The notes under the pieces: generated by a model
The model's input: the letters and a program-made list of their open reading frames with translations, nothing else
What the model was told of the DNA's origin: nothing
Databases searched by the model: none
Position numbers and translations under genes: made by a program
In this document: piece by piece, positions 1 to 64,000 of the stretch
Numbering within the stretch: the first letter of the stretch is position 1
How the letters are laid out: every line of letters starts with the position of its first letter
DNA from: an uncultured bacterium
Lineage (GTDB): Bacteria; Elusimicrobiota; Elusimicrobia; Elusimicrobiales; Elusimicrobiaceae
DNA: 64,000 bases
Assembly: GCA_949296525.1 (NCBI GenBank)
Contig: CASFOP010000001.1
Span: forward strand, 1-64,000
Direction of reading: 5' to 3'

Positions 1-186
1 CTTCGGCCTCCGGCCCTTCACAGTATACACTCGGTCGCTGCGGCCTCGTTTTGGACTTAAAATACTCGTAAAATTCCGCCTCCTTTTTGGCCAAAACTTC
101 GTTCTCGCTCCCTCGGATACTTCGGCCTCCGGCGTTTTAAGCACACCTGCACAGCACAGCCTTTTACGGTATATGACCGGAGATAA
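1..186. other. Non-coding left edge with a 14-bp direct repeat
   Basis: I see no gene in this stretch. The 14 bases CTTCGGCCTCCGGC occur at 1-14 and again at 120-133, and the sequence between them is rich in short CGGCCTC/CTCGG words. The first copy touches the window edge, so it could be the end of a longer dispersed repeat. The function is unknown. Confidence 0.4.
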
Positions 187-206
187 TGCTCCTTTTTTCA
201 TCCCGG

Positions 207-246
207 ACAAACAACAAAGCGCAAGGCATAAAGTCTTGCGCTTTGT
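207..246 (-). terminator. Rho-independent terminator of the kinase gene
   Basis: A perfect 12-bp stem (214-225 with 235-246, 9-base loop) lies just past the stop codon of the minus-strand kinase gene. On that strand it is followed by a T-rich stretch. Confidence 0.7.
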
Positions 247-270
247 ACAGAAAATTCCCAACAAATAAGC

Positions 271-1758
271 TTAATAATGTGTTTGTTCCAGGTTTTCTTC
301 CGGCAGTGGTTCTATGGCGTTTAAACGCGACCAGAACTCATCTATGCTCTGTATGCGCTCTTTCGGATCCTCACGCAGGGCGTCCTCCAGCAGTTTATCC
401 ACTTCAGGCGGAATACCCGGGGCCAGCTTGGAGGCGGGATAAATGCGTTTGGTGGCAATGTCAAAGCCCTTTACACTCCAAGGCACCTGCCCCACCAGTG
501 CTTCATACAGGCACAGGGCCAAAGAATACACGTCCGACTGTTTGCGCATAAACCCTTTCTGCTGTTCCGGCGCCATATAGGCCGGCGTGCCGGCCACGGT
601 GCGTGCACCGGTGTTACCCTCCATGGCTTTTTTAGCCACGCCGAAATCCATGACTTTGGCCGTGCCGTCCTCTTTAATCATAATATTGCCCGGTTTCAAA
701 TCACAGTGGATAATATCCTGTGAGTGCGCATAGTGCAGGCCGCGGCACACATAATCAAAAATCCGTTTTGCTTCCGAAAAAGGGATACGCCCGTCAATAT
801 CCAGCCGCGTTTCCAGCGTCTGGCCGTCCACATATTCAAACACCAAATACAAACTGCTTTCCGATTCAATAACCGTATAAATTTCCACAATGCACGGATG
901 GCGCAAAAGAGCCACCATGCGCGCCTCGGCCAAAAACTGCTCGCGCACATACGCGCTGCGTACCAATTCGGGACGGACGCGCTTAATAGCCACCTTGCGT
1001 TTGAGCACCTTATCATACGCCTCATAGACTTTACCCATGCCGCCCTCGCCAATTTGGCGCAGGAAGTCATACTGCTCTTTAACTTCCACTTCTTTACGGT
1101 TAAATGCAGTCCTGGGGCCGCGGCGGAACACATCCTCATAGCGCAGATATACAAAAATAGCAATAGCCAAAATAAGCGCCGTAAAATAGAAAATCAGCCA
1201 GGGAGGAGTGCGTTTTGCCTGTTGGGTTTCCGGGGCCCGGCCTTTTGATAAAGCCGTATTTTTTTCATCCAAATCGTGTTTGACTTTTAAAGCCAGCTGT
1301 GAGCGGGGATTCAACCGAAGCGCCGCATCTACATCCATACGGCTGCGTTCATAATCTCCCCGCTGCAGATAAGCCTGGGCGCGCAAAATATACGGGCGCG
1401 GATCCTGCGGGGAGACGGCAATAGCCTCGCCAGCGGAATAAATGACGTCATCATAGCGGTGCAGGCCGTCGTAAGCAATAGCCAAAAGCAGGTAAAAACG
1501 CTGATCGAGCAAATTGCGGGCGGTAAGCTCATTAATCCGGCGAACAGTGCCGGCAAAATCTTTATTTTGCAGCCGCGCGTTTAAAGCTGCCACTTCTGCG
1601 TCGCGCGCCTGCTGGTCAAAAACTACCGTCCGTTCATTGCCTACCCGACTGGAAAAATTCCCCCCAACCATTAGAGGCGCGGCATTTTGCGCAGGCGCGG
1701 CAAACGCCCCTGCTCCGGCAAAAAGCAAAGTTACGGCAAGCATAAGGGTTTTTAACAT
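271..1758 (-). CDS. Transmembrane Ser/Thr protein kinase with extracytoplasmic TPR domain
   Basis: Hanks-type protein kinase of about 495 aa. An N-terminal signal-like segment (first 23 residues) is followed by TPR-like helices (about 55-165), one membrane span (about 186-206) and a C-terminal kinase domain (about 230-485). Visible motifs are the P-loop GEGGMGKV, the VAIK lysine, the catalytic loop HCDLKPGN, DFG and APE. The loop has Cys instead of Arg before the Asp (HCD, not HRD), so activation-loop control may differ. The topology puts the TPRs outside and the kinase inside, the reverse of PknB-type kinases. I chose the second in-frame ATG (1758). The first ATG (1764) lies between the -10 box and the predicted transcription start. 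No partner phosphatase lies next to it. Substrates are unknown. Confidence 0.88.
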   Translation of the reverse strand: MLKTLMLAVTLLFAGAGAFAAPAQNAAPLMVGGNFSSRVGNERTVVFDQQARDAEVAALNARLQNKDFAGTVRRINELTARNLLDQRFYLLLAIAYDGLHRYDDVIYSAGEAIAVSPQDPRPYILRAQAYLQRGDYERSRMDVDAALRLNPRSQLALKVKHDLDEKNTALSKGRAPETQQAKRTPPWLIFYFTALILAIAIFVYLRYEDVFRRGPRTAFNRKEVEVKEQYDFLRQIGEGGMGKVYEAYDKVLKRKVAIKRVRPELVRSAYVREQFLAEARMVALLRHPCIVEIYTVIESESSLYLVFEYVDGQTLETRLDIDGRIPFSEAKRIFDYVCRGLHYAHSQDIIHCDLKPGNIMIKEDGTAKVMDFGVAKKAMEGNTGARTVAGTPAYMAPEQQKGFMRKQSDVYSLALCLYEALVGQVPWSVKGFDIATKRIYPASKLAPGIPPEVDKLLEDALREDPKERIQSIDEFWSRLNAIEPLPEENLEQTHY

Positions 1759-1764
1759 ATTCAT

Positions 1765-1773
1765 ATTCTAGCA
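1765..1773 (-). promoter_or_regulatory. Extended -10 of a leaderless promoter (kinase)
   Basis: On the minus strand TGC-TAGAAT ends exactly 6 bases before the ATG at 1758. No Shine-Dalgarno sequence is present. The transcript is predicted to start at or next to the A of the start codon. Confidence 0.6.
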
Positions 1774-1838
1774 CAAACGAAGCCGGACTGTGTTGTTCCT
1801 CCAGTCCTTCGGATGCGACAAATACTTCTTCAAATTAC

Positions 1839-1844
1839 TATAAT
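1839..1844 (+). promoter_or_regulatory. -10 of a leaderless promoter (murI)
   Basis: A consensus TATAAT ends 6 bases before the ATG at 1851 and directly abuts the upstream in-frame ATG at 1845. That first ATG would therefore not be transcribed. There is no Shine-Dalgarno sequence. Confidence 0.6.
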
Positions 1845-1850
1845 ATGGAC

Positions 1851-2648
1851 ATGGATACGCGTCCCATTGGTGTTTTTGACTCCGGGCTGGGCGGGCTGAC
1901 TATTTTAAAAACCCTATCCCGCACCTTGCCCAAAGAAAAGCTTATTTACTTTGGGGATACCGTCAATGTGCCTTACGGATCCAAATCCAAAGCGGCGGTA
2001 ACGCGTTTTTCGCTGGACATTGCCCGCTTTTTGCAGAAACAAAACGTCAAACTTATCGTCGTTGCCTGCAATACGGCTTCCGCACTGGCACTGCCCGAAC
2101 TGCAAAAGAAAATTTCTGTTCCTGTTGTCGGTGTCATTTTACCCGGCGCCATGAAAGCCGCCCAATGCACCAAAAACGGCAAAGTGGCCATCCTGGCTAC
2201 CGAAGCTACCGTACAAAGCAAAGCCTATCCGCGTGCTTTAAAGCGTCTGGACAAACGCATATGCACCGTTCAGCGGGCCTGTCCCGTTTTAGTCCCTTTA
2301 ATAGAAGAAGGATGGCTGCACGCCAAGGCCGGACAATATATTATTGACGATTATCTGGCCCCTGTTATCAAAAGCGGGGCTGACACCGTCATTTTGGGAT
2401 GCACGCACTATCCTGTCATAAAAAAGCGCATGGCGGCCCGGCTGGGCAAAAACGTAAGGCTGGTGGATTCGGCCGAAGTACTGGCCGAGGAAGTAAAAAC
2501 CCGTTTAACGCAGACGGACCAATTAAATCCTTCGGGACGCGGAAGCATGAAAATTTATGCCAGCGACGCACCGGCTCGTTTCAAACGCCTGGCTAAAAAC
2601 ATTCTGGGCCGCGAACTCAAGCGCGTGTATCTTAAAAAATTAAACTAA
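1851..2648 (+). CDS. murI: Glutamate racemase
   Basis: Converts L- to D-glutamate for peptidoglycan precursors (cytoplasmic, cofactor-independent). The protein is about 265 aa, the usual length. The family blocks are all present: GVFDSGLGGLT near the N-terminus, YFGDT and VPYGSKS, the first catalytic Cys in VACNTAS, and the second in GCTHYP. I set the start at the second Met because the -10 box sits directly against the first. The stop codon overlaps the start of pgeF (TAATG), so the two are translationally coupled. Both concern peptidoglycan quality. Confidence 0.95.
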   Translation: MDTRPIGVFDSGLGGLTILKTLSRTLPKEKLIYFGDTVNVPYGSKSKAAVTRFSLDIARFLQKQNVKLIVVACNTASALALPELQKKISVPVVGVILPGAMKAAQCTKNGKVAILATEATVQSKAYPRALKRLDKRICTVQRACPVLVPLIEEGWLHAKAGQYIIDDYLAPVIKSGADTVILGCTHYPVIKKRMAARLGKNVRLVDSAEVLAEEVKTRLTQTDQLNPSGRGSMKIYASDAPARFKRLAKNILGRELKRVYLKKLN

Positions 2649-3337
2649 TGAAAATTTATTCTGACCCCCGCCTGCTTTCCCTCGGCGTCATACACGGTAC
2701 GCCTGACCGCGGCGCGGGCAATATGCGCCTGGCGGAAAATACACGCGCCCTGTTTGAAGCGCTGGCCGTACCGGAAAGCCGCATTCTTCGTTTTAAACAA
2801 ACCCATTCGGATACGCTGATCCCGGTTACTTCCGCCGAAGAAGCCCAGGCCCTGCAAAACCGGCCTTTACGGGAAGCCGACGGCTGGGTATTGGCCGGAC
2901 GAGGCTGCGGAGCGGCCATACTGACGGCGGACTGCGTCCCGCTGATTATTTGGGATGAAACAGCAAACGTGGTTGGGCTGTCCCACTGCGGCTGGCGCGG
3001 CGTGGCTGCGGGATTGCCGGGCAAAACAGCCCGCGCAATAAGGCAATACGGAGGGAAAGGCCCACTGTCTGCCTGGGCCGGCCCGCATATACAAAGCTGC
3101 TGTTTTGAAGTACAGCAGGATGTGGCGGACAAATTCCCGGGCTGCGTCCTGCATAAAAACGGCAAATTATACGTGGATTTAAATAAAGAAATTGTCCGGC
3201 AGCTGACCGCCGCCGGACTGAAAGAAGAAAATATACGCCTGCCTTATTACTGCACCTGCGGCGACAAAGAAAACTTTTTTTCTTACCGCCGCGACCACAC
3301 CAAAGACGCGCTGATGACTTTCGTTTATAAACCCTGA
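2648..3337 (+). CDS. pgeF: Peptidoglycan editing factor / purine nucleoside phosphorylase (YfiH, laccase-domain family)
   Basis: DUF152/YfiH-family protein of 229 aa. The family's metal-binding residues are visible: His in KQTHSD, Cys in TADCVP and His in SHCGWRG. Family members have been described as purine nucleoside phosphorylases/adenosine deaminases and, in E. coli, as a factor preventing wrong amino acids in peptidoglycan stems. Its one-base overlap with murI fits the second role. Its 3' end overlaps the convergent antiporter gene by 13 bases (3325-3337). Confidence 0.9.
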   Translation: MKIYSDPRLLSLGVIHGTPDRGAGNMRLAENTRALFEALAVPESRILRFKQTHSDTLIPVTSAEEAQALQNRPLREADGWVLAGRGCGAAILTADCVPLIIWDETANVVGLSHCGWRGVAAGLPGKTARAIRQYGGKGPLSAWAGPHIQSCCFEVQQDVADKFPGCVLHKNGKLYVDLNKEIVRQLTAAGLKEENIRLPYYCTCGDKENFFSYRRDHTKDALMTFVYKP

Positions 3338-4620
3338 TTTTGCCCGGCAGGAGGTACGGCCGGCGCAGCCCCTTGTGCCGGTGCGGGGGCAGCGGGATCC
3401 CGATGCCGGCCAAACAGCCCGCGCCCTACCCATTGCAGCCCGCCCTTTTCTATGCGGAAAGACATTAGGCTGGACAAAATAACCCCGAAGAAAATAACGG
3501 AATAAATGATATCCGGAATAACACGCCCCTGCTCCCCCAGCTCCTGGGCAATCATGGCCGCCAGCACCGCGCTGACCAGCCCGTTGGGGCACATGGCCAG
3601 CATGACGGCACAGTCATTGCGGTCCGTGGACGGCCCCGTGCACCAGTTCACACACGGCGCACGCACCAGGAATTTGACCAATACAAAGAAAAGGCCCAGC
3701 AGCACCAAATGGATTTCCCCCACCCGCATGGAAATGCCCATAAACACGAAAAACAATGTTTTGAAAATAAATTCCACTTCTTCAAAAAAACCTTTTTCCC
3801 CTTCATTAAACGCCAAAGTCTTGAAATCCAGCCTCTTCAGCCACAGCCGTTTAATCAAACGCATATTGCCCACCACCACGCCGAAAACCAGCGTGGCAAT
3901 GGCGCCGTCCCCGCCGGCATATTCACTGGCGCTGTACACCAAAAGCACAAAGGCAAACGTCAAAGATACGGCATTTTCCAGGCTGCGCACGCGGTTTAAT
4001 ACACGCATCCAAAAAAGCCCCGCCGTCACACTCAGCACAAGCCCGATACCAAACGACAGCAAGATTTCCGCCCCCACCTCCTGCGCCGAGAAATGCCCGC
4101 CCTTCACAGCCACGCCCAGCATGGCCAGCGCGATAACAATGGAATATCCTCCCGTTATATTGGCTTCCAGAAACAAAATGGCCTTGCTCCTGGGGGAGAT
4201 ATTCAGTTTGGCCAGCAACGGCGTAATCACGGCGGTAGAATTTCCCGCCACAATGGAACCTATCATTAACGCATAAATCTGCGGTATCCTCAGCAATACA
4301 TGCGACAGCCAGGCAATCACCATCATAATCAACCCAAAAGCCACTGTCGTCAGCAGGAACCCGGCCCCCATGGCCCCGCGCAGGGAAAGGATTTTAAATT
4401 CCATGCCGCTGTGGAAAAGCACCACAATCAGGGCCAGCGTGGTAAAAATTTGCCCCGCATCGCCGAACATTTCCGGCCTGACCAAACCCGTGACGGGGCC
4501 CAAAATCATCCCCAGTATCATCAGGGGCAGTACGTCCGGCAGGCGCGTTTTCTCAAACAAAGAAGAAAACACCTGTCCCAAAAATAAAATGATTCCGATA
4601 AACAAAATGGCCGATGTCAT
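3325..4620 (-). CDS. Monovalent cation:proton antiporter (CPA family), ion-binding motif altered
   Basis: Na+/H+ exchanger-domain protein of 431 aa with about 12 hydrophobic helices and a Pro/Ala/Gln-rich cytoplasmic tail of about 30 residues. In CPA1 exchangers the central half-helix normally reads ES..ND. Here the matching stretch after SPRSKAILFLEAN is ITGGYSIV, so the Asn-Asp pair seems absent. The protein may transport by a different arrangement or have other selectivity. The first membrane helices are otherwise typical. It overlaps pgeF tail to tail. A TATAAT lies 8 bases before the ATG and no Shine-Dalgarno is visible. Confidence 0.78.
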   Translation of the reverse strand: MTSAILFIGIILFLGQVFSSLFEKTRLPDVLPLMILGMILGPVTGLVRPEMFGDAGQIFTTLALIVVLFHSGMEFKILSLRGAMGAGFLLTTVAFGLIMMVIAWLSHVLLRIPQIYALMIGSIVAGNSTAVITPLLAKLNISPRSKAILFLEANITGGYSIVIALAMLGVAVKGGHFSAQEVGAEILLSFGIGLVLSVTAGLFWMRVLNRVRSLENAVSLTFAFVLLVYSASEYAGGDGAIATLVFGVVVGNMRLIKRLWLKRLDFKTLAFNEGEKGFFEEVEFIFKTLFFVFMGISMRVGEIHLVLLGLFFVLVKFLVRAPCVNWCTGPSTDRNDCAVMLAMCPNGLVSAVLAAMIAQELGEQGRVIPDIIYSVIFFGVILSSLMSFRIEKGGLQWVGRGLFGRHRDPAAPAPAQGAAPAVPPAGQNQGL

Positions 4621-4628
4621 ATGTAGCT

Positions 4629-4634
4629 ATTATA
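4629..4634 (-). promoter_or_regulatory. -10 box of a near-leaderless promoter (antiporter)
   Basis: On the minus strand TATAAT ends 8 bases before the ATG at 4620. That would leave a leader of about two bases. No Shine-Dalgarno is visible. Confidence 0.45.
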
Positions 4635-4713
4635 TAAAATGTGCTTTTTCTTACGGAGGCCGGACACCGGCACCTCTTGCTTTACGGGAGCTTATTTCGT
4701 TTAATAAGAGAAT

Positions 4714-5640
4714 ATGGAACACAAAGCGAAAATTTTGCTGGCCGATGACAGCGCAGCCATACGTGCGCTGATATCCGAAATCCTGACCGATGCGGGCTTT
4801 AACGTCATCACCGCCGAAGACGGACAGGATGCATTGGATAAAATTTATAAAGAAAATCCGGATCTGCTTATTCTGGACTATGAAATGCCCCATAAAACGG
4901 GCTTTGAAGTGGTGCAGGATGTACGCAGCCACACGGGATATCTGAATACTCCCATTATCATCTTTACCGCCGTAACGGACAAAGGCACCAAGCTGGAAGG
5001 TTTGGGCTTGGACATTGACGACTATTTAACCAAACCCACCGATGGAGACGAAGTGGTTGCACGTGTAAAATTGCTGCTTAAACGCAGCCGGCAGAAAATG
5101 GACTCTAACCCGCTGACCCGCCTGCCGGGCAACCCCTCCATTCAAGCCCGCATTGAGCGGGAAATATCGGCCAAGCACAAATTTGCCGTTTTATACTGCG
5201 ACTTAAACAATTTTAAAGCGTTTAATGACCGTTATGGCTTTGGAGAAGGGGACAAAGTGTTACTGGCCACCTCCCGCCTGTTGGTGCAGGCGGCCCAACA
5301 AGACCCTTCCTCTTTTGTGGGCCATGTGGGAGGAGACGACTTTATTATTGTCTGCGCTTTGGACAAAGCAGAACCTATTGCCCAACAAATTGTAGACGGC
5401 ATGAACCGCATGGCCCCTTCTTTCTACAATGATACGGACCGCGCGCAGGGATATATGATATCCACCAACCGCAGGGGAGAGCGGGAAAAATTTAATTTTT
5501 TGTCCGTAGGCATCGGAATTGTGCACAACAGCCTCAAAGAGCTGACTTCATTTGCCCAAGTAAGCAGCATCGGCAGTGAACTCAAATGCCTGGCCAAAAA
5601 GCATGAAGGCAGTTACTATGCAGTAGACAGAAGAAGCTGA
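4714..5640 (+). CDS. Response regulator with C-terminal GGDEF-type domain (GGDDF)
   Basis: 308 aa. The receiver domain (1-125) has the acidic pair D11/D12, phospho-acceptor D55, the FTA Thr and TKP Lys. The C-terminal diguanylate-cyclase-like domain (about 133-300) begins NPLTRLPGN and carries CDLNNFKAFND and the signature GGDDF (206-210). The fourth signature residue is Asp instead of the usual Glu, which in this family ligates metal, so cyclase activity is uncertain. No RxxD inhibitory site precedes the signature. There is an insertion of about 15 residues rich in Arg/Lys/Glu near 255. It stands alone, with a strong terminator behind it. The output would be c-di-GMP if active. Confidence 0.85.
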   Translation: MEHKAKILLADDSAAIRALISEILTDAGFNVITAEDGQDALDKIYKENPDLLILDYEMPHKTGFEVVQDVRSHTGYLNTPIIIFTAVTDKGTKLEGLGLDIDDYLTKPTDGDEVVARVKLLLKRSRQKMDSNPLTRLPGNPSIQARIEREISAKHKFAVLYCDLNNFKAFNDRYGFGEGDKVLLATSRLLVQAAQQDPSSFVGHVGGDDFIIVCALDKAEPIAQQIVDGMNRMAPSFYNDTDRAQGYMISTNRRGEREKFNFLSVGIGIVHNSLKELTSFAQVSSIGSELKCLAKKHEGSYYAVDRRS

Positions 5641-5646
5641 TTTAAA

Positions 5647-5673
5647 CCCCCCCGCACAAGCGGGGGGGTTTTT
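5647..5673 (+). terminator. Rho-independent terminator
   Basis: A nine-base GC stem (CCCCCCCGC/GCGGGGGGG) with an ACAA loop and five T residues follows the response-regulator gene. It lies between convergent genes. Confidence 0.9.
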
Positions 5674-5687
5674 ATCCATCAAACTAT

Positions 5688-7235
5688 TTATACGCCGAAA
5701 TATTTGCGCCCTTCCTCTATAATATGGCGCAAATGTTCCTCACTGATAAAGGTTTCAGCATAGAATTTCAGGATATTCTCCGTACCCGACGGGCGTACCA
5801 AAAACCACGAGCTTTGCAAGTACACTTTGATGCCGTCCGTGTCCCGCACAGCCGTTACTTTTTCCCCGACCACGGTAGAAAGGTCTTTTAAGTCTTCTTT
5901 CTTGAAAGCTTTGACTTTATTTTTGGCTGTTTCATCGGTTGGCACGTCCACGCGCGTATAATACGGCTTGCCGTATTTTTGCGTCAGGCCGTCATACAGT
6001 GCGGCGATGTCGCCTTCTTTGGACGCAATTTCCAGCAGCAGGCACACGGCCAAAATGCCGTCTTTTTCCGGCGTCCACCCGCTCATGCTCATGCCCGCGC
6101 TTTCTTCCCCGGCCAAAATATATTTCCCGTCCACAATACCGTTGACGAAATATTTAAATCCGACATTAACCTCATCTATTCCGTATCCCGCGCCGGCGGC
6201 AATGCGGTCCAACAGCGCCGTCGTGCCCAGCGTGCGGCCTATCAGCATGCCTTTGTGGGGTTTGCGGGTACGGATTAAATAATCCGCCGCCACGCACAAC
6301 GCATGATTGGGCGAAATCAGCCCGCCGGCTTTGGTGGCGCAACCGAAACGGTCCGCATCCGGATCGCTGGCGCCGGCAAAGTCGTACTCGCCGCTTTGCA
6401 CCAGTTCAATCAGCGGTTTCATCGGATACACCGAAGACGGATCCATGCGGATTTTGCCGTCGTGGTCTATGGGGATAAAATAAAAAGTCGGGTCTATGGT
6501 TTCATCGACAATATGCACATTGTCCAACCCGTATTTTTCTTTAATCGCGCGGTAAAAAGCCAGACTGCTGCCCCCCAGCGGATGAATGGCCGCTTTGAGT
6601 CCGGCTTTTTTAATAGCTTCAAAGTCCACCATACGGCCCAGCGCGCTCACATAAGGCGAAATGACATCGGCCGTAGTGACCAGGCCTTTTTCGCGCGCCT
6701 GGTCCACCGGCAGGCTCTTGATTAAAGAAGGATTTTGCAAATATTCATTGGCATATTTTTCAATACGGCCCGTCAGTTCGCTTCCGGCAGGGCCCCCGTT
6801 GGAGGGGTTGTATTTCAGGCCCATATCCTGTGGCGGGTTATGGCTGGCCGTACCATTTAAAGACGCTGCCGCACGCCCGCTGATAATTTCAAAAGAAAAT
6901 ACCGGCGTGGGAAGCGGCATGTCGGGCAAAATCACATGCAACCCGTTGCCCGCCAGCACTTCGGCGCACAACCGCGCCGTATCGCGCGACATCAAACGCG
7001 TATCTCCCCCGCACAGCACGGGGCCGGTGATGCCGTCTTCCAAATGAATGCGCGCCACGGCCTGCGCAATCGCGCGTGCGTGCGCGGCGCAAAACCCGCG
7101 CCCCAGCGTCCCGCGGTGGCCAGAGGTGCCGAATTTGACCGGTGCGGCTTCGCCGTCCGGCTCCCAAAACAATTTACGCAGCTTTTCCGTGTCAATACGT
7201 TCTTTTGTCAGCGTTCCGGCCAAAGGGCTTACCAT
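5688..7235 (-). CDS. pgm: Phosphoglucomutase (alpha-D-glucose-phosphate specific)
   Basis: Interconverts glucose-1-phosphate and glucose-6-phosphate in glycogen and sugar-nucleotide metabolism. The 515-aa protein has the alpha-D-phosphohexomutase blocks: GTSGHRG near residue 37, the phospho-Ser loop TASHNPP, the KYNPSNGGPA segment typical of the Pgm branch, metal loop DPDADRFG, GEESAG sugar loop, and RPSGTE phosphate loop near the C-terminus. It is slightly shorter than the E. coli enzyme (546 aa). A clear GGAGG precedes the ATG at normal distance. It is convergent with the response regulator and has no co-transcribed neighbour. Confidence 0.94.
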   Translation of the reverse strand: MVSPLAGTLTKERIDTEKLRKLFWEPDGEAAPVKFGTSGHRGTLGRGFCAAHARAIAQAVARIHLEDGITGPVLCGGDTRLMSRDTARLCAEVLAGNGLHVILPDMPLPTPVFSFEIISGRAAASLNGTASHNPPQDMGLKYNPSNGGPAGSELTGRIEKYANEYLQNPSLIKSLPVDQAREKGLVTTADVISPYVSALGRMVDFEAIKKAGLKAAIHPLGGSSLAFYRAIKEKYGLDNVHIVDETIDPTFYFIPIDHDGKIRMDPSSVYPMKPLIELVQSGEYDFAGASDPDADRFGCATKAGGLISPNHALCVAADYLIRTRKPHKGMLIGRTLGTTALLDRIAAGAGYGIDEVNVGFKYFVNGIVDGKYILAGEESAGMSMSGWTPEKDGILAVCLLLEIASKEGDIAALYDGLTQKYGKPYYTRVDVPTDETAKNKVKAFKKEDLKDLSTVVGEKVTAVRDTDGIKVYLQSSWFLVRPSGTENILKFYAETFISEEHLRHIIEEGRKYFGV

Positions 7236-7336
7236 AAATATACCTCCAAAAATAAAATCAGCGCGGGCTTCTTGCGCGCCGCGTCCTCTTTTTCTATGAT
7301 ATGATATGTAACTAAATTTATCAACAAGGATTTTTT

Positions 7337-8029
7337 ATGAAAAAAATATTTCCCGCCGTATTGTTTGCCTTGTTTTTGACCTCGCCCGCCTTTGCGAGCA
7401 TGAACAGCGACTTCCGCGACAATTTCCGCCTGGGCGCGCTGGCCGACTATAACCGGGATGTGTCCACTCTGATGGGCCTGGCCGATTTCCATACGGGCCG
7501 CGGGGTGACGTTCCCGGGTTTTGACGTGGGTGTTTCCGTAGCTGCCGTGAATACGTCTTCGGACAGTTTTTCCTCCGAAGATTACCTCTATGCCCCGTTT
7601 ATTACTGCAGAAACGCAGCTGCCCCTTTTTAATCTGGGCATTGCGCTGCGCGGCACCAAATATGACGGCTTTCAATCCCTGGGCGGCGGTGTCAAATGGC
7701 ACGGCTCGCTGGCTTTTGTCAATCTGTCCGCCGGCGCTTTTTATGACCGCTACGGCACGGATTATTATGACGGGAACCACTATTCCGCCTCTGCATCCGC
7801 TTCCGTGAATATTTTATTTCTGACCCCGTATGTGGGCATCGGTTATGACTACAGCGAAATGGAAGTAAAGGACTTGGGCTTTTATTCCGGGGAAAAATCC
7901 GACGACGGGCTGGTACGCTATACCGCCGGCGTTAATTTCCACCCGCTGCCGCTGTTTTATGTATACGGCGCTTATACCTACACCAAATACAGCCACGGTT
8001 TCCAGGGCGGTATCGGTCTGAACTTTTAA
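7337..8029 (+). CDS. Predicted outer-membrane beta-barrel protein, function unknown
   Basis: I do not recognise a family. The 230-aa product has a Sec signal peptide ending in PAFA (about residue 20) and then alternating polar/aromatic beta strands. The last strand ends in Phe (GGIGLNF), the usual C-terminal signature of BAM substrates. The strand number suggests a barrel of 8-12 strands. An AAGGA ribosome site lies 7 bases upstream. murB starts two bases after its stop, so the two are probably co-transcribed. Confidence 0.75.
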   Translation: MKKIFPAVLFALFLTSPAFASMNSDFRDNFRLGALADYNRDVSTLMGLADFHTGRGVTFPGFDVGVSVAAVNTSSDSFSSEDYLYAPFITAETQLPLFNLGIALRGTKYDGFQSLGGGVKWHGSLAFVNLSAGAFYDRYGTDYYDGNHYSASASASVNILFLTPYVGIGYDYSEMEVKDLGFYSGEKSDDGLVRYTAGVNFHPLPLFYVYGAYTYTKYSHGFQGGIGLNF

Positions 8030-8031
8030 CT

Positions 8032-8934
8032 ATGGATTATAAGAAAGAACTTTCCGCCTATTTCGGGGAAAACTGTCTTTTAAACGAACCCATGGCCCGC
8101 CATACCACTTACCGCACCGGCGGCCCGGCGGAAGCCTATGTGTATCCAAAAACCACCGAGGACTGGAGCTTTGTACTCAAACTGGCCCAGACGGAAAACA
8201 TCCCTCTGCATATTATCGGCTTCGGCTCCAATATTTTGGTGGGCGGAAAAGGCGTGGGAGGCATAGTCTGCTCCACACGCCACATGGATCAGACCGCCGT
8301 TAAAGGCAACCGCATTACTGCCGAAGCGGGTGCGGCGCTGGATAAAATTTGCGAAACAGCCGTATCCGAGGGGTTGGCCGGCATGGAAAAACTGTCCGGC
8401 ATTCCGGGCAGCGTGGGGGGTGCAGTATATATGAATGCGGGGGCATTCGGGCAGGAAACTTTTGACTGCCTGGAATATGTGGAAGCCGTAGATTTTGACG
8501 GGCGCCCTGCCATGTTGCCCAAAGAACAGCTGCCTCACGGCTACCGCCGGGTAGAAGGGCTGAAAGATTATATTGTGCTCAGTGCGGGCTTCCTGCTGGA
8601 AAAAAAAGATTTCACCGTTCTTACCGAAGCCCGCAATTCCGTATTGCACAAACGGATGGAAAAACAGCCGTTGGATTTCCCTTCTGCCGGCAGCGTATTC
8701 AAACGCCCGGCAGGGGATTACGCCTCGCGCCTGATTGATGAAGCGGGCCTGCGGGGATTGAGCATCGGCGGGGCCAAGGTATCCGAAAAACATGCCGGGT
8801 TTATTATTAACTTCAATTACGCCACGCCCGAGGACATTAAAAACCTTATGGATGAAGTGAAGCGGCAGGTGTACGAAAAAACCGGGATAGAGCTGGAACC
8901 GGAGCAAATACTGTGGGGGGAATTTGCGGATTAA
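8032..8934 (+). CDS. murB: UDP-N-acetylenolpyruvoylglucosamine reductase
   Basis: Flavoenzyme that reduces UDP-GlcNAc-enolpyruvate to UDP-MurNAc with NADPH. The 300-aa protein has the FAD-binding blocks TYRTGGPAE, GFGSNILV and SGIPGSVGGAVYMNAG. Its catalytic C-terminal part shows PSAGSVFKRP (catalytic Ser) and YEKTGIELEPEQILWG (catalytic Glu). It lacks the long insertion of type I enzymes, so it fits type II. The start lies two bases behind the previous stop without a Shine-Dalgarno, so translation is probably coupled. Confidence 0.95.
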   Translation: MDYKKELSAYFGENCLLNEPMARHTTYRTGGPAEAYVYPKTTEDWSFVLKLAQTENIPLHIIGFGSNILVGGKGVGGIVCSTRHMDQTAVKGNRITAEAGAALDKICETAVSEGLAGMEKLSGIPGSVGGAVYMNAGAFGQETFDCLEYVEAVDFDGRPAMLPKEQLPHGYRRVEGLKDYIVLSAGFLLEKKDFTVLTEARNSVLHKRMEKQPLDFPSAGSVFKRPAGDYASRLIDEAGLRGLSIGGAKVSEKHAGFIINFNYATPEDIKNLMDEVKRQVYEKTGIELEPEQILWGEFAD

Positions 8935-8954
8935 AACCCGCCGCACGAAAAAAA

Positions 8955-8984
8955 TTGACGCGCCCCCGCACAATAAGTTAAAAT
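8955..8984 (+). promoter_or_regulatory. Sigma70-type promoter of tRNA-Asp
   Basis: TTGACG (8955-8960) and TAAAAT (8979-8984) are 18 bases apart and lie about 26 bases before the mature tRNA end. Confidence 0.65.
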
Positions 8985-9010
8985 ATAAGTACGAAAGAAT
9001 TTGAGTCGTT

Positions 9011-9086
9011 GGAGTCGTGGTGTAGCCTGGTCTAACACGCTGCCCTGTCAAGGCAGAGACCGCGGGTTCGAATCCCGTCGACTCCG
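9011..9086 (+). tRNA. tRNA-Asp (anticodon GTC)
   Basis: The 76-nt cloverleaf is readable by eye: acceptor GGAGTCG/CGACTCC, D-arm, anticodon stem CTGCC/GGCAG with loop CTGTCAA (anticodon GTC), and T-arm GCGGG-TTCGAAT-CCCGT. The discriminator base is G. CCA is not encoded. The AT-rich segment begins just behind this gene. Confidence 0.96.
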
Positions 9087-9112
9087 TATTTTAGTTTTGA
9101 ATAATTAGTATA

Positions 9113-9149
9113 AATCCCCGTTAGGTTACGCGCCCGACGGGGATTTTTT
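9113..9149 (+). terminator. Rho-independent terminator of tRNA-Asp
   Basis: The 9-bp stem AATCCCCGT/ACGGGGATT has a 15-base loop and is followed by a run of T residues. Confidence 0.8.
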
Positions 9150-9160
9150 CAACACAATGC

Positions 9161-9189
9161 CTGACAGTCCTAATATGATGTGCTATAAT
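9161..9189 (+). promoter_or_regulatory. Promoter of the TPR gene
   Basis: CTGACA (9161-9166) and an extended -10 TGC-TATAAT (hexamer 9184-9189) are 17 bases apart. They are followed by a leader of about 30 bases with a good AGGAAGG ribosome site. Confidence 0.7.
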
Positions 9190-9225
9190 GATGAAAAAGT
9201 ACGTTACTTATAGGAAGGTTAGAAC

Positions 9226-10122
9226 ATGACAGTAGAAGAATATATAAAAAAAATTGAAGATTTGAAAACCGCAAAAAATGTAGGACAAGCTATATCTGTA
9301 TGTGAGGAAGCCTTGGGCAAATTCCCAGGAGAAGCCAAGCTGTATTACATAAAAGCGAACCTCTTATTGAATCAAGATAGTCCTTTTGACGGTGAATTAT
9401 TTTCTAACCTACTCAAAAAAGCCACCGATTTGGCTCCCAATTGGGCAGAACCCCATAAATTATGGGCTTATGTTACCGAACAATTAGGCCATCCGGATAT
9501 GGCTCTTAAAGGATATGAACGGGCGTTAGCTATTGACCCGCAAGACGCGGATACTTGGTGGAAATCAGCAGAAGTAAAACAACTACTATCTGATTTTACC
9601 GGTTCCATAGAAGACGCTACTCATGCTATTGAAATATCCAAGGAAAATGCTCGGGAGGTTTATTATGCCCAACGCGGAGCTTCAAAACGTGCATTAAAAG
9701 ATTACGAAGGGGCTTTGGCAGATTATCAAAAAGCCGTAGAACTTAACCCCAATTATGGCGGTGGATTTTTGGATATGGCACAAATCAAATTTGCACAACA
9801 AGATTGGCAAGGAGCTATTGATATGGTTTCTCAAACTATAAAATTGTTCCCCCAACATGCCCCAGCCTATGGAATGAGGGGAGAAGCGAAAATACAACTA
9901 AACGATTTAAAAGGAGCATTACAAGATTTTCAGCAAGCGCTATTTTTGGATCCAAAAGACGAACGGCCTCTTCCTAGAATTGCTGAACTACAAAACCAGT
10001 TGTTAGCCAAAATACCGAAAGGGACCCAAGCATTACATGTTACCTTGAAAACAGGTCACAAAGCTATGCATATACCTTTGGACGGAGAAATAATTACGTT
10101 CATAGAGTTGCCGCAAGCATAG
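9226..10122 (+). CDS. Cytoplasmic TPR-repeat protein, role unknown
   Basis: 298 aa without signal peptide or membrane span. About six tetratricopeptide units fill residues 15-255 (for example LGHPDMALKGYERALAIDP and KDYEGALADYQKAVELNP). A C-terminal tail of about 40 residues without TPR pattern looks like a small beta-type domain. TPR arrays are protein-interaction scaffolds, and nothing in the neighbourhood shows the partner. Codon use is clearly more AT-rich than in murB upstream. A strong AGGAAGG site precedes the ATG and a terminator follows. Confidence 0.8.
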   Translation: MTVEEYIKKIEDLKTAKNVGQAISVCEEALGKFPGEAKLYYIKANLLLNQDSPFDGELFSNLLKKATDLAPNWAEPHKLWAYVTEQLGHPDMALKGYERALAIDPQDADTWWKSAEVKQLLSDFTGSIEDATHAIEISKENAREVYYAQRGASKRALKDYEGALADYQKAVELNPNYGGGFLDMAQIKFAQQDWQGAIDMVSQTIKLFPQHAPAYGMRGEAKIQLNDLKGALQDFQQALFLDPKDERPLPRIAELQNQLLAKIPKGTQALHVTLKTGHKAMHIPLDGEIITFIELPQA

Positions 10123-10156
10123 TGCTAGCAAAACTAAAAGGACCGTATTCATTTAG

Positions 10157-10177
10157 AACCCCGCCTTGGCGGGGTTT
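10157..10177 (+). terminator. Rho-independent terminator
   Basis: AACCCCGCC, loop TT, GGCGGGGTT, then T. It ends the TPR transcript. Confidence 0.8.
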
Positions 10178-10223
10178 CATATTTATAGCATGTTGTATAT
10201 ATAAGTTGGTGTACCGTCTCTTT

Positions 10224-10728
10224 ATGAAAACGATTATCCGCCAAATCCTTGCCTGCATTCAAAACGTCTGTGCCCCGCGCCCGCCGTTTTTGGCGTTTTG
10301 CCAAAGCGGGGACAGTTATATTACCCTGCCGGACGGGGAAAGGCCCTGTTTATACGTTATTTTACGCGGGAAAAAGCCCACCAGCTGGGCATTGACGTCA
10401 GCTTCGCCGTATGCGATGAAAGCGGCCTGCTGCGTTATTTCCAGCGCTTCGGGCAGGCTTTGGTGTTAAGTGTAACATTGGTGCCTGGCAAAGCCTATAC
10501 ATCCGCCGTCACGCAAAGCAAAACCAAAGACGTGGCCCAATGGGCCAAAGAGGGCGGTTCTTTGATGGCCATTGAGTCCAACAACCCCGCATTACGTTGG
10601 TGGCCGGCGGATATCCGCTGTTTGTCAACGGGCAAATTGCCGGCGGCATCAGCGTAGGCGGCGGTACGGAAGCACAGGACTGTGAAATTGCGGAATATGT
10701 TTTATCCGTCTTTGAAAAAGCGGATTGA
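10224..10728 (+). pseudogene. Frameshifted GlcG/HbpS-family (DUF336) gene
   Basis: Three reading frames each carry one part of a GlcG/HbpS-like heme-binding-type protein. Frame one starts at ATG 10224. The next frame, from about 10350, reads EKAHQLGIDVSFAVCDESG and later VPGKAYTSAVTQSKTKDVAQ. After about 10590 a third frame gives VAGGYPLFVNGQIAGGISV, then GGGTEAQDCEIAE, and stops at 10728. This order matches the family (D..G.L, GKAYTA, GG.P...G...G..GVSGG). At least two frameshifts split the gene, so no full-length product is expected. The order of the fragments is seen directly. The family name rests on motif recall. Confidence 0.72.
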
Positions 10729-10828
10729 TTTCCTCTTCAATTCCGCAACACAACCGGATCAAGCTGGAGCCGATTTCAAGGATGGCTTTGGAATATTTAT
10801 CCATATTTTGATCAGTCTATTTTAGTTC

Positions 10829-10867
10829 AAAAAAAGCCAAGCGGAGAAATCTTTTCACGCTTGGCTT
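10829..10867 (-). terminator. Rho-independent terminator of the 40-aa gene
   Basis: The perfect 10-bp stem AAGCCAAGCG/CGCTTGGCTT (14-base loop) is followed on the minus strand by seven T residues. It overlaps the stop codon of the small gene at 10866. Confidence 0.85.
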
Positions 10868-10988
10868 ATTCACACCATAATAGATAGTTGATAACCAGGT
10901 TTAGCCCGATGGCACTATTGGCCGACTTTCCATTTCTGGCCCATTTCAGGCGTAATTCCTGAGCAATTAATTGTATGTCATTCTGCAT
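10866..10988 (-). CDS. Small protein of 40 aa, unknown
   Basis: An open frame from ATG 10988 to TAA 10866 encodes 40 residues starting MQNDIQLIAQEL and ending INYLLWCE. Support for a real gene: a GAGGA ribosome site just before the ATG, a possible -10 (GATAAT) about 17 bases upstream of the ATG, and a perfect terminator starting at the stop codon. The first half is predicted helical and basic. The second half is mildly hydrophobic. There is no known family that I can name. It could be a small regulator or the remnant of a longer gene. It sits between the pseudogene and the lipid cluster. Confidence 0.5.
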   Translation of the reverse strand: MQNDIQLIAQELRLKWARNGKSANSAIGLNLVINYLLWCE

Positions 10989-11083
10989 ATTTCCTCTTAT
11001 GCACATTATCGCTTATCACCACCCATAAGTTAAGTTAAATTTTAGAAACAAAAACCCTCCTCCGTAACACTTACAAATGTCCC

Positions 11084-11818
11084 TCACAAAAAATATACTA
11101 TCACTGGTAGCACATATAACAAGCTATCTATCCGATCTAATAGGCCTCCATGACCGGGAAGAAAAGCGCCAAAATCTTTAATGGTACATTGCCGCTTAAA
11201 GAAAGACACTGTAATGTCTCCCAAAAACCCTAAACAGCCAATGATGAGCCCCACAATTAAAGCACATATTCTATCTATTTCTACAAAATAAGGAGCTGTC
11301 CAACAGGCAAGTAACCCGCTCGTAATAACGCCGCCCCAAAAACCCACCCATGTTTTTGTAGGACTAATACGCGGAACGATTAATTTTTTACCTAAACTTT
11401 TACCCCATAAATATTGAAAAATATCATTGAGCTGGGTTACGACCACCACCAAGAAAAAAACCGACAAATTGGATTCGTAAAGGTAAAATGCTGAAATTAA
11501 ACTTAATAGGACCAGGCCAGAAAGCCCTCCGGCCAACGTAACTATTTTGACAGATTTTGTGGGGAAGGAAAAAAATGTTTTCCAGATTTCCCGCAAAGCC
11601 AACAGGCCAAGTAAAAATAATAAAGCAGCAGCATAATAAGCAGGCAAAAAGAAAACAGAACAGAACACTGTTAGAATATAAAACCATGTCTTAATGCGAA
11701 GTTGCACCTGTTTCAATTCGGGGGCAGGAAAGGCCTTTGCGGTCGCCCATGCCAGAAGGGCTGCCAAAACTAAAATGCCCCATAAAAATAAAAATCCACA
11801 GGCGATAGGAAGGTTCAT
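11084..11818 (-). CDS. ynbB: CdsA-type phosphatidate cytidylyltransferase (YnbB-like)
   Basis: Integral-membrane enzyme predicted to make CDP-diacylglycerol from phosphatidate and CTP. The 244-aa protein has about seven membrane helices and the full CdsA signature near the C-terminus: FFKRQCTIKDFGAFLPGHGG followed by LLDRIDS, plus ISPTKTWVGFWGG upstream. It is the last gene of the minus-strand cluster and overlaps the MFS gene by ATGA. In E. coli, ynbB encodes a CdsA-like protein beside ynbA, ynbC and ynbD, whose homologues all lie just upstream here. It is probably a dedicated second copy, with the housekeeping cdsA elsewhere. Confidence 0.9.
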   Translation of the reverse strand: MNLPIACGFLFLWGILVLAALLAWATAKAFPAPELKQVQLRIKTWFYILTVFCSVFFLPAYYAAALLFLLGLLALREIWKTFFSFPTKSVKIVTLAGGLSGLVLLSLISAFYLYESNLSVFFLVVVVTQLNDIFQYLWGKSLGKKLIVPRISPTKTWVGFWGGVITSGLLACWTAPYFVEIDRICALIVGLIIGCLGFLGDITVSFFKRQCTIKDFGAFLPGHGGLLDRIDSLLYVLPVIVYFL

Positions 11819-13098
11819 AACGGACTGTCCTGTGATCTTTGTTTATAGTACAAAACAAACACAACAATTAGATTAAGTATTACAAATATGCTAAGTATAC
11901 GCGGAATAGGTTGTCTCAAAAATAATAAACCCGAACAAAGCAGGCTTCCGGCTACCATAAACAAGGAATTCACGATATTGTTCGCCGCAATAATCCGCGC
12001 CCGTTGCTTAATCGGAGCAATAGTTTGTAACAAAGTGGTCAAGGGAACAATATATACTCCCCCACAAATAGAAAATGAAAACAGATCAAAAACGATTCGT
12101 TTACCTGCGCTGCTGTGCAAAAACACAGGCAAGGCATTAAAAACTAGTCCCGCATTACACCAAGTTATATAAGTTAAATCTGCCAAAAACAGAGTCGCCA
12201 GCAGCAAGCTAATTACACTATATTTGGAAGAGACTTTCCCTTTAAGCAAAATTTGGCTTAATAGAGAACCTACACCAATCCCACATGAAAACAAAACCAA
12301 AAAAAGTGTAAACATGGCATCATTCCCCCCCAAATAAGTTACTAATGCAGGCAATTGGGAGAGTAAAATGGTACCTACACCCCAAAACCAAGAAATCAAT
12401 AAAATACATTCCAAAATGCGATGATCATCTTTGGCAAAACGCATATTTCTGTAGGTACTACGGAAACAATTTTTATCAATTTGTATTGTTGGATTAGCCG
12501 GCTGTAATTTAGGGACACAAAGGCTGCATAACGCGGTAGCAACCCCCACAAGCAGTAATATGCCGTATAGCCAAATATAAGAGAAGGAAAAAATCATTCC
12601 TCCCACAATCGTTCCTCCTAAAATAGCTATATATACTGCGGCTTGCATCAGCCCATTTGCAAACAATAATTTATTAGAAGGTAAAATTTCGGACAAAATA
12701 CTGTATTTAACGGGACTTAACATGGCCCCGCCTGCTCCCATTCCCAGCAAGGCTATGAATAAAAATGGAAGAATACGCCATTTGAAACCCACACAAGCCA
12801 GCACCACAAAAAAGAACTGCCACAAACAGATCCCTTTGATTACCCGATTCTTAGCATATCTATCAGCCAACTCTCCAGCCAAAGTAGACACCAGAAAAGT
12901 TGGCAACATCAAAAGTCCCACAGCCAATGCCGCAAGGGTAGAACGCGTATTTGCCGCCAACGTCGTCATCTCAAACATCACAAACGAAGCTAAAGCGGTT
13001 CTAAGAAAATTATTATTAAATGTATCAAAAAACTGAGTCGCATTTACCCAGAAAAAAGCATGAGGAGCGGCAACAACAGAGGAAACGTTTTTGGACAT
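11815..13098 (-). CDS. MFS transporter, LplT-like (lysophospholipid flippase type)
   Basis: Twelve-helix major facilitator of about 427 aa. The N-terminal WVNATQFFDTFNNNFLRTAL resembles the LplT group, which moves lysophospholipids across the inner membrane for re-acylation. The assignment rests on this and on the lipid-gene context. I place the start at the second ATG (MSKNV, 13098). The ATG at 13110 falls inside the stem of the preceding terminator. The real start follows directly after the T-run, so expression probably depends on read-through. It overlaps ynbB by four bases. No acyltransferase partner (Aas type) is present in the cluster. Confidence 0.78.
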   Translation of the reverse strand: MSKNVSSVVAAPHAFFWVNATQFFDTFNNNFLRTALASFVMFEMTTLAANTRSTLAALAVGLLMLPTFLVSTLAGELADRYAKNRVIKGICLWQFFFVVLACVGFKWRILPFLFIALLGMGAGGAMLSPVKYSILSEILPSNKLLFANGLMQAAVYIAILGGTIVGGMIFSFSYIWLYGILLLVGVATALCSLCVPKLQPANPTIQIDKNCFRSTYRNMRFAKDDHRILECILLISWFWGVGTILLSQLPALVTYLGGNDAMFTLFLVLFSCGIGVGSLLSQILLKGKVSSKYSVISLLLATLFLADLTYITWCNAGLVFNALPVFLHSSAGKRIVFDLFSFSICGGVYIVPLTTLLQTIAPIKQRARIIAANNIVNSLFMVAGSLLCSGLLFLRQPIPRILSIFVILNLIVVFVLYYKQRSQDSPL

Positions 13099-13100
13099 AT

Positions 13101-13137
13101 AAAAAAACATCCTTGCAAGATTTTCTTTGCAAGGATG
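13101..13137 (-). terminator. Internal terminator/attenuator of the lipid cluster
   Basis: The 11-bp stem CATCCTTGCAA/TTGCAAGGATG (13108-13118 with 13127-13137) is followed on the minus strand by seven T residues. It lies between the small membrane-protein gene and the MFS gene, and its T-run ends three bases before the MFS start codon. Confidence 0.8.
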
Positions 13138-13149
13138 GCTATTGACAAA

Positions 13150-13617
13150 TTATCTCTTAATGCTTGCGGCCATCAAGGCGAAGCCCAACAGAGTCAACGC
13201 CCACTGAGTAAAGCACAGGGAAATCGCTTTAAAATAAATAGTACGTGTTCCTTCCCAGCGGCTTTCCAATGAACGATTCTTGCGGTGTGCTTTCCAAAAG
13301 TATTGAACCGTATTATCAAAAACTTGGTCATTTCGGGGATTGGCATATAGCACTTCAAACAATTTCCCTTCCACAAACAAATGAACGCTTAAAAACATCG
13401 TCCATAAGCCAATTACAGAGGCCAGGCCCAAAATAGCTGCTCCAATAATATCCATAGTCACTTCCGGGTTGAAAAAGAAATTAAAACCCATAATTGCAGT
13501 AGCATAAGCCACTAAGGATACAATCAGCAACTGAGGCGTAACACTCAAAAAGGCAAGCACTACTTTACCAGCCACAGCACTTTCCATTTCCTGTTTATTT
13601 AGTGTTTTTTCTGGCAT
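13150..13617 (-). CDS. Small membrane protein in lipid cluster, unknown
   Basis: 155 aa with three hydrophobic segments (about 20-45, 55-80 and 130-152) and a basic hydrophilic loop rich in Lys/Arg/Asn between the last two. No family recognised. A GAGGAG site precedes the ATG. It lies 23 bases behind the PAP2/phosphatase gene and is followed by the internal terminator. The context suggests a role in the lipid pathway, perhaps as an accessory subunit. There is no direct evidence for a function. Confidence 0.7.
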   Translation of the reverse strand: MPEKTLNKQEMESAVAGKVVLAFLSVTPQLLIVSLVAYATAIMGFNFFFNPEVTMDIIGAAILGLASVIGLWTMFLSVHLFVEGKLFEVLYANPRNDQVFDNTVQYFWKAHRKNRSLESRWEGTRTIYFKAISLCFTQWALTLLGFALMAASIKR

Positions 13618-13640
13618 ATTATCTCCTCATTCAAAATTTT

Positions 13641-14948
13641 TTAGATTATATAATTTTGCTGCCACTGATGCAAATAATATAACTGCCGCACGCTTAATAC
13701 TGTCCGTGGACGTTTTTGGACGACAAATTGGACAGCTTGTTGGAGAGTGGTACAGTGTTTTGTGAATATTAAATACGCAATTACTACCGTAGCGCTGCGG
13801 GACAACCCTAACGCACAGCACACCAACACGGAACCTTTTTGTGACAAAACAATCAATTTTTCTACGGCTTGTTGGATTTGTTCGGGCGTTTGAGCCAACA
13901 AATCCAGGCGTGGGCAACAAATTCTCTCTGCGCATTGAATGGAAGAAGAGTCAAATTCCGCCGTCATATCCAATAATCCGTTCTGTTTAATTTGTTTATG
14001 GGAAGGCAAACTGCCCAAATAAATTCTGTCGGTAATTTTCACAGAACCGGGTAAACTATGCGTAAAATAGCATTTAGACAAAAATGCCCCTAAACGATAC
14101 GGCGCCAGCAATATATGTGCTGATAATGACAATTTGCCCCGTGTATCTTTTTGAAAAACAGCCGTCCCCCACAATGCGTAACCAAAGCCCACTATTAGCA
14201 GAGATAATGAAGGCCAAAAGAACCACAAACAAGCCCCTTTTTTACTCCAAGCCAGCACAGCGAATAGTCCGCTTCCCAACAAATAAAAAAAACTTAATTT
14301 TGCACGTTGATATGTCCAAACAGGAAGGGTCCTTTCAAAAGGTTGCAAGGGCAACAAATATGAAATCAGCACTCCTGTAAAAAATCCGAGCGGCACATCT
14401 ATAAAGTGATGCTGATAGCAAGTTAATACAGATATTCCGATAAGTACAAACCAAGCAGTTAACACCGCCCTTATTACACCGGAAGTATGTGCCCGAAAGC
14501 GCAACCACACCAGCCATGCTAAAGCAATATGCAAAGAGGGAGCCTGATTAAATGGCGTTGCCACCAAACCAGATCCGCCTATTAGCCAACGAAACAGTGG
14601 GTTAGATATACCTGGAATTTCCGATCTGCAGGCTAGTGGAAACAAGATAAAAAAAACACAACATATTAAAGATGCAAAAAACAAACGCTTGGCATGAACC
14701 GTCAGCTCCTTTTTAGAAGTGCAAATAAAAAAAGAAAGGCCGTAGAACAAATCCATGCTCCAATACGGAATGATTGTCCACGGCAAAAACGGAATATATT
14801 TTTCCCAAGGGTAGGATATACTGGGGACAAAAGGCAAAGAAGACGCGTATTGATTGGCAATACCATACGACCAAAAGAAAAACCCGGCCAAGAGTAATAG
14901 ATAAAAACTAGCTGATTTCCACAAAGGGAATTTTTGGGTCAATATCAT
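13641..14948 (-). CDS. ynbD: PAP2-type membrane phosphatase fused to dual-specificity phosphatase (YnbD-like)
   Basis: 435 aa. The N-terminal half is an integral-membrane PAP2_3-type domain with PSLH (137-140) and HHFID (180-184), the motifs of phosphatidate-phosphatase and inositol-phosphorylceramide-synthase relatives. Two further helices follow. Residues about 300-430 are a dual-specificity phosphatase domain with CX5R loop VCCALGLSRSA (Cys378, Arg384). The usual His before the catalytic Cys is Cys here. E. coli YnbD has the same fusion. The mitochondrial DSP PTPMT1 dephosphorylates phosphatidylglycerophosphate, so a lipid-phosphate substrate made by the neighbouring transferase is plausible. 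The start overlaps the ynbC-like stop (ATGA). Confidence 0.88.
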   Translation of the reverse strand: MILTQKFPLWKSASFYLLLLAGFFFWSYGIANQYASSLPFVPSISYPWEKYIPFLPWTIIPYWSMDLFYGLSFFICTSKKELTVHAKRLFFASLICCVFFILFPLACRSEIPGISNPLFRWLIGGSGLVATPFNQAPSLHIALAWLVWLRFRAHTSGVIRAVLTAWFVLIGISVLTCYQHHFIDVPLGFFTGVLISYLLPLQPFERTLPVWTYQRAKLSFFYLLGSGLFAVLAWSKKGACLWFFWPSLSLLIVGFGYALWGTAVFQKDTRGKLSLSAHILLAPYRLGAFLSKCYFTHSLPGSVKITDRIYLGSLPSHKQIKQNGLLDMTAEFDSSSIQCAERICCPRLDLLAQTPEQIQQAVEKLIVLSQKGSVLVCCALGLSRSATVVIAYLIFTKHCTTLQQAVQFVVQKRPRTVLSVRQLYYLHQWQQNYII

Positions 14949-16708
14949 TTTTTACGGGCAATTGATACGGAAAACATTCCGTTTTCATCAATTATCTCGC
15001 CTTCCTTAACGAACCCGGCTTTTTCTACCAAGAAATCCATCTCGCCCTGCGTACGCGCCCGCATTACCCACATTTTAGAAGGAGACTGCAAATCCCGCAA
15101 TGTACGGGCGATCAGTTCCAATTGTGGATGGTACGGTTGGGCCGTATAGACAAGCAGACCATCCTTTTCTAACGCTTTGGAAATTCCTTGCAGAGATTTT
15201 TCAATAGGTTCATTTTGCGGAAAAATTTCATAAAAACCGGAAACAACTGCCAAAGTAGGTGCAGGATGCATATTAGCTGTTTTTTCTACATCAAAGGCAT
15301 CTGCCTGTTCAAATTTGACCTTGTTCTGCAAATTGCGGCTGCGTATTAATTGCGTACCTTCTTTTACATTTTCCAGGCAATAATCACGCAACACCACAGA
15401 ATCAACCCCTTCGGTATTAGCAATGGCATCCAGCATATAACGCCCCTTCCCTGCCGCCACATCCAGGATGCGGACAGGCCTGTTTTCTTGTTTAAGCTGG
15501 GAAACAGCATGTTCTATCATTTTCTCTAAATTTATTTTACGTTGCCGAATACCTACCCAACCGGGGCTTTGCAAATAACATTTATCAAAGAATTTGCCAA
15601 TCAAGAGTTTGCCGGATGGCTTGTTTTGGTAAATATAATCCAATGTTCTACCGGAGTTATGTCCGGTTTGTTTGCCCAATTTCAATCCATCGGACAGTTG
15701 GCCAATTGTATTAAACGAATATTTACACAAATTGAACCAGGCTCCCTTTACGGAATACCAAGGCAAACTCCGCTTCAACGAGCGGTATTCGTCGGCCGTT
15801 GCGCCCCATACATCTTCGTGTGTATAATCATGCCAATGAGGTTCCCGGGCATAGAGTTGACTGATAAACCGACGCATTTTTTTAAAAACCAACTCGCGGT
15901 TTTGTTCGCCAAATGTATCGTGATAAAAACCTTTCATGACATGCTTTTCTTTTATATCAGAACCCAAATTTTGGTAGAACTGGTGTTGCGGCTTATGGTG
16001 TACAACCACATCACTTCCCGATATAAAAAGTTGTACCGGAATGCAAATGGCGCGGGCATCAGCCACAATGCGTTTTCCTAATGCGGCCAATTCTAAAAGC
16101 ATATGGCTGGCGATGGCTTTGGTAATTAACGGGTCTTCATTATACGATTTTCGCCGCGCCGGATCATGCGTTAAAAACTTAGCATTTACATAGGAGGAAA
16201 TATAAAAATGCCTTCCTAATACTTTTTGCCACAGTCGCATCCCTTCACAAGCAAACGGAACATATAATTTTATGCTTAACGCCGGCGAAGCCAAAATCAA
16301 ACCGCGGATTTTAGGCGCATAATCATGCACCCAGGCTGCCGCATATACCGCGCTAATGCTTTGGGCAATAATCAGAATATTTTGCTTATCTATGTGATAT
16401 TTAGCAGATATATAGGAAACAAAATCGTCAACATCCTGTACGCTGCGGGTTACGGAGGGGCTGTATCCACGAGGCCCTTCGGTACGTCCATGCCCGCGGG
16501 CATCAAAGGAAAACATAGGGACATCCGGCATATTCAGCTCATCCACAATATGCTGTAAACGAGCGCTGTGTTCGTGTCCTCGGTGTAATAGCACAAAGCA
16601 TTTGGAGGCATTATCTGCCGACTGATTGGCAGGCCAAAACCGATAGAAAATTTGTTTACCATCAGAAGCTATAAAAAAATTTTCTTGAGATGTGCGCGAT
16701 TCGTTCAT
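14945..16708 (-). CDS. ynbC: Alpha/beta hydrolase fused to SAM-dependent methyltransferase (YnbC-like)
   Basis: 587 aa in two parts. Residues about 1-300 form a monoacylglycerol-lipase-like hydrolase: FDARGHGRTEG, nucleophile elbow IAQSISA (a relaxed G-x-S-x-G), an Asp in SGSDVVVH and a His in GFYHDTFGE. Residues about 390-587 form a class I methyltransferase with motif I ILDVAAGKGRYML. A linker of about 90 residues rich in aromatics joins them. The arrangement matches E. coli YnbC. A lipase or lysophospholipase plus methylation of a lipid headgroup would fit the neighbours, but this is inference. Start and stop overlap the adjoining genes by ATGA, so the three are tightly coupled. Confidence 0.87.
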   Translation of the reverse strand: MNESRTSQENFFIASDGKQIFYRFWPANQSADNASKCFVLLHRGHEHSARLQHIVDELNMPDVPMFSFDARGHGRTEGPRGYSPSVTRSVQDVDDFVSYISAKYHIDKQNILIIAQSISAVYAAAWVHDYAPKIRGLILASPALSIKLYVPFACEGMRLWQKVLGRHFYISSYVNAKFLTHDPARRKSYNEDPLITKAIASHMLLELAALGKRIVADARAICIPVQLFISGSDVVVHHKPQHQFYQNLGSDIKEKHVMKGFYHDTFGEQNRELVFKKMRRFISQLYAREPHWHDYTHEDVWGATADEYRSLKRSLPWYSVKGAWFNLCKYSFNTIGQLSDGLKLGKQTGHNSGRTLDYIYQNKPSGKLLIGKFFDKCYLQSPGWVGIRQRKINLEKMIEHAVSQLKQENRPVRILDVAAGKGRYMLDAIANTEGVDSVVLRDYCLENVKEGTQLIRSRNLQNKVKFEQADAFDVEKTANMHPAPTLAVVSGFYEIFPQNEPIEKSLQGISKALEKDGLLVYTAQPYHPQLELIARTLRDLQSPSKMWVMRARTQGEMDFLVEKAGFVKEGEIIDENGMFSVSIARKK

Positions 16709-17313
16709 TTGCTTTCCTCCAATGCGCCAGAAAACCTATTCCAAATCGTATATAACATCAAAGCATTAACAACCCATACAGCCATGCCGGTAACAAATGC
16801 CGTAGGATAATTAAATGCAGCCAGCAGTCCCAAAAGCCCCATCCAAAACGCGCGGTCACTTTTTCCCATAGGCCCGTCATAACGCCGAGATGCCTGAATT
16901 TGCAGTCCCATAATTCCGGCGGTTTCCGTTAGCGTAAGCAAAACAGAAAACACCAGTATATTCCAAATGCAAATATGACGAACGTATAAAAAAGGGATGT
17001 ACAAAACCAAATCAGACAAAATGTCCCCGATTTCATTGAGAATAGCTCCTAACCGGGTGGCCTGGTTGTACTCACGGGCCATCATCCCATCAAAAGCGTT
17101 TAATGCCATGCGAATAAACAAAAACACAGGCAAACTAACATATAGCCAAGTATGCGTTGGCCCATACATGTAAAGCATCCAGCCCAACAGACACGACAAA
17201 ACAAAAGCTGCGACCGTGATTTGATTCGCTGTTATATGGTGAGCTGCCAAAAAACGCACAATGGGACGAAGCATTCGCTGAAAAGCAGGTTTTAATTGAT
17301 AAACAGAAATCAT
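16705..17313 (-). CDS. ynbA: CDP-alcohol phosphatidyltransferase (YnbA-like)
   Basis: 202-aa integral-membrane enzyme, first gene of the cluster. The family motif is D..DG..AR(8)G...D...D. Here it reads NAFDGMMAR...GAILNEIGD, so the first and third metal-binding Asp are Asn while the DG, AR and last D remain. This may be a feature of the YnbA branch or a loss of normal catalysis. If active it would move phosphatidyl from CDP-diacylglycerol (made by the ynbB product) to a hydroxyl acceptor. The ATG is preceded by a leaderless-type promoter and no Shine-Dalgarno. The following gene overlaps by ATGA. Confidence 0.85.
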   Translation of the reverse strand: MISVYQLKPAFQRMLRPIVRFLAAHHITANQITVAAFVLSCLLGWMLYMYGPTHTWLYVSLPVFLFIRMALNAFDGMMAREYNQATRLGAILNEIGDILSDLVLYIPFLYVRHICIWNILVFSVLLTLTETAGIMGLQIQASRRYDGPMGKSDRAFWMGLLGLLAAFNYPTAFVTGMAVWVVNALMLYTIWNRFSGALEESK

Positions 17314-17319
17314 ATATTT

Positions 17320-17325
17320 ATTTTA
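17320..17325 (-). promoter_or_regulatory. -10 of the lipid-cluster promoter (leaderless)
   Basis: On the minus strand TAAAAT ends exactly 6 bases before the ATG at 17313. There is no Shine-Dalgarno. It lies back to back with the divergent promoter at 17357. Confidence 0.6.
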
Positions 17326-17353
17326 CAACATATTTATTTTTATAAGTACGTTT

Positions 17354-17362
17354 TGCTAAAAT
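17354..17362 (+). promoter_or_regulatory. Extended -10 of a leaderless promoter (alpha/beta hydrolase)
   Basis: TGC-TAAAAT, with TGC at 17354-17356 and the hexamer at 17357-17362, ends 6 bases before the ATG at 17369. No Shine-Dalgarno is visible. Confidence 0.6.
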
Positions 17363-17368
17363 ACACAT

Positions 17369-18217
17369 ATGCTTATAGCCGTCTATGTAGTTATCATTAT
17401 CCTGCTATCACTAGTGTGTTGGGCTGTATGGGTGTCCAAAGGGCCCAAACCAGCCATTCGGGTTACACCTGCGGATTACCATTTGCAAGCACAAACCGTT
17501 TCTTTGGTTACCGCTGATCAAATAACGCTTGAAGGCTGGTTGATTAAGAATGCAAACAGTACAAAAACAATCATCCTAGTACATGGTTTTGGCATGAACA
17601 AAGGTGAAGTTTTAAAACGCACGTACTATCTGGCTACAACTTATAACTTGTTATACTTAGACTGCCGCGGAGCCGGGGATAGCGCCGGACATAGTGAAGC
17701 CGGACTGCAGGAAAGTAAGGATATAGAAGCAGCTGTACAGTATCTCCGTACAGCACACCCCCATCTATCTCAACAAATCGCACTATACGGTATCAGCATG
17801 GGTTCGGCCGCAGCTTCATACTATACTGCCACTCAAGGCGGCATCAAATGCCTCATACTCGAATCTTCTTATTTTTCATTTAAAAATGTGGCAAAACGCT
17901 GGATGTGGAGACACGCCAAAGTACCTTATTTTCCACTGGTGGCTTCCCTGATTTTCTGGAAAGAATACCGGATGGGGCAAAAAGTGGAAACTTTTGCTTT
18001 ACAAAATACGGCTTCCCAAATTACTTGCCCAGTACTCATGATACAGGGAGAAAAGGATAAATTGGCTCCTGTTGCCAAAGCTCAAAAAACATATAACTTA
18101 TTAACAGCCCCTAAAGAATTATGGGTGGTGCCCCAAGCCGGACATTTATCCTGTTACAAGGTGGGAGGGGCCGCCTATGTGGATAAAATAACTCGTTTTT
18201 TTCAAGAGAATTTATAG
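17369..18217 (+). CDS. Membrane-anchored alpha/beta hydrolase
   Basis: 282 aa. One N-terminal membrane helix (residues 1-22) is followed by a serine-hydrolase fold: oxyanion segment VHGFGMNKGE, DCRGAGDSAG, nucleophile elbow YGISMGSAA, Asp in GEKDKLAP and His in QAGHLS. All triad members are visible. It resembles the YhfR/FrsA-like S9/S33 hydrolases without a clear subgroup. It is transcribed away from the lipid cluster from a back-to-back promoter region of about 55 bases, shares the cluster's AT-rich composition, and may act on the same lipids or on acyl esters in the periplasm. Confidence 0.85.
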   Translation: MLIAVYVVIIILLSLVCWAVWVSKGPKPAIRVTPADYHLQAQTVSLVTADQITLEGWLIKNANSTKTIILVHGFGMNKGEVLKRTYYLATTYNLLYLDCRGAGDSAGHSEAGLQESKDIEAAVQYLRTAHPHLSQQIALYGISMGSAAASYYTATQGGIKCLILESSYFSFKNVAKRWMWRHAKVPYFPLVASLIFWKEYRMGQKVETFALQNTASQITCPVLMIQGEKDKLAPVAKAQKTYNLLTAPKELWVVPQAGHLSCYKVGGAAYVDKITRFFQENL

Positions 18218-18333
18218 ATATTGCCTTTGGCAGTTTAGAATGTACTTTTATAACCCATGCTTTTGCTAAACCTTACCTGTAATTATATAGCTGTGAAAAT
18301 TTTTCTTCGCCGTGTTACAAAGAAAAACCGTAT

Positions 18334-19350
18334 ATGGGTTTGCCTGCAGCCACACCCTTCGCACATATGCATATTTTAAAAGCCGCCGCCGAGCAATTAC
18401 CTCTTATCCTGCCCGTATATGAGCAGGCGCGGCGGTTTATGGCCCGAAACGGCAATGCCGGCCAATGGACCAACGGTTACCCCTCCGCCGAGCTGCTGCG
18501 CGGTGACATCGCACGCGGGCATTTATATATTTGTCTGGACGGGGAAGACATCGCGGCGGTGTTTTGCTTCCGCACGGGGGACGACCCCACCTATGCACAC
18601 ATAGACGGCGCCTGGCTCAATGACCGGCCCTACGGAGTTATACACCGACTGGCCGCAATGCGGCCCGGGAAAGGCACGGCCTCTTCTTGCATACAATGGT
18701 GTTTGTCGCAGTGTCCGAACCTGCGCATAGATACGCACGAGAAAAATATCCCCATGCAAAAAGTCCTGCTGAAAAACGGCTTTGTCTACTGCGGCATTAT
18801 CCGCACCGATGACGGCACGCCACGGCGTGCCTACCAGTTCAGCTTACCACAGGCCCTTATCCCTTCATCGGGCATGGCGGCGGCGCATTTTACCCTTTTT
18901 GCTCCTAAAGCCTATCCTTCCCTTTTGCCGCTCCTGCTGGAGGCCGATCCGTGCGAAAGCGTGGTAAAGAATTATTTTACACACAGTCTGGTCTGGGGCT
19001 ACCAACGGGGGCAAGAACCCTTGGCCGAAGCGTGCGTCCAGCCACTGGCGCCAGGACTAGCTGAATTAAAAAACCTGGCCGTTCGTGCAGATTTACGCGG
19101 ACAGGGAGTAGGCAGGGCTTTATGCCTCAGTGTCTTTTCCGCCTGCCAAGGCAGAGGATTTGTACAACTGATTGTGGGAACAGCAGATGTCCCCGGTCAT
19201 CCCGGCCCCTTTTATCAGAAACTGGGTTTTTCTTTTGAACGAAAAGAAAAAGATTTCTTCCTGCGCCGTTATCCTCATCCGATATACGATAATGGCCGGC
19301 TCTGCCGCGACATGCTCTTTTTCCGCCGGGAACTGCGTGACAATATCTAA
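18334..19350 (+). CDS. Tandem GNAT acetyltransferase (two domains)
   Basis: 338 aa (327 aa if started at the second ATG, 18367, which removes a weak N-terminal extension). The first GNAT domain (about 12-170) resembles the small-molecule acetyltransferases that contain an ASSCIQWCLSQ helix and DTHEKNIPMQKVLLKNGF. The second (about 185-335) has the acetyl-CoA loop LRGQGVGRAL and ends in FYQKLGF. Only the second has a complete Q/R-x-x-G-x-G/A loop. The first has RPGKGTASSC in its place. The substrate is unknown. No convincing Shine-Dalgarno precedes either start. Confidence 0.82.
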   Translation: MGLPAATPFAHMHILKAAAEQLPLILPVYEQARRFMARNGNAGQWTNGYPSAELLRGDIARGHLYICLDGEDIAAVFCFRTGDDPTYAHIDGAWLNDRPYGVIHRLAAMRPGKGTASSCIQWCLSQCPNLRIDTHEKNIPMQKVLLKNGFVYCGIIRTDDGTPRRAYQFSLPQALIPSSGMAAAHFTLFAPKAYPSLLPLLLEADPCESVVKNYFTHSLVWGYQRGQEPLAEACVQPLAPGLAELKNLAVRADLRGQGVGRALCLSVFSACQGRGFVQLIVGTADVPGHPGPFYQKLGFSFERKEKDFFLRRYPHPIYDNGRLCRDMLFFRRELRDNI

Positions 19351-19400
19351 TCTTACCGAACGGTAGAATTTGGCTTCTTAAAAAGCTATCATATAGATAT

Positions 19401-20693
19401 ATGAAAAAATGGCTGTTTCTATTGCTCCTGCTGCCCGCAGCGGCTTTGGGGAATGATACTGCCGTAGTGGGAAACATACATATTACCACCACACGCGTAG
19501 ACCCTGCAGTAGTGGCGCGCAAATTCCCCTTAAAAACCGGGGATACGTTTACCCCGCAGGCCTATGAGGACGCCCAAAATAAACTGCACGACATGCGTCT
19601 GTTTAAAAAGTTGGATTTTGACACACACACCGAAAACGGCCGCACTGACATTTCCATTTCCGCCGAAGACGGATACTACTTTTTCCCGCTGGCGTTTTTC
19701 TCTTCCGGAGACAAAGATGTATTTTTTATGTCGCTGTTTGAGGGTAATTTTTTCAAAAAAGGCGAAACGGCCTTCGCCCTCGGCGGCGTCAGCAGCGACG
19801 GCTACACGTTTTCCGGCGGCGTCAGCATAGAGGACAACTTTTTCAATATCAGCTTTACCAAGCTGGACACGGAACAGCGTTTTTACGGAGACTACTGGTC
19901 CAGCATGTACGGGGTTATGAATGTGGCCGATGACGAGGAAGAATACGGTGACCCGCTGTACACATGGGACATGCGCGACTATGATTTTAAGCTGATATAC
20001 ACCCGCACATTCGGCGATTTCAGCGCCTTTATCTCCCCCGAATTTAAGCACACCTCCTATTCCGCGGAAGTGGACGCGGGCAACCACAACCAGCTTTCCG
20101 CCGGTCTGTCCTACCGCAAACGGGTGCGCACGTCATCGGGCATGGGGGCATGGTTTGGCTTCGGGCTTTCCGACAAACAGCAAATGCTGCGCAATATGCC
20201 CGCCCCGCGTTATGCGTACGGGGCCGACGCCTCCTTTACCAAAGGCGGGGACTGGAGCGGGGCCGATTATGACATTACCAAACTGTCTTTAAATTTCCTT
20301 TGGCAAATGGAGCTCAAACAACATCACGTACTCTCTCTGCAGGTCAAAGGCCAAAACGCCTACGGCTCCCCTTTTTCGGACCAAATTTTATCCACCGACC
20401 TGCTGGGCGGACAGGGCAAATACCGCCGCCTCATACGCGGCCGCCGCGGGGCCGGGGTGACGGCGTCTTTCCTGTTTTATATACTGCGCGGCAATACGGG
20501 GCTTTTGGCCCTGCGGCCCTTCTACGAACTGGCTTATGTTTATAGCGACGGGGCTTACCGCGACCACAGCGGCGCGGGGGCCACGCTGTCTTATAAATTT
20601 TGGCGCGTACCGTTCCCGCTGGGCATAAACTACACGCGTAATTTAAGTGACCACAGCGACATTGTATCTTTTGTCCTGGGCGGGCAGTTTTAG
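19401..20693 (+). CDS. Short Omp85/BamA-like outer-membrane protein with single POTRA domain
   Basis: 430 aa with a signal peptide (about 18 residues, ending ALG). Residues about 20-95 form one POTRA-like unit: VGNIHITTTRVDP, then the YEDAQNKLHDMRLFKKLDF segment typical of POTRA helix-strand. A beta barrel follows, with repeated aromatic-girdled strands. Near residue 330 is a GG...RR.IRGRR segment in the place of the L6 RGF/Y loop, and the protein ends with GGQF. Usual BamA has five POTRA units, TamA three, and patatin-like or FplA types one. This is one of the smallest layouts. The substrate is unknown. TATCAT ends 8 bases before the ATG with no Shine-Dalgarno. Confidence 0.72.
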   Translation: MKKWLFLLLLLPAAALGNDTAVVGNIHITTTRVDPAVVARKFPLKTGDTFTPQAYEDAQNKLHDMRLFKKLDFDTHTENGRTDISISAEDGYYFFPLAFFSSGDKDVFFMSLFEGNFFKKGETAFALGGVSSDGYTFSGGVSIEDNFFNISFTKLDTEQRFYGDYWSSMYGVMNVADDEEEYGDPLYTWDMRDYDFKLIYTRTFGDFSAFISPEFKHTSYSAEVDAGNHNQLSAGLSYRKRVRTSSGMGAWFGFGLSDKQQMLRNMPAPRYAYGADASFTKGGDWSGADYDITKLSLNFLWQMELKQHHVLSLQVKGQNAYGSPFSDQILSTDLLGGQGKYRRLIRGRRGAGVTASFLFYILRGNTGLLALRPFYELAYVYSDGAYRDHSGAGATLSYKFWRVPFPLGINYTRNLSDHSDIVSFVLGGQF

Positions 20694-20696
20694 TGC

Positions 20697-20724
20697 AAAA
20701 AGCCCGCCTTCCGGCGGGCTTTTT
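20697..20724. terminator. Bidirectional terminator
   Basis: AAAAAGCCCGCC, loop, GGCGGGCTTTTT between convergent genes. It has A and T runs on both sides. Confidence 0.88.
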
Positions 20725-20740
20725 GATACAGGCCTAAATC

Positions 20741-21769
20741 TTATGGCTCCTTCAGCTCGGCTTTGGCCGCTTCCAACCCTTGCACGGCAGCCTTGCGGTA
20801 CCAAAACTCTGCATCGCAGGGGTCTCCTTGTCTGCGCAGGACATTTTTACACAAAGAGGCATATAAAAACTGCGCAGACGCTTCCCCGGCTTCAGCGCGT
20901 TTTTTCAGGTCTATCACACTGCCTGCGCGGCCGGGGCTTTCCTCCCCCGCGTCCGGCCCGATATAAACATAATAATCCGCCGTTTCCATCAATTCTGCGG
21001 CGGGGGCATATCCCTGGCCGGCGGCTTTTTCCACCCACTGCAGGCCTTTGACGCCGTCCACGGCCACCCCTTCCCCGCGCAAATACGCCATCCCCGTCTG
21101 GTATTGCCCTTCAGGCAGGCCCAGCTGCGCCGCACGCAAATCCCACTCAAAAGCGCGGCGGTAATCCTGCGGCACGCCGTACCCGTAGTAATATAAATAA
21201 CCCAGGTTAAAACAGGCACGCGCATCATCTGCTTCCGCCAGCATTTTCCAGTATTTGGCGGCTTCTTTATAGTCCTGTTTAATGCCGTCTGTATTTCCTT
21301 CAAAATAAGCGGAGGCCAGGAAAAGCCGGGCGTCCATATGGCCCTTTTCCGCCGCACGTCGCATATATTCCAAAGCTTTTTTGGGGTCGGCTTTCATGGC
21401 AGTGCCGTCATGCAAAAACAAAGCCATCCGGTACAGACCGCCCGGGCTGTTTTTGCGCGCGGCTTTTTTATAATATTTGGCCGCTCTTTTAATATCCGCG
21501 TCTTCCCCGCAATACCCCGTTTCATAGCAAAAACCCAGGCCATACAGTCCCTCTGCATCGCCGCGTTTGGCCGCTTTTTGCAGCCAGGGCAGAGCCTGCC
21601 CATATTCTTCGGCCAGTAAATAATACTGCCCCAAATCCGCCTGCGCCGCAGGCTTGCCCTCCTGCGCCGCTTTTTCCAAACTTTCCAGGCTTCCCCAGCC
21701 GTAATGCAACCCCGCCGCCGGCGCTGTACACGCCGCAAGCAAAGCCATAAAAATCGCCGCTTTTTTCAT
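20741..21769 (-). CDS. Sel1-repeat lipoprotein
   Basis: 342 aa with a lipoprotein signal (LAAC box near residue 14). About seven Sel1-like units of roughly 36 residues follow (for example AEGLYGLGFCYETGY and ACFNLGYLYYYGYGVPQDYRRA). Sel1 repeats are alpha-solenoid scaffolds that often regulate envelope or signalling complexes. The export signal puts this one at the outer membrane or periplasm. A GGAGG ribosome site and a TATAAT box lie upstream. A proline-rich linker interrupts the repeats near 270-280. Confidence 0.85.
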   Translation of the reverse strand: MKKAAIFMALLAACTAPAAGLHYGWGSLESLEKAAQEGKPAAQADLGQYYLLAEEYGQALPWLQKAAKRGDAEGLYGLGFCYETGYCGEDADIKRAAKYYKKAARKNSPGGLYRMALFLHDGTAMKADPKKALEYMRRAAEKGHMDARLFLASAYFEGNTDGIKQDYKEAAKYWKMLAEADDARACFNLGYLYYYGYGVPQDYRRAFEWDLRAAQLGLPEGQYQTGMAYLRGEGVAVDGVKGLQWVEKAAGQGYAPAAELMETADYYVYIGPDAGEESPGRAGSVIDLKKRAEAGEASAQFLYASLCKNVLRRQGDPCDAEFWYRKAAVQGLEAAKAELKEP

Positions 21770-21900
21770 TTTTCCTCCGAATTTGCCTTATTATATAAAA
21801 TCGTCTAACCCTTTTTCCGCCCTTGCCGGCCGCGCGCGGAGTTATACAATAAAATAACGCGGCCCGCGGCCGCCCACTTCACAGACACAGGGGGTAAACT

Positions 21901-22404
21901 ATGGGAATGAAAGGAAGGGAAATCGTAGAACAAGCCGGGCTGGATGCCGACAAACTCATTGACATGCTCAACAAAGCCTATTGCGATGAATGGCTGGCCT
22001 ATTACCAATACTGGATAGGCGCCAAACTGGTGGAAGGCATACCCCGCGCCAGCCTGCAGCCGGAGCTGGAAGAACACGCCAAGGAAGAACTGGAACATGC
22101 CGGCCAGCTGGCCGACCGCATTATTGAGCTGGGCGGCACGCCGGAGCCGGACCCGAAAAAATGGTTTGAGCGTTCCACCTGCGGGTATTTAACGCCAACG
22201 GACCCCTCCGTGGACAGGCTGCTGGACCAGAATATCAAAGGCGAACGCTGCGCTATTTGCGTATACCAGAAAATCCTGGACTATGTGCGCGGCAAAGATA
22301 TGATTACCGGTCACATCATCCGCCATATTTTGCAGGAAGAAGTGGAGCACGAACAGGACCTGGAAGATATACAAAGAGACATTGCCGACTTCCGCAAAAA
22401 ATAA
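21901..22404 (+). CDS. Dps-like ferritin (thioferritin/DPSL type)
   Basis: 167 aa, all helical. Ferritin-like iron ligands are visible in helix one (CDEWLAYYQYW), helix two (EEHAKEELEHAGQ) and helix four (EEVEHEQDLED). Three Cys, one in STCGYLTP and two in ERCAICVYQ, lie in the places where DPSL proteins carry their dithiol next to the ferroxidase centre. DPSL/thioferritins of anaerobes use peroxide to oxidise iron and protect against oxidative stress, which suits an anaerobe with an oxygen-sensitive [FeFe] hydrogenase. It stands alone with its own terminator. The ribosome site is GGGGG. Confidence 0.85.
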   Translation: MGMKGREIVEQAGLDADKLIDMLNKAYCDEWLAYYQYWIGAKLVEGIPRASLQPELEEHAKEELEHAGQLADRIIELGGTPEPDPKKWFERSTCGYLTPTDPSVDRLLDQNIKGERCAICVYQKILDYVRGKDMITGHIIRHILQEEVEHEQDLEDIQRDIADFRKK

Positions 22405-22422
22405 TCCGCACACGCTTTGGCC

Positions 22423-22447
22423 AAGCCCCGCCTGCGGCGGGGCTTTT
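22423..22447 (+). terminator. Rho-independent terminator
   Basis: AAGCCCCGCC, loop TGC, GGCGGGGCTTTT directly after the ferritin gene. Confidence 0.88.
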
Positions 22448-22524
22448 GCATTTTCCCCGCCCAAGACGCCCCCGTTTATACTATAATGAAAGAGATGTTT
22501 TTCCATTTATAAAAGGAGGGTTCC

Positions 22525-24897
22525 ATGTGGTATGGTATTGCGGCCCTGCGCCCTTTTGAGCAATACGCGCTGTTCGGCGTTTTGTTCATCGCGGTGCTGG
22601 GGCTTTTGTATGCCCTGTTTTTGCGCAACCAGGTATTGAGCGAAGATATGGGCACGCCGGCCATGATCAAAGTATGGACGGCCATTAAAGAAGGCGCCAA
22701 CGCCTACCTGAAAAGACAGCTAAAGACCATCTTGCCGCTGATCGGTCTTTTGACGATTTGTCTTTTCCTGTCTGTATATATTGTGCCCGTATCGCACGAC
22801 GCGTCGGAACGCTTTGCGGGGCTGACGCCGGACACGGTTAAACTCATCGCCGCTTTCGGCCGCGCGGGCGCGTTCATTTTGGGCGCGGTGTTCTCGCTGC
22901 TGGTCGGACAGTTGGGCATGCGTATTGCCGTGGACGCCAACGTGCGCGTGGCGGCCGCTTCCAAACGCAGCTTCGGCGACGCGCTGAAAATCGCTTACCG
23001 CGCCGGTACCGTTACCGGTATGCTGACCGACGGCCTGGGCCTTTTGGGCGGCACGCTGATTTTCATTATCTTCGGCATTGCCGCTCCGGACGCTCTGCTG
23101 GGCTTCGGTTTCGGCGGCACGCTGCTGGCGCTGTTCATGCGCGTAGGCGGCGGCATTTACACCAAAGCTGCCGACGTAGGCGCAGACCTGGTGGGTAAAG
23201 TGGAAGCGGGCATCCCCGAAGACGACCCGCGCAACCCCGCCGTGGTGGCCGACCTGGTGGGCGACAACGTGGGCGACTGCGCCGGTATGGCCGCGGATAT
23301 TTTTGAATCCTACGAAGTCACCATCGTTTCGGGTCTGATTTTGGGCATTTCGCTGTGGCGCATTACGGGGCACCATGAATGGATTGTGTATCCTCTGCTG
23401 GTGCGCGGTATCGGCGTGTTGTGCTCCATCATCGGCACATACGCGGTAAAAGATTCCAACCGCACCGCCGGAAACGCCATGAAGGCCATTTTTAAAGGAT
23501 ACAGCATTTCCGCCGTTATTTCCATCGTCATTTTCGGCGCGCTGGCCTATTTCTATATGCAGGACGTGCCGGGCGGCTGGTGGCGGCCTTTTGCCGTAAC
23601 CACCATCGGCATTCTGCTGGCTATCAGCATTGACCGCCTGACCGAATACTTCACGGGCACGGACAAAAAACCCGTGCAGGAAGTCAAAAAAGCCACAACT
23701 ACCGGCTCGGCCACGACGATTCTGTCCGGCCTGGCGGTGGGCATGGAATCGGCCGTATGGACAACCACCGTACTGGCCGCGGCCATTTTCTGCTCCGTGC
23801 TGGTGTTCGGTACCATTGACGGACTGACGGCTTCGCAGTCCTTTACGTTTGTACTTTACGGTGTAGCCATGACCGGTATTGGCATGTTGACGCTGACGGG
23901 CAACAACGTGGCTATGGATTCCTTCGGCCCTATTGCCGACAATGCCAACGGCATCGGTGAAATGGCCTGGCACGGTCAGGATGACGAAGACACCAAAAAA
24001 GCCCGCCAAATCATGGCTGACCTGGACGGCGTAGGCAACACCACCAAAGCCATTACCAAAGGTGTGGCCATCGGCTCTGCCGTTATAGCGGCCGTGGCCC
24101 TGTTCGCTTCGTATATGGTGGACGTAAGTAATGTGCAGACGCTCTTAAACGAAGCCTGGAAAGCCGCCGGCGAAAACAAAGCGCTGGAGCTTTTGTCCGA
24201 GGTGGGCATTGTAGTGTCCAACCCCACGGTGTTTGTGGGCATGCTGCTGGGCGCGGCGCTGCCGTGGTTGTTCTCTTCCTTTGCCATTAACGCCGTCAAC
24301 CGCGCCGCGGGCTTGATCGTGCTGGAAGTGCGCCGCCAGTTTAAGCTGGGCGTGCTGGAAGGCAAAGCCAAACCCGACTATACGCGCGCCGTGGGCATTT
24401 CCACCGTGGCGGCACAAAAAGAGCTGATTGTGCTGGCTACGCTGGGCATTGTGTCCCCCATTCTGGTGGGCCTGGCCATGGGCGTGGAAGCCCTGGGCGG
24501 ATTCCAGGCGGGCATTATCGTGTCCGGCCAGCTGCTGGCGGTCTTTATGGCCAACTCCGGCGGCGCATGGGACAACGCCAAAAAAGTGGTGGAAGACGAA
24601 CCGTCCGATATTGCCGCCAACACCGGCAAAGGCTCCGAACGCCACAAAGCCAGCGTGGTAGGCGACACGGTAGGCGACCCGCTTAAGGACACCGCCGGTC
24701 CGGCCGTTAACCCGCTGATTAAAGTGGTCAACATGGTGGCCGTCATCGTGGCGCCCATCATCGTCAACTATCACAATGACTATACCCCGCTGGGCAAAAT
24801 CGGCTGGGTGTGCGTGGTGGTATTGCTGGCTGTACTGACCTGGGCCATTTTAAAGAGCAAAGCTCCTGCCCAGGATATCACAGCCGAGCAGAAATAA
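22525..24897 (+). CDS. hppA: Membrane H+-translocating pyrophosphatase
   Basis: 790 aa with about 16 membrane helices. Couples PPi hydrolysis to ion pumping. The substrate loops are intact: DVGADLVGKVEAGIPEDDPR, then DNVGDCAGMAADIFESY, and near the C-terminus GGAWDNAKK and GDTVGDPLKDTAGP. The selectivity motif reads GNTTKAITKG. Lys at this place is the mark of K+-independent, H+-pumping enzymes, while K+-dependent and Na+-pumping ones have Ala. It probably recovers energy from biosynthetic PPi. A GGAGG site follows a TATAAT (22482-22487) with a leader of about 30 bases. Confidence 0.95.
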   Translation: MWYGIAALRPFEQYALFGVLFIAVLGLLYALFLRNQVLSEDMGTPAMIKVWTAIKEGANAYLKRQLKTILPLIGLLTICLFLSVYIVPVSHDASERFAGLTPDTVKLIAAFGRAGAFILGAVFSLLVGQLGMRIAVDANVRVAAASKRSFGDALKIAYRAGTVTGMLTDGLGLLGGTLIFIIFGIAAPDALLGFGFGGTLLALFMRVGGGIYTKAADVGADLVGKVEAGIPEDDPRNPAVVADLVGDNVGDCAGMAADIFESYEVTIVSGLILGISLWRITGHHEWIVYPLLVRGIGVLCSIIGTYAVKDSNRTAGNAMKAIFKGYSISAVISIVIFGALAYFYMQDVPGGWWRPFAVTTIGILLAISIDRLTEYFTGTDKKPVQEVKKATTTGSATTILSGLAVGMESAVWTTTVLAAAIFCSVLVFGTIDGLTASQSFTFVLYGVAMTGIGMLTLTGNNVAMDSFGPIADNANGIGEMAWHGQDDEDTKKARQIMADLDGVGNTTKAITKGVAIGSAVIAAVALFASYMVDVSNVQTLLNEAWKAAGENKALELLSEVGIVVSNPTVFVGMLLGAALPWLFSSFAINAVNRAAGLIVLEVRRQFKLGVLEGKAKPDYTRAVGISTVAAQKELIVLATLGIVSPILVGLAMGVEALGGFQAGIIVSGQLLAVFMANSGGAWDNAKKVVEDEPSDIAANTGKGSERHKASVVGDTVGDPLKDTAGPAVNPLIKVVNMVAVIVAPIIVNYHNDYTPLGKIGWVCVVVLLAVLTWAILKSKAPAQDITAEQK

Positions 24898-24914
24898 GTT
24901 TACGCTCTTGCAAA

Positions 24915-24944
24915 AACCCCCGCTCTTTGGAGCGGGGGTTTTTT
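24915..24944 (+). terminator. Rho-independent terminator of hppA
   Basis: AACCCCCGCTC, loop TTTG, GAGCGGGGGTT, then TTTT. Confidence 0.9.
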
Positions 24945-24968
24945 ACGCCTTTAAAATCTCTTTTTGCA

Positions 24969-25316
24969 TCATGGACATTTATACACCAGGGCACCATATT
25001 GTACGCCGTTTACATAAAAATCACGGAAATACTCGTCCGATGCACCCGGCCCGGCCAACTGCGCACTGCGTAAATACACCACATTCCCGCCAAGCCGTTG
25101 GGCATTGGCGCGGATATTTTCCAACCATTGTTCGCTCCAGTTCCAAGACGCATCGTTCTGGTCTCCCAGTACCCCTGTGATAAACGCACAGCCCTGCGGT
25201 TTTTGTCCGACAATCTGAATATTGCTGGTACTGACGGTTGTCTGTGTTTTCGGTGCGCCGACCACACAGCCCGCCAACAATACCCCGGAAAAAACAACCC
25301 TTACAAACTTTTTCAT
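24969..25316 (-). CDS. DUF4156-like lipoprotein
   Basis: 115 aa with a lipoprotein signal (LLAGC, Cys at about residue 17). The short globular part contains a motif like A..LGGNVVYL, then YGALVYKCP at the very end. This fits the DUF4156/RcsF-like family of small outer-membrane lipoproteins. Two further Cys could form a disulfide. GGAGGGG precedes the ATG, with TGC-TATAAT upstream. The function is unknown. Confidence 0.72.
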   Translation of the reverse strand: MKKFVRVVFSGVLLAGCVVGAPKTQTTVSTSNIQIVGQKPQGCAFITGVLGDQNDASWNWSEQWLENIRANAQRLGGNVVYLRSAQLAGPGASDEYFRDFYVNGVQYGALVYKCP

Positions 25317-25383
25317 AGCCCCTCCGATGCCAAATTATAGCAAATCATCCGCTTTTTTTTGATAAGATAAACACAGGGGAATT

Positions 25384-26214
25384 ATGTCTGTTTACATTCT
25401 TCTTTTACTGGCGGCGGCGGCCGCCGCGGTTTATGTGGGTGTTTCGCGGCCGGCGCGTTTAAAACGCCTGGCCAAACGCACCGGCGGGACATTCTGCCGC
25501 AAACGGACCGATCTATTAACTCCCCAAAACGCCAACCGGCTGGAAATTTTTTCTTCTTTTGTTTGTTCTTTTAACAATGTCATCACACGCAAAGAAGGCT
25601 TTGCTTTTACCCGCCTGGCCGACATGGCGGCACAGGATGAAAACGGCAACCCTCTGCCCGCTTTTACCGTATTTTCAGCGGAATGTTTTACGGGAGGGAT
25701 TCCCGCACTGAAAATCGCGCCGGCGGAAAGCCCTTTTTGCCGCAGCCGCTTCACCGCCGTCAAGACCAAAGACGAAGACATCAATGCGGCCTATCGCATT
25801 TTTCTTTCCGCGCCGCAAGCGGCGCGCCTGCTGACCGCTTCGCTTCAGCAGCTATTGAAACGGCAGACGGATATGTATGTGGAAATATATGACAATGCTT
25901 TTGTATACCACGAAGGACGGCAGGTGCCGCCCGGGGAAGCGGAGGATTTCCGTCTGCGAGCGACAAGAGTGCTGGCGGAACTGACAAAAGAGGAACGACA
26001 AACTCCGCCCGCTCAGGCGCAACGTGCAGTCAAAATACCGGAAGAACTCCCGGATGCGAAAGTGTTGGCACTGCTGGCCGCAGCCCGGCCCGTACCACAA
26101 GCACCAACCGCCCAAAACGCCGGTTTCAGCATATGGAAGGCAGTTATTTTATTGCTCATTTTACTGGCGCTTCCGGCACTTGCCTATTATATCAGTCAGA
26201 ATATGCCCCACTAA
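25384..26214 (+). CDS. Two-helix membrane protein, function unknown
   Basis: 276 aa with a hydrophobic helix at each end (about 2-20 and 248-270). The part between is mixed alpha/beta, with a motif KRTGGTFCRKR near 30. The topology suggests that the middle domain lies in the cytoplasm or periplasm with both helices anchoring it. No family recognised with confidence. Some resemblance to DUF3137-type proteins exists only in layout. AGGGG precedes the ATG. A terminator follows that overlaps the stop codon of the convergent peptidase gene. Confidence 0.65.
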   Translation: MSVYILLLLAAAAAAVYVGVSRPARLKRLAKRTGGTFCRKRTDLLTPQNANRLEIFSSFVCSFNNVITRKEGFAFTRLADMAAQDENGNPLPAFTVFSAECFTGGIPALKIAPAESPFCRSRFTAVKTKDEDINAAYRIFLSAPQAARLLTASLQQLLKRQTDMYVEIYDNAFVYHEGRQVPPGEAEDFRLRATRVLAELTKEERQTPPAQAQRAVKIPEELPDAKVLALLAAARPVPQAPTAQNAGFSIWKAVILLLILLALPALAYYISQNMPH

Positions 26215-26224
26215 ATGATTATAC

Positions 26225-26254
26225 AAGAACCCCGCCTGCAGGCGGGGTTCTTTT
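26225..26254. terminator. Bidirectional terminator
   Basis: AAGAACCCCGCC, loop TGCA, GGCGGGGTTCTTTT between convergent genes. It touches the stop codon of the M3 peptidase gene (26253-26255). Confidence 0.85.
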
Positions 26255-28304
26255 AATGTTCGGTCACTCCCAAACTTTTTAAAAACGCTTTATTATTATA
26301 CGGTCTGCCCAAGAAAGCTTCCACCATTTCATTTTCATCCTTGGCCGTACCGGGCGTATAAATATACCGGCGCAGTTTGGCGCCGAGCTCTTCATTAAAC
26401 AGGCCCTGCTGCTCAAACTGGGCAAAAATATCTTCCGCAATAACCAAAGACCACGCATACACATAATATCCCACATCATACGGGTCGGTCAGACTCATAA
26501 TATGGCCAAAGCTGGCCTGCGGACAGGTACCTTTGGTCATAGGCGTACCTGTAATTTGTTCCATAAGCTGGCCATAGAGCTTTGTAGTGTTTACGCGTTT
26601 ATTGGCCGTGTGGGCGTCTACGTCAAACTGACCCAAAAAGTTTTGGCGCAAAAAGGCCGTCGCTTCCCCCGCACGGCGGGAACGCACCAACGCGGAAATC
26701 AAATCATCCGGCAAAGGATCTCCCGTCTGATAATGGGCGGAAATATTTTTAAGCACCTGCGGCTGCCAGGCCCAGTTTTCCAACAGCTGGGAATGGGTCT
26801 CTATATAATCCCAGGCCACATTGTCCCCGGTCAGGCTGGCATAGCGCGACGTTGCCAAAGACATTTGCAGCACATGGCCGAACTCATGGAACAGCGTTTC
26901 CACGTCGCTGTGCGTCAGCAGGGCGGGCAGGCCGCCGCCGGCGGGCGTAAAATTGGCCGCGATGACAACGGACGGGATTTGATAAGAGCCGTCCGGCTTT
27001 TGGAAACGGTCCACAAAGCTCCATGTGGCGGCATGGGTATATTTGCCGTCACGCGGATACGCGTCCAAATAAAAATAGGAAATAATTTCCCCGCTCTTTT
27101 TATCTTTGATGACATACGTCTGCACATCTTTATGCCAGGCGGGCAGGGCGGCGGGTTCAAACGTCAGCCCGAACAGCGGGCCAAATGTATCAAACATCCC
27201 GGCAATCACCTTATCCGCCGGGAAATATTCTTTGATTTTCTCATCGTCCACGGCATATTTCCGCTTTTTGTACTGGTTGGCCCAGTAAGCCGTTTCCCAG
27301 GCGTTCAGGGTTTGGCTCTCTTCGCCAGTCATTTCTTTTTTAAGTGCCAGGTATTCTTTCATTTCCGCATCGGCCAGCGGGCGGATCTGTTTTTCCAAGT
27401 CTTTCAAAAACGCTTCCAAATTTTCATAATTTTGGGCCATGCGCGCGGGCAGCACATAATCGGGATATTTTTCATAGCCCAGCAGCCGGGCAGTTTTGGA
27501 ACGCAGGAGCAGCGTGTCTTCCAACAGTTTTACATTTTCCTTGCCGCCGCGACGGGCAAATTTGGTTTGCAGGGCTTTGCGGGCGGCCTCGTTTGTGGCA
27601 TTGGCCATAAACGGGTTATAATCGGGGTATTTTAACGTAACAATATAGTTACCGTCCTCCGCACGGGCCAGGCGGCCGATATAGGTTTCTTCCATACCGT
27701 CCAGCTCCCGGCGGGTCAGCTCCAGCTGATCTTGGTAATTGTTTAAATTCACGTTGTAACGCGTGATTTTATCCAAACGCTCAGAATTAAGTTTAACGAA
27801 TTTTTTGAGATCTTTGTCCGAAAGCCCCATGCCGTTTCGTTCAAACTTCACCAGCCATTTGTCCAGCATGCGCTGCTGTTCTTCGTCCAAAGCGGGTTTG
27901 GTGTCTGCATATTCTTTCAGTGCGCGGTATACGTCGCGCCGGGTAAAAAAATCCGTCTTGACGCGGCTGCCTTTGGTTTCCAGCTCCGCTGCGGCGGCGC
28001 GGACGCCTGCATCCTCATGAAAATAAGCCAGCAGGGACAAAGCCTTGGGGACAAACCAATAATTGGTATAGGCGTTTTCCACCGCCAGCGCGGTGTTTTC
28101 AAAATTCCGCTCCGCAGGCGGCACGGCCGTAACGGCGGAGAGGTTTTCTTCCAGCTCCGCGCGGGCCTGTTCTTCCAGGGCGGTCAATTCCGCCGGCGTA
28201 TAATTAAAACGCAACAAACCGTTTTCAAACAGTTTGTCATATGCCCCGCCGAACAGGGCACAGGGTAAAGAAAATACGGCCAAACCGGTTACTATTTTTT
28301 TCAT
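26253..28304 (-). CDS. M3-family oligopeptidase (secreted, Dcp/OpdA-like)
   Basis: Zinc metallo-oligopeptidase of 683 aa. The active-site HEFGH (about residue 470) and the distal Glu segment are present, and the C-terminal catalytic domain is complete. I set the start at 28304 (MKKIVTGLAVF). There a TATAAT ends exactly 6 bases upstream, and the protein then begins with a good signal peptide ending ALFGG. The ATG-like start 45 bases further upstream lies before this promoter and would bury the signal. Export to the periplasm is therefore predicted, like Dcp-like peptidases of some other bacteria. It degrades short peptides, probably for nutrition. Confidence 0.92.
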   Translation of the reverse strand: MKKIVTGLAVFSLPCALFGGAYDKLFENGLLRFNYTPAELTALEEQARAELEENLSAVTAVPPAERNFENTALAVENAYTNYWFVPKALSLLAYFHEDAGVRAAAAELETKGSRVKTDFFTRRDVYRALKEYADTKPALDEEQQRMLDKWLVKFERNGMGLSDKDLKKFVKLNSERLDKITRYNVNLNNYQDQLELTRRELDGMEETYIGRLARAEDGNYIVTLKYPDYNPFMANATNEAARKALQTKFARRGGKENVKLLEDTLLLRSKTARLLGYEKYPDYVLPARMAQNYENLEAFLKDLEKQIRPLADAEMKEYLALKKEMTGEESQTLNAWETAYWANQYKKRKYAVDDEKIKEYFPADKVIAGMFDTFGPLFGLTFEPAALPAWHKDVQTYVIKDKKSGEIISYFYLDAYPRDGKYTHAATWSFVDRFQKPDGSYQIPSVVIAANFTPAGGGLPALLTHSDVETLFHEFGHVLQMSLATSRYASLTGDNVAWDYIETHSQLLENWAWQPQVLKNISAHYQTGDPLPDDLISALVRSRRAGEATAFLRQNFLGQFDVDAHTANKRVNTTKLYGQLMEQITGTPMTKGTCPQASFGHIMSLTDPYDVGYYVYAWSLVIAEDIFAQFEQQGLFNEELGAKLRRYIYTPGTAKDENEMVEAFLGRPYNNKAFLKSLGVTEH

Positions 28305-28310
28305 AGATAA

Positions 28311-28316
28311 ATTATA
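28311..28316 (-). promoter_or_regulatory. -10 of a leaderless promoter (M3 peptidase)
   Basis: On the minus strand TATAAT ends exactly 6 bases before the ATG at 28304. There is no Shine-Dalgarno. It decides the start codon. Confidence 0.62.
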
Positions 28317-28487
28317 GAAAAGTTGGGGGCGAGACAAAAATCCGCTCATTGCCCGGAGAGGGATTTACCGGCCCGCGGCGGGCATACCGGATAACGGCCC
28401 GGAGGATGTGAAACCCGTCCCGAAGGGAAGAAAGTTTGCTGCGGCTTCCCGGCGGGCGCGGGTCATACACCCCTTTCCATCCTTCAA

Positions 28488-28519
28488 CAAAACTCCCCCG
28501 GCATGGAGCGCTGGGGGAG
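28488..28519 (-). terminator. Terminator of the repeat-prepilin gene
   Basis: The stem CTCCCCC/GGGGGAG with a 13-base loop is followed on the minus strand by TTTTGTT. Confidence 0.7.
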
Positions 28520-28541
28520 GCATAACCTGCATCTTTACGAT

Positions 28542-31229
28542 TTATGACGGATCTACACAGTCTTGTGAACAGGAGACATACGTAAACGAAGCAGTCATAC
28601 TGTTCAGATTATATATTGTGCCGTTTTCAATATACACCAGGCTCCCGTTGCGGCAGGTAAGGCTGCTGGCCGATACCGTCTTTGACCCCGCGGAGCTGGA
28701 CACGATTGCCCGGAGGTTGGTGGCCGACACCGTACACGTTGAGAACGGGCAGGAAGATGCGCTGACACTGCCGCGGCAGCGCGCTTGCCCCGGATAGGCC
28801 AGCGTACTCAGGTTTGGCAGGGTACACCCACGGACGGTAACCCCGCCCGTGCCCGACTGTCTGCGAACGGAATACTTGCAACATCTGCCGCTGGAAGAAT
28901 TATACACATACCCGGACGGGCAGCTTCCGCCTTCGCAGGCGCCCCAGGCACCCCAGGCGCAGTTGGTGCAGGTACGTGTTTGCGTGCCCTTACCCGTTAC
29001 GCCGCAGGAACGGCTTTCCTTCTGCCCGCTCCAGCAGGCCCCATCCGGCAACACGCAGGTTCCGGCAGAGGAAATCCACCGTCCCGTAGATTCCTGGCAG
29101 GAATAGCTAATTTTCATCGTACCGCAGCCGCAGGCCTGTTCATAATCATCCGGTTTGGTGGAAGGATCGCACGAGGAGCCCGTACATTCTTGAAGCGTCT
29201 TGCTGCAGCTGCCCCAGGAACCGGTCCTCCATGTTCCCGTGGCAGTATCGCAGGTGACGCTGCGCGTCTGTGTTCCGCAAGTATTGCACGTTTGACTTTC
29301 CGCCGGTTTGCTGGATTCAGTGCATTCTTTAGCGGAACATTCCTCTAATGTCTTACTGCAGGTGCTCCACTGGCTTGTTATCCATGTACCCGTCAGTGAA
29401 TTACAGGTAACTTTGCGCGTCTGCATGCCGCATTTATTGCATTCCCGGGCTTCTGCCGGTTTGGAGGATTCATCGCACTCTTGGCAATCTCCCACGCTGC
29501 AGGTGCCCCAGCTGCCGGTCTGCCAGCCCCCCGTCAAGGGATCACAGGTTACACTGCGGGTTCTGTTCCCCTGATTATTACAGCCGCAGGCTTCGCTTTC
29601 CTCAGGCTTATTGGCCGCACTGCACTCTTTACATTCGCCGACCGTACATCTTGTCCATTCTCCCGTATTCCAGTTACCTGTCCGCTGGTCACAGGTTACG
29701 CTGCGGCTTTGCGTCCCTTCATTGTTACACCCGCAGGTCCGCGCCTCTTCCGGCCTGTCTGCCGCATTACATTCCTGACAATCATTAATACTGCACGCAC
29801 TCCAACTGTCCGTAATCCATTTTCCCGTCTTTTGGTCGCAGGTCACGCTGCGCGTGCGGGTGCCCTCATTATTGCAGCCGCAAGCCTCGCTTTCCGCAGG
29901 CTTGGAAGAAGAGGGGCATTCTTGACAATCATTAATGCTGCACGCACTCCAACTGTCCGTAATCCATTTTCCCGTCTTTTGGTCGCAGGTTACGCTGCGC
30001 GTGCGGGTGCCCTCATTATTGCAGCCGCAGGACTCGCTTTCCGCAGGTTTGGAAGAAGCGGGGCATTCCTGACAATCATTAATGCTGCACGCACTCCAAC
30101 TGTCCGTGATCCAATTTCCCGTTTTCTGGTCACAGGTTACGCTGCGCGTACGGGTGCCTTCGTTATTGCAGCCGCAGGACTCGCTTTCCGCAGGCTTATT
30201 GGCAGCACTGCACTCCTGACAATCGTTAATACTGCAAGCGCCCCAACTGCCCGTATCCCAGTTACCCGTCTTTCGGTCGCAGGTTACGCTACGCGTACGG
30301 GTACCTTCATTATTGCAACCGCAAGCCTCACTGGTTGCAGGCTTGGAAGAGGCGGAACACTCCTGACATGCGCCTATACTGCAGGCACTCCAACTGCCCG
30401 TAGTCCATCCGCCCGTCAAAGGATCGCAGCTCACACTGCGCGTGCGGGTGCCTTCGTTATTGCAGCCGCAAGCTTCACTTTCCGCGGGTTTGGATGAGGC
30501 GGAACATTCTTTGCACGCACCCACGCTGCAAGAACCCCAGCTGCCCGTAGTCCATGCACCCGTAAAGGGATTGCACGACACGCTGCGCGTGCGGGTGCCC
30601 TCATTATTGCAGCCGCAGGCCTCACTGGAAGAAGGGCGGGAAGAAGAAGAACAGCTCTTACAATCTTCCACGCTGCAGGCACTCCAGCCGCCCCACTGCC
30701 CCGTATTGCTGTCACAGCTGCGGGACTGCGTTCCCGTGTTTTGGCATCCGCAGGAACGGCTGGACGAACCGGTGCATTCAATATCCGCCGCACATTCATC
30801 CGCCACCAGCGTGCTGCCGCAGGACGGATAATCCTTATTTAGCTTGCTGCAGTAACTGCCCTCACAGCACAGCTGCCCGTCCTTATAAGAAAGCATTTTG
30901 ATTACATAGTCTTTGCCGGAGGACTGCGCCTGCATCCCCCGGCCGTTTAAGGTATATTCATAATTGGCACTGCTCGCCACGCGCCCTGAATTGCTCTGCA
31001 AAGAAGAAGCCACCGGTAAAGAGTCAAACTTTAAACTGTACTCATCGCCGAAAGTACACCGTTTTTCCTGTTCCGTCCTCACTGCGGAAAGCATATTTTC
31101 CGCTTCCGCCGTCTTACGCGTTTCCAGCACGCGCGTAAACTTCGGCACCGCCACCGTGGCCAATGTGCCCAGTACGATGACAACAACCAGCAGTTCCGTC
31201 AGTGTAAAAGCCCTCTTTTTTGAAAGCAT
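28542..31229 (-). CDS. Giant prepilin-like protein with tandem thrombospondin-like Cys repeats
   Basis: 895 aa. The N-terminus is a class III prepilin leader: KKRAFTLTELLVVVIVLG, with Ala at -1, Phe +1 and Glu +5. A pilin-like stalk and head run to about residue 150. Thirteen Cys-rich units then follow (about 152-775). Eight of them (194-585) are exactly 49 residues, with CGCNNEGTRTRSV, a TG.W.T..W..CS segment and C.EC. This W..CS..C..GTRTR.V.C pattern resembles thrombospondin type 1 repeats. A 120-residue Cys-containing C-terminal domain has no repeat. The size is five to six times that of a normal pilin. It may be a tip adhesin or minor pilin displayed on type IV pili, stabilised by disulfides. 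A GGAGGG site precedes the ATG. Confidence 0.82.
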   Translation of the reverse strand: MLSKKRAFTLTELLVVVIVLGTLATVAVPKFTRVLETRKTAEAENMLSAVRTEQEKRCTFGDEYSLKFDSLPVASSLQSNSGRVASSANYEYTLNGRGMQAQSSGKDYVIKMLSYKDGQLCCEGSYCSKLNKDYPSCGSTLVADECAADIECTGSSSRSCGCQNTGTQSRSCDSNTGQWGGWSACSVEDCKSCSSSSRPSSSEACGCNNEGTRTRSVSCNPFTGAWTTGSWGSCSVGACKECSASSKPAESEACGCNNEGTRTRSVSCDPLTGGWTTGSWSACSIGACQECSASSKPATSEACGCNNEGTRTRSVTCDRKTGNWDTGSWGACSINDCQECSAANKPAESESCGCNNEGTRTRSVTCDQKTGNWITDSWSACSINDCQECPASSKPAESESCGCNNEGTRTRSVTCDQKTGKWITDSWSACSINDCQECPSSSKPAESEACGCNNEGTRTRSVTCDQKTGKWITDSWSACSINDCQECNAADRPEEARTCGCNNEGTQSRSVTCDQRTGNWNTGEWTRCTVGECKECSAANKPEESEACGCNNQGNRTRSVTCDPLTGGWQTGSWGTCSVGDCQECDESSKPAEARECNKCGMQTRKVTCNSLTGTWITSQWSTCSKTLEECSAKECTESSKPAESQTCNTCGTQTRSVTCDTATGTWRTGSWGSCSKTLQECTGSSCDPSTKPDDYEQACGCGTMKISYSCQESTGRWISSAGTCVLPDGACWSGQKESRSCGVTGKGTQTRTCTNCAWGAWGACEGGSCPSGYVYNSSSGRCCKYSVRRQSGTGGVTVRGCTLPNLSTLAYPGQARCRGSVSASSCPFSTCTVSATNLRAIVSSSAGSKTVSASSLTCRNGSLVYIENGTIYNLNSMTASFTYVSCSQDCVDPS
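29475..30650 (-). repeat. Eight 147-bp tandem repeats inside the prepilin gene
   Basis: The eight 49-codon units are in register without indels. For example the string TGACAATC recurs at 29923 and 30070, 147 bases apart. Units 5-7 are nearly identical at DNA level and the outer ones have diverged. This suggests recent expansion in the centre by slippage or unequal recombination. Copy number may vary between strains. Confidence 0.88.
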
Positions 31230-31412
31230 TATCCCTCCGCAAGGCTATATAAAACGCAGAATAAGGGCCCCGCAAAGCCCCCAAAACCATTAAATCCGCC
31301 AGGGGGCCGAAAACCCATTTCTAACTTAAATATAGCAAAAAAAACAAAGCAATATAATGATATCTTCGGAAAATCATCAAAAACAATCCAGCGGGCCCGC
31401 AGCCGGATTTCC

Positions 31413-31418
31413 TATAAT
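31413..31418 (+). promoter_or_regulatory. -10 of a leaderless promoter (ispH)
   Basis: TATAAT ends exactly 6 bases before the ATG at 31425. No Shine-Dalgarno is visible. Confidence 0.6.
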
Positions 31419-31424
31419 ATAAAT

Positions 31425-33113
31425 ATGGACAAAGACCAAGGCGTTACCGTTGCCAAATCGGCGGGATTTTGCCCGGGCGTAAAAGGGGCCATAGACAAAG
31501 TGCTGGAACTGGAAACATCCGGCAAAAAACCCATCTATACCCTCGGCCCGCTGATACACAATAAACAGGTTACCGACATGCTGGCGGCCAAACAGATTAC
31601 CTCTGTGGACAAACCCGAACAGGCCGCAGACAAAAAAGGCGTGCTGGTCATCCGCGCGCACGGCATTACGCCGGCCTTCCGCGCAGAAGTAATGCAAAGC
31701 GGTATGGAAGTGGTGGACGCCACCTGCCCGCTGGTCAAGCACGCCCACGACGTCATATCCAAATACGCCGCCAAAGGCTACCACACCGTTATCGTGGGTG
31801 ACGGCGGACACGCCGAGGTCATCGGCCTGTTAGGCTGTACACAGGGCAAAGGCGTGGTCGTGTCCGGACCGGAAGAAGCGGAAAAACTTCCCTCTTTTGA
31901 CAAAGTAAACGTCGTAGCGCAAACCACCCAAAAAGAAAGCGTTTTTGAAGCAACGGCGGAAATCATTAAGAAAAAATCAGCCGTGTGCCAAATTTCCAAC
32001 ACTATTTGTTTCCCGACCAAACAGCGCCAGAGTGAAACCATGCAACTGGCCCAAACGGCGGATTTGGTTATCGTAGTCGGCGGCAAACACAGCGCCAATA
32101 CCGCGCGTCTGGCTATGCTGTGCCGCGAGCTGGCCCCGCAGGTGCTGCACATAGAGACAGAAGCGGAGCTGACCCCGCAGCAGGTGCTGGGGCCCAAACA
32201 CATTTTTATTACCGCCGGCGCTTCCACACCCAACTGGGTCATAGACCAGGTGGCGGACTGGGTGCGCCAAACCCGTAAAAAAAGACACCAAAGCGCGGTC
32301 GGACTCATCCAGCGCACCTGGGCCAAGGCCGTTTCTTATTCTTTTTATACGGCTTTTGCCGCCATGGCACTGACCTATGTATGCATGAAGCTGGAAGGGC
32401 TGCACGCCCAATGGGCACCGCTGCTGTTTTCGTGGCTGTTTGTATTCAGTCTGACCACCGTCAACCGCGCCGCGGAAAACAAAACCCGCCCCGCCGGACG
32501 CCTGCCGGCCTGGGTAGGATATGCGGCCGCTTTGCTGGCATTGGCTGCGGCGGCTTTTATGGGGCTGCGCGTACTGCTGCTGTCTGCGGTATTTTTGGCA
32601 GCGGGGCTTTTATATCCGTTCCGGCATTTTTTCAAATCCAAATTGCTCTCTCTGCCGGGCACCAAAGACTTTTGCACCGCACTGGGCTGGGGTTTTACCT
32701 GTGCATTTCTGCCGGCCTTTGCCAACGGAATGATTTGGCGCAAAGCCCTGTATCTGGCGGTCTTCTATGCAGCGCTTCTGGTGTTTATGCGCTCGGTAAC
32801 GCTGGGTTTTACTTCGGCCAATAAAGATTTAATGATTGGCAAAGAAAGTTTTTATAAAGCCTTTGGCATCGGCATCACCAAGCTGGCCGTGGCCGTTTTG
32901 CTGACCGCGCTGACGGCAGTATTGGTTACGCTGCTGGTCATTACCTGGAAGCCCGCTTTGGTGGGAATGTTGCTCCTGGGCAACTTTTACACGATTTTTA
33001 TAGTAATATACTATTATAGCCATTCCGCTTCGCGCGGGGTGAAGGAAGAAACGCTGATTGACGGACAGTTTTTTGTGCTGTGGCTACTGGCGTGGTTTTC
33101 CCGTTTTATTTAA
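31425..33113 (+). CDS. ispH: IspH (HMBPP reductase) fused to a UbiA-like membrane domain
   Basis: 562 aa. Residues 1-285 are a complete IspH (LytB): cluster Cys at 16 (GFCPGVK), 101 (DATCPLV) and 195 (NTICFPTK), plus HNKQVTD, RAHGI, GHAEVIG, GGKHSANT and GASTPNW. It makes IPP and DMAPP from HMBPP, the last MEP-pathway step. Residues about 293-562 add about eight membrane helices resembling UbiA prenyltransferases (TTVNRAAENK, LLYPFRHFFKSKLLSLPGTKD, RSVTLGFTSANKDLMIGKES). The Asp-rich NDxxDxxxD motifs are not intact, so transferase activity is uncertain. IspH is normally a soluble single-domain protein of about 310 aa. The fusion could anchor it to the membrane next to prenyl chemistry. The downstream gene is pfkA with its own ribosome site. 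Confidence 0.86.
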   Translation: MDKDQGVTVAKSAGFCPGVKGAIDKVLELETSGKKPIYTLGPLIHNKQVTDMLAAKQITSVDKPEQAADKKGVLVIRAHGITPAFRAEVMQSGMEVVDATCPLVKHAHDVISKYAAKGYHTVIVGDGGHAEVIGLLGCTQGKGVVVSGPEEAEKLPSFDKVNVVAQTTQKESVFEATAEIIKKKSAVCQISNTICFPTKQRQSETMQLAQTADLVIVVGGKHSANTARLAMLCRELAPQVLHIETEAELTPQQVLGPKHIFITAGASTPNWVIDQVADWVRQTRKKRHQSAVGLIQRTWAKAVSYSFYTAFAAMALTYVCMKLEGLHAQWAPLLFSWLFVFSLTTVNRAAENKTRPAGRLPAWVGYAAALLALAAAAFMGLRVLLLSAVFLAAGLLYPFRHFFKSKLLSLPGTKDFCTALGWGFTCAFLPAFANGMIWRKALYLAVFYAALLVFMRSVTLGFTSANKDLMIGKESFYKAFGIGITKLAVAVLLTALTAVLVTLLVITWKPALVGMLLLGNFYTIFIVIYYYSHSASRGVKEETLIDGQFFVLWLLAWFSRFI

Positions 33114-33128
33114 ATTTCGGAGGGGAAT

Positions 33129-34229
33129 ATGAGCATTAAAAAAGTAGGCATTCTGACGGCGGGCGGAGACTGCCCGGGCCTCAATGCGGTAGTACGCGCA
33201 GTCAGCAAAAACGCTTTGCGCCACGGTGTAAAAGTATTGGGTTTTAAAAACGGGTTTGACGGTTTAGTCAGAAATGAATTTATTGAAATTGACGAACATG
33301 CCGTATCCGGCATTTTGACGCTGGGCGGCACCATTTTGGGCACCAGCAATCTGGCCAACCCGTTCCGCTACACGCTGCCGCCTTTCGGCACGCCGGAAGA
33401 GCCCAAAGATTTATCTTCCGTGGCCATGCACAATTTTAACACCAACGGGCTGGACGCTTTAATTGCTATCGGCGGCGACGGCACCCTGCACATGGCCCAG
33501 CAGTTTGTGGACATGGGCATGCCTGTCATCGGTATTCCCAAAACCATAGACAATGACCTCTCCTGCACGGATTTGACCTTTGGGTTTGACTCGGCCATGT
33601 CCGTCGCCACAGACGCAGTGGACCGCATACACACCACCGCCCAAAGCCACCACCGCGTGATGATTATTGAAACCATGGGTCGCTACGCAGGCTGGATTGC
33701 GCTGCGCTCGGCTATTGCCGGCGGTGGCGACATTGTGCTGATCCCGGAGATCCCGTACAACGAACAGGTCATTGTGGATTATATTTTGGACCGCCGCGCC
33801 AAAGGCAAAAATTTCAGCATTATCGTGGCCGCCGAAGGGGCCAAAAATGAAGCCGGGGAGCAGGCTGTCACGCGCACCGTGGCCGCCAGCACAGACCCCG
33901 TCCGCCTGGGAGGCATCGGCTTTAAAATCAGCAATATGGTGGAAGAAGCCTGCCGCGTGGAAAGCCGCGTGGTGGTGCTGGGGCACCTGCAGCGCGGCGG
34001 CACGCCGACGCCGTTTGACCGCTGGCTGTCCACGCGTTTCGGCGCGCGCGCCATGGATCTGGTGCTGGAAGGCAAATTCGGCTACATGGTGGCCTTGCAG
34101 GGGTTGGCTATCGGAGAATGCAAAATTGCGGATGCAATTTCCAAACTCAAACTGGTGGACCCCAACAGTGAAGAGGTCAAAACCGCACTGGAAGTGGGCA
34201 TGAGTTTCGGCTCGGCCCAAATCGGGTAA
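33129..34229 (+). CDS. pfkA: 6-phosphofructokinase
   Basis: 366 aa. Phosphorylates fructose-6-phosphate in glycolysis. Motifs: GGDCPGLNAVVRA, GGDGT (115-119), PKTIDND (137-143) with the catalytic Asp, and ETMGRYAGW. The phosphoryl-donor positions are Gly in GGDGT and Lys in PKTIDND. Published rules give Gly/Gly for classical ATP enzymes and Asp/Lys for PPi enzymes, so this Gly/Lys mixture points to ATP use but does not prove it. A strong GGAGGGG site precedes the ATG. It is 15 bases behind the ispH stop, and rlmB follows after 4 bases, so the three probably form one transcript. Confidence 0.94.
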   Translation: MSIKKVGILTAGGDCPGLNAVVRAVSKNALRHGVKVLGFKNGFDGLVRNEFIEIDEHAVSGILTLGGTILGTSNLANPFRYTLPPFGTPEEPKDLSSVAMHNFNTNGLDALIAIGGDGTLHMAQQFVDMGMPVIGIPKTIDNDLSCTDLTFGFDSAMSVATDAVDRIHTTAQSHHRVMIIETMGRYAGWIALRSAIAGGGDIVLIPEIPYNEQVIVDYILDRRAKGKNFSIIVAAEGAKNEAGEQAVTRTVAASTDPVRLGGIGFKISNMVEEACRVESRVVVLGHLQRGGTPTPFDRWLSTRFGARAMDLVLEGKFGYMVALQGLAIGECKIADAISKLKLVDPNSEEVKTALEVGMSFGSAQIG

Positions 34230-34233
34230 GAAC

Positions 34234-34983
34234 ATGAGTGAAAATTTAGATATCCTCTACGGCATCCATGCCGTCATGGAAGCGTTGAAAAGCAAAAAGC
34301 GCAATGTGATGCAGCTGTACGTGGCTGACAATAAGGCCGGCCACCGCGCGGTGGAAGAAATTATCCGCCTGGCCAAGCGCAACAATGTGAAAATTGACCG
34401 CATGGACATCAAAATGATGGACCGCCTGACCAAAGGCGGCAACCACCAGGGCGTGCTGGCCAAAGCCCAGCCCGTGCGGCTGATGAAATTGTCCACCGCC
34501 CTGTATGAATCCGACGGGAATAAAAAGGATTTGTGGCTGGCCGTGGATGAAATGACCGACCCGCAGAACCTGGGCGCAATTATCCGCAGCGCGGCATGCC
34601 TGGGCTTTTCCACCATTATTTTGCCGCAGCGGCGCACCGTGGGACTGACGCCGGCGGTGTATAAAGTGGCCTGCGGTGCAGTGGAACGCGTCAATATTGT
34701 GGAAGTATCCAACCTTTCCAATGCCCTGCTGGACCTGAAAGAAGAAGGCTTCTGGATATACGGTGCAGACATGGACGGGCAGTCCATCACGCAAACCGAT
34801 TACGCTTCCCCTGCCGTATTGGTGATCGGCTCCGAAGGCACCGGCATACGCGAAAAAACTGCCGAAAACTGCGACCAGATTATTTCCATCCCGCAAAAGG
34901 GCGGCGTGGAGAGTTTGAATGCGTCGGCCGCTGCCGGTATTATCATGTACGATATGTTTTCCAAAGTACAGCTGAAAAAATAA
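34234..34983 (+). CDS. rlmB: 23S rRNA (Gm2251) 2'-O-methyltransferase
   Basis: SPOUT/TrmH-family methyltransferase of 249 aa. An N-terminal substrate-binding domain (1-75, with YGIHAVMEAL and KGGNHQGV) is followed by the knotted catalytic domain: DPQNLGAIIRSA, IGSEGTGIREKT and IPQKGGVESLNASAAAGI, motifs 1-3. It methylates the ribose of G2251 in the peptidyl-transferase P-loop. It lies four bases behind pfkA. Confidence 0.93.
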   Translation: MSENLDILYGIHAVMEALKSKKRNVMQLYVADNKAGHRAVEEIIRLAKRNNVKIDRMDIKMMDRLTKGGNHQGVLAKAQPVRLMKLSTALYESDGNKKDLWLAVDEMTDPQNLGAIIRSAACLGFSTIILPQRRTVGLTPAVYKVACGAVERVNIVEVSNLSNALLDLKEEGFWIYGADMDGQSITQTDYASPAVLVIGSEGTGIREKTAENCDQIISIPQKGGVESLNASAAAGIIMYDMFSKVQLKK

Positions 34984-34997
34984 TCCGCAGCATAAAT

Positions 34998-35022
34998 GAC
35001 CCCCCGCCTGCGGCGGGGGGTC
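34998..35022. terminator. Strong hairpin between convergent genes
   Basis: An 11-bp GC stem GACCCCCCGCC/GGCGGGGGGTC with a TGC loop. It lacks a long T run on either strand, so it may act as a weak intrinsic terminator or as an mRNA 3'-end stabiliser. Confidence 0.6.
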
Positions 35023-35028
35023 AGTCGT

Positions 35029-35499
35029 CTAAAAAGCCATACTTTTACAAATGGAAGCACACTGGGGATGGTCGCCTCTACAGGCGATTTTCCCCGGCGA
35101 AAGAAGCGCTTGGTCATAATACATCCGAATAACACAGCTTCCCTCTCCGTGTATCCCCCGTATCCCCCCAAACACATTCCAATCCCCATTTAAGGCATCA
35201 TTGCCCACATATTGGTCTATATAAGTGCCGTTTTGATAAACAACCAATCCCGCCGCCAGGTTGCTCTCTTCCGTACCGGCCGGGATAGTGATATCCAGTT
35301 TACGCAAATCGTCCGTATACTCGCCGTTGGCCATAAAGTAAATTTCATTGGCGTTTTTTATGGCACGAATCAGCGGTAAAACGCTGTTCATCTTGCTTTT
35401 CAGCACAGCCCTTTCATATTGCGGAAAAGCAATTGCCGCCAAAATACCAATAATCAGCACCACCACTAAAAGTTCTATCAACGTAAAGCCTTTTCTCAT
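35029..35499 (-). CDS. Type IV pilin-like protein (PilE type)
   Basis: 156 aa. Classical prepilin start: KGFTLIELLVVVLIIGILAA, with Gly -1, Phe +1 and Glu +5, then PQYERAVLKSKM and a globular part with NEIYFMANGEYTDDLRKLD. Two Cys near the C-terminus (CASICKSMAF) and others in the head (RGDHPQC) probably form the D-region disulfide. Elusimicrobium genomes carry many such singletons. AGGGG precedes the ATG. The promoter contains a T12 spacer identical to that of the pilin gene at 53.7 kb. Confidence 0.9.
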   Translation of the reverse strand: MRKGFTLIELLVVVLIIGILAAIAFPQYERAVLKSKMNSVLPLIRAIKNANEIYFMANGEYTDDLRKLDITIPAGTEESNLAAGLVVYQNGTYIDQYVGNDALNGDWNVFGGIRGIHGEGSCVIRMYYDQALLSPGKIACRGDHPQCASICKSMAF

Positions 35500-35569
35500 T
35501 TTTTGCCCCTATAACAACGTTCAATCAATCAAAAATACGTCCTGACGGCTTTTTATTTCAGCCATGTAT

Positions 35570-35597
35570 AGGGTATCAAAAAAAAAAAACGGGTCAA
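35570..35597 (-). promoter_or_regulatory. Pilin promoter with twelve-T spacer
   Basis: On the minus strand TTGACC (35592-35597), a 16-base spacer CG-T12-GA, then TACCCT (35570-35575). The block from CTTGACCCG through the T run to GATAC is identical to the one upstream of the pilin gene at 53.7 kb. Here a leader of about 65 bases follows, with a small GGCT/AGCC hairpin. Upstream, 35598-35742 shows no gene. Confidence 0.62.
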
Positions 35598-35742
35598 GCC
35601 GCGGACAATTTTAAAGTGGAAAATTCAAATAAAAAAAGGACCCAAACGACATAAGGGTGCGGCAAAATACGGAAAAATATGTTTCCGGCATGCTGACTGC
35701 CGGCCGAGGCTAAACTTTTATGCGGCATATCCCGTAACCGAT

Positions 35743-35778
35743 AAAAAACAGAGCGCAGGACTTTTCGTCTGCGCTCTG
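35743..35778 (-). terminator. Terminator of the phosphoesterase-like gene
   Basis: The 10-bp stem CAGAGCGCAG/CTGCGCTCTG with a 10-base loop is followed on the minus strand by six T residues. Confidence 0.85.
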
Positions 35779-35799
35779 CGTTAAAAAACCGGAAACAAC

Positions 35800-37056
35800 C
35801 TATATATAAAGCTCCAGCTTGTCCAACGCTTCTCCCTGTTCGTTATATACCGTCATGGTCAGTTTGCGGTCGGCAATTTGGACATCGGCATAATGATAAG
35901 CCGAAACAAACCGCGCCGTGGAGCGGTCGCTCCCCGCACGCCGCGTAGGCGTGGCCCCGCCCCCGCCTAGCGTCACATACGTTACACCACGCGGATTGGG
36001 CTCCCCCTGGTACATAGGGAAGGTGCGTTCATAATTGGCTTCCGCCCCCTGCAATACCAAATCCACGCCGTAACGCTCAAACAAAGGGACAAAATACGCC
36101 GCCGCTTCATTGGCGGGCCCCTTCTGCCCTGTGGAATACATCGGCGCATTGACTACGACAATCTTCCACTTTTCCCCCGCCCCCGCCAGCGTGGTGCGAA
36201 GCCACTGGTACTGTGCGGATTTTTCATCCATATTCGGCGCCCACACCGCACCGTAAGCGGCGTTGGCATCCAAAAAGATAAAGCGCGCATTGGCCGTATC
36301 AAAAGAATAATATTTCGGCGTGGCATTGGACCAGCTCATATCGTGGAAGCGGGAATAATTGGCACGGACGAAAGATTTGCTGTCGCGGTTGTCGCGGTCG
36401 GGGCCATATTCATTAGCACCGATGGCAATAAACAGCGGCGTCTTTTTCAACACATCTTTATACGGGGTAAAAAATTCCGCATCTGCGTCTGCATCCAGGC
36501 CGCTGGCCGTTAAATCGCCGGTATGTATGACAAAATCCGCGTCTTTCTGTGCCATTTGCCGGGCTAAAAGCTCTTTGGGATCCGGAATAGGCAGCACATC
36601 TTCTGCAGGCTCTTCTTTCCCAAACAACCCGGCCCAAACGGATTGGCCCTTCTCTTTTTCCGTTTCGACATCCGGAGTGCCTGCCGTGTTGCCAAAAGCT
36701 AAAAAATGCACCTCTTTACGCTCTGCACTGTAAAGCGTACGAAATGAGCCTTCCACGGGAGCCTGCACACCGTCGCGCGCTTCGTTATATACATACAGCC
36801 GGTAACAAAAATCCTGGTTGGGCACCAAGCCGTATAAAATAGCTTTATGCTGTGTGCCTTCCGGATTGATTTTTAAAATCTGGCTGCAGCGCGGCGCAGG
36901 GCCATACTCCAGCCAAGCCGGAGTGGGTTCATCGGTCTGCCAGCGCAACACCATGGTAGACTGGGTCGGATCTTCTATATAAGGCCCTCGGATAATTTGA
37001 GCGCCGTATACACTGCAGCCATAAAACGCCAAGAAAACAGAAAGCAAAATTCTCAT
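35800..37056 (-). CDS. Secreted purple-acid-phosphatase-like protein lacking metal ligands
   Basis: 418 aa with a signal peptide (MRILLSVFLAFYGC). Residues about 20-105 are a fibronectin-III-like domain as in purple acid phosphatases (GPYIEDPTQSTMVLRWQTDE). A calcineurin-like phosphoesterase fold follows. The conserved ligands are mostly changed: FGNTAG for GDxG, IGANEYG for GNHE, VVNAPMY for HxP, and QGAEANYERTFP for GHxHxYER. Only the Asp in HTGDL remains. The scaffold residues around them are well kept, so this is a non-catalytic relative, perhaps a binding protein, and not a decaying gene. The start at 37056 (third codon of the longer frame) is chosen from the leaderless promoter. Confidence 0.85.
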   Translation of the reverse strand: MRILLSVFLAFYGCSVYGAQIIRGPYIEDPTQSTMVLRWQTDEPTPAWLEYGPAPRCSQILKINPEGTQHKAILYGLVPNQDFCYRLYVYNEARDGVQAPVEGSFRTLYSAERKEVHFLAFGNTAGTPDVETEKEKGQSVWAGLFGKEEPAEDVLPIPDPKELLARQMAQKDADFVIHTGDLTASGLDADADAEFFTPYKDVLKKTPLFIAIGANEYGPDRDNRDSKSFVRANYSRFHDMSWSNATPKYYSFDTANARFIFLDANAAYGAVWAPNMDEKSAQYQWLRTTLAGAGEKWKIVVVNAPMYSTGQKGPANEAAAYFVPLFERYGVDLVLQGAEANYERTFPMYQGEPNPRGVTYVTLGGGGATPTRRAGSDRSTARFVSAYHYADVQIADRKLTMTVYNEQGEALDKLELYI

Positions 37057-37062
37057 ATACAT

Positions 37063-37071
37063 ATTTTAGCA
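37063..37071 (-). promoter_or_regulatory. Extended -10 of a leaderless promoter (phosphoesterase-like)
   Basis: On the minus strand TGC-TAAAAT ends exactly 6 bases before the ATG at 37056. Confidence 0.62.
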
Positions 37072-37150
37072 AAATATCACTGCTTTCCAGCTTTTCCCCC
37101 ACGACAGGCTTTCAGGCAAAATGCCCCTGTTACGAAGCCGCAAATTTTGC

Positions 37151-37156
37151 TAAATT
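37151..37156 (+). promoter_or_regulatory. -10 of a leaderless promoter (barrel protein)
   Basis: TAAATT (preceded by TTTTGC) ends exactly 6 bases before the ATG at 37163. The in-frame ATG at 37157 lies between box and predicted transcription start. Confidence 0.55.
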
Positions 37157-37162
37157 ATGAAT

Positions 37163-38053
37163 ATGAAGAAAATAATTCTCTTGTGTTTCTTATGCTTCAC
37201 GGCATTATATGTACAAGCGGCCTCCTTTAATGCATCGGCGGCTTATTTATACTCGTCCGACTTCAACCAAGTCCGTGCCGGGGCGGCCATCCCGCTGGGG
37301 CTGAACGCTTCCATCGGAGTGGAAGGGCGCTATGTGGATGACAAGCGCTTGCTGGAAGAAGACGGTTTTACCGATCCGGTTTATTCGGTCTATCTGCCTA
37401 TCCGGCTTGATTTTGACCTGGTGAAAGTAAACCTGACCCCGTTTTATTATTTTGAAAATAAATCAGACAATACGCTTTATCAGGATGCGCTGGCTTACGG
37501 CGTGAATGCCCAGCTGGTAATGGATTTGCGCCTGGATGAGGTAAACGAGCTTTACACCCAGGCGTATATCGGCGTTTCCTACGCCAACCAGCAGGGTACT
37601 TTGTTTAAAAACGGCGAATTTGCCAATAAAGATTACAGCCAGCTGGCTTATACCCTGGGGCTGCGGCAGAATTTTTTCGGCGCTTTTGTGTTCCACGCGG
37701 CAGCCTCCGTTTACCAATATCCCAACGGCATTGACGGGGTAGAAGGGTTCCGCGGCATTATGGATCAAAATGATTTGGCTTTCACCCAGTCTTTTGACAT
37801 CAGCCGCGCACTGGGCAAATATGCGCTGTCTGCGCGCATTACCCGCGTCTGGGTGGAAAACCGCTCTTCATTATATCTGGCATACCATTACGGTGAGTTT
37901 TACACCGCAGACCCCCAGCATTCGTTCATTGTGGGCAACACTTTCCGCCTAACGGCCAATGCGAGCCTGGATGCGGCTTACAACCACCTGCGCACCACGG
38001 AAGGGGAAGATAAGCGCGACATTTTGTTTGTGAAATTAAATATTGCTTTTTAG
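37163..38053 (+). CDS. Predicted outer-membrane beta-barrel protein
   Basis: 296 aa with a signal peptide (MKKIILLCFLCFTALYVQA). The rest is a series of amphipathic strands with aromatic girdles, ending in VKLNIAF with the C-terminal Phe of BAM substrates. About 12-14 strands are likely. No family recognised. It is the head gene in front of the histidine kinase (12-base gap), so a role in envelope sensing can be guessed but not shown. I chose the second Met as start from the promoter position. Confidence 0.72.
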   Translation: MKKIILLCFLCFTALYVQAASFNASAAYLYSSDFNQVRAGAAIPLGLNASIGVEGRYVDDKRLLEEDGFTDPVYSVYLPIRLDFDLVKVNLTPFYYFENKSDNTLYQDALAYGVNAQLVMDLRLDEVNELYTQAYIGVSYANQQGTLFKNGEFANKDYSQLAYTLGLRQNFFGAFVFHAAASVYQYPNGIDGVEGFRGIMDQNDLAFTQSFDISRALGKYALSARITRVWVENRSSLYLAYHYGEFYTADPQHSFIVGNTFRLTANASLDAAYNHLRTTEGEDKRDILFVKLNIAF

Positions 38054-38065
38054 AGGATCCCCGGT

Positions 38066-38827
38066 ATGGAAAAACCCCCTGTGACAAATCCGCAGAACGA
38101 TGCCGATGCCACCAAAATGCTTTCGCTGGTGTCGCATAAGCTGAAAACGCCTTTATCCATTATTAATGGATACTCAGAGGCGATTTTATCTCAGTCCTCC
38201 AAAGAAAAATTCTCTCCTTTCACCGCCAAAGCATTGGAAGAAATCAACAAACAGGGCACCAAGTTGTGCAATTTGGTAGACAAACTGCTCTTTTTTAACA
38301 AAGTAGAAGCTTTACAGCCCAAAGACCTGGCCAAAAAATCTATTAATTTAAAAAATTTGTTAAAAACCAGCGCCAGTGATGCCATTTCTCATGACGAAGA
38401 AACAGCCACCGTATCGGCCGGTTCCACTATATCTAAAAAAGGGACATTTATTGAAATAGACTGCCCTTCTTCCCTGGAAATCAAAGCCGACGAAGAATTA
38501 ATGGCCTTTTTGCTGGAAGAACTGATAAGTAACGCCATCAAATTTAACAATAAGGCTGAGAAGATTATTAAAGTACAATGCGCCCACCACGGCGACAGCA
38601 TTTCCATATCCGTACGGGACTATGGTGCCGGCATACGCCCCCAAGATGTAAATAAAATTTTTGAACGTTTCTACCAAGTGGACGATTATTTTACGGGACA
38701 AATAGACGGCTGGGGGCTGGGGCTCTCCATTGTTAAGAAAATCTTGGAGCTGCATGACGGAAGCATCAGCGTGATTTCCGACAGGGGGTTGGGATCCATC
38801 TTTACGGTGAGTATCCCTGTTTCATGA
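38066..38827 (+). CDS. Soluble sensor histidine kinase without input domain
   Basis: 253 aa. The HisKA domain carries H24 in SLVSHKLKTPLSII. The HATPase domain has the N box ELISNAIKFNNKA, G1 YGAGI and G2 GWGLGLSIVKKI. No membrane helix or PAS/HAMP domain precedes the HisKA part, so it must receive signals from partner proteins. An AGAGGA site lies before the ATG. The next gene overlaps by ATGA. No response regulator lies beside it. Confidence 0.88.
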   Translation: MEKPPVTNPQNDADATKMLSLVSHKLKTPLSIINGYSEAILSQSSKEKFSPFTAKALEEINKQGTKLCNLVDKLLFFNKVEALQPKDLAKKSINLKNLLKTSASDAISHDEETATVSAGSTISKKGTFIEIDCPSSLEIKADEELMAFLLEELISNAIKFNNKAEKIIKVQCAHHGDSISISVRDYGAGIRPQDVNKIFERFYQVDDYFTGQIDGWGLGLSIVKKILELHDGSISVISDRGLGSIFTVSIPVS

Positions 38828-39345
38828 TCAATAAGGAATATTTGGACGACATTTGCCTCCAAATGGATGGCCTGCGGACAGACATGCTGCAAACGGCCCG
38901 CAGTTTGGATGATTTCAGCCGAAGGTTGGAGCTGATTTTAAGCCAGGACCATAAGAATATTGCGATACGTGATATTGGCTTTGCCGGGGATTTTTCTGCT
39001 TTTTGCGCATCCCTGCGCCAAACGCTCAACTCCCGGCTGGACTACTGGCAGCAGGCCCGCACACAGCTGCGCGACCCCATAGACGGCAACGACTATGACC
39101 TGGCCCTGGCCGTAAAGGGGTTTGTCAACAGGGCCAAGACCCTGTCGCGCGCGGAGGATGAGCTTTCCACTTCCTATGCCCGCTTTAACCGGTTCTACCG
39201 CAATTATACACTGGCCAAACTGCCCGTTTGGCTGCTTACTTCCTGTTGCAACGATCTGGACAACATAACCGGAAAAATCCTGTTCCTCTCCAGGGAATTA
39301 TCCAAAAAAACAGAATCTACAAAAAGGGGGAAATATGGTAGATAA
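38824..39345 (+). CDS. Helical protein linked to histidine kinase, unknown
   Basis: 173 aa, soluble and almost entirely helical by composition, with many Leu/Arg/Asp heptads. No family recognised. It is translationally coupled to the histidine kinase (ATGA overlap), and its end overlaps the start of the AI-2E permease gene by 11 bases. The tight packing suggests it links the kinase to the membrane protein, possibly as its input or histidine-phosphotransfer-like partner. No conserved His environment is obvious. Confidence 0.68.
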   Translation: MINKEYLDDICLQMDGLRTDMLQTARSLDDFSRRLELILSQDHKNIAIRDIGFAGDFSAFCASLRQTLNSRLDYWQQARTQLRDPIDGNDYDLALAVKGFVNRAKTLSRAEDELSTSYARFNRFYRNYTLAKLPVWLLTSCCNDLDNITGKILFLSRELSKKTESTKRGKYGR

Positions 39346-40354
39346 AACAACCTGGTATTATCAAAAAATGAGCGCCATTTGCTTGACCATTATTGCCGCA
39401 GGAGTGATTACGGCGGCATTGATATATACGAAGGCCTTAATGATCCCGCTGGTCATTGCCTTATTTTTTTATACAATACTGGCACAAATGGCCGCATCCC
39501 TGCACCGCAGGCTTTCTTTTCCGGCCTGGCTGGCCATGACGGTATCCATATTGGTGCTGGCCCTGTGTTTTGCGGGCATTATTTATTTCACGGTTAATTC
39601 GGTGGGAGGCTTTATCAAAGGCAGTGAAGTATACAAGGAAAACCTGTTGGCCACCACCACCGATTTGCTGGCCCGTATCAACAGCCACGGCATACAGGTA
39701 GATCAGGCTTCCATTGTGGAATATGTGCGGGGACTGCCGTTGTTTGACTGGTTTAAAAACTTCGGGCACCAGCTCTTTTCCCTGGTTTCAAACACCACGC
39801 TGATTATTTTGTTTATTATTTTCCTGTTGCTGGGTTCCAAAAAACCGGTGCCCACCAACGCCAACCCCACCGTGCAGGAAATGCTGGCACAGGTATCCAA
39901 ATACCTGTCCGTAAAGCTGGTTACTTCCTTTGTCACGGCACTGCTGATTTGGATTGTGCTGGTAGCCTTTAAAGTCAAGCTGGCATTTTTGTTTGCCATG
40001 TTCTTTTTTCTGTTGAATTTTATTCCCAGCGTAGGCTCTATCATCGCCGTACTGTTGCCCGCACCGGTCCTGTTCCTGCAATACGGCTTCGGGGCCAATT
40101 TCTTTGTGGTGCTGGGCTTGATGATTGCCTTGGAATTTACCATAGGCAACCTGATTGAACCGCGTTTTTTGGGCGACGGCATGGATTTGCATCCCGTGGT
40201 GGTCATTGCCTCTTTAATCTTTTGGAGTTTGGTCTGGGGCGTGCCGGGAGCGTTTTTATCCGTCCCCATCACCGCTTCCATCAAAATTGTTTTAAGCAAA
40301 ATCAAGCATACCCGGCCGGTGGCAGAACTGCTGGCCGGACGCCTGCCCCGCTAA
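39335..40354 (+). CDS. AI-2E family (PerM/TqsA-like) membrane transporter
   Basis: 339 aa with about eight membrane helices in the UPF0118/AI-2E exporter layout: two N-terminal hairpins, a hydrophilic segment of about 60 residues, then the C-terminal bundle with FIPSVGSIIAVLLP and GNLIEPRFLGDGMDLHPVVV, the family's best-conserved loop. Family members export autoinducer-2 or act in ion/proton exchange, so the substrate cannot be read off. GGGGG lies just before the ATG. It is the last gene of the kinase operon, followed by a terminator. Confidence 0.88.
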   Translation: MVDKTTWYYQKMSAICLTIIAAGVITAALIYTKALMIPLVIALFFYTILAQMAASLHRRLSFPAWLAMTVSILVLALCFAGIIYFTVNSVGGFIKGSEVYKENLLATTTDLLARINSHGIQVDQASIVEYVRGLPLFDWFKNFGHQLFSLVSNTTLIILFIIFLLLGSKKPVPTNANPTVQEMLAQVSKYLSVKLVTSFVTALLIWIVLVAFKVKLAFLFAMFFFLLNFIPSVGSIIAVLLPAPVLFLQYGFGANFFVVLGLMIALEFTIGNLIEPRFLGDGMDLHPVVVIASLIFWSLVWGVPGAFLSVPITASIKIVLSKIKHTRPVAELLAGRLPR

Positions 40355-40358
40355 AACG

Positions 40359-40388
40359 AAACCCCGGGCTTACACCCGGGTTTCTTTT
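40359..40388 (+). terminator. Rho-independent terminator of the kinase operon
   Basis: AAACCCCGGG, loop, CCCGGGTTT, then CTTTTG. Confidence 0.8.
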
Positions 40389-40687
40389 GTCTCCAAATCT
40401 TATCTTGGCTTGATTTTACCCGTCACTGACAGACAAGAAGAAATTTTGTTTTCCTGCGGCGGGATATGTATTCCTCTCCCAGTTTTATACACGGGGCATT
40501 CTGCATATCTCAATGCCCCCGCATGCTTATGAATGCGGGGGATTATAACCTCTACATAATAAATTGATAGCTCCGTAATGGCTCATCCGCTGAAAAACAG
40601 GATTTCCCCGCCCTGCCGGCCACAGCAGGAGCCATCCTGCAAATGAGGATAAATATCATCCCCGGCAAAGCCGGATTTTAGATATCA
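40389..40687. other. Gene-free spacer with a hairpin
   Basis: No open frame with coding character. A 9-bp stem CCCCCGCAT/ATGCGGGGG lies at 40516-40541 without a T run. The rest shows nothing recognisable. Convergent operons end on both sides. Confidence 0.5.
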
Positions 40688-40716
40688 CAAAAAACCCCGC
40701 CGGGAAAAGCGGGGTT
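40688..40716 (-). terminator. Terminator of the lipoprotein operon
   Basis: AACCCCGC/GCGGGGTT is followed on the minus strand by six T residues. It ends the seven-gene minus-strand operon that starts at 45922. Confidence 0.85.
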
Positions 40717-40721
40717 TCAAA

Positions 40722-41276
40722 TTACTGTGCCGTGGCCGCAGGCGCGGGCGGCAGAGGGGGCATTTCCTTGCGGACCCGGTCAAACAACCCTGAAGCCGTC
40801 GCCCGGCTTAAGAAAGATTCCCACTCCGCCGGGGACATTTCAAAATCATCCATGACAATAAGTGAAATTTCCCGGGAAGCATCCTTATCCGTATTCGGAT
40901 TGCCGCCGGCATATTCGCGTTCCAGCTCCACATAACGGCTGGCAATGGCATAGTCAATATCTTCCTGGGAATAGACAGGCTGCTCTTTTTGCTCGTTTAG
41001 GGTGTTGGTATCAAAAACCCCTTGCTCTGAAACAGCGGCCTGGCCCTCTTCCCCACCGGGAAATACATCCTCATGCCGGTCCGGGGAAAGCCCCTCCGGC
41101 GAAAATGCGCCCGGCTGTTCCGCCATAGGGTGGCGCCACTCCACCACTTCTCCTTCGGCAGGCAGCACACGTGTGCGTCCGGCCAGGAAATTGGAGCAGG
41201 CAGTCGGATTAACAATTAAATAAATACTGAGCACAATCAAAAACAAAACAGCAGCTTTTAGTAAAATTTTTCCCAC
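40722..41276 (-). CDS. Membrane-anchored periplasmic protein, unknown
   Basis: 184 aa. One N-terminal membrane helix (residues 3-20) is followed by a polar, Glu/Gln/Pro-rich region and a helical C-terminal domain (about 90-170) ending in a Pro/Ala tail. I start it at the GTG at 41276 because AGGAGG lies six bases upstream. A longer frame with a TTG start lacks any ribosome site. No family recognised. It is the last gene of the operon with the FKBP isomerase and lipoproteins. Confidence 0.65.
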   Translation of the reverse strand: MGKILLKAAVLFLIVLSIYLIVNPTACSNFLAGRTRVLPAEGEVVEWRHPMAEQPGAFSPEGLSPDRHEDVFPGGEEGQAAVSEQGVFDTNTLNEQKEQPVYSQEDIDYAIASRYVELEREYAGGNPNTDKDASREISLIVMDDFEMSPAEWESFLSRATASGLFDRVRKEMPPLPPAPAATAQ

Positions 41277-41334
41277 GGGGTCCTCCTTTCCTCCATTACA
41301 AAATAAGAATAGCAAATTTAGGCACGGCAGGGCA

Positions 41335-41883
41335 TTATCCTTTTTGTCCGGACTCCCCCTGCAAAACAGTTACGCTATGCGCAAATTGGGGGTTGGAGAA
41401 TATTTCCTGTATCAATTTGGCAAACTCCGGATCCTTGGCATAGGCAGCGATCACCTGCTGCAACTGTGGATATTGTTGCAAAAGTTCAGGCAGTCCCTCT
41501 TCACTCAATATGGCTAAATTTAAATCTTCCCTCCCGGTTGCTTTTCGGATGTCGGCATAAAAAGCCTGGATTTTGGGGTGTTCCCCGTAATCACGCAATA
41601 TAGAAGCAATCGTTTGCCGGGCCTGTTCTTTCTGCTGGGGCATGGAAAGAGGGATATCCTCCAAATACATCTCTTTTCCCGGGCCGCTCCATGTCCTGTA
41701 TACCGGGGAAGAAGCCGGCTCCGGGCGGATTTGTATGGGGGCTTGTCCAAAAGAGGCAATGGATGGGGGAGGAAAACCCTCTTGTGCGGCACGGCGCTCA
41801 TAAGCGCGGTAAAACCGAAGCCCCGCAATAAAGGCCAATCCCAATACAATCACCCACAGGAAAAAGCGGCTGGCCCTGGACAT
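41335..41883 (-). CDS. Membrane-anchored helical protein, unknown
   Basis: 182 aa. An N-terminal membrane helix (about 6-24) is followed by a periplasmic, mostly helical part with LPELLQQYPQLQQVIAAYAK near the C-terminus. It starts one base behind the stop of the FKBP gene and so is coupled to it. Similar layout to the next gene in the operon (one helix, Pro-rich linker, helical end), though sequence similarity is not clear. Function unknown. Confidence 0.65.
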   Translation of the reverse strand: MSRASRFFLWVIVLGLAFIAGLRFYRAYERRAAQEGFPPPSIASFGQAPIQIRPEPASSPVYRTWSGPGKEMYLEDIPLSMPQQKEQARQTIASILRDYGEHPKIQAFYADIRKATGREDLNLAILSEEGLPELLQQYPQLQQVIAAYAKDPEFAKLIQEIFSNPQFAHSVTVLQGESGQKG

Positions 41884-41884
41884 A

Positions 41885-42604
41885 TCAGTCGTCTATGCTG
41901 ATCAGCTCCACTTCAAACACCAGCGCCGAGTTGGGAGGGATAATTCCGACGGGCCGGTTGCCGTAGGCGGTATCTGCGGGGCAGACCACCGTAGCTTTGG
42001 AAGCGGGGCGCATATACTGCAGGGCCTTTGTCCAGCAGGGAATGACGCCCGAGAGGCTGGCCGTAAAAGGCTCGTTGCGGTCATAAGAGCTGTCAAATTT
42101 GGTACCGTCAATAAGTTTCCCTTCATAATTAACGGTCACTTTGCTGGCGGCATTGGCCGTACGGCCCTTTCCTTTTTTGGACAGTTTGATCATCGCGCCG
42201 TTATCCAGCACCTTAACACCTTTTCCTTTGGAAAAATCTTCCAAAAATTTCTTTTGTTCTTCTTCGCGGCGCTGACTAATAGTCAAGGCATCCTGCTTGT
42301 ACTTTTCAATAATCTGGGGTTTATAATCATCCAATACGGTCTGTGATTTTTTATTTAACAGGCTGTCTCGCATCCCCTGGGAGAGGGCTTTATAGTCGTC
42401 CTCATTGTCCAAAATCAACTGGCGTTTTAAGTTATCCCCCAGCAAAAAGCCCAGCGAGTACAGCATACGGTTACGCTCCGCAGGATCCTGCGGTGTGGCA
42501 GCAGACACGTCCGAGGCCGTTTCCGTGGAAACCTGTGCCGTTTCCTGTGCGGCAACGGGCCAGGCCAGCAAAAGCGTTAAAAGCAAAAACAGTGATTTTT
42601 TCAT
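41885..42604 (-). CDS. FKBP-type peptidyl-prolyl isomerase, periplasmic (FkpA/Mip-like)
   Basis: 239 aa with a signal peptide ending in VAAQ. An N-terminal helical dimerisation domain (about 35-125) is followed by an FKBP domain (about 145-239): VNYEGKLIDGTKFDSSYDR, IPCWTKALQYM and the closing IPPNSALVFEVELISI. The usual aromatic residue in VIPGW is kept as VIPCW, a Gly-to-Cys change in the active-site loop. Folding helper for exported proteins. AAGAGGAA precedes the start. Confidence 0.9.
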   Translation of the reverse strand: MKKSLFLLLTLLLAWPVAAQETAQVSTETASDVSAATPQDPAERNRMLYSLGFLLGDNLKRQLILDNEDDYKALSQGMRDSLLNKKSQTVLDDYKPQIIEKYKQDALTISQRREEEQKKFLEDFSKGKGVKVLDNGAMIKLSKKGKGRTANAASKVTVNYEGKLIDGTKFDSSYDRNEPFTASLSGVIPCWTKALQYMRPASKATVVCPADTAYGNRPVGIIPPNSALVFEVELISIDD

Positions 42605-42622
42605 TTTTTCATTCCTCTTATA

Positions 42623-43561
42623 TTATTTTGTTTTCAAATATTCCGTCAGTCGTTTGACAATTTCGGACGAAGCCTTGTTCCCTACGCCTTCCATGCTTTT
42701 GCGCAGGGAATCGGCCCTGCGGCCCGTTCCGGCGCGGTCATAGACATTAAAACGCGCAAAGGTAGTCCCCGCCTGCAAATCCCGCAGGCTGACCGCCGCG
42801 CTGGTGGAAGCCCATATCAGGCCTTTGAGGCGTTCGGAGCCGTATCCGTCCACCTGTGCGTCTGCTTCCACGGACAACATTGCAGAAGAGTCTTCCGGCC
42901 CGACAACGCTTAAACCCATTTGGTTGACGGCATCGGTAATCAGCGAAAGCAATACTGCGTTCTCTTCTCCGCGCACCACGGCGGCCACTTTGACGGAAGC
43001 CAGGCGGTCATTATAAAGTTTTTTATAATTTTCAAAGCGCTGTGTTTCGTAACCGCTTTGCTCCTCACTGACGAAAACATACAAATCCTGCACCACATTG
43101 CGCTGTTTAATCAGCGGTTCCATGGCAAAAGCCGCCCGCAGGCCCGCAAATTTATCGTCCGTGGCCTGCAGCTGCGAGGCCAGCGCCCCCAGCCGCGCAT
43201 CCAGCGCATTGGCAGGCACCTGCAAAATCAGCTCCGCCGTCTGACGTTTCAGTACGGCCAGCGCAAAATAATTCTTTTTGTCTTTACTGCTTTTGTCTCG
43301 CCAGACCTTATCCACGGAAACATTGGCCATGATGTCATTGATTTGTGTGATATCTTTGGCATCCGGCACATTTTGGTAAAAACTCTGGCGCATATTGGCC
43401 AGCGCATTGGCCGAGGCTGCCTCTTTGTCCGCGCCTTCTCCGGCCACGACGTAATAGGCCTTCTGGTCATACTTGCCCATTTGGTAGCTGACCGTATTTT
43501 TATTGACGCCCGCGCAGGCGCAAAGCCCCAGGGCCGCCAGCAAAACCGTTATTTTTTTCAT
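42623..43561 (-). CDS. LPP20-like lipoprotein
   Basis: 312 aa. I use the start at 43561 (MKKITVLL), where GAGGGG lies upstream and the protein begins with a lipoprotein signal (LGLCAC). The longer frame would bury this. After the lipobox comes a segment with AYYVVAGEGADKEAASANAL, typical of LPP20-type domains, then a second, similar alpha/beta domain with the pattern RLASVKVAAVVRG. It lies in the operon next to COG3014-like and LpoB-like lipoproteins. These three occur together in other bacteria and are linked to activation of penicillin-binding proteins. Confidence 0.8.
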   Translation of the reverse strand: MKKITVLLAALGLCACAGVNKNTVSYQMGKYDQKAYYVVAGEGADKEAASANALANMRQSFYQNVPDAKDITQINDIMANVSVDKVWRDKSSKDKKNYFALAVLKRQTAELILQVPANALDARLGALASQLQATDDKFAGLRAAFAMEPLIKQRNVVQDLYVFVSEEQSGYETQRFENYKKLYNDRLASVKVAAVVRGEENAVLLSLITDAVNQMGLSVVGPEDSSAMLSVEADAQVDGYGSERLKGLIWASTSAAVSLRDLQAGTTFARFNVYDRAGTGRRADSLRKSMEGVGNKASSEIVKRLTEYLKTK

Positions 43562-43568
43562 TGTCCCC

Positions 43569-44879
43569 TCACTTGGCCGTGCGGTAATGCAAATACACGC
43601 GCCCGCCGGCCAAAACCGGCACATTTTCAAAAGTATGTTCACCTACTATATTACCAAATCCATCCCGAAAACGCAGGACAATATCCTGCCGTCCGGCAGG
43701 CACGTAAAAACGCGTCATGCGAAACTGTGCCGGCAGCGTAAACCACTGGCGCGTGTCAGCTTTTTCCGTAGCCGCGCCTAAAATACCTACCAGCATTTCA
43801 GCCAGGCTTCCCGCGGAGTCATTGTCCGTCGCATTGCCGACGGCGTGCCCCGCCTGTACCGCCGCCACACGCTTGGCCGCCGCACGCAGGGCCAAACGCA
43901 GTAAGGTGACGGCTTCATTTTCTTTTAAATCCGTTTCCGCTGCGCCGGCCACATCTCCCATCAACACGGTGCGGTAGATGCGGCCGTCCTGCGTAACGGC
44001 TTCGGAAGTTTTAATCATATACGGCTGCGCCTGCAGTACGGGATAAGCCACGGTAACAGAATTGCCCAGCAAGCCAGTCATAATGGCATTTTGAAGGGCA
44101 GGATCGGCATCCCGTCCTTCTTCCAGGGTTTGTATCAGCGGCCAAAGGCGGCCCCAGGCCACCTGAAAAGTCCGGCTGATTTTCAGCGGCACCACGCCGT
44201 TGGCATGCACCAGCACCACTTCCCCCCAGCCCTGCACGGGACTTTCAAATTGCGGGTCGAGAGTCAGGCCTCCCGCCCCGTTCAAAGCAGCATAAGCATT
44301 TAAAGCACGCGTGCGCGCAATGCGGGCGTCGTCAAGCTTGCCGGCCGATTCAAATACCAGGCTGGAAAAGTATTGCACAAAAGGGTCATCCCGCCAGCCT
44401 TTTTGCTTACTTCCGCGCAACTGGGCCAGATAGAAAACGGCCTTATTTGCTTCCACCAGGGCCCCGGCCACATCGCCCCTGTCCAAAGAATTCATCGCGC
44501 GATAATAATAGGTCAGCGCCCGTTCATACGGGGCGGGCTGATAAGGAACCGTCAGGTCATTAATCAAATACTGCCCGGCATGTGCGGTAATGCTTTGGGT
44601 GAAGAGCTCCTCCATGCGGTCCTGCGCCAGGGCAAAACGCCCGTCGCTCTGCGCGCTTTGGCCCGCATCATGCAGTACGGTGCCCGTATCCAAATAATAC
44701 AGCAGGGAATCGCGTTTGGAATATTCCTTGTTTTTGGCGTCTTCCAGCTTTTGCTCTGCGGCGGAGAACTCCCCCGCGGCCAGCAATTTGTTGACGTCTT
44801 TTTTATGGCGCAAAGAAGGCGCGCCGCACGCCGTGCAGCACAAAAGCACCGTCAACAGCGTAAACCAGCGCGCCTTCAT
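43569..44879 (-). CDS. COG3014-like lipoprotein of the LpoB locus
   Basis: 436 aa with a lipoprotein-type signal (LLCCTAC). The N-terminal 170 residues are helical and TPR-like: LLYYLDTGTVLHDAG, ALTYYYRAMNSLDRGD and ALVEANKAV. The C-terminal half is beta-rich. This length and layout fit the uncharacterised COG3014 lipoproteins found next to lpoB in gammaproteobacteria. It starts four bases after the LpoB stop and ends seven bases before the LPP20-like gene. Confidence 0.78.
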   Translation of the reverse strand: MKARWFTLLTVLLCCTACGAPSLRHKKDVNKLLAAGEFSAAEQKLEDAKNKEYSKRDSLLYYLDTGTVLHDAGQSAQSDGRFALAQDRMEELFTQSITAHAGQYLINDLTVPYQPAPYERALTYYYRAMNSLDRGDVAGALVEANKAVFYLAQLRGSKQKGWRDDPFVQYFSSLVFESAGKLDDARIARTRALNAYAALNGAGGLTLDPQFESPVQGWGEVVLVHANGVVPLKISRTFQVAWGRLWPLIQTLEEGRDADPALQNAIMTGLLGNSVTVAYPVLQAQPYMIKTSEAVTQDGRIYRTVLMGDVAGAAETDLKENEAVTLLRLALRAAAKRVAAVQAGHAVGNATDNDSAGSLAEMLVGILGAATEKADTRQWFTLPAQFRMTRFYVPAGRQDIVLRFRDGFGNIVGEHTFENVPVLAGGRVYLHYRTAK

Positions 44880-44883
44880 AAAT

Positions 44884-45474
44884 TTACCAGCTTACTTTGC
44901 TTCTTTTTACGTACTTTTTAATTTGTTTTTGGCCGTTCCAGACAATCTGGTTAGTTTCAATGTCAATCAGCTTCATATTGACTTGATAAAAGACCACGGC
45001 CTCTTTGCTCTGCGAATCCACTATGGAGTTCAGCACGCCCGAGAGCATGTAGTCGGCGCCCACCTCGCGCCCGAAAGCCTTGCGCGTTTCTTCGGAGGCA
45101 AACTCGTCTTGCTCCAGCCTTTCCTGACGCACCTCGCCGCGTTCGTCCTTGCTGGCTACAAACGCCACCTTGCCCGAATTAATCAGCGCGCGCTGCATTT
45201 CTTCCACAAACGCATTGGTATTAATATGCTCCATGCTGTCATTGGTTACGCTGCCGACAATCACCGTAGGCTCTTTGCCCAGACGCAGGGTGGCCTTGTT
45301 ATACCAGCCGGAATTTAAACAATCATTAATCATTTCCTGGGCTACCATTTGCGAATCGGTGTCATTCCAGCGGCCGCTGACGTCTTTTATTTCGTGCGTA
45401 TCCAGCCGCTCCACTTTGGTGCCGCAGGCAAACAAAAACGGCAACACCAGCAGTCCCATACAAAGTTTCTTCAT
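44884..45474 (-). CDS. lpoB: LpoB-like penicillin-binding-protein activator
   Basis: Lipoprotein of 196 aa (signal FLFAC, Cys17). The mature part carries the LpoB/COG3417 blocks: DVSGRWNDTDSQMVAQEMI, PTVIVGSVTNDSMEHINTN, FGREVGADYMLSGVLNS and YQVNMKLIDIETNQIVWNGQ. In enterobacteria LpoB reaches from the outer membrane to stimulate PBP1b. Here the linker is short. GGAGGG precedes the ATG. It is the second gene in the operon. Confidence 0.9.
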   Translation of the reverse strand: MKKLCMGLLVLPFLFACGTKVERLDTHEIKDVSGRWNDTDSQMVAQEMINDCLNSGWYNKATLRLGKEPTVIVGSVTNDSMEHINTNAFVEEMQRALINSGKVAFVASKDERGEVRQERLEQDEFASEETRKAFGREVGADYMLSGVLNSIVDSQSKEAVVFYQVNMKLIDIETNQIVWNGQKQIKKYVKRSKVSW

Positions 45475-45496
45475 AGGTTATCCCTCCGGATACAAC

Positions 45497-45922
45497 TTAT
45501 AAATCCATTTTGGAGCAAATTGCCGCACCGGCCAGAGAGCCATCCTCATGGTTGCAGGTAATTTCCCCGCTTTCCAGCTCCACGCTAAACCATTTCGGAT
45601 ATTTGGTATTGCTAACGCGAATTGTATCCGCTTCCTCCAGCATAAAATCATAATGCGGGCAGTGCAGCACGGTTTGATTGTCCTTAACAGACAAGGGACA
45701 TGAAAGCTCCAGTCCCAGTTGCGTAAAATCAGCCGTATAAAAGCCGTTTTCCGCAAAAAAAGCCTGCTCTGCGGCGGCCAATTCTTTGGCAGTTTGGGCG
45801 GCTTGTTGCGCATAGCGGATATCTGTTCTTTTTTGCCACTGCGGCCACATAAACGCCACACCGAAACCTACCACCAGAAAAATGCCCAGCATAATTTTAT
45901 GCACGATTCCGTCTTTATTCAT
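45497..45922 (-). CDS. Pilin-like protein without prepilin cleavage site
   Basis: 141 aa. The N-terminal helix (about 8-25) is followed by pilin-type features: WQKRTDIRYAQQAAQTAKEL, AEQAFFAENGFYTADFTQLG, and a Cys-flanked tail CNHEDGSLAGAAICSKMDL that matches the C-terminal disulfide region of the true pilins here. The FTLIELL block and its Glu are missing. A signal anchor beginning MNKDGIVHKIMLG stands in its place. It would stay in the inner membrane. First gene of the lipoprotein operon, with AGGAGA before the ATG. Confidence 0.7.
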   Translation of the reverse strand: MNKDGIVHKIMLGIFLVVGFGVAFMWPQWQKRTDIRYAQQAAQTAKELAAAEQAFFAENGFYTADFTQLGLELSCPLSVKDNQTVLHCPHYDFMLEEADTIRVSNTKYPKWFSVELESGEITCNHEDGSLAGAAICSKMDL

Positions 45923-45976
45923 TTCGTCTCCTTTTACAGGGGATTTTTTTATATTGTAGCAAAAGCAAAGCCCTTT

Positions 45977-46924
45977 TTAACGAGGCGCTTTCAGGGTCTT
46001 ATGCCGCCCCAATACTTCCGTAATGTAAAAATATTTAAAACGGCGGAAAAAGGGCGTCAGCCACGGCGAAAGCACCACTGTCAGCACCGCCAGAATAATC
46101 AGCCCTATGCCCAGCGCCACCGTCCGCGTGAACGGTTCTCCGAACACCCATACGCCTACACTGACAGCGGTAACAGATTCCATGGCCCCCAATACCGATG
46201 TACGGGTAGACCCTAAATGTTTGATGGCATACACCAGCGTCATATTGGAAGCCACTGTACACACCAGGGCAAGCAACGTCAAATTGATATCGCTGCGCCA
46301 GTCCGGCACACGCTGGAATTGCTCCGTCCCCAGCGCAATCAACAAAAGCCCCACTGCGGCAAACAGGAAAATATAGAAATTTAACTTTAAAAGCCCCAGG
46401 TCTTTGACGCAGGAGCGGTTGACCCACACAATATACAGGGCATACGAAAGGGCAGAACATAAATCTATCAAAATCCCCAGCGGGCTGGGATGTCCGCCCG
46501 TACCGCCACCCAAAGACAGCACCGCCACCCCGCCAAAAGCCAATCCCAGTGCCACAAAAGTCCAAAGAGACTTTTTCTCCTTAAACACCCATATCATAAT
46601 CAACATAACAAAAACGGGATATAAGAAGTTAATAGTTGTCGCCACGCCGCTGGCCAGATAATTGTATGACCACAGCAGAAATACCGCCGATCCGTCATAA
46701 AACAGGCTCAGCCCTGCCAGCGTCCACAGCTGCCTCCGCGTAACAAGCAGGTTTTGGCGTCTAAGCAACAAAATCCCTCCCAACATCAGCGCGGCAATGG
46801 TAAAACGGTAAAACAAAATGGAAGGGAAATGCATGCCCGCGGCCATCAGCGGCAGCGTAAACAGTGGGATCAGCCCAAATGTGGAAGAGGTGGCCAGCGC
46901 AGCCAAAAAACCTTTAAAGCTCAT
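45977..46924 (-). CDS. DMT-superfamily EamA-type transporter
   Basis: 315 aa with ten membrane helices in two EamA repeats (about 5-140 and 155-295). The second repeat ends with GEPFTRTVALGIGLIILAVL, typical for the family. Exporter of metabolites or amino acids, substrate unknown. I set the start at 46924 (MSFKGFL). Upstream codons in the longer frame precede the promoter's -10 box. Confidence 0.88.
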   Translation of the reverse strand: MSFKGFLAALATSSTFGLIPLFTLPLMAAGMHFPSILFYRFTIAALMLGGILLLRRQNLLVTRRQLWTLAGLSLFYDGSAVFLLWSYNYLASGVATTINFLYPVFVMLIMIWVFKEKKSLWTFVALGLAFGGVAVLSLGGGTGGHPSPLGILIDLCSALSYALYIVWVNRSCVKDLGLLKLNFYIFLFAAVGLLLIALGTEQFQRVPDWRSDINLTLLALVCTVASNMTLVYAIKHLGSTRTSVLGAMESVTAVSVGVWVFGEPFTRTVALGIGLIILAVLTVVLSPWLTPFFRRFKYFYITEVLGRHKTLKAPR

Positions 46925-46930
46925 ATATAT

Positions 46931-46936
46931 ATTGTA
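46931..46936 (-). promoter_or_regulatory. -10 of a leaderless promoter (EamA transporter)
   Basis: On the minus strand TACAAT ends exactly 6 bases before the ATG at 46924. There is no Shine-Dalgarno. Confidence 0.6.
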
Positions 46937-47079
46937 TAAATTAGGCCCTATATCCCAAAAGCCCGCTAGTATATTATCCCCGACAGGGCATGGCGCCGTT
47001 CTCATTTCAGCGGCGTGGGCTTGTCCATGTATCCGCCCACAACCGGTAAAGTAAAATGACAAATACAGCGGAGATTCAT

Positions 47080-47107
47080 AAAAAACCCCGCCTTTTAAGC
47101 GGGGTTT
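47080..47107 (-). terminator. Terminator of the hydrogenase operon
   Basis: AAACCCCGC/GCGGGGTTT is followed on the minus strand by six T residues, just past hydA. Confidence 0.88.
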
Positions 47108-47125
47108 GATGAATAAACGGCTTGT

Positions 47126-48859
47126 TTAATCCTGGTATTTTTTGGACTTGTAATGCGTATGCAGCAGTTTGTGCGCCACGGGGCCGCCTATTTTGTCCAA
47201 AATGCGCCCGTACAGCGCCTGTACGCCGCTGTTATCCTGAGACTTATAGGCCAGCTCGGTATCTTCTTTATACAAGCCTTCGGCGCGCGTTTTGCGCAGG
47301 GCCCAGCCTTCAAACTGCGGCTGGCCCGCGCCGGCCACGCAGCCGCCCTGGCAGGACATAACTTCAATAAAGTCGTAATTGTCCTTGCCGGCTTTGATGT
47401 CGTCCAACAGCTTGCGTGCATTTTTAAGCCCGCTGACCACGGCGCAGCGTATTTTCTTGTCGCCGATGACCACGGTTTTTTCTTTAAACACTTTGCTTTC
47501 GCGCAGGCTGGAAAACTTGACGCTGCGCGCATTTTCGGGATCCAGCTCCGCCACAGCGTAGCGCAGGGCGGCCTCCATCACGCCGCCGGACGCGCCGAAA
47601 ATAACGCCCGCGCCGGTCTTGGTGCCGAAAGGCATGTCAAACCACTCGTTCTCCAGGTTGACGAAATCAATGCCCGCTTCTTTAATCATACGTGCCAGAC
47701 CGACGGTGGTTACCACATAATCGGTGTCCGGATTGCCGTTGACGTAAAATTCGCCGCGTTTGGCTTCGGCTTTTTTGGCCGAGCACGGCATAACGGCTAC
47801 CACCACCAAGTCTTCGCGTTTGCCGCCTCTTTCCTCAAAGTCCGCTTTCAGCACGGGGCCCATCATCTGCATGGGCGAACGCGCGGTGGAGAGGTTGGGG
47901 ATAAATTCGGGGGCGAATTTTTCCACATAATTGACCCACGCGGGGCAGCAGCTGGTCAGCTGCGGCAGGTTGGTTCCTTTTTTGAAACGCTCCAGAAATT
48001 CCGTTGCTTCTTCCACAATGGTCAAATCCGCCGCGAAGGCTGTGTCATACACATAGTCAAAGCCCAGCATGCGCAGCGCGGTGGCGATTTTGCCGTCAAT
48101 AGGCTCCCCGGCGGGCAGGCCGAAAATTTCGCCCAGTCCCACGCGCACGGCCGGCGCGATGTGCACGGCCACTTTTTTCTTGGGGTCGTTGATGGCTTTA
48201 AACACTTCTTCAATTTCCGAAGAGTTCGGCATCAAAGCCCCCGTGGGGCACACGCGCGCGCACTGGCCGCAGGCCACACATTCGTGGCTTTCGCCCAGTT
48301 CTTTGTTAAACGCGGTGGCGATTTTGGACTTAAACCCGCGGAACGCGAAATCAATGGCGCCGATGCCCTGCACCTCGTTGCAGATGCGCACGCAGTTGCC
48401 GCACAGGATGCATTTGCTGTGGTCGCGCACCAGGGCGGGAGAGGTGGCGTCTTTGTGGCTGTCCAGCTTTTTGGATTTAAAACGGATTTCCGTTACGTCC
48501 ATATCCTTGGCCAGCTTCTGCAATTTGCAGTTGTTGGATTTGCTGCACAGCGTGCAGTCATGGTTGCCCGAAGAAAGCAGCAGCTCCAGGTTAATGCGGC
48601 GCAAATGGCGGATTTCGTCACTGTTTACGCGCACTTTCATGCCGTCCTTGGGCGTAACGGTGCAGGAAGCCAAAATGCCCATGCCCTCAATTTCCACCAG
48701 GCACAGGCGGCAGGCGCCGTATACGGCCAGCTCCGGATGGTAACAGAACGTAACAATATTATATCCCGCCTTGCGTACCAGCTCCAGCAGGTTTTTCTCT
48801 CCCTGTATAGGTACTCTTTTTCCTTCAATCGTAACAAAACCTTGTTCTTTATTTTCCAT
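47126..48859 (-). CDS. hydA: [FeFe] hydrogenase catalytic subunit of NADH-linked HydABC
   Basis: 577 aa. An N-terminal [2Fe-2S] ferredoxin domain (about 1-78) is followed by the NuoG-like His/Cys cluster site (NHDCTLCSKSNNC), two [4Fe-4S] sites (CILCGNCVRIC, CVACGQCARVC) and the H-cluster domain. The H-cluster motifs are TSCCPAW (L1), MPCSAKKAE (L2) and EVMSCQGGCVAGAGQP (L3). L3 usually reads GGGQP, so the middle Gly is Ala. The C-terminal KYQD tail is short. Together with hydB and hydC it makes the trimeric enzyme that evolves H2 from NADH plus reduced ferredoxin in fermenters. Third gene of the operon, with GGGGAG before the ATG. Confidence 0.96.
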   Translation of the reverse strand: MENKEQGFVTIEGKRVPIQGEKNLLELVRKAGYNIVTFCYHPELAVYGACRLCLVEIEGMGILASCTVTPKDGMKVRVNSDEIRHLRRINLELLLSSGNHDCTLCSKSNNCKLQKLAKDMDVTEIRFKSKKLDSHKDATSPALVRDHSKCILCGNCVRICNEVQGIGAIDFAFRGFKSKIATAFNKELGESHECVACGQCARVCPTGALMPNSSEIEEVFKAINDPKKKVAVHIAPAVRVGLGEIFGLPAGEPIDGKIATALRMLGFDYVYDTAFAADLTIVEEATEFLERFKKGTNLPQLTSCCPAWVNYVEKFAPEFIPNLSTARSPMQMMGPVLKADFEERGGKREDLVVVAVMPCSAKKAEAKRGEFYVNGNPDTDYVVTTVGLARMIKEAGIDFVNLENEWFDMPFGTKTGAGVIFGASGGVMEAALRYAVAELDPENARSVKFSSLRESKVFKEKTVVIGDKKIRCAVVSGLKNARKLLDDIKAGKDNYDFIEVMSCQGGCVAGAGQPQFEGWALRKTRAEGLYKEDTELAYKSQDNSGVQALYGRILDKIGGPVAHKLLHTHYKSKKYQD

Positions 48860-48871
48860 AACACGCTCCCC

Positions 48872-50752
48872 TTATGCGCCGGTAATGACCGCGCCGAATT
48901 TGCAGGTGCTCTTGCAGCCGCCGCATTTGATACATTTTTTGGGGTCAATATGATGGGGTTTGCCCACCTCGCCCGAGATGGCCTGCACGGGGCAGGCGCG
49001 TTTGCACATGCCGCAGCCTTTACACTTGTCGGCCACGATTTCAAAGCGCGCCAGCGCCTTGCACACGCCGGCGGGACAGCGTTTTTCCACCACGTGGGCC
49101 AGGTATTCGTCTTTAAAGTGCTTGAGCGTGGACAGCACCGGATTGGGCGCGGTTTTGCCCAGCGCGCAGAGGGAAGCCTTCTGCACGGCTTTTGCCAGGT
49201 CTTCCAGGTTTTCCAGCGTTTTGAGCGTCGCGCGGCCTTCCACAATATCGTTGAGCATGGTCAGCATCTGCTCCGTGCCTTCGCGGCACGGCACGCATTT
49301 GCCGCAGGATTCGCGCTGCGTAAATTCCAGGAAGAAGCGCGCCACATTGACCATACAGGTTTTGTCGTTCATTACCACCAACCCGCCGGAGCCGACCATG
49401 GCCCCCACGGATTTGAGCGAATCAAAATCCAGAGGAATGTCCAAATGTTCTCTGGTCAGGCACCCGCCCGAAGGCCCGCCGATTTGCGCGGCCTTGAAAG
49501 CGGCCTTATTTACCGTGCCGTCGTCGTTGGTAGTGCCGCCGGCCACGTCGTCAATCACCTGGCGCAGCGTAGTGCCCATGGGCACTTCCACCAAGCCCGT
49601 ATTGGCAATGTGTCCCGTCACGGCAAACGTCTTGGTGCCGGGGCTGGTCAGCGTGCCGATTTTCTTAAACTCTTTGGCGCCCATTTCCATAATTTTAGCC
49701 ACGGTAGCCAGGGTTTCCACATTGTTAATGACGGTGGGTTTGCCAAACAAGCCTTTCTGGCTGGGGAAGGGCGGCTTGACATTGGGCATGCCGCGTTTGC
49801 CTTCCACGGAAGCGATCAGCGCGGTTTCCTCGCCGCACACGAAAGCGCCCGCGCCTTCCATGACGTGAATGTCAAAATCTTTGCCGGAGCCGAACAGATT
49901 TTTGCCCAACAGGCCCAGTTCTTCGGCCTGCTTAATAGCGGTACGCATGCGCTGTACCGCCAGCGGGTATTCCATACGCACATAGATATACCCTTCATCG
50001 GCGCCGATGGCGCGCGCGGCAATCATCATGCCTTCAATCACGGCGTTGGGGTTGCCTTCCATGACGCTGCGGTCCATAAATGCGCCCGGGTCGCCTTCGT
50101 CGGCGTTGCAGATGACGTATTTTTTGGGTCCTTTTTCAATGCGCGTCAAATCCCACTTTTTGCCGGTGGGAAAGCCGCCGCCGCCGCGCCCGCGCAGGCC
50201 CGACTCCATAATTTCTTTGCAGACTTCTTCATCGGTCATTTGCGTATAGGCGCGCTTGGCCTGGGCATAACCGCCGTGGGCGATGTATTCGTTGATATCC
50301 TCGGGGTTGATGCGGCCGCAGTCATGCAGCAAAATGCGTTCCTGCTTGGAATAAAAAGGGATTTCGGCCGTGGTTTTGCAATGCTTGTGGGAGTTCGGAT
50401 CCACATACAGTAAACGCTCCACCGGCTCTCCTTTCAGAATCGTTTTTTCCACGATTTCGGGCACGTCTTCGGGTTTGACATGTGTATAAAAAATATCATT
50501 GACGCTGACCAGCGGACCGGCGGCGCAGAAGCCGCGGCAGCCGCTGATGCTGATGTAATTTTCGTGGCAGCCTTTGGTAATGTTGAGGCAATAGCCGATT
50601 TTGTGCTTTTCCAGTTCTTTTTGGAAAGCGTCATACACTTTCATACTGCCGCCGGCTATACAGCCCGTGCCGCCGCAAATGGTAACGCGGCCGGTCACTT
50701 TTTTATACGCGTCATTATATTCTTTGGAAATTTGTTCAATGGTTTTAGGCAT
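48872..50752 (-). CDS. hydB: NuoF-like flavin subunit of NADH-linked [FeFe] hydrogenase
   Basis: 626 aa. An N-terminal thioredoxin-like [2Fe-2S] region (CGGTGCIAGG) is followed by the NADH/FMN domain (GLRGRGGGGFPTGKKW, CNADEGDPGAFMDR), the [4Fe-4S] site ESCGKCVPCREG, and two C-terminal ferredoxin clusters (CKGCGMCKRAC, CIKCGGCKSTC). This is the HydB layout where NADH oxidation and ferredoxin chemistry meet. I set the start at 50752 (MPKTIEQ), where GGAGG is upstream. It overlaps the hydC stop by eight bases. Confidence 0.95.
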   Translation of the reverse strand: MPKTIEQISKEYNDAYKKVTGRVTICGGTGCIAGGSMKVYDAFQKELEKHKIGYCLNITKGCHENYISISGCRGFCAAGPLVSVNDIFYTHVKPEDVPEIVEKTILKGEPVERLLYVDPNSHKHCKTTAEIPFYSKQERILLHDCGRINPEDINEYIAHGGYAQAKRAYTQMTDEEVCKEIMESGLRGRGGGGFPTGKKWDLTRIEKGPKKYVICNADEGDPGAFMDRSVMEGNPNAVIEGMMIAARAIGADEGYIYVRMEYPLAVQRMRTAIKQAEELGLLGKNLFGSGKDFDIHVMEGAGAFVCGEETALIASVEGKRGMPNVKPPFPSQKGLFGKPTVINNVETLATVAKIMEMGAKEFKKIGTLTSPGTKTFAVTGHIANTGLVEVPMGTTLRQVIDDVAGGTTNDDGTVNKAAFKAAQIGGPSGGCLTREHLDIPLDFDSLKSVGAMVGSGGLVVMNDKTCMVNVARFFLEFTQRESCGKCVPCREGTEQMLTMLNDIVEGRATLKTLENLEDLAKAVQKASLCALGKTAPNPVLSTLKHFKDEYLAHVVEKRCPAGVCKALARFEIVADKCKGCGMCKRACPVQAISGEVGKPHHIDPKKCIKCGGCKSTCKFGAVITGA

Positions 50753-51227
50753 TTTTGGCCTCCGCGGCGGCAATATCGTCAATCAGTTTTACGGCCTGCG
50801 CGGGGGTAATCTGCCCGTGCACCGTTTCATCAATAACCATCACGGGCGCCAGCCCGCACGCACCCAGGCACGAAACGCATTCCAGCGTAAACAGGCCGTC
50901 CTCAGTGGTGTCCTGCCCGTCTTTGAGTTTGAGCTTGTCTTTGACGGTATTAATGACAAAAGAAGAGCCCTTTACGTGGCAGGCCGTGCCGTTGCACACG
51001 CGGATAATGTGTTTGCCTTTGGGCGTAATGGCGAAATGCGCAAAAAACGTCGCCACGCCGAATACGCGGGCAGGCGATATTTCCAGTTTGTCGGCAATAT
51101 GACGCATTACGTCTTCGGGTAAATAGCGGTATAAATCCTGCACTTGCTGCAGAATAGGGATAAGCTGTGCCGGATCACAGCCGTGTTCTTTAAGTATTTT
51201 GTCCACGGGGGCGAACTTTTCTGTCAT
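50745..51227 (-). CDS. hydC: NuoE-like [2Fe-2S] subunit of NADH-linked [FeFe] hydrogenase
   Basis: 160 aa from the ATG at 51227 (AGGAGA upstream). An N-terminal helical part is followed by the thioredoxin-like ferredoxin with the four cluster Cys in VCNGTACHVKG and LECVSCLGACGLAP. First gene of hydCBA. The order C-B-A matches other HydABC loci. No maturation genes (hydE, hydF, hydG) are in the window. Confidence 0.95.
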   Translation of the reverse strand: MTEKFAPVDKILKEHGCDPAQLIPILQQVQDLYRYLPEDVMRHIADKLEISPARVFGVATFFAHFAITPKGKHIIRVCNGTACHVKGSSFVINTVKDKLKLKDGQDTTEDGLFTLECVSCLGACGLAPVMVIDETVHGQITPAQAVKLIDDIAAAEAKNA

Positions 51228-51335
51228 GGTTTCTCCTGTTTGAGTAACTGCCAAAAACTGTGCGACGGGCCGCGCGCGGGGAAGCGCGTAGCCTTTACTG
51301 CGGTGAAAATGAAACTTAGGACGGCTTACTTCCTT

Positions 51336-51364
51336 ATTATAGTAAGAGCGGCGCGGGCTGTCAA
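51336..51364 (-). promoter_or_regulatory. Consensus sigma70 promoter of hydCBA
   Basis: On the minus strand TTGACA (51359-51364) and TATAAT (51336-51341) are exactly 17 bases apart, a perfect match to consensus. A leader of about 100 bases separates it from hydC. This strength contrasts with the leaderless promoters around it. Confidence 0.85.
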
Positions 51365-51373
51365 CGAATTAAA

Positions 51374-51387
51374 TTACCGCGCGGTAA
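51374..51387. promoter_or_regulatory. Palindromic operator candidate upstream of hydCBA
   Basis: The perfect 14-bp palindrome TTACCGCGCGGTAA lies about ten bases upstream of the -35 box, centred near -51. That is a usual place for an activator or for a redox-sensing repressor. It does not match the Rex consensus that I know. Confidence 0.5.
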
Positions 51388-51497
51388 ACACTCTTGCCCG
51401 TATATAAATATAAGCCTTTTCGGCGCAAAAACACGGGCCGAAAGGCCCATACAAACAAAAGAAAAGTAATTAGGGAAGGAAATAAAAAAAGGTCAGT

Positions 51498-52547
51498 TTA
51501 CAATACAATCCACAACGCGACAAAATAGCCGCTCATCAGCACCAGCCCCGTCGGTACGGCCACACGCGCCCATTCGCGGCTTTTAATGCCCAGCTTTTCG
51601 GCGGCCACGATATTGGGCAGATTGCCCTGGATCAGCATACTTCCAAAAGCCGCCAATCCAATGACCATATACATCAGGTTGGGAATGGTTACGTCCGGCG
51701 TAATTTCAATGGCGGCCAGCGTGGCGTTGTCTATAATGACGGATACGGAATTGGCCCAGAATAAAATTTTGCCGCTTAAACGCGCGATGGTTGCGTCGGC
51801 AAACGGACGCAGGCCCGTGCTGATTAAAGTCAGCGCGGCTACGAACAGATAAATATGCCAGGTGCGGCGCAGCATGGAACGCGTATCTTCTTTATCTTCG
51901 CGTATATGCAGCTCCACCTGCGCATTGGCATTGCGCACGGTATAACCGGCCGCCAAAGCCATCAGCGAAATAGCGGGCATAATCCACCAGAAAAAATGCT
52001 TCAGCACAAAGAAAAAGTCTGCCTGGTGCGGGCCGGCGGCCAGCTCTTTATAAATGACCAGCCCCAGCGGCTCTGCCAGCGGCAACAGCACCGCCCCCAG
52101 CCCAATGGCGTAGCAGGCATATACCGTCACTTTGACGGTCTGCTCTCGCTCCAGATTGACCACCTGCAACACCTCGGCCAATATTAACGCGGCCACTGTT
52201 ACGCTGAACACGCTGGAGGTGATCCCCAGCAGGAACACCAAAATCGCAAAGCTGTATTTCGGCTCAAAAAAACGGAATAATACAAACAAAACGCGGAAAA
52301 TATAACGGGAATAATAATTGAAAATAATACTGACCACCAGCACGATAAAAGCCACGTTGACGGGAGAATTGAGCGCGTCATATATAAACTCTTTGCTCCA
52401 CATTCCGCTGATGGTAACAGCCGCCGCGCCGACTATAAGCAGAAAAAGCTCCAAATGGTTTTCCACCCATTTGGATTTCAGCGGCCAGACCAGCAGATTT
52501 AGCACCACCAGTCCCAGCAGGATTTTGGCAAGCAAAGAAATTTCCAT
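51498..52547 (-). CDS. DUF1646-like ion transporter (IT superfamily)
   Basis: 349 aa with about ten membrane helices. The pattern LFWANSVSVIIDNATLAAIEI and AAFGSMLIQGNLPNIVAAEKLG resembles the DUF1646 family, distant relatives of NhaD-type and citrate (IT) carriers. The GNLPNI loop is where such carriers bind ions or anions. Substrate unknown. It is transcribed next to, but separately from, the hydrogenase operon, with a leaderless-type promoter. Confidence 0.68.
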   Translation of the reverse strand: MEISLLAKILLGLVVLNLLVWPLKSKWVENHLELFLLIVGAAAVTISGMWSKEFIYDALNSPVNVAFIVLVVSIIFNYYSRYIFRVLFVLFRFFEPKYSFAILVFLLGITSSVFSVTVAALILAEVLQVVNLEREQTVKVTVYACYAIGLGAVLLPLAEPLGLVIYKELAAGPHQADFFFVLKHFFWWIMPAISLMALAAGYTVRNANAQVELHIREDKEDTRSMLRRTWHIYLFVAALTLISTGLRPFADATIARLSGKILFWANSVSVIIDNATLAAIEITPDVTIPNLMYMVIGLAAFGSMLIQGNLPNIVAAEKLGIKSREWARVAVPTGLVLMSGYFVALWIVL

Positions 52548-52553
52548 AGAATT

Positions 52554-52559
52554 ATTTTA
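52554..52559 (-). promoter_or_regulatory. -10 of a leaderless promoter (DUF1646-like)
   Basis: On the minus strand TAAAAT ends exactly 6 bases before the ATG at 52547. There is no Shine-Dalgarno. Confidence 0.6.
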
Positions 52560-52683
52560 CAAAAAAGGCATTCTTATCCGCCTGAAAAAAGCGATTACAT
52601 CGCTTTAGACCCGTTACACCGATTCCAAACACAGTCCTTTTTATTTTGTTAGAATGCTTTTATCTGTAAAAAAGGAGCAAACA

Positions 52684-53109
52684 ATGAAAAAAATCGCATT
52701 CGTATTAACCGCCTTGCTAGTGCTGGGCGGAGTTTCCTTCGCCGCTGACAGCTGTGAGTGTGAAAAAGGCGATTTGGTCTGTTTGAGCAGCTGTGCGCGC
52801 AACAAAGTGCAGAGCATCAAAGACCAGGCCGCTGAAAAACAGGCCGCCAAGGAAGCCTCTTCCGAAGAGGCCAAAGAGGCCGCCAAAGCCAAATTGGAAG
52901 AAGCAAAAACCGCCGCTCAGGAAAAAGCCTCCGCGGCCAAAAACAACGCCAAAAGCAAATTGAGCGAACTGAAAGAACAGGCCCAGGCCAAACAGGAAGC
53001 TAAAGAAACAGAAGCGGAGGCAAAAAAAGCCGCCGCCAAACAAAAAGTCAGTGACGCCAAAGCCGCTGCCAAAGCGGAGCTGAACGCCTGGAAAAATCTG
53101 GGAAAATAA
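52684..53109 (+). CDS. Secreted Ala/Lys/Glu-rich coiled-coil protein
   Basis: 141 aa from the ATG at 52684, which has AGGAG seven bases upstream and starts a signal peptide (MKKIAFVLTALLVLGGVSFA). The mature protein starts with a Cys-rich piece (four Cys in DSCECEKGDLVCLSSC) and continues as one long charged helix of Ala/Lys/Glu/Gln heptads (about 50-135). The composition resembles LEA or histone-H1-like tails, but the export signal makes a periplasmic coiled coil more likely. No function is known. TGT-TAGAAT upstream may be its -10. Confidence 0.72.
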   Translation: MKKIAFVLTALLVLGGVSFAADSCECEKGDLVCLSSCARNKVQSIKDQAAEKQAAKEASSEEAKEAAKAKLEEAKTAAQEKASAAKNNAKSKLSELKEQAQAKQEAKETEAEAKKAAAKQKVSDAKAAAKAELNAWKNLGK

Positions 53110-53125
53110 AGCTATCCGAAACACA

Positions 53126-53153
53126 AAACCCGCGCTTTCAGCGCGGGTTTTTT
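53126..53153 (+). terminator. Rho-independent terminator
   Basis: AAACCCGCGCT, loop TTC, AGCGCGGGTTTTTT. Confidence 0.9.
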
Positions 53154-53168
53154 ACATCGGCGGAAAAA

Positions 53169-53702
53169 TCAGGGCATCAAATAGGCCCGTCCATTACCGA
53201 TATTACGGGAAAAAGTCGCTCCCATAACTTCACGGCAATAAGAACCGTCCTCTCCTTCAAAGGTAACTCCAGAAGCCGTTCTTTCTATGCAGTAAATATC
53301 ATTGGCCGTAGGCAGTGTGCCCACCTGATAAGCCGCCATATACCCCGCCCCTTTATACGGGCCGCTGATGCGCCCGACATATACGGCCTTGTAATTGGGA
53401 TTGGTTTGCAGGCTCCATTCCCCGTTGGACACGGCCGGAAGGCCGCTGTACCATTTTTCCGTGCCGGTCCAGGGCATGGAAATATCCAGGTCTTCCAGCG
53501 AATTGGTATATTCACCGTTGGCCATATAATACAAATGTTGGGCGTTTAAAAAACTTTTAATAATGGCCAGTGCCTGGGACGCGCGGGATTTTTCCACCGC
53601 TTTTTGATACTGCGGCAGGGCCACGGCGGCCAGTATACCGATAATTAAAACAACCACTAACAGCTCTATTAGCGTAAATGCGGCGTTTTTCTTTATATTC
53701 AT
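53169..53702 (-). CDS. Type IV pilin-like protein (PilE type)
   Basis: 177 aa. Prepilin leader KKNAAFTLIELLVVVLIIGI with Ala at -1, Phe +1 and Glu +5, then LPQYQKAVEKSRASQALAII, and a globular domain with YYMANGEYTNSLEDLD. A Cys pair (YCIERTASG and SYCREVMG) flanks the C-terminal loop. Close relative of the pilin at 35 kb in the first 70 residues and different afterwards. There is no Shine-Dalgarno. The T12-spacer promoter places transcription at the ATG itself. Confidence 0.9.
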   Translation of the reverse strand: MNIKKNAAFTLIELLVVVLIIGILAAVALPQYQKAVEKSRASQALAIIKSFLNAQHLYYMANGEYTNSLEDLDISMPWTGTEKWYSGLPAVSNGEWSLQTNPNYKAVYVGRISGPYKGAGYMAAYQVGTLPTANDIYCIERTASGVTFEGEDGSYCREVMGATFSRNIGNGRAYLMP

Positions 53703-53708
53703 GCAAAA

Positions 53709-53736
53709 AGTGTATCAAAAAAAAAAAACGGGTCAA
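53709..53736 (-). promoter_or_regulatory. Leaderless pilin promoter with twelve-T spacer
   Basis: On the minus strand TTGACC (53731-53736), a 16-base spacer CG-T12-GA, then TACACT (53709-53714), ending exactly 6 bases before the ATG at 53702. The 26-base core is identical to that of the pilin promoter at 35.6 kb, although the flanks differ. I see no gene in the rest of 53737-53865. Confidence 0.65.
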
Positions 53737-53865
53737 GGGCCTCTGATTTTAAACAGCCGGCAGAACGGCGACAGACAAACAACAAAAAGAAAAAATTTAA
53801 AAACGGCGGAGTGATCCCTCCGTTGAAAACGGTAACCCCGGATTTATTTCACCGAGGCACGAAAT

Positions 53866-53895
53866 ACAAAACGCGCCCCGGAGGGCGCGTTTTGT
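53866..53895 (-). terminator. Terminator of tRNA-Phe
   Basis: The 13-bp stem ACAAAACGCGCCC/GGGCGCGTTTTGT with a four-base loop lies just downstream of tRNA-Phe on the minus strand. T-rich on exit. Confidence 0.75.
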
Positions 53896-53905
53896 AAAAG
53901 AAAAA

Positions 53906-53977
53906 TGCCGAGGGACAGGATCGAACTGTCGACACCTGGTTTTTCAGACCAGTGCTCTACCACTGAGCTACCTCGGC
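53906..53977 (-). tRNA. tRNA-Phe (anticodon GAA)
   Basis: The minus strand reads acceptor GCCGAGG/CCTCGGC with discriminator A, D-arm GCTCAGTGGTAGAGC, anticodon stem CTGGT/ACCAG with loop CTGAAAA (anticodon GAA), and T-arm GACAG-TTCGATC-CTGTC. 72 nt; CCA is not encoded. Confidence 0.95.
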
Positions 53978-54023
53978 ATTGCTTTTATATTATACAAAAT
54001 ATTACCCCAGGAAAAAAGATCCC

Positions 54024-54752
54024 TTAAAACAATCTGGGGCTGGTCGGAAGAGGACTGACAGGGGCGGCAGCCATTTTCCGTATTTTGGCCTTAAATATTT
54101 CTCCGATATGTTTATTATGTAAATCCGTTACATAGTAGGAACAACCCTTGGCCAATATGTTCATTAAAGAGGGAATTTTCCCTTCTTTAAAATAACGCTC
54201 CGCCGTCTCTTTTTCATAATCCCGCATTCCCTGCACACAGTTCTTGCTGGAGGTATAACTGCGCATATAAACTATAAAATCCAAAAAATAATCTTCCAAA
54301 AGTTTATCCTGGTGCAACAGCTCAAGCAGATTGTCCGCAGACAAATTAGCGGCATTGTCAGGATAAGCAATCAACAGCTCATGCAATAGCCCTTTATTGT
54401 CCATCATTTTCTGCAGGTTTTCGGAAGGCAACATATTAAATGAAACATACGGCACCGACCCCAAAGCGGCAAACGCCCGGATTTCCTGCTGTACGGAGGC
54501 CAAATCTGCGCGGATCAAATCACGGTATTGTGTGTATAATTGTTCCCGCAGGGCCGAAATCCTATTGCGTTTCTTACGCAGCTCCCAATAGGGCGCACCT
54601 CCGGAAGTATCTTCTTTGAGTTCACTTAATTCTTGACGCAAAGCGGCATATTGCTTCTGCCGGTTTGCGTCGGATGTCTGTCCGTACGACGGAACCGCAA
54701 AAATACCTGCACACAACAAAAAGATGCTCAGCACTGCTGCAAACGATTTCAT
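54024..54752 (-). CDS. Secreted helical protein, unknown
   Basis: 242 aa from the ATG at 54752 (GGAGG upstream), starting with a signal peptide (MKSFAAVLSIFLLCAGIFAV, cut near SYGQ). The mature part is helical, with a charged coiled-coil stretch (about 30-80) and two Cys far apart (in SSKNCVQG and AKGCSYYV) that may pair. No family recognised. The longer frame from 54797 lacks both a ribosome site and a signal start. Confidence 0.68.
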   Translation of the reverse strand: MKSFAAVLSIFLLCAGIFAVPSYGQTSDANRQKQYAALRQELSELKEDTSGGAPYWELRKKRNRISALREQLYTQYRDLIRADLASVQQEIRAFAALGSVPYVSFNMLPSENLQKMMDNKGLLHELLIAYPDNAANLSADNLLELLHQDKLLEDYFLDFIVYMRSYTSSKNCVQGMRDYEKETAERYFKEGKIPSLMNILAKGCSYYVTDLHNKHIGEIFKAKIRKMAAAPVSPLPTSPRLF

Positions 54753-54880
54753 GCTTTTGCCTCCAAAAGAATAGGGTATATTTTCATTATGCCACAATTT
54801 CTCTCGTTTGGAAAGCCCCGTTTGCCCGACAAATCAAAACGGCAGTCCCGGCGCAGGCCCAATGAAAGATCATAATAAAC

Positions 54881-54910
54881 AAAAACCCCGCTCAAAAGAG
54901 CGGGGTTTTT
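54881..54910. terminator. Bidirectional terminator at end of gcv/pyrE operon
   Basis: AAAAACCCCGCTC, loop AAAA, GAGCGGGGTTTTT. On the minus strand it ends the long operon running from gcvT to rlmI. Confidence 0.9.
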
Positions 54911-54924
54911 GTCTATATGAAGAA

Positions 54925-56097
54925 TTACCGCACCTGCAGCAAAGCAAAATGCAGGTATTCCGTTTCTGGCATGCCGATTAATACGGGGTGGTCTTTGGCC
55001 TGCCCGCGCAGCTCAAGCAGTACGGCACTTTTGCCGGATTTGCTGACGCCCTGGCGGATAATATCGGCAAATAGTTCGCGCGAAATATGGTGCGAACAGG
55101 TGGAAAAAGCCAAATAACCGCCCTTTTCCAGCCCTTCCAGCGCCATGCGCACCAGCTTGACGTACAGCCCGACGGCTTTGGGCAGATTTTTGCGGCTTTT
55201 GGCAAAAGCCGGCGGATCCAGCAGGACAAAATCCGGCTGGTCCGGCAGTTCTTTTTTCTTCATGGCCGAAAGCACACGCTCGGCGTCATCTCGGTGAAAG
55301 ACGGCCAAATCTTTCACGCCGTTGAGCTCGGCGTTTTTATTGGCAAATTCCACGGCAGCGGCCGAAGAATCGCAGCCCCACACCTGCGCCGCGCCGGCCA
55401 GGGCGGCCGTCAGCCCGAAAGAGCCGATATAGCTGTACAAGTCCAGCACGAGTTTATCTTTAAAATAGGGTTTTAAGAAAGCGCGGTTTTCCCGCTGGTC
55501 ATAATAAAAGCCCGTTTTCTGCCCGACCAGGAGAGGTACCTCATACTTTACGCCGTTTTCTTCTATTTGCACCGTTTCGGGCACTTCGCCGACCGTTTCG
55601 GGCGTATTGCTCAGCCCCTCCAACGCACGGAAGGCGCTGTCTGCGCGGTAAAGGATGCCCTTGGGACGGAAAATTTTCTTCAGTGCCGCGGTGACGGCTT
55701 CTTTTTGTTTTTCCATGCCTGCCGTCAAAATTTCCGCCACCAGCACGTCCCCGTAACGGTCCACCACCAGCCCGGGCATTGCATCGCTTTCTCCGTAACA
55801 CATACGCCCGTATTTGCGTACGCCCAGTTCTTTGCGGTATTCATAGGCTGCATCCAGATTTTGAAAAATGAAATCTTCCGCCAGCGGCTGCGGCCCTTTC
55901 TGCACCAGGCGCACGGCAATCAAACTGTGCGGGTTAAAAAACCCCGTACCTACGGTATTGCCTTCGCTGTCCAGCACGCGTACCAATTCGCCGGGTTCCG
56001 CAGAACGGTCCAGCCCGTCTATTTCATTGGAAAAAATCCAATAATGCCCCGCAACAATACGCCGTTGTTCTTTGGGTTTTAATTTAATTTCTCTCAC
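54925..56097 (-). CDS. rlmI: RlmI-like rRNA cytosine methyltransferase
   Basis: 390 aa. The N-terminal PUA domain (1-75; AGHYWIFSNEIDGL) is followed by an EEHEE-type linker domain and a Rossmann methyltransferase (about 200-390) with motif I DLYSYIGSFGL, DDAERVL and the catalytic LLDPPAF plus STCSHH. RlmI makes m5C1962 in 23S rRNA. A close RlmI/RlmK-type alternative target is possible. The start is GTG, overlapping the pyrE stop (GTGA). Last gene of the operon. Confidence 0.9.
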   Translation of the reverse strand: MREIKLKPKEQRRIVAGHYWIFSNEIDGLDRSAEPGELVRVLDSEGNTVGTGFFNPHSLIAVRLVQKGPQPLAEDFIFQNLDAAYEYRKELGVRKYGRMCYGESDAMPGLVVDRYGDVLVAEILTAGMEKQKEAVTAALKKIFRPKGILYRADSAFRALEGLSNTPETVGEVPETVQIEENGVKYEVPLLVGQKTGFYYDQRENRAFLKPYFKDKLVLDLYSYIGSFGLTAALAGAAQVWGCDSSAAAVEFANKNAELNGVKDLAVFHRDDAERVLSAMKKKELPDQPDFVLLDPPAFAKSRKNLPKAVGLYVKLVRMALEGLEKGGYLAFSTCSHHISRELFADIIRQGVSKSGKSAVLLELRGQAKDHPVLIGMPETEYLHFALLQVR

Positions 56098-56684
56098 GCC
56101 TGCGGCTCCTTATATACGTCGTCCACTTCCTGCACGGGAACGCCGGAGGAACACAGCGGGCAATCCTTGGCGGTGAAAGTCTGCATCGGGTAAGACAGCA
56201 GCGCGCGCAGCGGCAGCTCCAACGGCAGAATACCCATGGAACGGTCCACCATCACGGCCACGCCCAGCACTTTGGCCCCGCTGGCTTTGACCAGCGCTTC
56301 AGCCCGCAGCACTTTGCGGCCGCCGACGGTTACGTCGTCCACCAGCAGCACCGTCTCGCCGGGTTTGATGACAAAATTATGTTTTAAAATCATTTCGCCC
56401 TTGTCGTCTTTGGAAGCGAAAATGGCCCGCGCGCCGCGCACGCGCGCCACTTCCTGCGCAAGCACGGAGTTGGACGGCGTCAGGGCCATGACCACATCGG
56501 CATGGGCGGCAAATTTATCGGACATGGCGCGCGCTATTTTCTGCGCCAGGTTCGGATGCTGCAAAAGCAGGGAGGTCTGTATATACGTCTGGCTGTGGAA
56601 GCCCGAAGGCATGACAAAATGGCCTTCCACCACGGCCCCGTGCTCCTGCAGGAGCGAGAGCAGGTCTAAGTTATTTCTTGGCAT
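56094..56684 (-). CDS. pyrE: Orotate phosphoribosyltransferase
   Basis: 196 aa. Makes OMP from orotate and PRPP. The PRPP loop LLVDDVTVGGRK and the ALTPSN/IFASKDDKG segments are typical. The C-terminus carries the CPLCSSGVPV stretch found in the PyrE branch of many anaerobes and thermophiles. AGGAGA precedes the ATG. Its start overlaps the end of the AsmA-like gene by 14 bases, and its end overlaps rlmI by four bases. Confidence 0.93.
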   Translation of the reverse strand: MPRNNLDLLSLLQEHGAVVEGHFVMPSGFHSQTYIQTSLLLQHPNLAQKIARAMSDKFAAHADVVMALTPSNSVLAQEVARVRGARAIFASKDDKGEMILKHNFVIKPGETVLLVDDVTVGGRKVLRAEALVKASGAKVLGVAVMVDRSMGILPLELPLRALLSYPMQTFTAKDCPLCSSGVPVQEVDDVYKEPQA

Positions 56685-58989
56685 GGAATTCTCCTTTCAA
56701 AAATTCGCGGCTTTTATTAAAATCGGTGCGCAGCCCGCGCTTGCGGGCGGATTCTATTTGTTCATTGGTCTTTTTGGCGCGCAGCATTTCCACGCGGGGT
56801 TTAAGCATGGAAGAAGACACCTTAAACGCCAAAGCGGGGTTGCCGGATTCGTCGGTCAGGTTTTCGGCCAAAATGCCGCCTTTGCTGGAAGCGGGGGTAA
56901 ACATCGTCCAAATGACCAGCTCAAAAGTCTCCCGTACCCAGTCCACCCAGCCCGACACGGCGGCCGAAATGACGGGCCCCTGTGTAAAGGCATTGTTCAC
57001 AATCATCGTGCCGTTTTTGAAATCCACGGATGCGGCCATTTCGTTAAATGCCACGTCTTTGAGCACTTCGCCCACTTTAAAGCTTCCGCTGCGCTCCATG
57101 CGGTGCATCATAATAAACGGTGTAAAAGTCACGTTTAAAGCCTGCTGTTCTTCGGCCAGTTTTTCCATCTGGTGTATCACGCCTTCCTCCAGCTTCACAT
57201 CCAGCGTACCGTTTAAATCGGCCGCGCCCGGCAGCATGCCCGTAAAAGCAAATTCGGCATTAAAACGGTTGCCCGACAGCACCGTACTGGAAAAAGTATC
57301 GGCATACAGCGTGCCCGAAAAATTGGGCATGAATTTGGGCAGGCGGTCGCGGAAGTTGCGCATCCAGGCCAGCTCGCCGGTTTGGACATTGGAAGAAGAT
57401 TTCTTTTTGGAAATAGCCCCTATCACTTCCACAAAATCCCGCACAGTACCGATAAAGCCCATCGGTTCAAAATGTTTCAAATACAGCGATGTGTCTATCT
57501 TGCGTTTGCTGCTTTTAATGTTATTTATAGACAGGCGCAGTTTCATGGGTACGCCGTCCAGTTCCGCCGAGGCGATATACGCATACACGTTGCCTTTGCG
57601 GTACGAGCCCGAAAGATTAAGCTTGTCAAACACGCTGTCCGCCACCGTTACTTTTCCGTCCGTAGTGCGGGCGTACAAATCGGTAAAGTTATTTTTTGCT
57701 GTGAAACTGCCGCTGACGCCCGCCGTTTCAAATCCCCAGAACTGCCCCGCCGCGGCTTTGGCCTGCAAATCCACCTGCGGCAGCGTATATTTGCCATCTA
57801 TACGCTTTACGGAAGCGGAGGCCTTGCCCTGTCCCGTCAGCTTAAAGCGGGCCAGCGCGGGCCAGCGTTTGGACAGCACCGCCAAATCGTTCCATCCCGT
57901 CTGAAACTGCAAATCCGCCTCAAACGGTTTCTTGCCAAAATCCAGCTTGCCGGATACAGATGCGTTTAAATTGTCCGTCTGAGCGCTGAGCTCGTCCAGC
58001 GTCAAATGCGTGTATCCGGCGCCCAGCATGCCTTTGGCGGCAACGCGGGAGGCGGGCACATTAAACGAAGGCAAATCTTTTTTAAATACGGACAAATCCT
58101 GCTGGTCAAAAGCCGGGGCTTCGGCGCGCACATTGAAAAAGGGCGTTACCAAATTGTCCAAATCCACCGTCAGAGTGACGGGCTTTCTGAACAGCGCCAC
58201 CTGTGTCTGGAAATTGCGCAAAGCAAATTTTTTCCAGTCAAAATTGGCAAAGTTTACCTGCCCCGTGCCGTGTATTTCCAAATCGGAAATATTATCGCCC
58301 CAGCGGTTGCGCAGCACGGTTTCCAGCCGGAAGCGCGAGAGTTCGTTAAAACGCAGCCGCTGAAAATGCAGATTCAGGCCATATACCGCATGGCTGACGC
58401 CGCTGGTCAGGTCACGGTAACTCAACACACCGTCGCGCACGCGCCAGTCCTCTATGCTGACCTGTATGCGCTCCCCGCTGACGCCGCTGACGTACCCGCC
58501 GCCTGCCGCGGCCGTATTGACAGGCGGGGTATTATAGATGCCTTCTTCTCCACGCACAATGTTGATGCGCGGGCGGTTGAGCGTTACTTCGTCAATGATC
58601 AGCTTTTTCTCCAAAAGGGGCAGCACCTGATAGCGTATCAGCACCGACTCGGCAGACAGGACCGGCTCCCCCGGGCGCAGTTTATCGTCCAAAACGGCAA
58701 AACCTTTGAGTTCCACGGTATTTAAAAATTTCAGTTCCAGTGAGGAAATGACTACGGGACGGTCAAACAGAAGCTGCAAACGCTGGGTCAGCGTTTCGCT
58801 GATTTGCTGGGCGTTAAACATTTTCAGTGCGGCCACCCACATCCCTGCACAGAGCAGCAACACAAGCATTATCGTAAACAGCACCGTACGGAAAAACAGC
58901 GAACACGTCCTCAGCGCAAAACGCGCCGTGCGGGAACGTTTCCTGGGCGGGGTTTCTTTTTTGGCCTGTTTTTTGTTTTTCTTGCTCAT
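56671..58989 (-). CDS. AsmA-like inner-membrane protein
   Basis: 772 aa. A basic N-terminus (KKNKKQAKKETPPRKR) and one membrane helix (about 33-55) are followed by a long periplasmic beta-rich part, with repeated 60-70-residue stretches typical of AsmA/YhdP/TamB bridge proteins, and a conserved C-terminal AsmA block (about 560-760). These proteins form lipid-conducting bridges between inner and outer membrane. It starts six bases behind the M50 stop. Confidence 0.82.
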   Translation of the reverse strand: MSKKNKKQAKKETPPRKRSRTARFALRTCSLFFRTVLFTIMLVLLLCAGMWVAALKMFNAQQISETLTQRLQLLFDRPVVISSLELKFLNTVELKGFAVLDDKLRPGEPVLSAESVLIRYQVLPLLEKKLIIDEVTLNRPRINIVRGEEGIYNTPPVNTAAAGGGYVSGVSGERIQVSIEDWRVRDGVLSYRDLTSGVSHAVYGLNLHFQRLRFNELSRFRLETVLRNRWGDNISDLEIHGTGQVNFANFDWKKFALRNFQTQVALFRKPVTLTVDLDNLVTPFFNVRAEAPAFDQQDLSVFKKDLPSFNVPASRVAAKGMLGAGYTHLTLDELSAQTDNLNASVSGKLDFGKKPFEADLQFQTGWNDLAVLSKRWPALARFKLTGQGKASASVKRIDGKYTLPQVDLQAKAAAGQFWGFETAGVSGSFTAKNNFTDLYARTTDGKVTVADSVFDKLNLSGSYRKGNVYAYIASAELDGVPMKLRLSINNIKSSKRKIDTSLYLKHFEPMGFIGTVRDFVEVIGAISKKKSSSNVQTGELAWMRNFRDRLPKFMPNFSGTLYADTFSSTVLSGNRFNAEFAFTGMLPGAADLNGTLDVKLEEGVIHQMEKLAEEQQALNVTFTPFIMMHRMERSGSFKVGEVLKDVAFNEMAASVDFKNGTMIVNNAFTQGPVISAAVSGWVDWVRETFELVIWTMFTPASSKGGILAENLTDESGNPALAFKVSSSMLKPRVEMLRAKKTNEQIESARKRGLRTDFNKSREFLKGEFHAKK

Positions 58990-58995
58990 GTACGC

Positions 58996-59685
58996 CTACG
59001 CGCGCGAAGATATAAACTGCTCTACTATATAGTTTATCACAATTTTCCACGTGTTATAGCTGGAAACTGCGGCCCCGCTTACCATTTGCCCCAAAAGTAC
59101 TTTATCCGGAAACAGGCATTTAAGCACCAAGGCCAGCACGGCGGCATTGCCCAAAATAATAATCACCACGGAAAATACCCTCCCGCCGGCCAATTTTAAA
59201 TCCGGCTGCTGGGTTTCCCACAGGGTTTTGACGGTTTGCACAAAATGAAAGGCCATAAAAAACCCGACCAAAAATACAAAAGCCGGCCGGTACGGGGCTA
59301 CCTGTACAAACAAAGACAATCCCGCATACACCAGCCCCGTCAGCACCGCATAAAGCGGCACAATATACGGTGCCAGCACCACGGCGGCGTTGGTGCGGTC
59401 CATTTTCACATAGCCGCTGTCTTTGTTTACCTGCATGGAATGCACACGAAAGCCAAACAGCATAGCCAGCGCGGCATGCGTGGTTTCATGCCCCCATACA
59501 TACATACGGTCAAAATGATATCCGCAAAAGTGGACGGCGCAGTACAGGGCCGCTCCCGCCAGCAGTTCCACGGCCGTGCGGAAATCTTTAACCACCTCCC
59601 AAAACGCGCCCAACACTTCCGCCGCGCAAAAAAATGCGGTGGGCAGCAGGGCAAGGGCCAGCAGGAGTTTTAAAAAATTCTTCAT
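58996..59685 (-). CDS. M50-like membrane metalloprotease
   Basis: 229 aa with several hydrophobic segments. HETTH (in WGHETTHAALAML) is an HExxH zinc site within a membrane helix region, as in site-2 proteases and M50B relatives, followed by FGFRVHSMQVNKDSGYV. A second acidic motif (NPDG in S2P) is not clear, so the catalytic role is probable but not proven. The start at 59685 is chosen because the longer frame overlaps the ligase gene and has no ribosome site. No Shine-Dalgarno, so coupled translation is assumed. Confidence 0.72.
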   Translation of the reverse strand: MKNFLKLLLALALLPTAFFCAAEVLGAFWEVVKDFRTAVELLAGAALYCAVHFCGYHFDRMYVWGHETTHAALAMLFGFRVHSMQVNKDSGYVKMDRTNAAVVLAPYIVPLYAVLTGLVYAGLSLFVQVAPYRPAFVFLVGFFMAFHFVQTVKTLWETQQPDLKLAGGRVFSVVIIILGNAAVLALVLKCLFPDKVLLGQMVSGAAVSSYNTWKIVINYIVEQFISSRA

Positions 59686-59692
59686 TTTTGCG

Positions 59693-60382
59693 TTAAAATT
59701 TTTCGTTCCAGGCCGCCGTTTGGTATTGTGAAACGGCCAATGTACGCGCGGCGGATAAAACTTCCTGCGCCGCAGGCCGCGTTTTAAACACAACACCCAG
59801 CCACGCCGCCGCGCCTGCGCCGACGGCACGCCGAAAAACGGGGTTTGTCCGCGCGCACGCGCACTGTAAAGACCCCTGATACAGCACCGCGGAGCCGAAA
59901 CGGCGTATGGCTCCGCCTAAAATTTTTTGCCCGTTTACCAGCAAGTCGTCCTGTACGGGATTTACAAAGCAACCGCCGGCCGCGCCGTTTTGCTGCGGGG
60001 CATAAGCCGCAGCGGGCACCGCCCCCTGACGCAGGCTGGTCAGATGCGCCTGCTCCAGCAGGGCCCGCTCTATGGCGCCGTGCAAAGCCGCATAAATTTC
60101 TTTGGGCTTTTGCCCTGTTTGAAACACCAGGCTGAAGGTCAAATCTTCCCCGTGCTGCACCATGCCCCCGCCCGTAGGCCGGCGGCACAAAGGGCCGGCC
60201 TGCGGCGGAGTTTGCGCACGCACGCTGTCATAAAACTGCCCGTAGCCAAACGTCACCGCGGGCCCCGCCGTCCAATGATAAAAACGCAGCACGGGCGCGG
60301 CAGGTACGGACTGCGCCAGCACCTCGTCCAGTGCCATATGCTCAAACACGTTTAAAGCGGGGGTTAAAATATGTTGTGCCAT
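59693..60382 (-). CDS. Lipoate-protein ligase A-type (biotin/lipoate ligase family)
   Basis: 229 aa. The family blocks are clear: MALDEVLA, the RRPTGGGMVQHGEDLTFSLV loop that binds lipoyl-AMP, and the DLLVNGQKILGGAIRRFGSA segment with the catalytic Lys. It is shorter than E. coli LplA (338 aa), like small LplA/LipM types without the C-terminal domain. It probably lipoylates GcvH, whose gene lies three genes upstream. The start follows directly after the gcvPB terminator's T-run. Confidence 0.9.
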   Translation of the reverse strand: MAQHILTPALNVFEHMALDEVLAQSVPAAPVLRFYHWTAGPAVTFGYGQFYDSVRAQTPPQAGPLCRRPTGGGMVQHGEDLTFSLVFQTGQKPKEIYAALHGAIERALLEQAHLTSLRQGAVPAAAYAPQQNGAAGGCFVNPVQDDLLVNGQKILGGAIRRFGSAVLYQGSLQCACARTNPVFRRAVGAGAAAWLGVVFKTRPAAQEVLSAARTLAVSQYQTAAWNEKF

Positions 60383-60409
60383 AAAAAAGGCGCGGGGGCA
60401 GCCCGCGCC
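60383..60409 (-). terminator. Internal terminator after gcvPB
   Basis: GGCGCGGG/CCCGCGCC is followed on the minus strand by six T residues. The ATG of the lipoate ligase gene comes immediately after the T run. Confidence 0.8.
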
Positions 60410-60417
60410 GTATAAAA

Positions 60418-61866
60418 CTACCAGCGCAGGTTCGGCTCGCGCGCCGCGCTGACCTCGTCTATGCGTTTGACCGGCTGGGTCAGCGGCGCCCCATGCACCG
60501 TCTGCGGCTCTTTTTGCGCTTCTTCAAAAATGCGCCGCAGGGCCTCTATAAACGCGTCCAGTGTCTGTTTATTTTCCGTTTCCGTCGGCTCAATCATCAT
60601 GGCTTCCGGCACAATCAGCGGGAAATAAATGGTCGGCGCGTAAAAGCCGTAATCCAACAGGCGTTTGGCGATATCGGCCGTGCGCACGCCGTTCATTTTG
60701 GCTTTATCTAGTGTCAGCACGCATTCGTGCATGCACGGCGCGTCAAAATACGCGGGGAATTCGTCCTTCAGACACACCCGCACATAATTGGCGTTTAAAA
60801 CGGCGTTTTCCGCCACTTCTTTAAGCGTCTGCCCGTCATACTGGCGCAGGAAACAATAGGCCCGTATGCACACGGCGATATTGCCGTAAAACGCCTTCAT
60901 GCGGCCCAGGCTTTTGGGCAGGCGGGCGTTTAAGGTAAATTTGCCGTTTTTCTTTTCCACCGCAGGACGCGGCAGGAACGGGGCCAGTTTGTCATTGGCG
61001 CCCACGGGGCCGGAACCGGGCCCGCCGCCGCCGTGCGGCGCGGCAAAGGTTTTATGCAGGTTTAAATGCATTAAATCAATGCCGAAAGAAGCGGGTTTCG
61101 CCGCGCCGATCAGCGCGTTAAAGTTGGCCCCGTCCATGTATAAAAGCGCCCCCGCGGCATGCACCATATCCGCAATTTGCCGTATGTCTTTTTCAAACAG
61201 CCCCACCGTGTTGGGCACGGTCAGCATAACCACCGCCGTCCGCTCCGACAACGCGTTTTTCAGCGCGTCTTTGTCCACGCAGCCGTCGGGGCCGGATTTA
61301 ATGTTGATTACCGTGTAGCCCGCCATATGCGATGTGGCCGGATTGGTGCCGTGTGCGGTGTCCGGCACGATGACTTCCGTGCGTTTTTTGTCCTTTTGCG
61401 CGTCAAAATACGCACGCGCGGCCAAAATGCCCGTCAGCTCGCCCTGAGCGCCTGCTGCGGGCTGCAGCGTAAACGCGGCCAAGCCTGTAATTTCTTTGAG
61501 CATTTCCTGCAGGTTATACAAAATCTCCAACGTGCCCTGCACCGCTTCTTCCGGCGCAAAAGGGTGGGCGTTGGCCAGCGGCTCCAGCACGCTTAACACG
61601 TCATAGGCCTTCGGGTTGTATTTCATCGTGCAGGAACCCAGCGGATAAAAATGGCTGTCCAAACAATAGTTCTGCCGGGACAGGTTGGTAAAGTGCCGCA
61701 CCGTGTCCAGCTCGCTCATTTGCGGCAGACGCGGGGTATGCATGCGCAGGTATTTGGCGGGCACATATTTGTCCGGCGTAAAAAGCGGTTTTTCAAAGCG
61801 TACGCCGCGGCGGCCCGGGACGGATTTCTCTATGCTTAAAGCGTTCTGTTTAAAAATTTCCGGCAT
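60418..61866 (-). CDS. gcvPB: Glycine dehydrogenase (decarboxylating) subunit 2
   Basis: 482 aa. PLP-binding half of the split P-protein: K272 in HLNLHKTFAAPHGGGGPGSG, with GTNPATSHMAGY upstream. It decarboxylates glycine and passes aminomethyl to lipoyl-GcvH. GAGGGGG precedes the ATG. It is one base behind the gcvPA stop. Subunit 1 and GcvH are its neighbours. Confidence 0.95.
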   Translation of the reverse strand: MPEIFKQNALSIEKSVPGRRGVRFEKPLFTPDKYVPAKYLRMHTPRLPQMSELDTVRHFTNLSRQNYCLDSHFYPLGSCTMKYNPKAYDVLSVLEPLANAHPFAPEEAVQGTLEILYNLQEMLKEITGLAAFTLQPAAGAQGELTGILAARAYFDAQKDKKRTEVIVPDTAHGTNPATSHMAGYTVINIKSGPDGCVDKDALKNALSERTAVVMLTVPNTVGLFEKDIRQIADMVHAAGALLYMDGANFNALIGAAKPASFGIDLMHLNLHKTFAAPHGGGGPGSGPVGANDKLAPFLPRPAVEKKNGKFTLNARLPKSLGRMKAFYGNIAVCIRAYCFLRQYDGQTLKEVAENAVLNANYVRVCLKDEFPAYFDAPCMHECVLTLDKAKMNGVRTADIAKRLLDYGFYAPTIYFPLIVPEAMMIEPTETENKQTLDAFIEALRRIFEEAQKEPQTVHGAPLTQPVKRIDEVSAAREPNLRW

Positions 61867-61867
61867 A

Positions 61868-63190
61868 TTAAAACCCCCTCATGGCGTCCGCATATTTTTG
61901 CAGGTCGGCTTCGGTTTTGGTTTCCGTGGCACAGACCAGCAGGCAGTTTTTCAGCTCTTTGCTGACAAGACCCAAATCAAAGCCGGCGGCTATGCCTTTT
62001 TTGGCCAGCTTTTTAATTACCTGTTTGGCCGGCGCGTTCAGCTCCAGCACAAATTCATTGAAAAACGGCCCGTCAAATTTCAGCTTATGCCCGTCAGAGA
62101 GCAGCATATCTTTTAGGCGGTGGGCTTTTTCCAAATTCAGTTCCGCCACTTCGCGCAGGCCCGCGTATCCCAAAAGCGTCAGGTAAATGACGGCGTTTAA
62201 GGCGCACAGAGCCTGGTTGGAGCAAATATTGGACGCGGCCCGCTCTCGGCGTATATGCTGCTCGCGCGCCTGCAGGGTCAGTACAAAAGAACGTTTGCCG
62301 TCTTTGTCTTTGGCAATGCCCACAATGCGCCCGGGCACCTGGCGGACGTATTCTTTTTTACAGGTAAAAATACCCAGCCCGGGCCCGCCGAAATTCATGG
62401 CGTTGCCCAACACCTGCCCTTCGGCCACGGAAAAATCGGCCCCGTACTGCCCCGGCGTATGCACCAGCGCCAAGGCCAGCGGCTTGGCCACGGACACCAA
62501 AAGCGCGCCCGCGCCGTGCGTCAACGCCGCAATATCTTCCAGCGGCTCCAGCTGGCCGAAGAAATTCGGCCCCGCCACGGCAAAGCAAGCCGTATCCGGC
62601 GTGAGTTTTTCTTTTAACGCGTCCAGGTCCAGCGTGCCGTTTTTCAGCGGCACTTCTTCCAGCTTCAGCCCGGGCGTGTGTTTTAAATAGGTTTTCAGCA
62701 CTTCTTTATAATGCGGGTGAAGCCCTGCCGAATACAAAATTTTGCTTTTGTTGTTCACGCGCTGCGCCGCGGCGCAGGCTTCTGCCAGGGCGGTGGCGCC
62801 GTCATAATGCGACGCACTGCATACATCCATATCAAAAAGTTCGCAAATGCAGCTTTGAAATTCGTAAATGGTTTGCAGGGTGCCCTGGCTGGCCTCGGCC
62901 TGATACGGGGTATAGGCGGTTAAAAACTCCCCGCGCGAGCTTAAAGCATTCACGGCGGCGGGGATAAAATGTTCCTCACAGCCCGCGCCGGCAAAATTTA
63001 ACAGGGGTTTGTTCTTGGCGGCCAGCGCATGCATATGGGCCGTCAGCGCGCCTTCGGTCAGCGCGGGCGGCAGGTTCAGAGCGGGGTATAACAAATCCTG
63101 CGGGATATCTTTAAACAAATCGGGCAGCGACGAAACGCCGATTTTTTCCAACATCTGTTTTTTGTCTTCGGGGGTATTGGAAATAAACAT
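61868..63190 (-). CDS. gcvPA: Glycine dehydrogenase (decarboxylating) subunit 1
   Basis: 440 aa from the ATG at 63190, where GAGGA lies upstream. The longer frame reaches into the terminator hairpin behind gcvH. Typical blocks: FAGAGCEEHFIPAAV, YTPYQAEASQGTLQTIYEFQ, and GVSSLPDLF near the N-terminus. No PLP Lys, as expected for the alpha half. It pairs with gcvPB. Confidence 0.95.
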   Translation of the reverse strand: MFISNTPEDKKQMLEKIGVSSLPDLFKDIPQDLLYPALNLPPALTEGALTAHMHALAAKNKPLLNFAGAGCEEHFIPAAVNALSSRGEFLTAYTPYQAEASQGTLQTIYEFQSCICELFDMDVCSASHYDGATALAEACAAAQRVNNKSKILYSAGLHPHYKEVLKTYLKHTPGLKLEEVPLKNGTLDLDALKEKLTPDTACFAVAGPNFFGQLEPLEDIAALTHGAGALLVSVAKPLALALVHTPGQYGADFSVAEGQVLGNAMNFGGPGLGIFTCKKEYVRQVPGRIVGIAKDKDGKRSFVLTLQAREQHIRRERAASNICSNQALCALNAVIYLTLLGYAGLREVAELNLEKAHRLKDMLLSDGHKLKFDGPFFNEFVLELNAPAKQVIKKLAKKGIAAGFDLGLVSKELKNCLLVCATETKTEADLQKYADAMRGF

Positions 63191-63202
63191 AAAATCCTCT
63201 TT

Positions 63203-63230
63203 AAAAATCCCCCGCCGCGCAGGCGGGGGA
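63203..63230 (-). terminator. Attenuator-like hairpin between gcvH and gcvPA
   Basis: The 9-bp stem TCCCCCGCC/GGCGGGGGA is followed on the minus strand by five T residues. It sits inside the operon, just before the gcvPA ribosome site, so it may lower downstream expression relative to gcvT-gcvH. Confidence 0.75.
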
Positions 63231-63239
63231 TACACGAAA

Positions 63240-63617
63240 TTATTTGATGCTTTCTTTGTAGGCGGACAAATCCATCAGGCTTTCATATTCGGCCGGCGCG
63301 GTGGATTTGATTTTAAACAGCCAGCCTTTGCCGTGCGGCTCCTGGTTGACCAGGCCGGGCTCGGTTTTCAGGGCTTCGTTGACTTCCACCACTTCGCCGC
63401 TGACGGGGGCGTAAATTTCGCTGGCGGATTTGACCGACTCAATAACGCAGCAGTTCTGCCCCGCCGTCACCTGCTGGCCCACTTTGGGCAAATCAATAAA
63501 AACGATATCGCCGATTTCCTGCTGGGCGTGGTCGCTGATGCCCACGGTAGCGGTGTCGCCTTCCATATGGGCCCATTCATGGGTTTTGGCGTATTTGCTG
63601 TTTTCTGCGCTGTGCAT
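63240..63617 (-). CDS. gcvH: Glycine cleavage system H protein
   Basis: 125 aa lipoyl carrier. The lipoylated Lys63 lies in [15 protein letters not shown]-terminal [20 protein letters not shown] and the closing KGWLFKIK segment are typical. A GGAG site lies before the ATG. Lies between gcvT and gcvPA. Confidence 0.96.
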
Positions 63618-63632
63618 AATTTTTCTCCTTTT

Positions 63633-64000
63633 TTATACCCGGTTTTTATAAAACGGTGTTTTGACTTTCTTGGCCGGAATTCTCCGCCCGTGCACTTCTA
63701 TTTCCACTTCTTCCCCTTCCTGTAAATCCGTATCGGCGTAACCGACGGCTATGCCTTTAAATAACGGCGAATAGGTGCCGCTGGTCAGCAGGCCTGCTTC
63801 CGCGCCGTTTTTAAACACTTTGCAGCCGGAGCGCGGCACGCCCGCCCCCGTGAGCACAAAGCCCGTCAGGCGGCGTTTGAGTCCGGCGGCCTTCTGCGCT
63901 TCCAGCGCGGCTTTGCCGATAAAATCTTCTTTGGCCAGCTTGACCACCCAGCCGCACCCCGCCTCATACGGGGTTTGGCGGCCGTCGGCGTCCGTACCGT
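63633..64000 (-). CDS. gcvT: Aminomethyltransferase (T protein), 3' part only
   Basis: The frame is open to the window edge, so only about the last 121 residues are visible. They read on from DGRQTPYEAGCGWVVKL into FIGKAALEAQKA and the C-terminal barrel domain (GLLTSGTYSPLFKGIAVGY, typical of GcvT). It transfers the methylene unit to tetrahydrofolate and releases ammonia. First visible gene of the gcv operon. The 5' end lies beyond 64000. Confidence 0.94.
   Translation of the reverse strand, partial: GTDADGRQTPYEAGCGWVVKLAKEDFIGKAALEAQKAAGLKRRLTGFVLTGAGVPRSGCKVFKNGAEAGLLTSGTYSPLFKGIAVGYADTDLQEGEEVEIEVHGRRIPAKKVKTPFYKNRV

Follow-up and report, generated by a model that had tools for sequence, protein, structure and literature searches.

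A YnbABCD-type phospholipid gene cluster with an LplT-like carrier on a tRNA-Asp island of an uncultured Elusimicrobiaceae bacterium

Genes of the cluster and their surroundings

The window analysed here, the first 64,000 nucleotides of contig CASFOP010000001.1 from an uncultured bacterium of the Elusimicrobiaceae, holds six co-directional genes on the minus strand between positions 11084 and 17313, all with open reading frames. The genes and the features around them are the following:

9010..9087, plus strand: tRNA-Asp, with the left junction of the island at its 3' end
9088..18365, no strand: island of 9.3 kb with a GC of 41.9%, lacking in the nearest relative examined
9226..10122, plus strand: TPR protein in the island
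11084..11818, minus strand: CdsA-type CDP-diacylglycerol synthase, YnbB type, 244 aa (CTP_transf_1/CdsA in Pfam/NCBIfam)
11815..13110, minus strand: LplT-like MFS carrier, 431 aa, in the acyltransferase slot of other clusters (MFS; best NCBIfam match PRK06814)
13150..13617, minus strand: small membrane protein, 155 aa, at the position expected of Arc1D (profile comparison, neighbourhoods)
13641..14948, minus strand: YnbD, fusion of a PAP2-type lipid phosphatase and a dual-specificity phosphatase, 435 aa (PAP2 and DSPc in Pfam)
14945..16708, minus strand: YnbC, fusion of a monoacylglycerol-lipase-like hydrolase and a SAM methyltransferase, 587 aa (Hydrolase_4 and Methyltransf_20 in Pfam)
16705..17313, minus strand: CDP-alcohol phosphatidyltransferase (CDP-AP), YnbA/Arc1A type, 202 aa (PF01066, CDP-OH_P_transf, 45 bits; alignment, motif and control paralogues)
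17023..17100, minus strand: catalytic signature of the CDP-AP, residues 72-97 (N72, D75, N93, D97)
17369..18217, plus strand: divergent alpha/beta hydrolase adjoining the cluster

An initial annotation of this DNA had described a one-direction run of genes joined by ATGA overlaps. The common direction holds for all six genes, and the overlaps for three of the five junctions (CDP-AP/YnbC, YnbC/YnbD and MFS/CdsA), the other two being gaps of 23 and 39 bp. The host genome (1.54 Mb, 94% complete) encodes two further CDP-OH transferases outside the cluster, a housekeeping CdsA in addition to the CdsA paralogue of the cluster, which brings its CTP_transf_1 genes to two, and an Aas fusion of about 1140 residues that joins MFS, acyltransferase and ligase parts. 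Since these functions are present elsewhere in the genome, the cluster is taken to be an additional lipid route, not a housekeeping one. The hydrolase at 17369-18217 was considered as a seventh member and rejected: its family occurs in 59 of 61 genomes of the genus, and cluster-free genomes hold closer copies, so that it is not specific to the cluster.

The N-terminal half of YnbC matches monoacylglycerol lipases (E 3.5e-29), and the nucleophile Ser, the Asp, the His and the SAM motif of the protein are retained in nearly all copies. The methyltransferase half has a predicted structure with a pLDDT of 91, for which the closest fold is the uncharacterised Bordetella protein 3ocj (Z 22.6, rmsd 3.0, 249 residues aligned). 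The same fold search returned many natural-product methyltransferases at similar Z; it points to no lipid methyltransferase and gives no hint of the substrate. The PAP2 domain of YnbD scores below the Pfam cut-off, yet its PSLH and HHxxD motifs are intact; this half, poorly predicted in the structural model, may be a PgpB-like phosphatase or transferase-like. The dual-specificity half of YnbD resembles Tk-PTP and PTPMT1, and its Cx5R loop is retained in 16 of 17 copies.

The small membrane protein has no Pfam match. It is the best conserved small part of the cluster among Elusimicrobia, where homologues are 70-79% identical to the window copy. A tblastn search against plasmids gave no match, and the link to Proteobacteria was made by profile comparison: hhalign against the small proteins of proteobacterial six-gene clusters gave a probability of 93.8% and an E of 1.8e-7. 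Both sets of proteins have an (S)xHLxx(D/E)xxLF-type segment and an R..G near the end, and the combined profile also detects three gammaproteobacterial loci outside its building set. The protein had been regarded as an addition to the known cluster; it is instead a standard part, with a homologue in nine proteobacterial clusters, about half of the family examined.

Distribution and mobility of the cluster family

Among the closest known relatives is ynbABCD of E. coli (b1408-b1411), which has the same four enzymes. The relation proposed earlier is borne out by YnbC, which is 51% identical to the K-12 protein over its full length, while YnbA and YnbD are 45% and 40% identical. Unlike the window, the K-12 locus has no acyltransferase or carrier and no small membrane protein, and its order is A-B-C-D, with CdsA second.

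A search for conserved neighbourhoods of YnbC and YnbD homologues had been suggested as a check. YnbC homologues were collected from plasmids, E. coli, Xenorhabdus, Gammaproteobacteria, Fusobacterium and Elusimicrobia, and every locus was scanned with the cluster proteins; the count outside Elusimicrobia covers 19 loci chosen by YnbC and leaves aside a Kosakonia YnbC that has no cluster. The families do occur together, so that the lack of co-occurrence which would have spoken against the initial annotation is not seen. CDP-AP and CdsA are each found in 17 of these 19 loci, a full YnbD in 12 (with two more partial ones), a PlsC-type acyltransferase in 10, and the small membrane protein in 9. 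All five Elusimicrobial loci hold the CDP-AP, YnbC, YnbD and the small membrane protein. Plasmids of Roseateles, Rhizobium, Shinella, Burkholderia and Citrobacter bear six-gene clusters with an acyltransferase, not an MFS carrier. By homology and gene content, the cluster in the window is almost certainly a member of this YnbABCD-type family, which is found in Elusimicrobia, Proteobacteria and Fusobacteria.

The gene set is not a chance one, because Proteobacteria and other Elusimicrobia hold the same set. An assembly of lipid genes by chance, or a decaying remnant without joint function, would agree with the patchy distribution of the cluster and with the frameshift seen in one relative; it is countered by the same genes in three phyla, the retained active-site residues and the open frames throughout the window, and its probability is next to negligible. 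As for the patchiness, the YnbC methyltransferase domain scores above the cut-off in 3 of 37 genomes of the genus in one sample and in 5 of 248 genomes of the phylum in another. The Elusimicrobial YnbC proteins are 70-80% identical to the window copy and all others at most 54%, which suggests a single entry into the bacterial family and a later spread. A YnbC scan of viral contigs found no relative.

Several plasmid and gammaproteobacterial loci show variations of their own. The E. coli colicin plasmid pFHI_NMBU_11_02 (L007, 9845-14031) holds CdsA, acyltransferase and YnbC, with the transferase and YnbD broken, and is mostly 90-97% identical to the intact cluster of a Citrobacter plasmid. On an IncF-type Citrobacter plasmid, an intact six-gene cluster adjoins a Tn3-family transposase and a recombinase (L055, 665-10430). 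The cluster-free YnbC homologue of the Kosakonia plasmid (L060, 2898-8623) follows genes for an acyl carrier protein, a ketosynthase and FabG, and its catalytic Ser segment is altered. In two gammaproteobacterial loci (L048, 11528-12133; L051, 11763-12554), a secreted protein that by eye looks like SnoaL/NTF2 adjoins the cluster and is possibly accessory.

The island that carries the cluster in the window has a GC content of 41.9%, lower than that of its flanks (52.2 and 53.1%). In the most closely related genome of those examined (G001), whose neighbouring proteins are 91-99% identical, the site is empty, and the DNA of a GNAT gene follows 35 bp after tRNA-Asp; in the window, 9.28 kb (9088-18365) separate the two. 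The empty site, the low GC and the tRNA-Asp junction uphold the transfer that the initial annotation had suggested from base composition. Because the sister clusters are close to the GC of their own hosts, the copy in the window seems to have arrived recently. No direct repeat of at least 10 bases was found at the right end of the island, and no integrase was seen among its ORFs.

Another species (G007) has, at its own copy of this tRNA-Asp, a segment 99% identical to 9082-10145, although its housekeeping genes there are about 74% identical to those of the window. About 1.1 kb downstream, G007 repeats 21 bp of the tRNA 3' end, CTCCGTATTTTAGTTTTGAAT. Across the genus, this end of tRNA-Asp is a hot spot for integration (window 9010-18365, L067 and L077). 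The clusters of G219 and G007 lie instead near tRNA-His (L010, 15857-15931; L014, 5075-5151), a second tRNA site. The cluster is in all likelihood mobile, and is carried as cargo of a tRNA island here and of plasmids elsewhere.

Active site of the transferase and the carrier in the acyltransferase slot

The canonical CDP-AP signature, DxxDGxxARx8GxxxDxxxD, has four Asp residues that bind two metals, the fourth Asp also being the catalytic base (PMC6506517). In the window the signature reads NxxDGxxARx8GxxxNExxD. All 19 cluster copies, which come from three phyla, have the form NxxDGMxA[RKN]x8GxxxNExxD, so the first and third metal-ligand positions are Asn in every one of them, including YnbA of E. 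coli, which has the same substituted signature as the window. In a control set from twelve cluster-bearing genomes, all 26 other CDP-OH transferases with a readable motif are canonical, with Asp, whereas the cluster transferases within the same set have Asn. The substitution singles out the residue pair N72/N93.

The closest solved CDP-AP by profile is the phosphatidylinositol-phosphate synthase PgsA1 of M. tuberculosis (Mtb), which shares the phosphate-binding Arg positions with the cluster transferases; these differ from it by the two Asp-to-Asn changes, which break the four-Asp signature, and by R94. The second Asp, the fourth Asp (base), R154 and R193 are invariant in the cluster transferases, and the two arginines correspond in the alignment to R155 and R195 of Mtb PgsA1, which bind the phosphate of the acceptor inositol phosphate (PMC6506517). 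R94 is reported to be conserved in enzymes that use inositol phosphate (PMC6506517), and in the alignment with Mtb PgsA1 an R94-type residue is absent from the cluster transferases. Retention of the phosphate-binding arginines and lack of R94 favour an acceptor that is phosphorylated but is not inositol phosphate, and such an acceptor would fit the phosphatase fusion encoded in the same operon.

The double Asp-to-Asn change could mean that the transferase does not perform the standard reaction. It might then be a structural subunit, or catalyse another phosphotransfer, and the product of the cluster would not be a phosphatidyl-alcohol. The contrast between Asn in all 19 cluster copies and Asp in all 26 paralogues speaks for this explanation, but no cluster copy departs from the second Asp, the catalytic base or the phosphate-binding arginines, and the explanation is judged distinctly unlikely. 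The strong conservation of these residues instead argues for transferase activity.

The carrier gene is the main departure of this cluster from others. Its best NCBIfam match is the LplT-Aas fusion PRK06814 (E 5e-98), and over 402 residues it shares 46% identity with the LplT domain in the Aas fusion that the same genome encodes, in agreement with its earlier naming as LplT-like. Against the NCBIfam LplT equivalog PRK11195 it reaches 79.2 bits, below the cut-off of 297, and the name is therefore limited to 'LplT-like', with transport as a predicted function. A sequence comparison with the PDB gave no match for the carrier, and E. coli LplT is 27% identical to it. In 41 related genomes, good matches to the carrier are either Aas fusions of about 1150 aa, of which they form the head, or a stand-alone form found only in genomes with the cluster, and three cluster carriers group together, apart from the LplT domains of the fusions.

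The carrier had been described as a gene added to the ynb set. The MFS gene is a genuine difference, but it replaces a lysophospholipid acyltransferase rather than joining the others: it occupies the acyltransferase slot in three of the four assessable Elusimicrobial loci, and none of the four complete clusters of Elusimicrobia contains an acyltransferase. The G007 cluster has a frameshifted transferase gene, and about 300 bp of non-coding DNA lie at the MFS site (L014, 11203-11807 and 7300-7700); with the carrier missing and the frameshift, this copy may be decaying or misread through sequencing error.

In the known repair system, LplT flips lysophospholipids inward and Aas re-acylates them (PMC11416262). 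The carrier of the window differs from that system in being free-standing and inside a Ynb operon, not with Aas. Its presence in place of an acyltransferase is independent gene-content evidence that the route handles lysophospholipids, and a natural cluster with this exchange points to them as the input.

A proposed role in phospholipid damage and membrane remodelling

The best described counterpart is found in P. aeruginosa, where PA2541-36 were named arc1A-F, for antagonism resistance cluster 1; this cluster is controlled by Gac/Rsm and is protective under type VI attack, and five of its six genes are related to phospholipids, four of them resembling PG synthesis (PMC8926400). Ting et al. 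could not attribute the Arc1 phenotype to any single effector of B. thailandensis (PMC8926400). Arc1A, Arc3A and Aas protect P. aeruginosa from lipase effectors, Arc1A from Tle1 and TseL (PMC12663445). The initial annotation had assigned the cluster to the ynbABCD type and left its product unassigned; the type stands, and a role is now suggested by the description of arc1A-F, whose first gene is required against type VI lipase effectors.

The likeness between arc1A-F and the window cluster is drawn from the descriptions in these papers and not from the PA2541-36 sequences. A search of 395 genomes with an arc1A primer sequence gave no match, these genomes probably being of the wrong family. PA2536 is annotated as a probable phosphatidate cytidylyltransferase and PA2540 as a putative phospholipase. 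The small protein of the window would correspond to a small membrane protein among the six of arc1 only by way of the proteobacterial six-gene clusters, with which it was compared by profile. Judging from proteobacterial loci with the same gene order, arc1E should encode an acyltransferase; the corresponding gene in the window is that of the MFS carrier. Control by Gac/Rsm would not be expected in Elusimicrobia. The window cluster probably works like arc1.

We propose that the cluster serves a phospholipase-damage and membrane-remodelling route with a PG-type product, a reading that seems quite plausible, if somewhat short of probable. The LplT-like carrier would flip lysophospholipids derived from damage inward, where Aas/PlsC enzymes of the same genome could re-acylate them or the lipase domain of YnbC could trim them. 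CdsA would supply CDP-diacylglycerol, which the YnbA/Arc1A-type transferase would couple to an alcohol phosphate, in the simplest case glycerol-3-phosphate. The phosphate would then be removed by the phosphatase fusion YnbD and the lipid tailored by the methyltransferase domain of YnbC, with the small membrane protein probably holding the complex together. The outcome would be a dedicated pool of a PG-type anionic lipid, and an envelope that stays intact under phospholipase attack. The genes present, their conserved neighbourhood, the exchange in the acyltransferase slot, the mobility and the retained active-site residues are observations, and the substrates, the sequence of reactions and protection of this host are inferred from them, as is the phosphatidyl-alcohol route put forward in the initial annotation.

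The cluster might instead mainly destroy lysophospholipids and free fatty acids: the flippase would import lysolipid, YnbC would deacylate it, its methyltransferase would cap the fatty acid, and the CDP-AP branch would recycle the head group. This is unlikely, though it draws on the match of the N-terminal half of YnbC to monoacylglycerol lipases with its retained Ser, Asp and His, on the LplT-like carrier and on the lipase-effector phenotype of arc1A. It sits poorly with the biosynthetic core of CdsA and CDP-AP, which is more constant than YnbD, the acyltransferase or the carrier, and with the fold search of YnbC, which indicates no lipid methyltransferase.

A different substrate altogether is raised by YnbB of E. 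coli, which makes CDP-DAG in vitro and can support the glycolipid MPIase (PMC7018664), involved in membrane protein integration. The CdsA paralogue could be an MPIase backup, with the other genes also serving MPIase. Sato et al. 2019, as summarised in PMC7018664, found that YnbB restores MPIase, and not phospholipids, in CdsA-depleted cells. A ynbB knockout, however, has no MPIase defect (PMC7018664), the lipase sensitivity of arc1A mutants (PMC12663445) does not fit, and the joint travel of the CDP-AP, the phosphatases, the lipase-methyltransferase and the LplT-like carrier would be left unexplained; we consider a supply of MPIase very unlikely.

In a more tentative and rather unlikely proposal, Arc1A/YnbA would be a re-tuned lineage of CDP-alcohol phosphotransferases, with Asn at metal ligands 1 and 3, that turns precursors derived from lysolipids into a stress phospholipid not yet described. 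The flippase in place of the acyltransferase would then reveal that the whole Ynb/Arc1 route feeds on lysophospholipids. The Ynb/Arc1 lipid matters beyond this host, as Arc1A is required against lipase effectors in P. aeruginosa and almost all E. coli have the ynb locus, with a match there in 5368 of 5426 genomes, in 4219 of them over at least 80%.

What the first reader, a model, noticed from the sequence alone, without database searches (positions are those of the whole stretch)
28542..31229. 895-aa prepilin carrying thirteen thrombospondin-type Cys repeats
A standard class III leader is attached to tandem 49-residue units of the W..CS..C..GTRTR.V.C type, eight in perfect 147-bp register. 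Thrombospondin type 1 repeats are common in animal adhesion proteins. Mounted on a type IV pilin in a gut organism they may bind host glycans or matrix. Units 5-7 are almost identical, so repeat number may vary.
Basis: partly seen in the sequence, partly recalled or inferred. Interest (0 to 1): 0.74.

Follow-up and report, generated by a model that had tools for sequence, protein, structure and literature searches.

The report
Giant pilin with rearranged thrombospondin repeats
A gut bacterium makes an oversized pilus subunit whose long cysteine-rich arm repeats the three sequence blocks of the animal thrombospondin type-1 domain in a different order, probably as a stalk that holds out a variable tip for attachment.

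Summary
The 895-codon prepilin is real (28542-31229, minus strand): a class III leader, ten full cysteine repeats (eight in exact 147-bp register) and three degenerate ones. Its carrier module occurs in 59 of 66 genomes of its genus; 28 of 66 also match the repeat region. TSP1: in natural order the repeats fail Pfam's cut-offs. Yet each unit holds the three motif blocks of an ADAMTS-type TSP1 domain with matching spacing, in order A-C-B. Re-joined as A-B-C, four of four window units tested pass the TSP1_ADAMTS cut-off, and 14 of 30 family units reach E<=0.001 against 0 of 30 in natural order; 30 shuffled controls give no TSP1 hit. Best explanation: a modular minor pilin in which disulfide-stapled TSP1-like repeats form an expandable stalk with a swappable tip. 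Two further paralogues in the genome share identical internal ends and carry different tips. Adhesion, disulfides, pilus incorporation and repeat-number variation are inferred, not shown. No DsbA, VKOR or Thioredoxin_4 was detected in the genome, so how 92 cysteines pair is open.

The parts
28542..31229 (-). 895-codon modular prepilin gene, stop codon included
   Evidence: ORF and translation
31233..31238 (-). GGAGGG, Shine-Dalgarno-like, just upstream of the ATG
   Evidence: sequence read directly
31209..31229 (-). Seven-residue leader MLSKKRA; predicted prepilin-peptidase cut after Ala7, mature protein from Phe8 with Glu at mature position 5
   Evidence: N_methyl and TIGR02532; pilin chains of the PDB start opposite residue 8; cut site inferred
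30780..31229 (-). Carrier pilin module, residues 1-150, with conserved LCCE..YC..LNKDYP.C
   Evidence: 59 of 66 genus genomes at E<=1e-22; alignment A2
30660..30752 (-). First, shortened repeat (residues 160-190)
   Evidence: block motifs
29484..30659 (-). Eight 49-aa repeats in exact 147-bp register (residues 191-582)
29778..30218 (-). Units 4-6, 84-95% identical DNA
29184..29483 (-). Repeats 9 and 10, slightly altered spacing (residues 583-682)
   Evidence: block motifs A, B and C
28923..29183 (-). Degenerate repeats (residues 683-769)
28545..28922 (-). C-terminal tip module (residues 770-895), no Pfam match
   Evidence: 80% identical to L022 (G046), 41% to own-genome paralogue fragment L002; Pfam none at E<=0.01 for residues 669-895
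28492..28509 (-). Terminator-like hairpin with T-run after the stop codon
   Evidence: pattern scan, 5 found in the region against 4.0 expected, so weak

Best explanation
The gene encodes a modular minor type IV pilin. The first ~150 residues are the carrier: leader cleaved by the prepilin peptidase, N-terminal helix packed into a filament, most likely at or near the tip because of the bulk. The next ~600 residues are a stalk of about ten disulfide-stapled TSP1-like units that hold the last ~125 residues, the receptor-binding tip, away from the filament. Each unit is built from the three blocks of an ADAMTS-type TSP1 domain (A = W..G.W..CS; B = G.Q.R.V.C; C = C....KP.....C), ordered A-C-B along the chain; read in the register of the AlphaFold strands this is C-B-A instead of A-B-C. 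Recombination between near-identical units and between paralogues would change stalk length and exchange tips. Shown: the gene, leader, repeats, block resemblance, carrier family, exact shared DNA between two paralogues, recurrence of tips on different proteins. Inferred: incorporation in pili, disulfides, stalk shape, adhesion, target, actual variation in repeat number.
For: Leader and pilin domain. Machinery in the same genome: one prepilin peptidase, four PF00437 ATPases. Carrier in 59 of 66 genus genomes, with different Cys-rich extensions. Block-order test: one window unit in six orders scores 27.2 bits for A-B-C and 13.6-18.9 for the other five, reversed unit no TSP1 hit; three more window units in A-B-C score 28.6, 29.7 and 26.3 (cut-off 23.8). 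14 of 30 re-ordered units at E<=0.001 against 0 of 30 natural; 30 shuffled units with cysteines in place give no TSP1 match at E<=10. PDB profile search: natural order best hit TSP1-domain protein 7A at 0.0034 in split pieces; re-ordered 9.6e-6 over all 49 positions, F-spondin at 0.53; shuffled none at E<=1. Two paralogues: fragments L003/L004 and L002/L005 end in exact 99-base shared stretches at four contig ends and carry different tips. The L005 tip recurs on proteins with other linkers, L198, L199, L214. AlphaFold: four-unit model mean pLDDT 90.2, each unit the same small antiparallel sheet.
Against: No functional evidence of any kind. Inter-unit geometry is uncertain (pTM 0.47), so a rigid stalk is not shown. 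No DsbA, VKOR or Thioredoxin_4 found in the genome, so disulfides need another route. Foldseek lists no TSP1 structure for either model. The block match could be convergence on a Trp/Arg/Cys-layered mini-sheet. PF19030 passes its cut-off in 0 of 294 phylum genomes in natural order, and 16 of 30 re-ordered units still miss E<=0.001.
Confidence: 0.6

Rival explanations
1. The repeats themselves, not the tip, are the binding surface: many TSP1-like units give multivalent binding to sulfated glycans, mucin or plant-cell-wall polymers.
For: Blocks resemble TSP1, whose animal members bind glycosaminoglycans (recalled, no call). Lectin grafting on a pilin is documented (PMC9934059, passages).
Against: Units are nearly identical where they are most recent, while tips differ between paralogues, which fits spacer plus specific tip better. 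No ligand data.
Confidence: 0.22
2. Convergence: an unrelated small Cys/Trp/Arg repeat that merely resembles shuffled TSP1 blocks; mechanism as in the best explanation but no TSP1 ancestry.
For: Natural order fails the TSP1 test; no fold match to TSP1 listed; a Trp-Arg layered sheet would favour such motifs (inference).
Against: Three separate blocks match with the same internal spacing; in the permutation test A and C each add about 8-9 bits, and the re-ordered profile aligns end to end with a TSP1 domain.
Confidence: 0.35
3. The cysteines stay reduced in an anaerobic gut and bind metal; the array is a metal-loaded or redox-active surface layer rather than a disulfide stalk.
For: No DsbA, VKOR or Thioredoxin_4 match in the genome; in the own family DsbA matches are marginal except in one genome.
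Against: Six cysteines per unit together with conserved Trp and Arg follow the TSP1 pattern, and metal-binding families match only single units, weakly.
Confidence: 0.08
4. Recombination reservoir: the long pilins are mainly stores of sequence for variation of shorter pilins.
For: Exact shared DNA between paralogues; 83 matching places in the genome.
Against: The window gene is intact with leader and start signal; beyond residue 190 of the query, own-genome matches lie only in this gene and the fragments on C23 and C19, so the short pilins do not carry the repeats.
Confidence: 0.07

Closest known systems
Modular type IV pilins (Streptococcus sanguinis PilB with vWA, PilC with lectin; Raynaud 2021 PMC8179133, Shahin 2023 PMC9934059)
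   Same: Class III leader and pilin moiety with extra C-terminal modules; presumed tip presentation. The 2021 survey reports an 860-residue case with 12 copies of one motif.
   Different: Module here is a TSP1-like array of ten full units plus a separate tip; the term thrombospondin does not occur in the main text of the 2021 paper. Sister-genus frames reach 2290 codons.
Thrombospondin type 1 repeat, ADAMTS type (Pfam PF19030)
   Same: Three blocks with the same internal spacing, six cysteines, two Trp and a conserved Arg per unit.
   Different: Block order A-C-B along the chain; fails the family's cut-off as it stands; no TSP1 structure listed by fold search.
PilC/PilY1 tip adhesins of type IVa pili
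   Same: Large modular tip-presented proteins (review passages, PMC10191384).
   Different: PilC/PilY1 is not a pilin and has a C-terminal beta-propeller (PMC8179133 passage); here the carrier is the pilin itself.

Membership tests
Modular type IV pilin | Class III signal peptide / N_methyl motif | tested here: met
   PF07963 21.3 bits against 21.2; TIGR02532 21.9 against 16.3
Modular type IV pilin | Extra non-pilin module grafted after the pilin moiety | tested here: met
   Residues ~160-895; carrier shared by proteins with other extensions
Modular type IV pilin | Pilus machinery in the genome | tested here: met
   PF01478 one, PF00437 four; secretin and platform protein were not searched
Modular type IV pilin | Incorporated in or displayed by filaments | not testable with these tools
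   needs a pilus preparation
TSP1 (PF19030/PF00090) | Score over the curated cut-off as the chain stands | tested here: not met
   15.6 bits against 23.8; 0 of 30 units at E<=0.001; PF00090 none over cut-off in the genome
TSP1 (PF19030/PF00090) | Block motifs W..G.W..CS, G.Q.R.V.C and C....KP.....C | tested here: met
   Window: A 11 (strict W..G.W form 6), B 10 (Q or R at the third position), C 10
TSP1 (PF19030/PF00090) | Block order A-B-C | tested here: not met
   Order along the chain is A-C-B; only the re-joined A-B-C passes the cut-off
TSP1 (PF19030/PF00090) | TSP1 fold | tested here: inconclusive
   Confident small-sheet models, no TSP1 chain listed; Foldseek follows chain order and could miss a re-ordered fold
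TSP1 (PF19030/PF00090) | Three disulfides with TSP1 pairing | not testable with these tools

The most novel reading that the evidence does not exclude
A bacterial thrombospondin repeat whose three strands were re-ordered non-cyclically (C-B-A instead of A-B-C, which no circular permutation gives) while keeping block spacing, then amplified into stalks on giant type IV pilins in one family of gut Elusimicrobiota. It would be a natural case of rewired strand connection in a classic extracellular domain.
Probability: 0.4. Interest if true: 0.82.

Novelty: new variant of a known kind. Interest (0 to 1): 0.68.

Why it matters
Modular pilins are known, but this family takes the strategy to an extreme: one carrier, arrays of small Cys repeats, exchangeable tips, and sister-genus frames of up to 2290 codons. 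If the unit is a re-ordered TSP1 domain, it is a natural test of whether a layered Trp/Arg/disulfide fold survives a change of strand order. It also raises a concrete question: how a bacterium with no detected DsbA or VKOR pairs 92 exported cysteines. Standard annotation misses the relation because profile searches assume one order.

Tried and rejected
Plain TSP1 assignment: rejected as it stands. The only PF00090 match in the genome, 13.6 bits on C13, lies outside this gene and below the cut-off; the same search also rings below the cut-off in 9 of 14 control genomes. Other Pfam suggestions (Muc_B2 at 23.1 bits against 23.5 and MP31; zinc fingers): weak, scattered and below cut-offs. Mobile-element origin: no match of a four-unit query in plasmids, phages, or viral contigs after tblastn (7 stretches matched a pattern, 0 confirmed).

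Fold search: four-unit model best Foldseek E 0.059, beta-propeller chains; VIA best Z 3.0. Single-unit model: best E 3.5; no chain of 41 with Z>=2. TSP1 is absent from these lists, which does not exclude it.

PF19030 search of 294 phylum genomes gave 7 with sub-threshold matches, none over the cut-off. I looked at frames in five of the seven loci (L217, L219, L221, L222, L223); only L221 showed one of the motifs I looked for in a frame, and it is the repeat protein of G020 already in hand; L218 and L220 were not inspected.

Papers: I found none on TSP1-like repeats on pilins or in Elusimicrobiota, in searches, all limited to the open-licence library. Two searches were badly framed: one search was swamped by engineering 'pile' papers, and one search used whole-word matching on a truncated stem, so it is uninformative. 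The Elusimicrobium minutum genome paper was not held and I have not read it here. PMC12057145 mentions thrombospondin-3, a different domain (passage).

Block cut points were set by eye on the alignment, and the six-order test was run on one unit only. In the genome-contig scan 80 of 103 confirmed loci were kept; the lower ones include leader-only matches in unrelated phyla and were not used.

Full report
What is there. The window holds an intact 895-codon gene on the minus strand at 28542-31229, with a GGAGGG just before the ATG and a weak terminator-like hairpin after the stop. It stands between an M3-family peptidase gene (26253-28349, same strand) and a LytB/IspH gene on the other strand (31425-33113). 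The N-terminus is a type IV prepilin leader: N_methyl passes its cut-off by a hair (21.3 against 21.2 bits) and the NCBIfam prepilin domain clearly; PDB sequence hits are mostly named pilins and fall within residues 2-85.

The array. Eight 49-residue units run in exact 147-base register over residues 191-582, with lag-147 identity of 0.750 against at most 0.334 in 1000 codon shuffles. Units 9 and 10 follow with slightly altered spacing, and degenerate units lie at about residues 166, 703 and 748. Amino-acid identity equals or exceeds DNA identity in 15 of 28 unit pairs, in line with selection on the protein; units 4-6 are 84-95% identical in DNA. The whole protein has 92 cysteines.

Is it TSP1? 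As written, no. The whole protein matches no TSP1 family at E<=10. The isolated array reaches 15.6 bits for TSP1_ADAMTS against a cut-off of 23.8. Of 30 aligned units from this and related genomes, 23 match TSP1_ADAMTS at E<=10, best 0.0011, and 0 at E<=0.001. The profile of the units finds TSP1-domain protein 7A in the PDB at 0.0034, but in pieces out of order. That pattern suggested that the TSP1 elements are present in another order.

Block-order test. I cut one window unit into A (W..G.W..CS...C), C (.C....KP.....C) and B (GC.N.GTRTRSV.C...TG.) and joined them in all six orders. A-B-C scored 27.2 bits over profile positions 1-50; natural A-C-B 16.3, the other four 13.6-18.9; the reversed unit had no TSP1 match. 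Three more window units in A-B-C scored 28.6, 29.7 and 26.3, all above the cut-off. Re-ordering all 30 units put 14 at E<=0.001, best 7.7e-7; 30 units with residues shuffled inside blocks and cysteines fixed gave no TSP1 match at E<=10. The re-ordered profile aligned end to end with the TSP1 domain of protein 7A at 9.6e-6, with F-spondin at 0.53; the shuffled profile matched nothing at E<=1. Limits: the 30 units were selected by eye, the cut points were chosen by eye, and 16 of 30 re-ordered units still missed E<=0.001. Since six orders were tried, the gain in E-value should be discounted about sixfold; it stays large.

Structure. AlphaFold with the repeats as their own alignment gave mean pLDDT 90.2 for four units (pTM 0.47) and 87.3 for one (pTM 0.56). 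Each unit has short strands in the order C-block, B-block (two), A-block, so in domain register the order is C-B-A, the reverse of TSP1's A-B-C. No circular permutation converts one into the other. Keeping the same neighbours and directions of strands is possible on paper (inference). Fold searches list no TSP1, which is not evidence either way because Foldseek follows chain order.

Family. Residues 111-895 match 28 of 66 genus genomes at E<=1e-10. The carrier (residues 1-150) matches 59 of 66 at E<=1e-22, one to five copies each where present. Members carry different Cys-rich extensions, some with TSP1-like units and some without. In a phylum sample the unit profile matches 33 of 294 genomes, in 2 of 90 genera, both of the same family. 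In the second genus, frames with pilin motifs reach 2290, 1866 and 1605 codons, with TSP1-like units near the start and long arrays of another Cys repeat. Named relatives are Elusimicrobium and Elusimicrobiaceae assemblies, many from rumen or gut. No relative was found in plasmids, phages or viral contigs.

Paralogues and tips. The same genome appears to have two more such genes, cut by contig ends: start fragments L003 and L004 share their last 99 bases exactly, end fragments L002 and L005 share their first 99 bases exactly. That is what an assembly graph with word size about 99 gives when two genes share an identical interior (inference; which start belongs to which end is unknown). Their tips differ: the L002 tip is 41% identical to the window's tip, while the window's tip is 80% identical to that of another species (L022), and the L005 tip recurs on proteins with other linkers (L198, L199, L214). 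Carrier, stalk and tip therefore seem to move separately.

Mechanism. Machinery is present: one prepilin peptidase and four PF00437 ATPases. The best-supported reading is a modular minor pilin, as defined by Raynaud 2021 (PMC8179133; abstract and passages), presented near the tip, with the repeats as stalk and the C-terminus as binding tip. Incorporation, disulfides, shape and adhesion are inferred. A problem for the disulfide step is that no DsbA, VKOR or Thioredoxin_4 was found in this 94%-complete genome; own-family DsbA matches are marginal except in G020, whereas 108 of 294 phylum genomes pass the cut-off.

Known or new. Modular pilins are a known kind; the most extreme repeat case I saw described has 860 residues and 12 copies of one motif. 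TSP1-like repeats on pilins, and a re-ordered TSP1 block series, I did not find in the searches listed under Tried and rejected. I rate it a new variant of a known kind, with interest resting mainly on the block-order result.

Noticed in passing
G000 whole genome (window's assembly): No match to DsbA (PF01323), VKOR (PF07884) or Thioredoxin_4 (PF13462) although the exported pilin has 92 cysteines; in the own family DsbA matches are marginal except in G020, while many relatives in the same order and class have one.
   Followed up: partly
G000 whole genome; window 35032-35499 (-) and 53172-53702 (-): 83 places match the protein, nearly all through the pilin N-terminus, in a 1.54-Mb genome; two of them are further prepilin genes in the window, one with a sub-threshold ComP_DUS match.
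   Followed up: partly
L100, L103, L106, L107 (sister genus): Pilin-motif frames of 1361 to 2290 codons with arrays of a CTN..GKYWTGHGG-type Cys repeat; the pilin motif lies some 40-50 residues after the first Met, an unusually long pre-sequence.
   Followed up: no
L101 (219 aa and 164 aa frames), L108 (263 aa frame): Short frames without a pilin motif, some with signal-peptide-like starts, that carry a single TSP1-like unit: the module is not confined to pilins.
   Followed up: no
L002-L005, L030, L039, L061, L062: Contigs of several assemblies end inside these genes, so short-read assemblies probably under-report their number and length.
   Followed up: partly
window 31425-33113 (+): LytB/IspH joined in one ORF to a membrane-like region with a sub-threshold UbiA-prenyltransferase match.
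   Followed up: no
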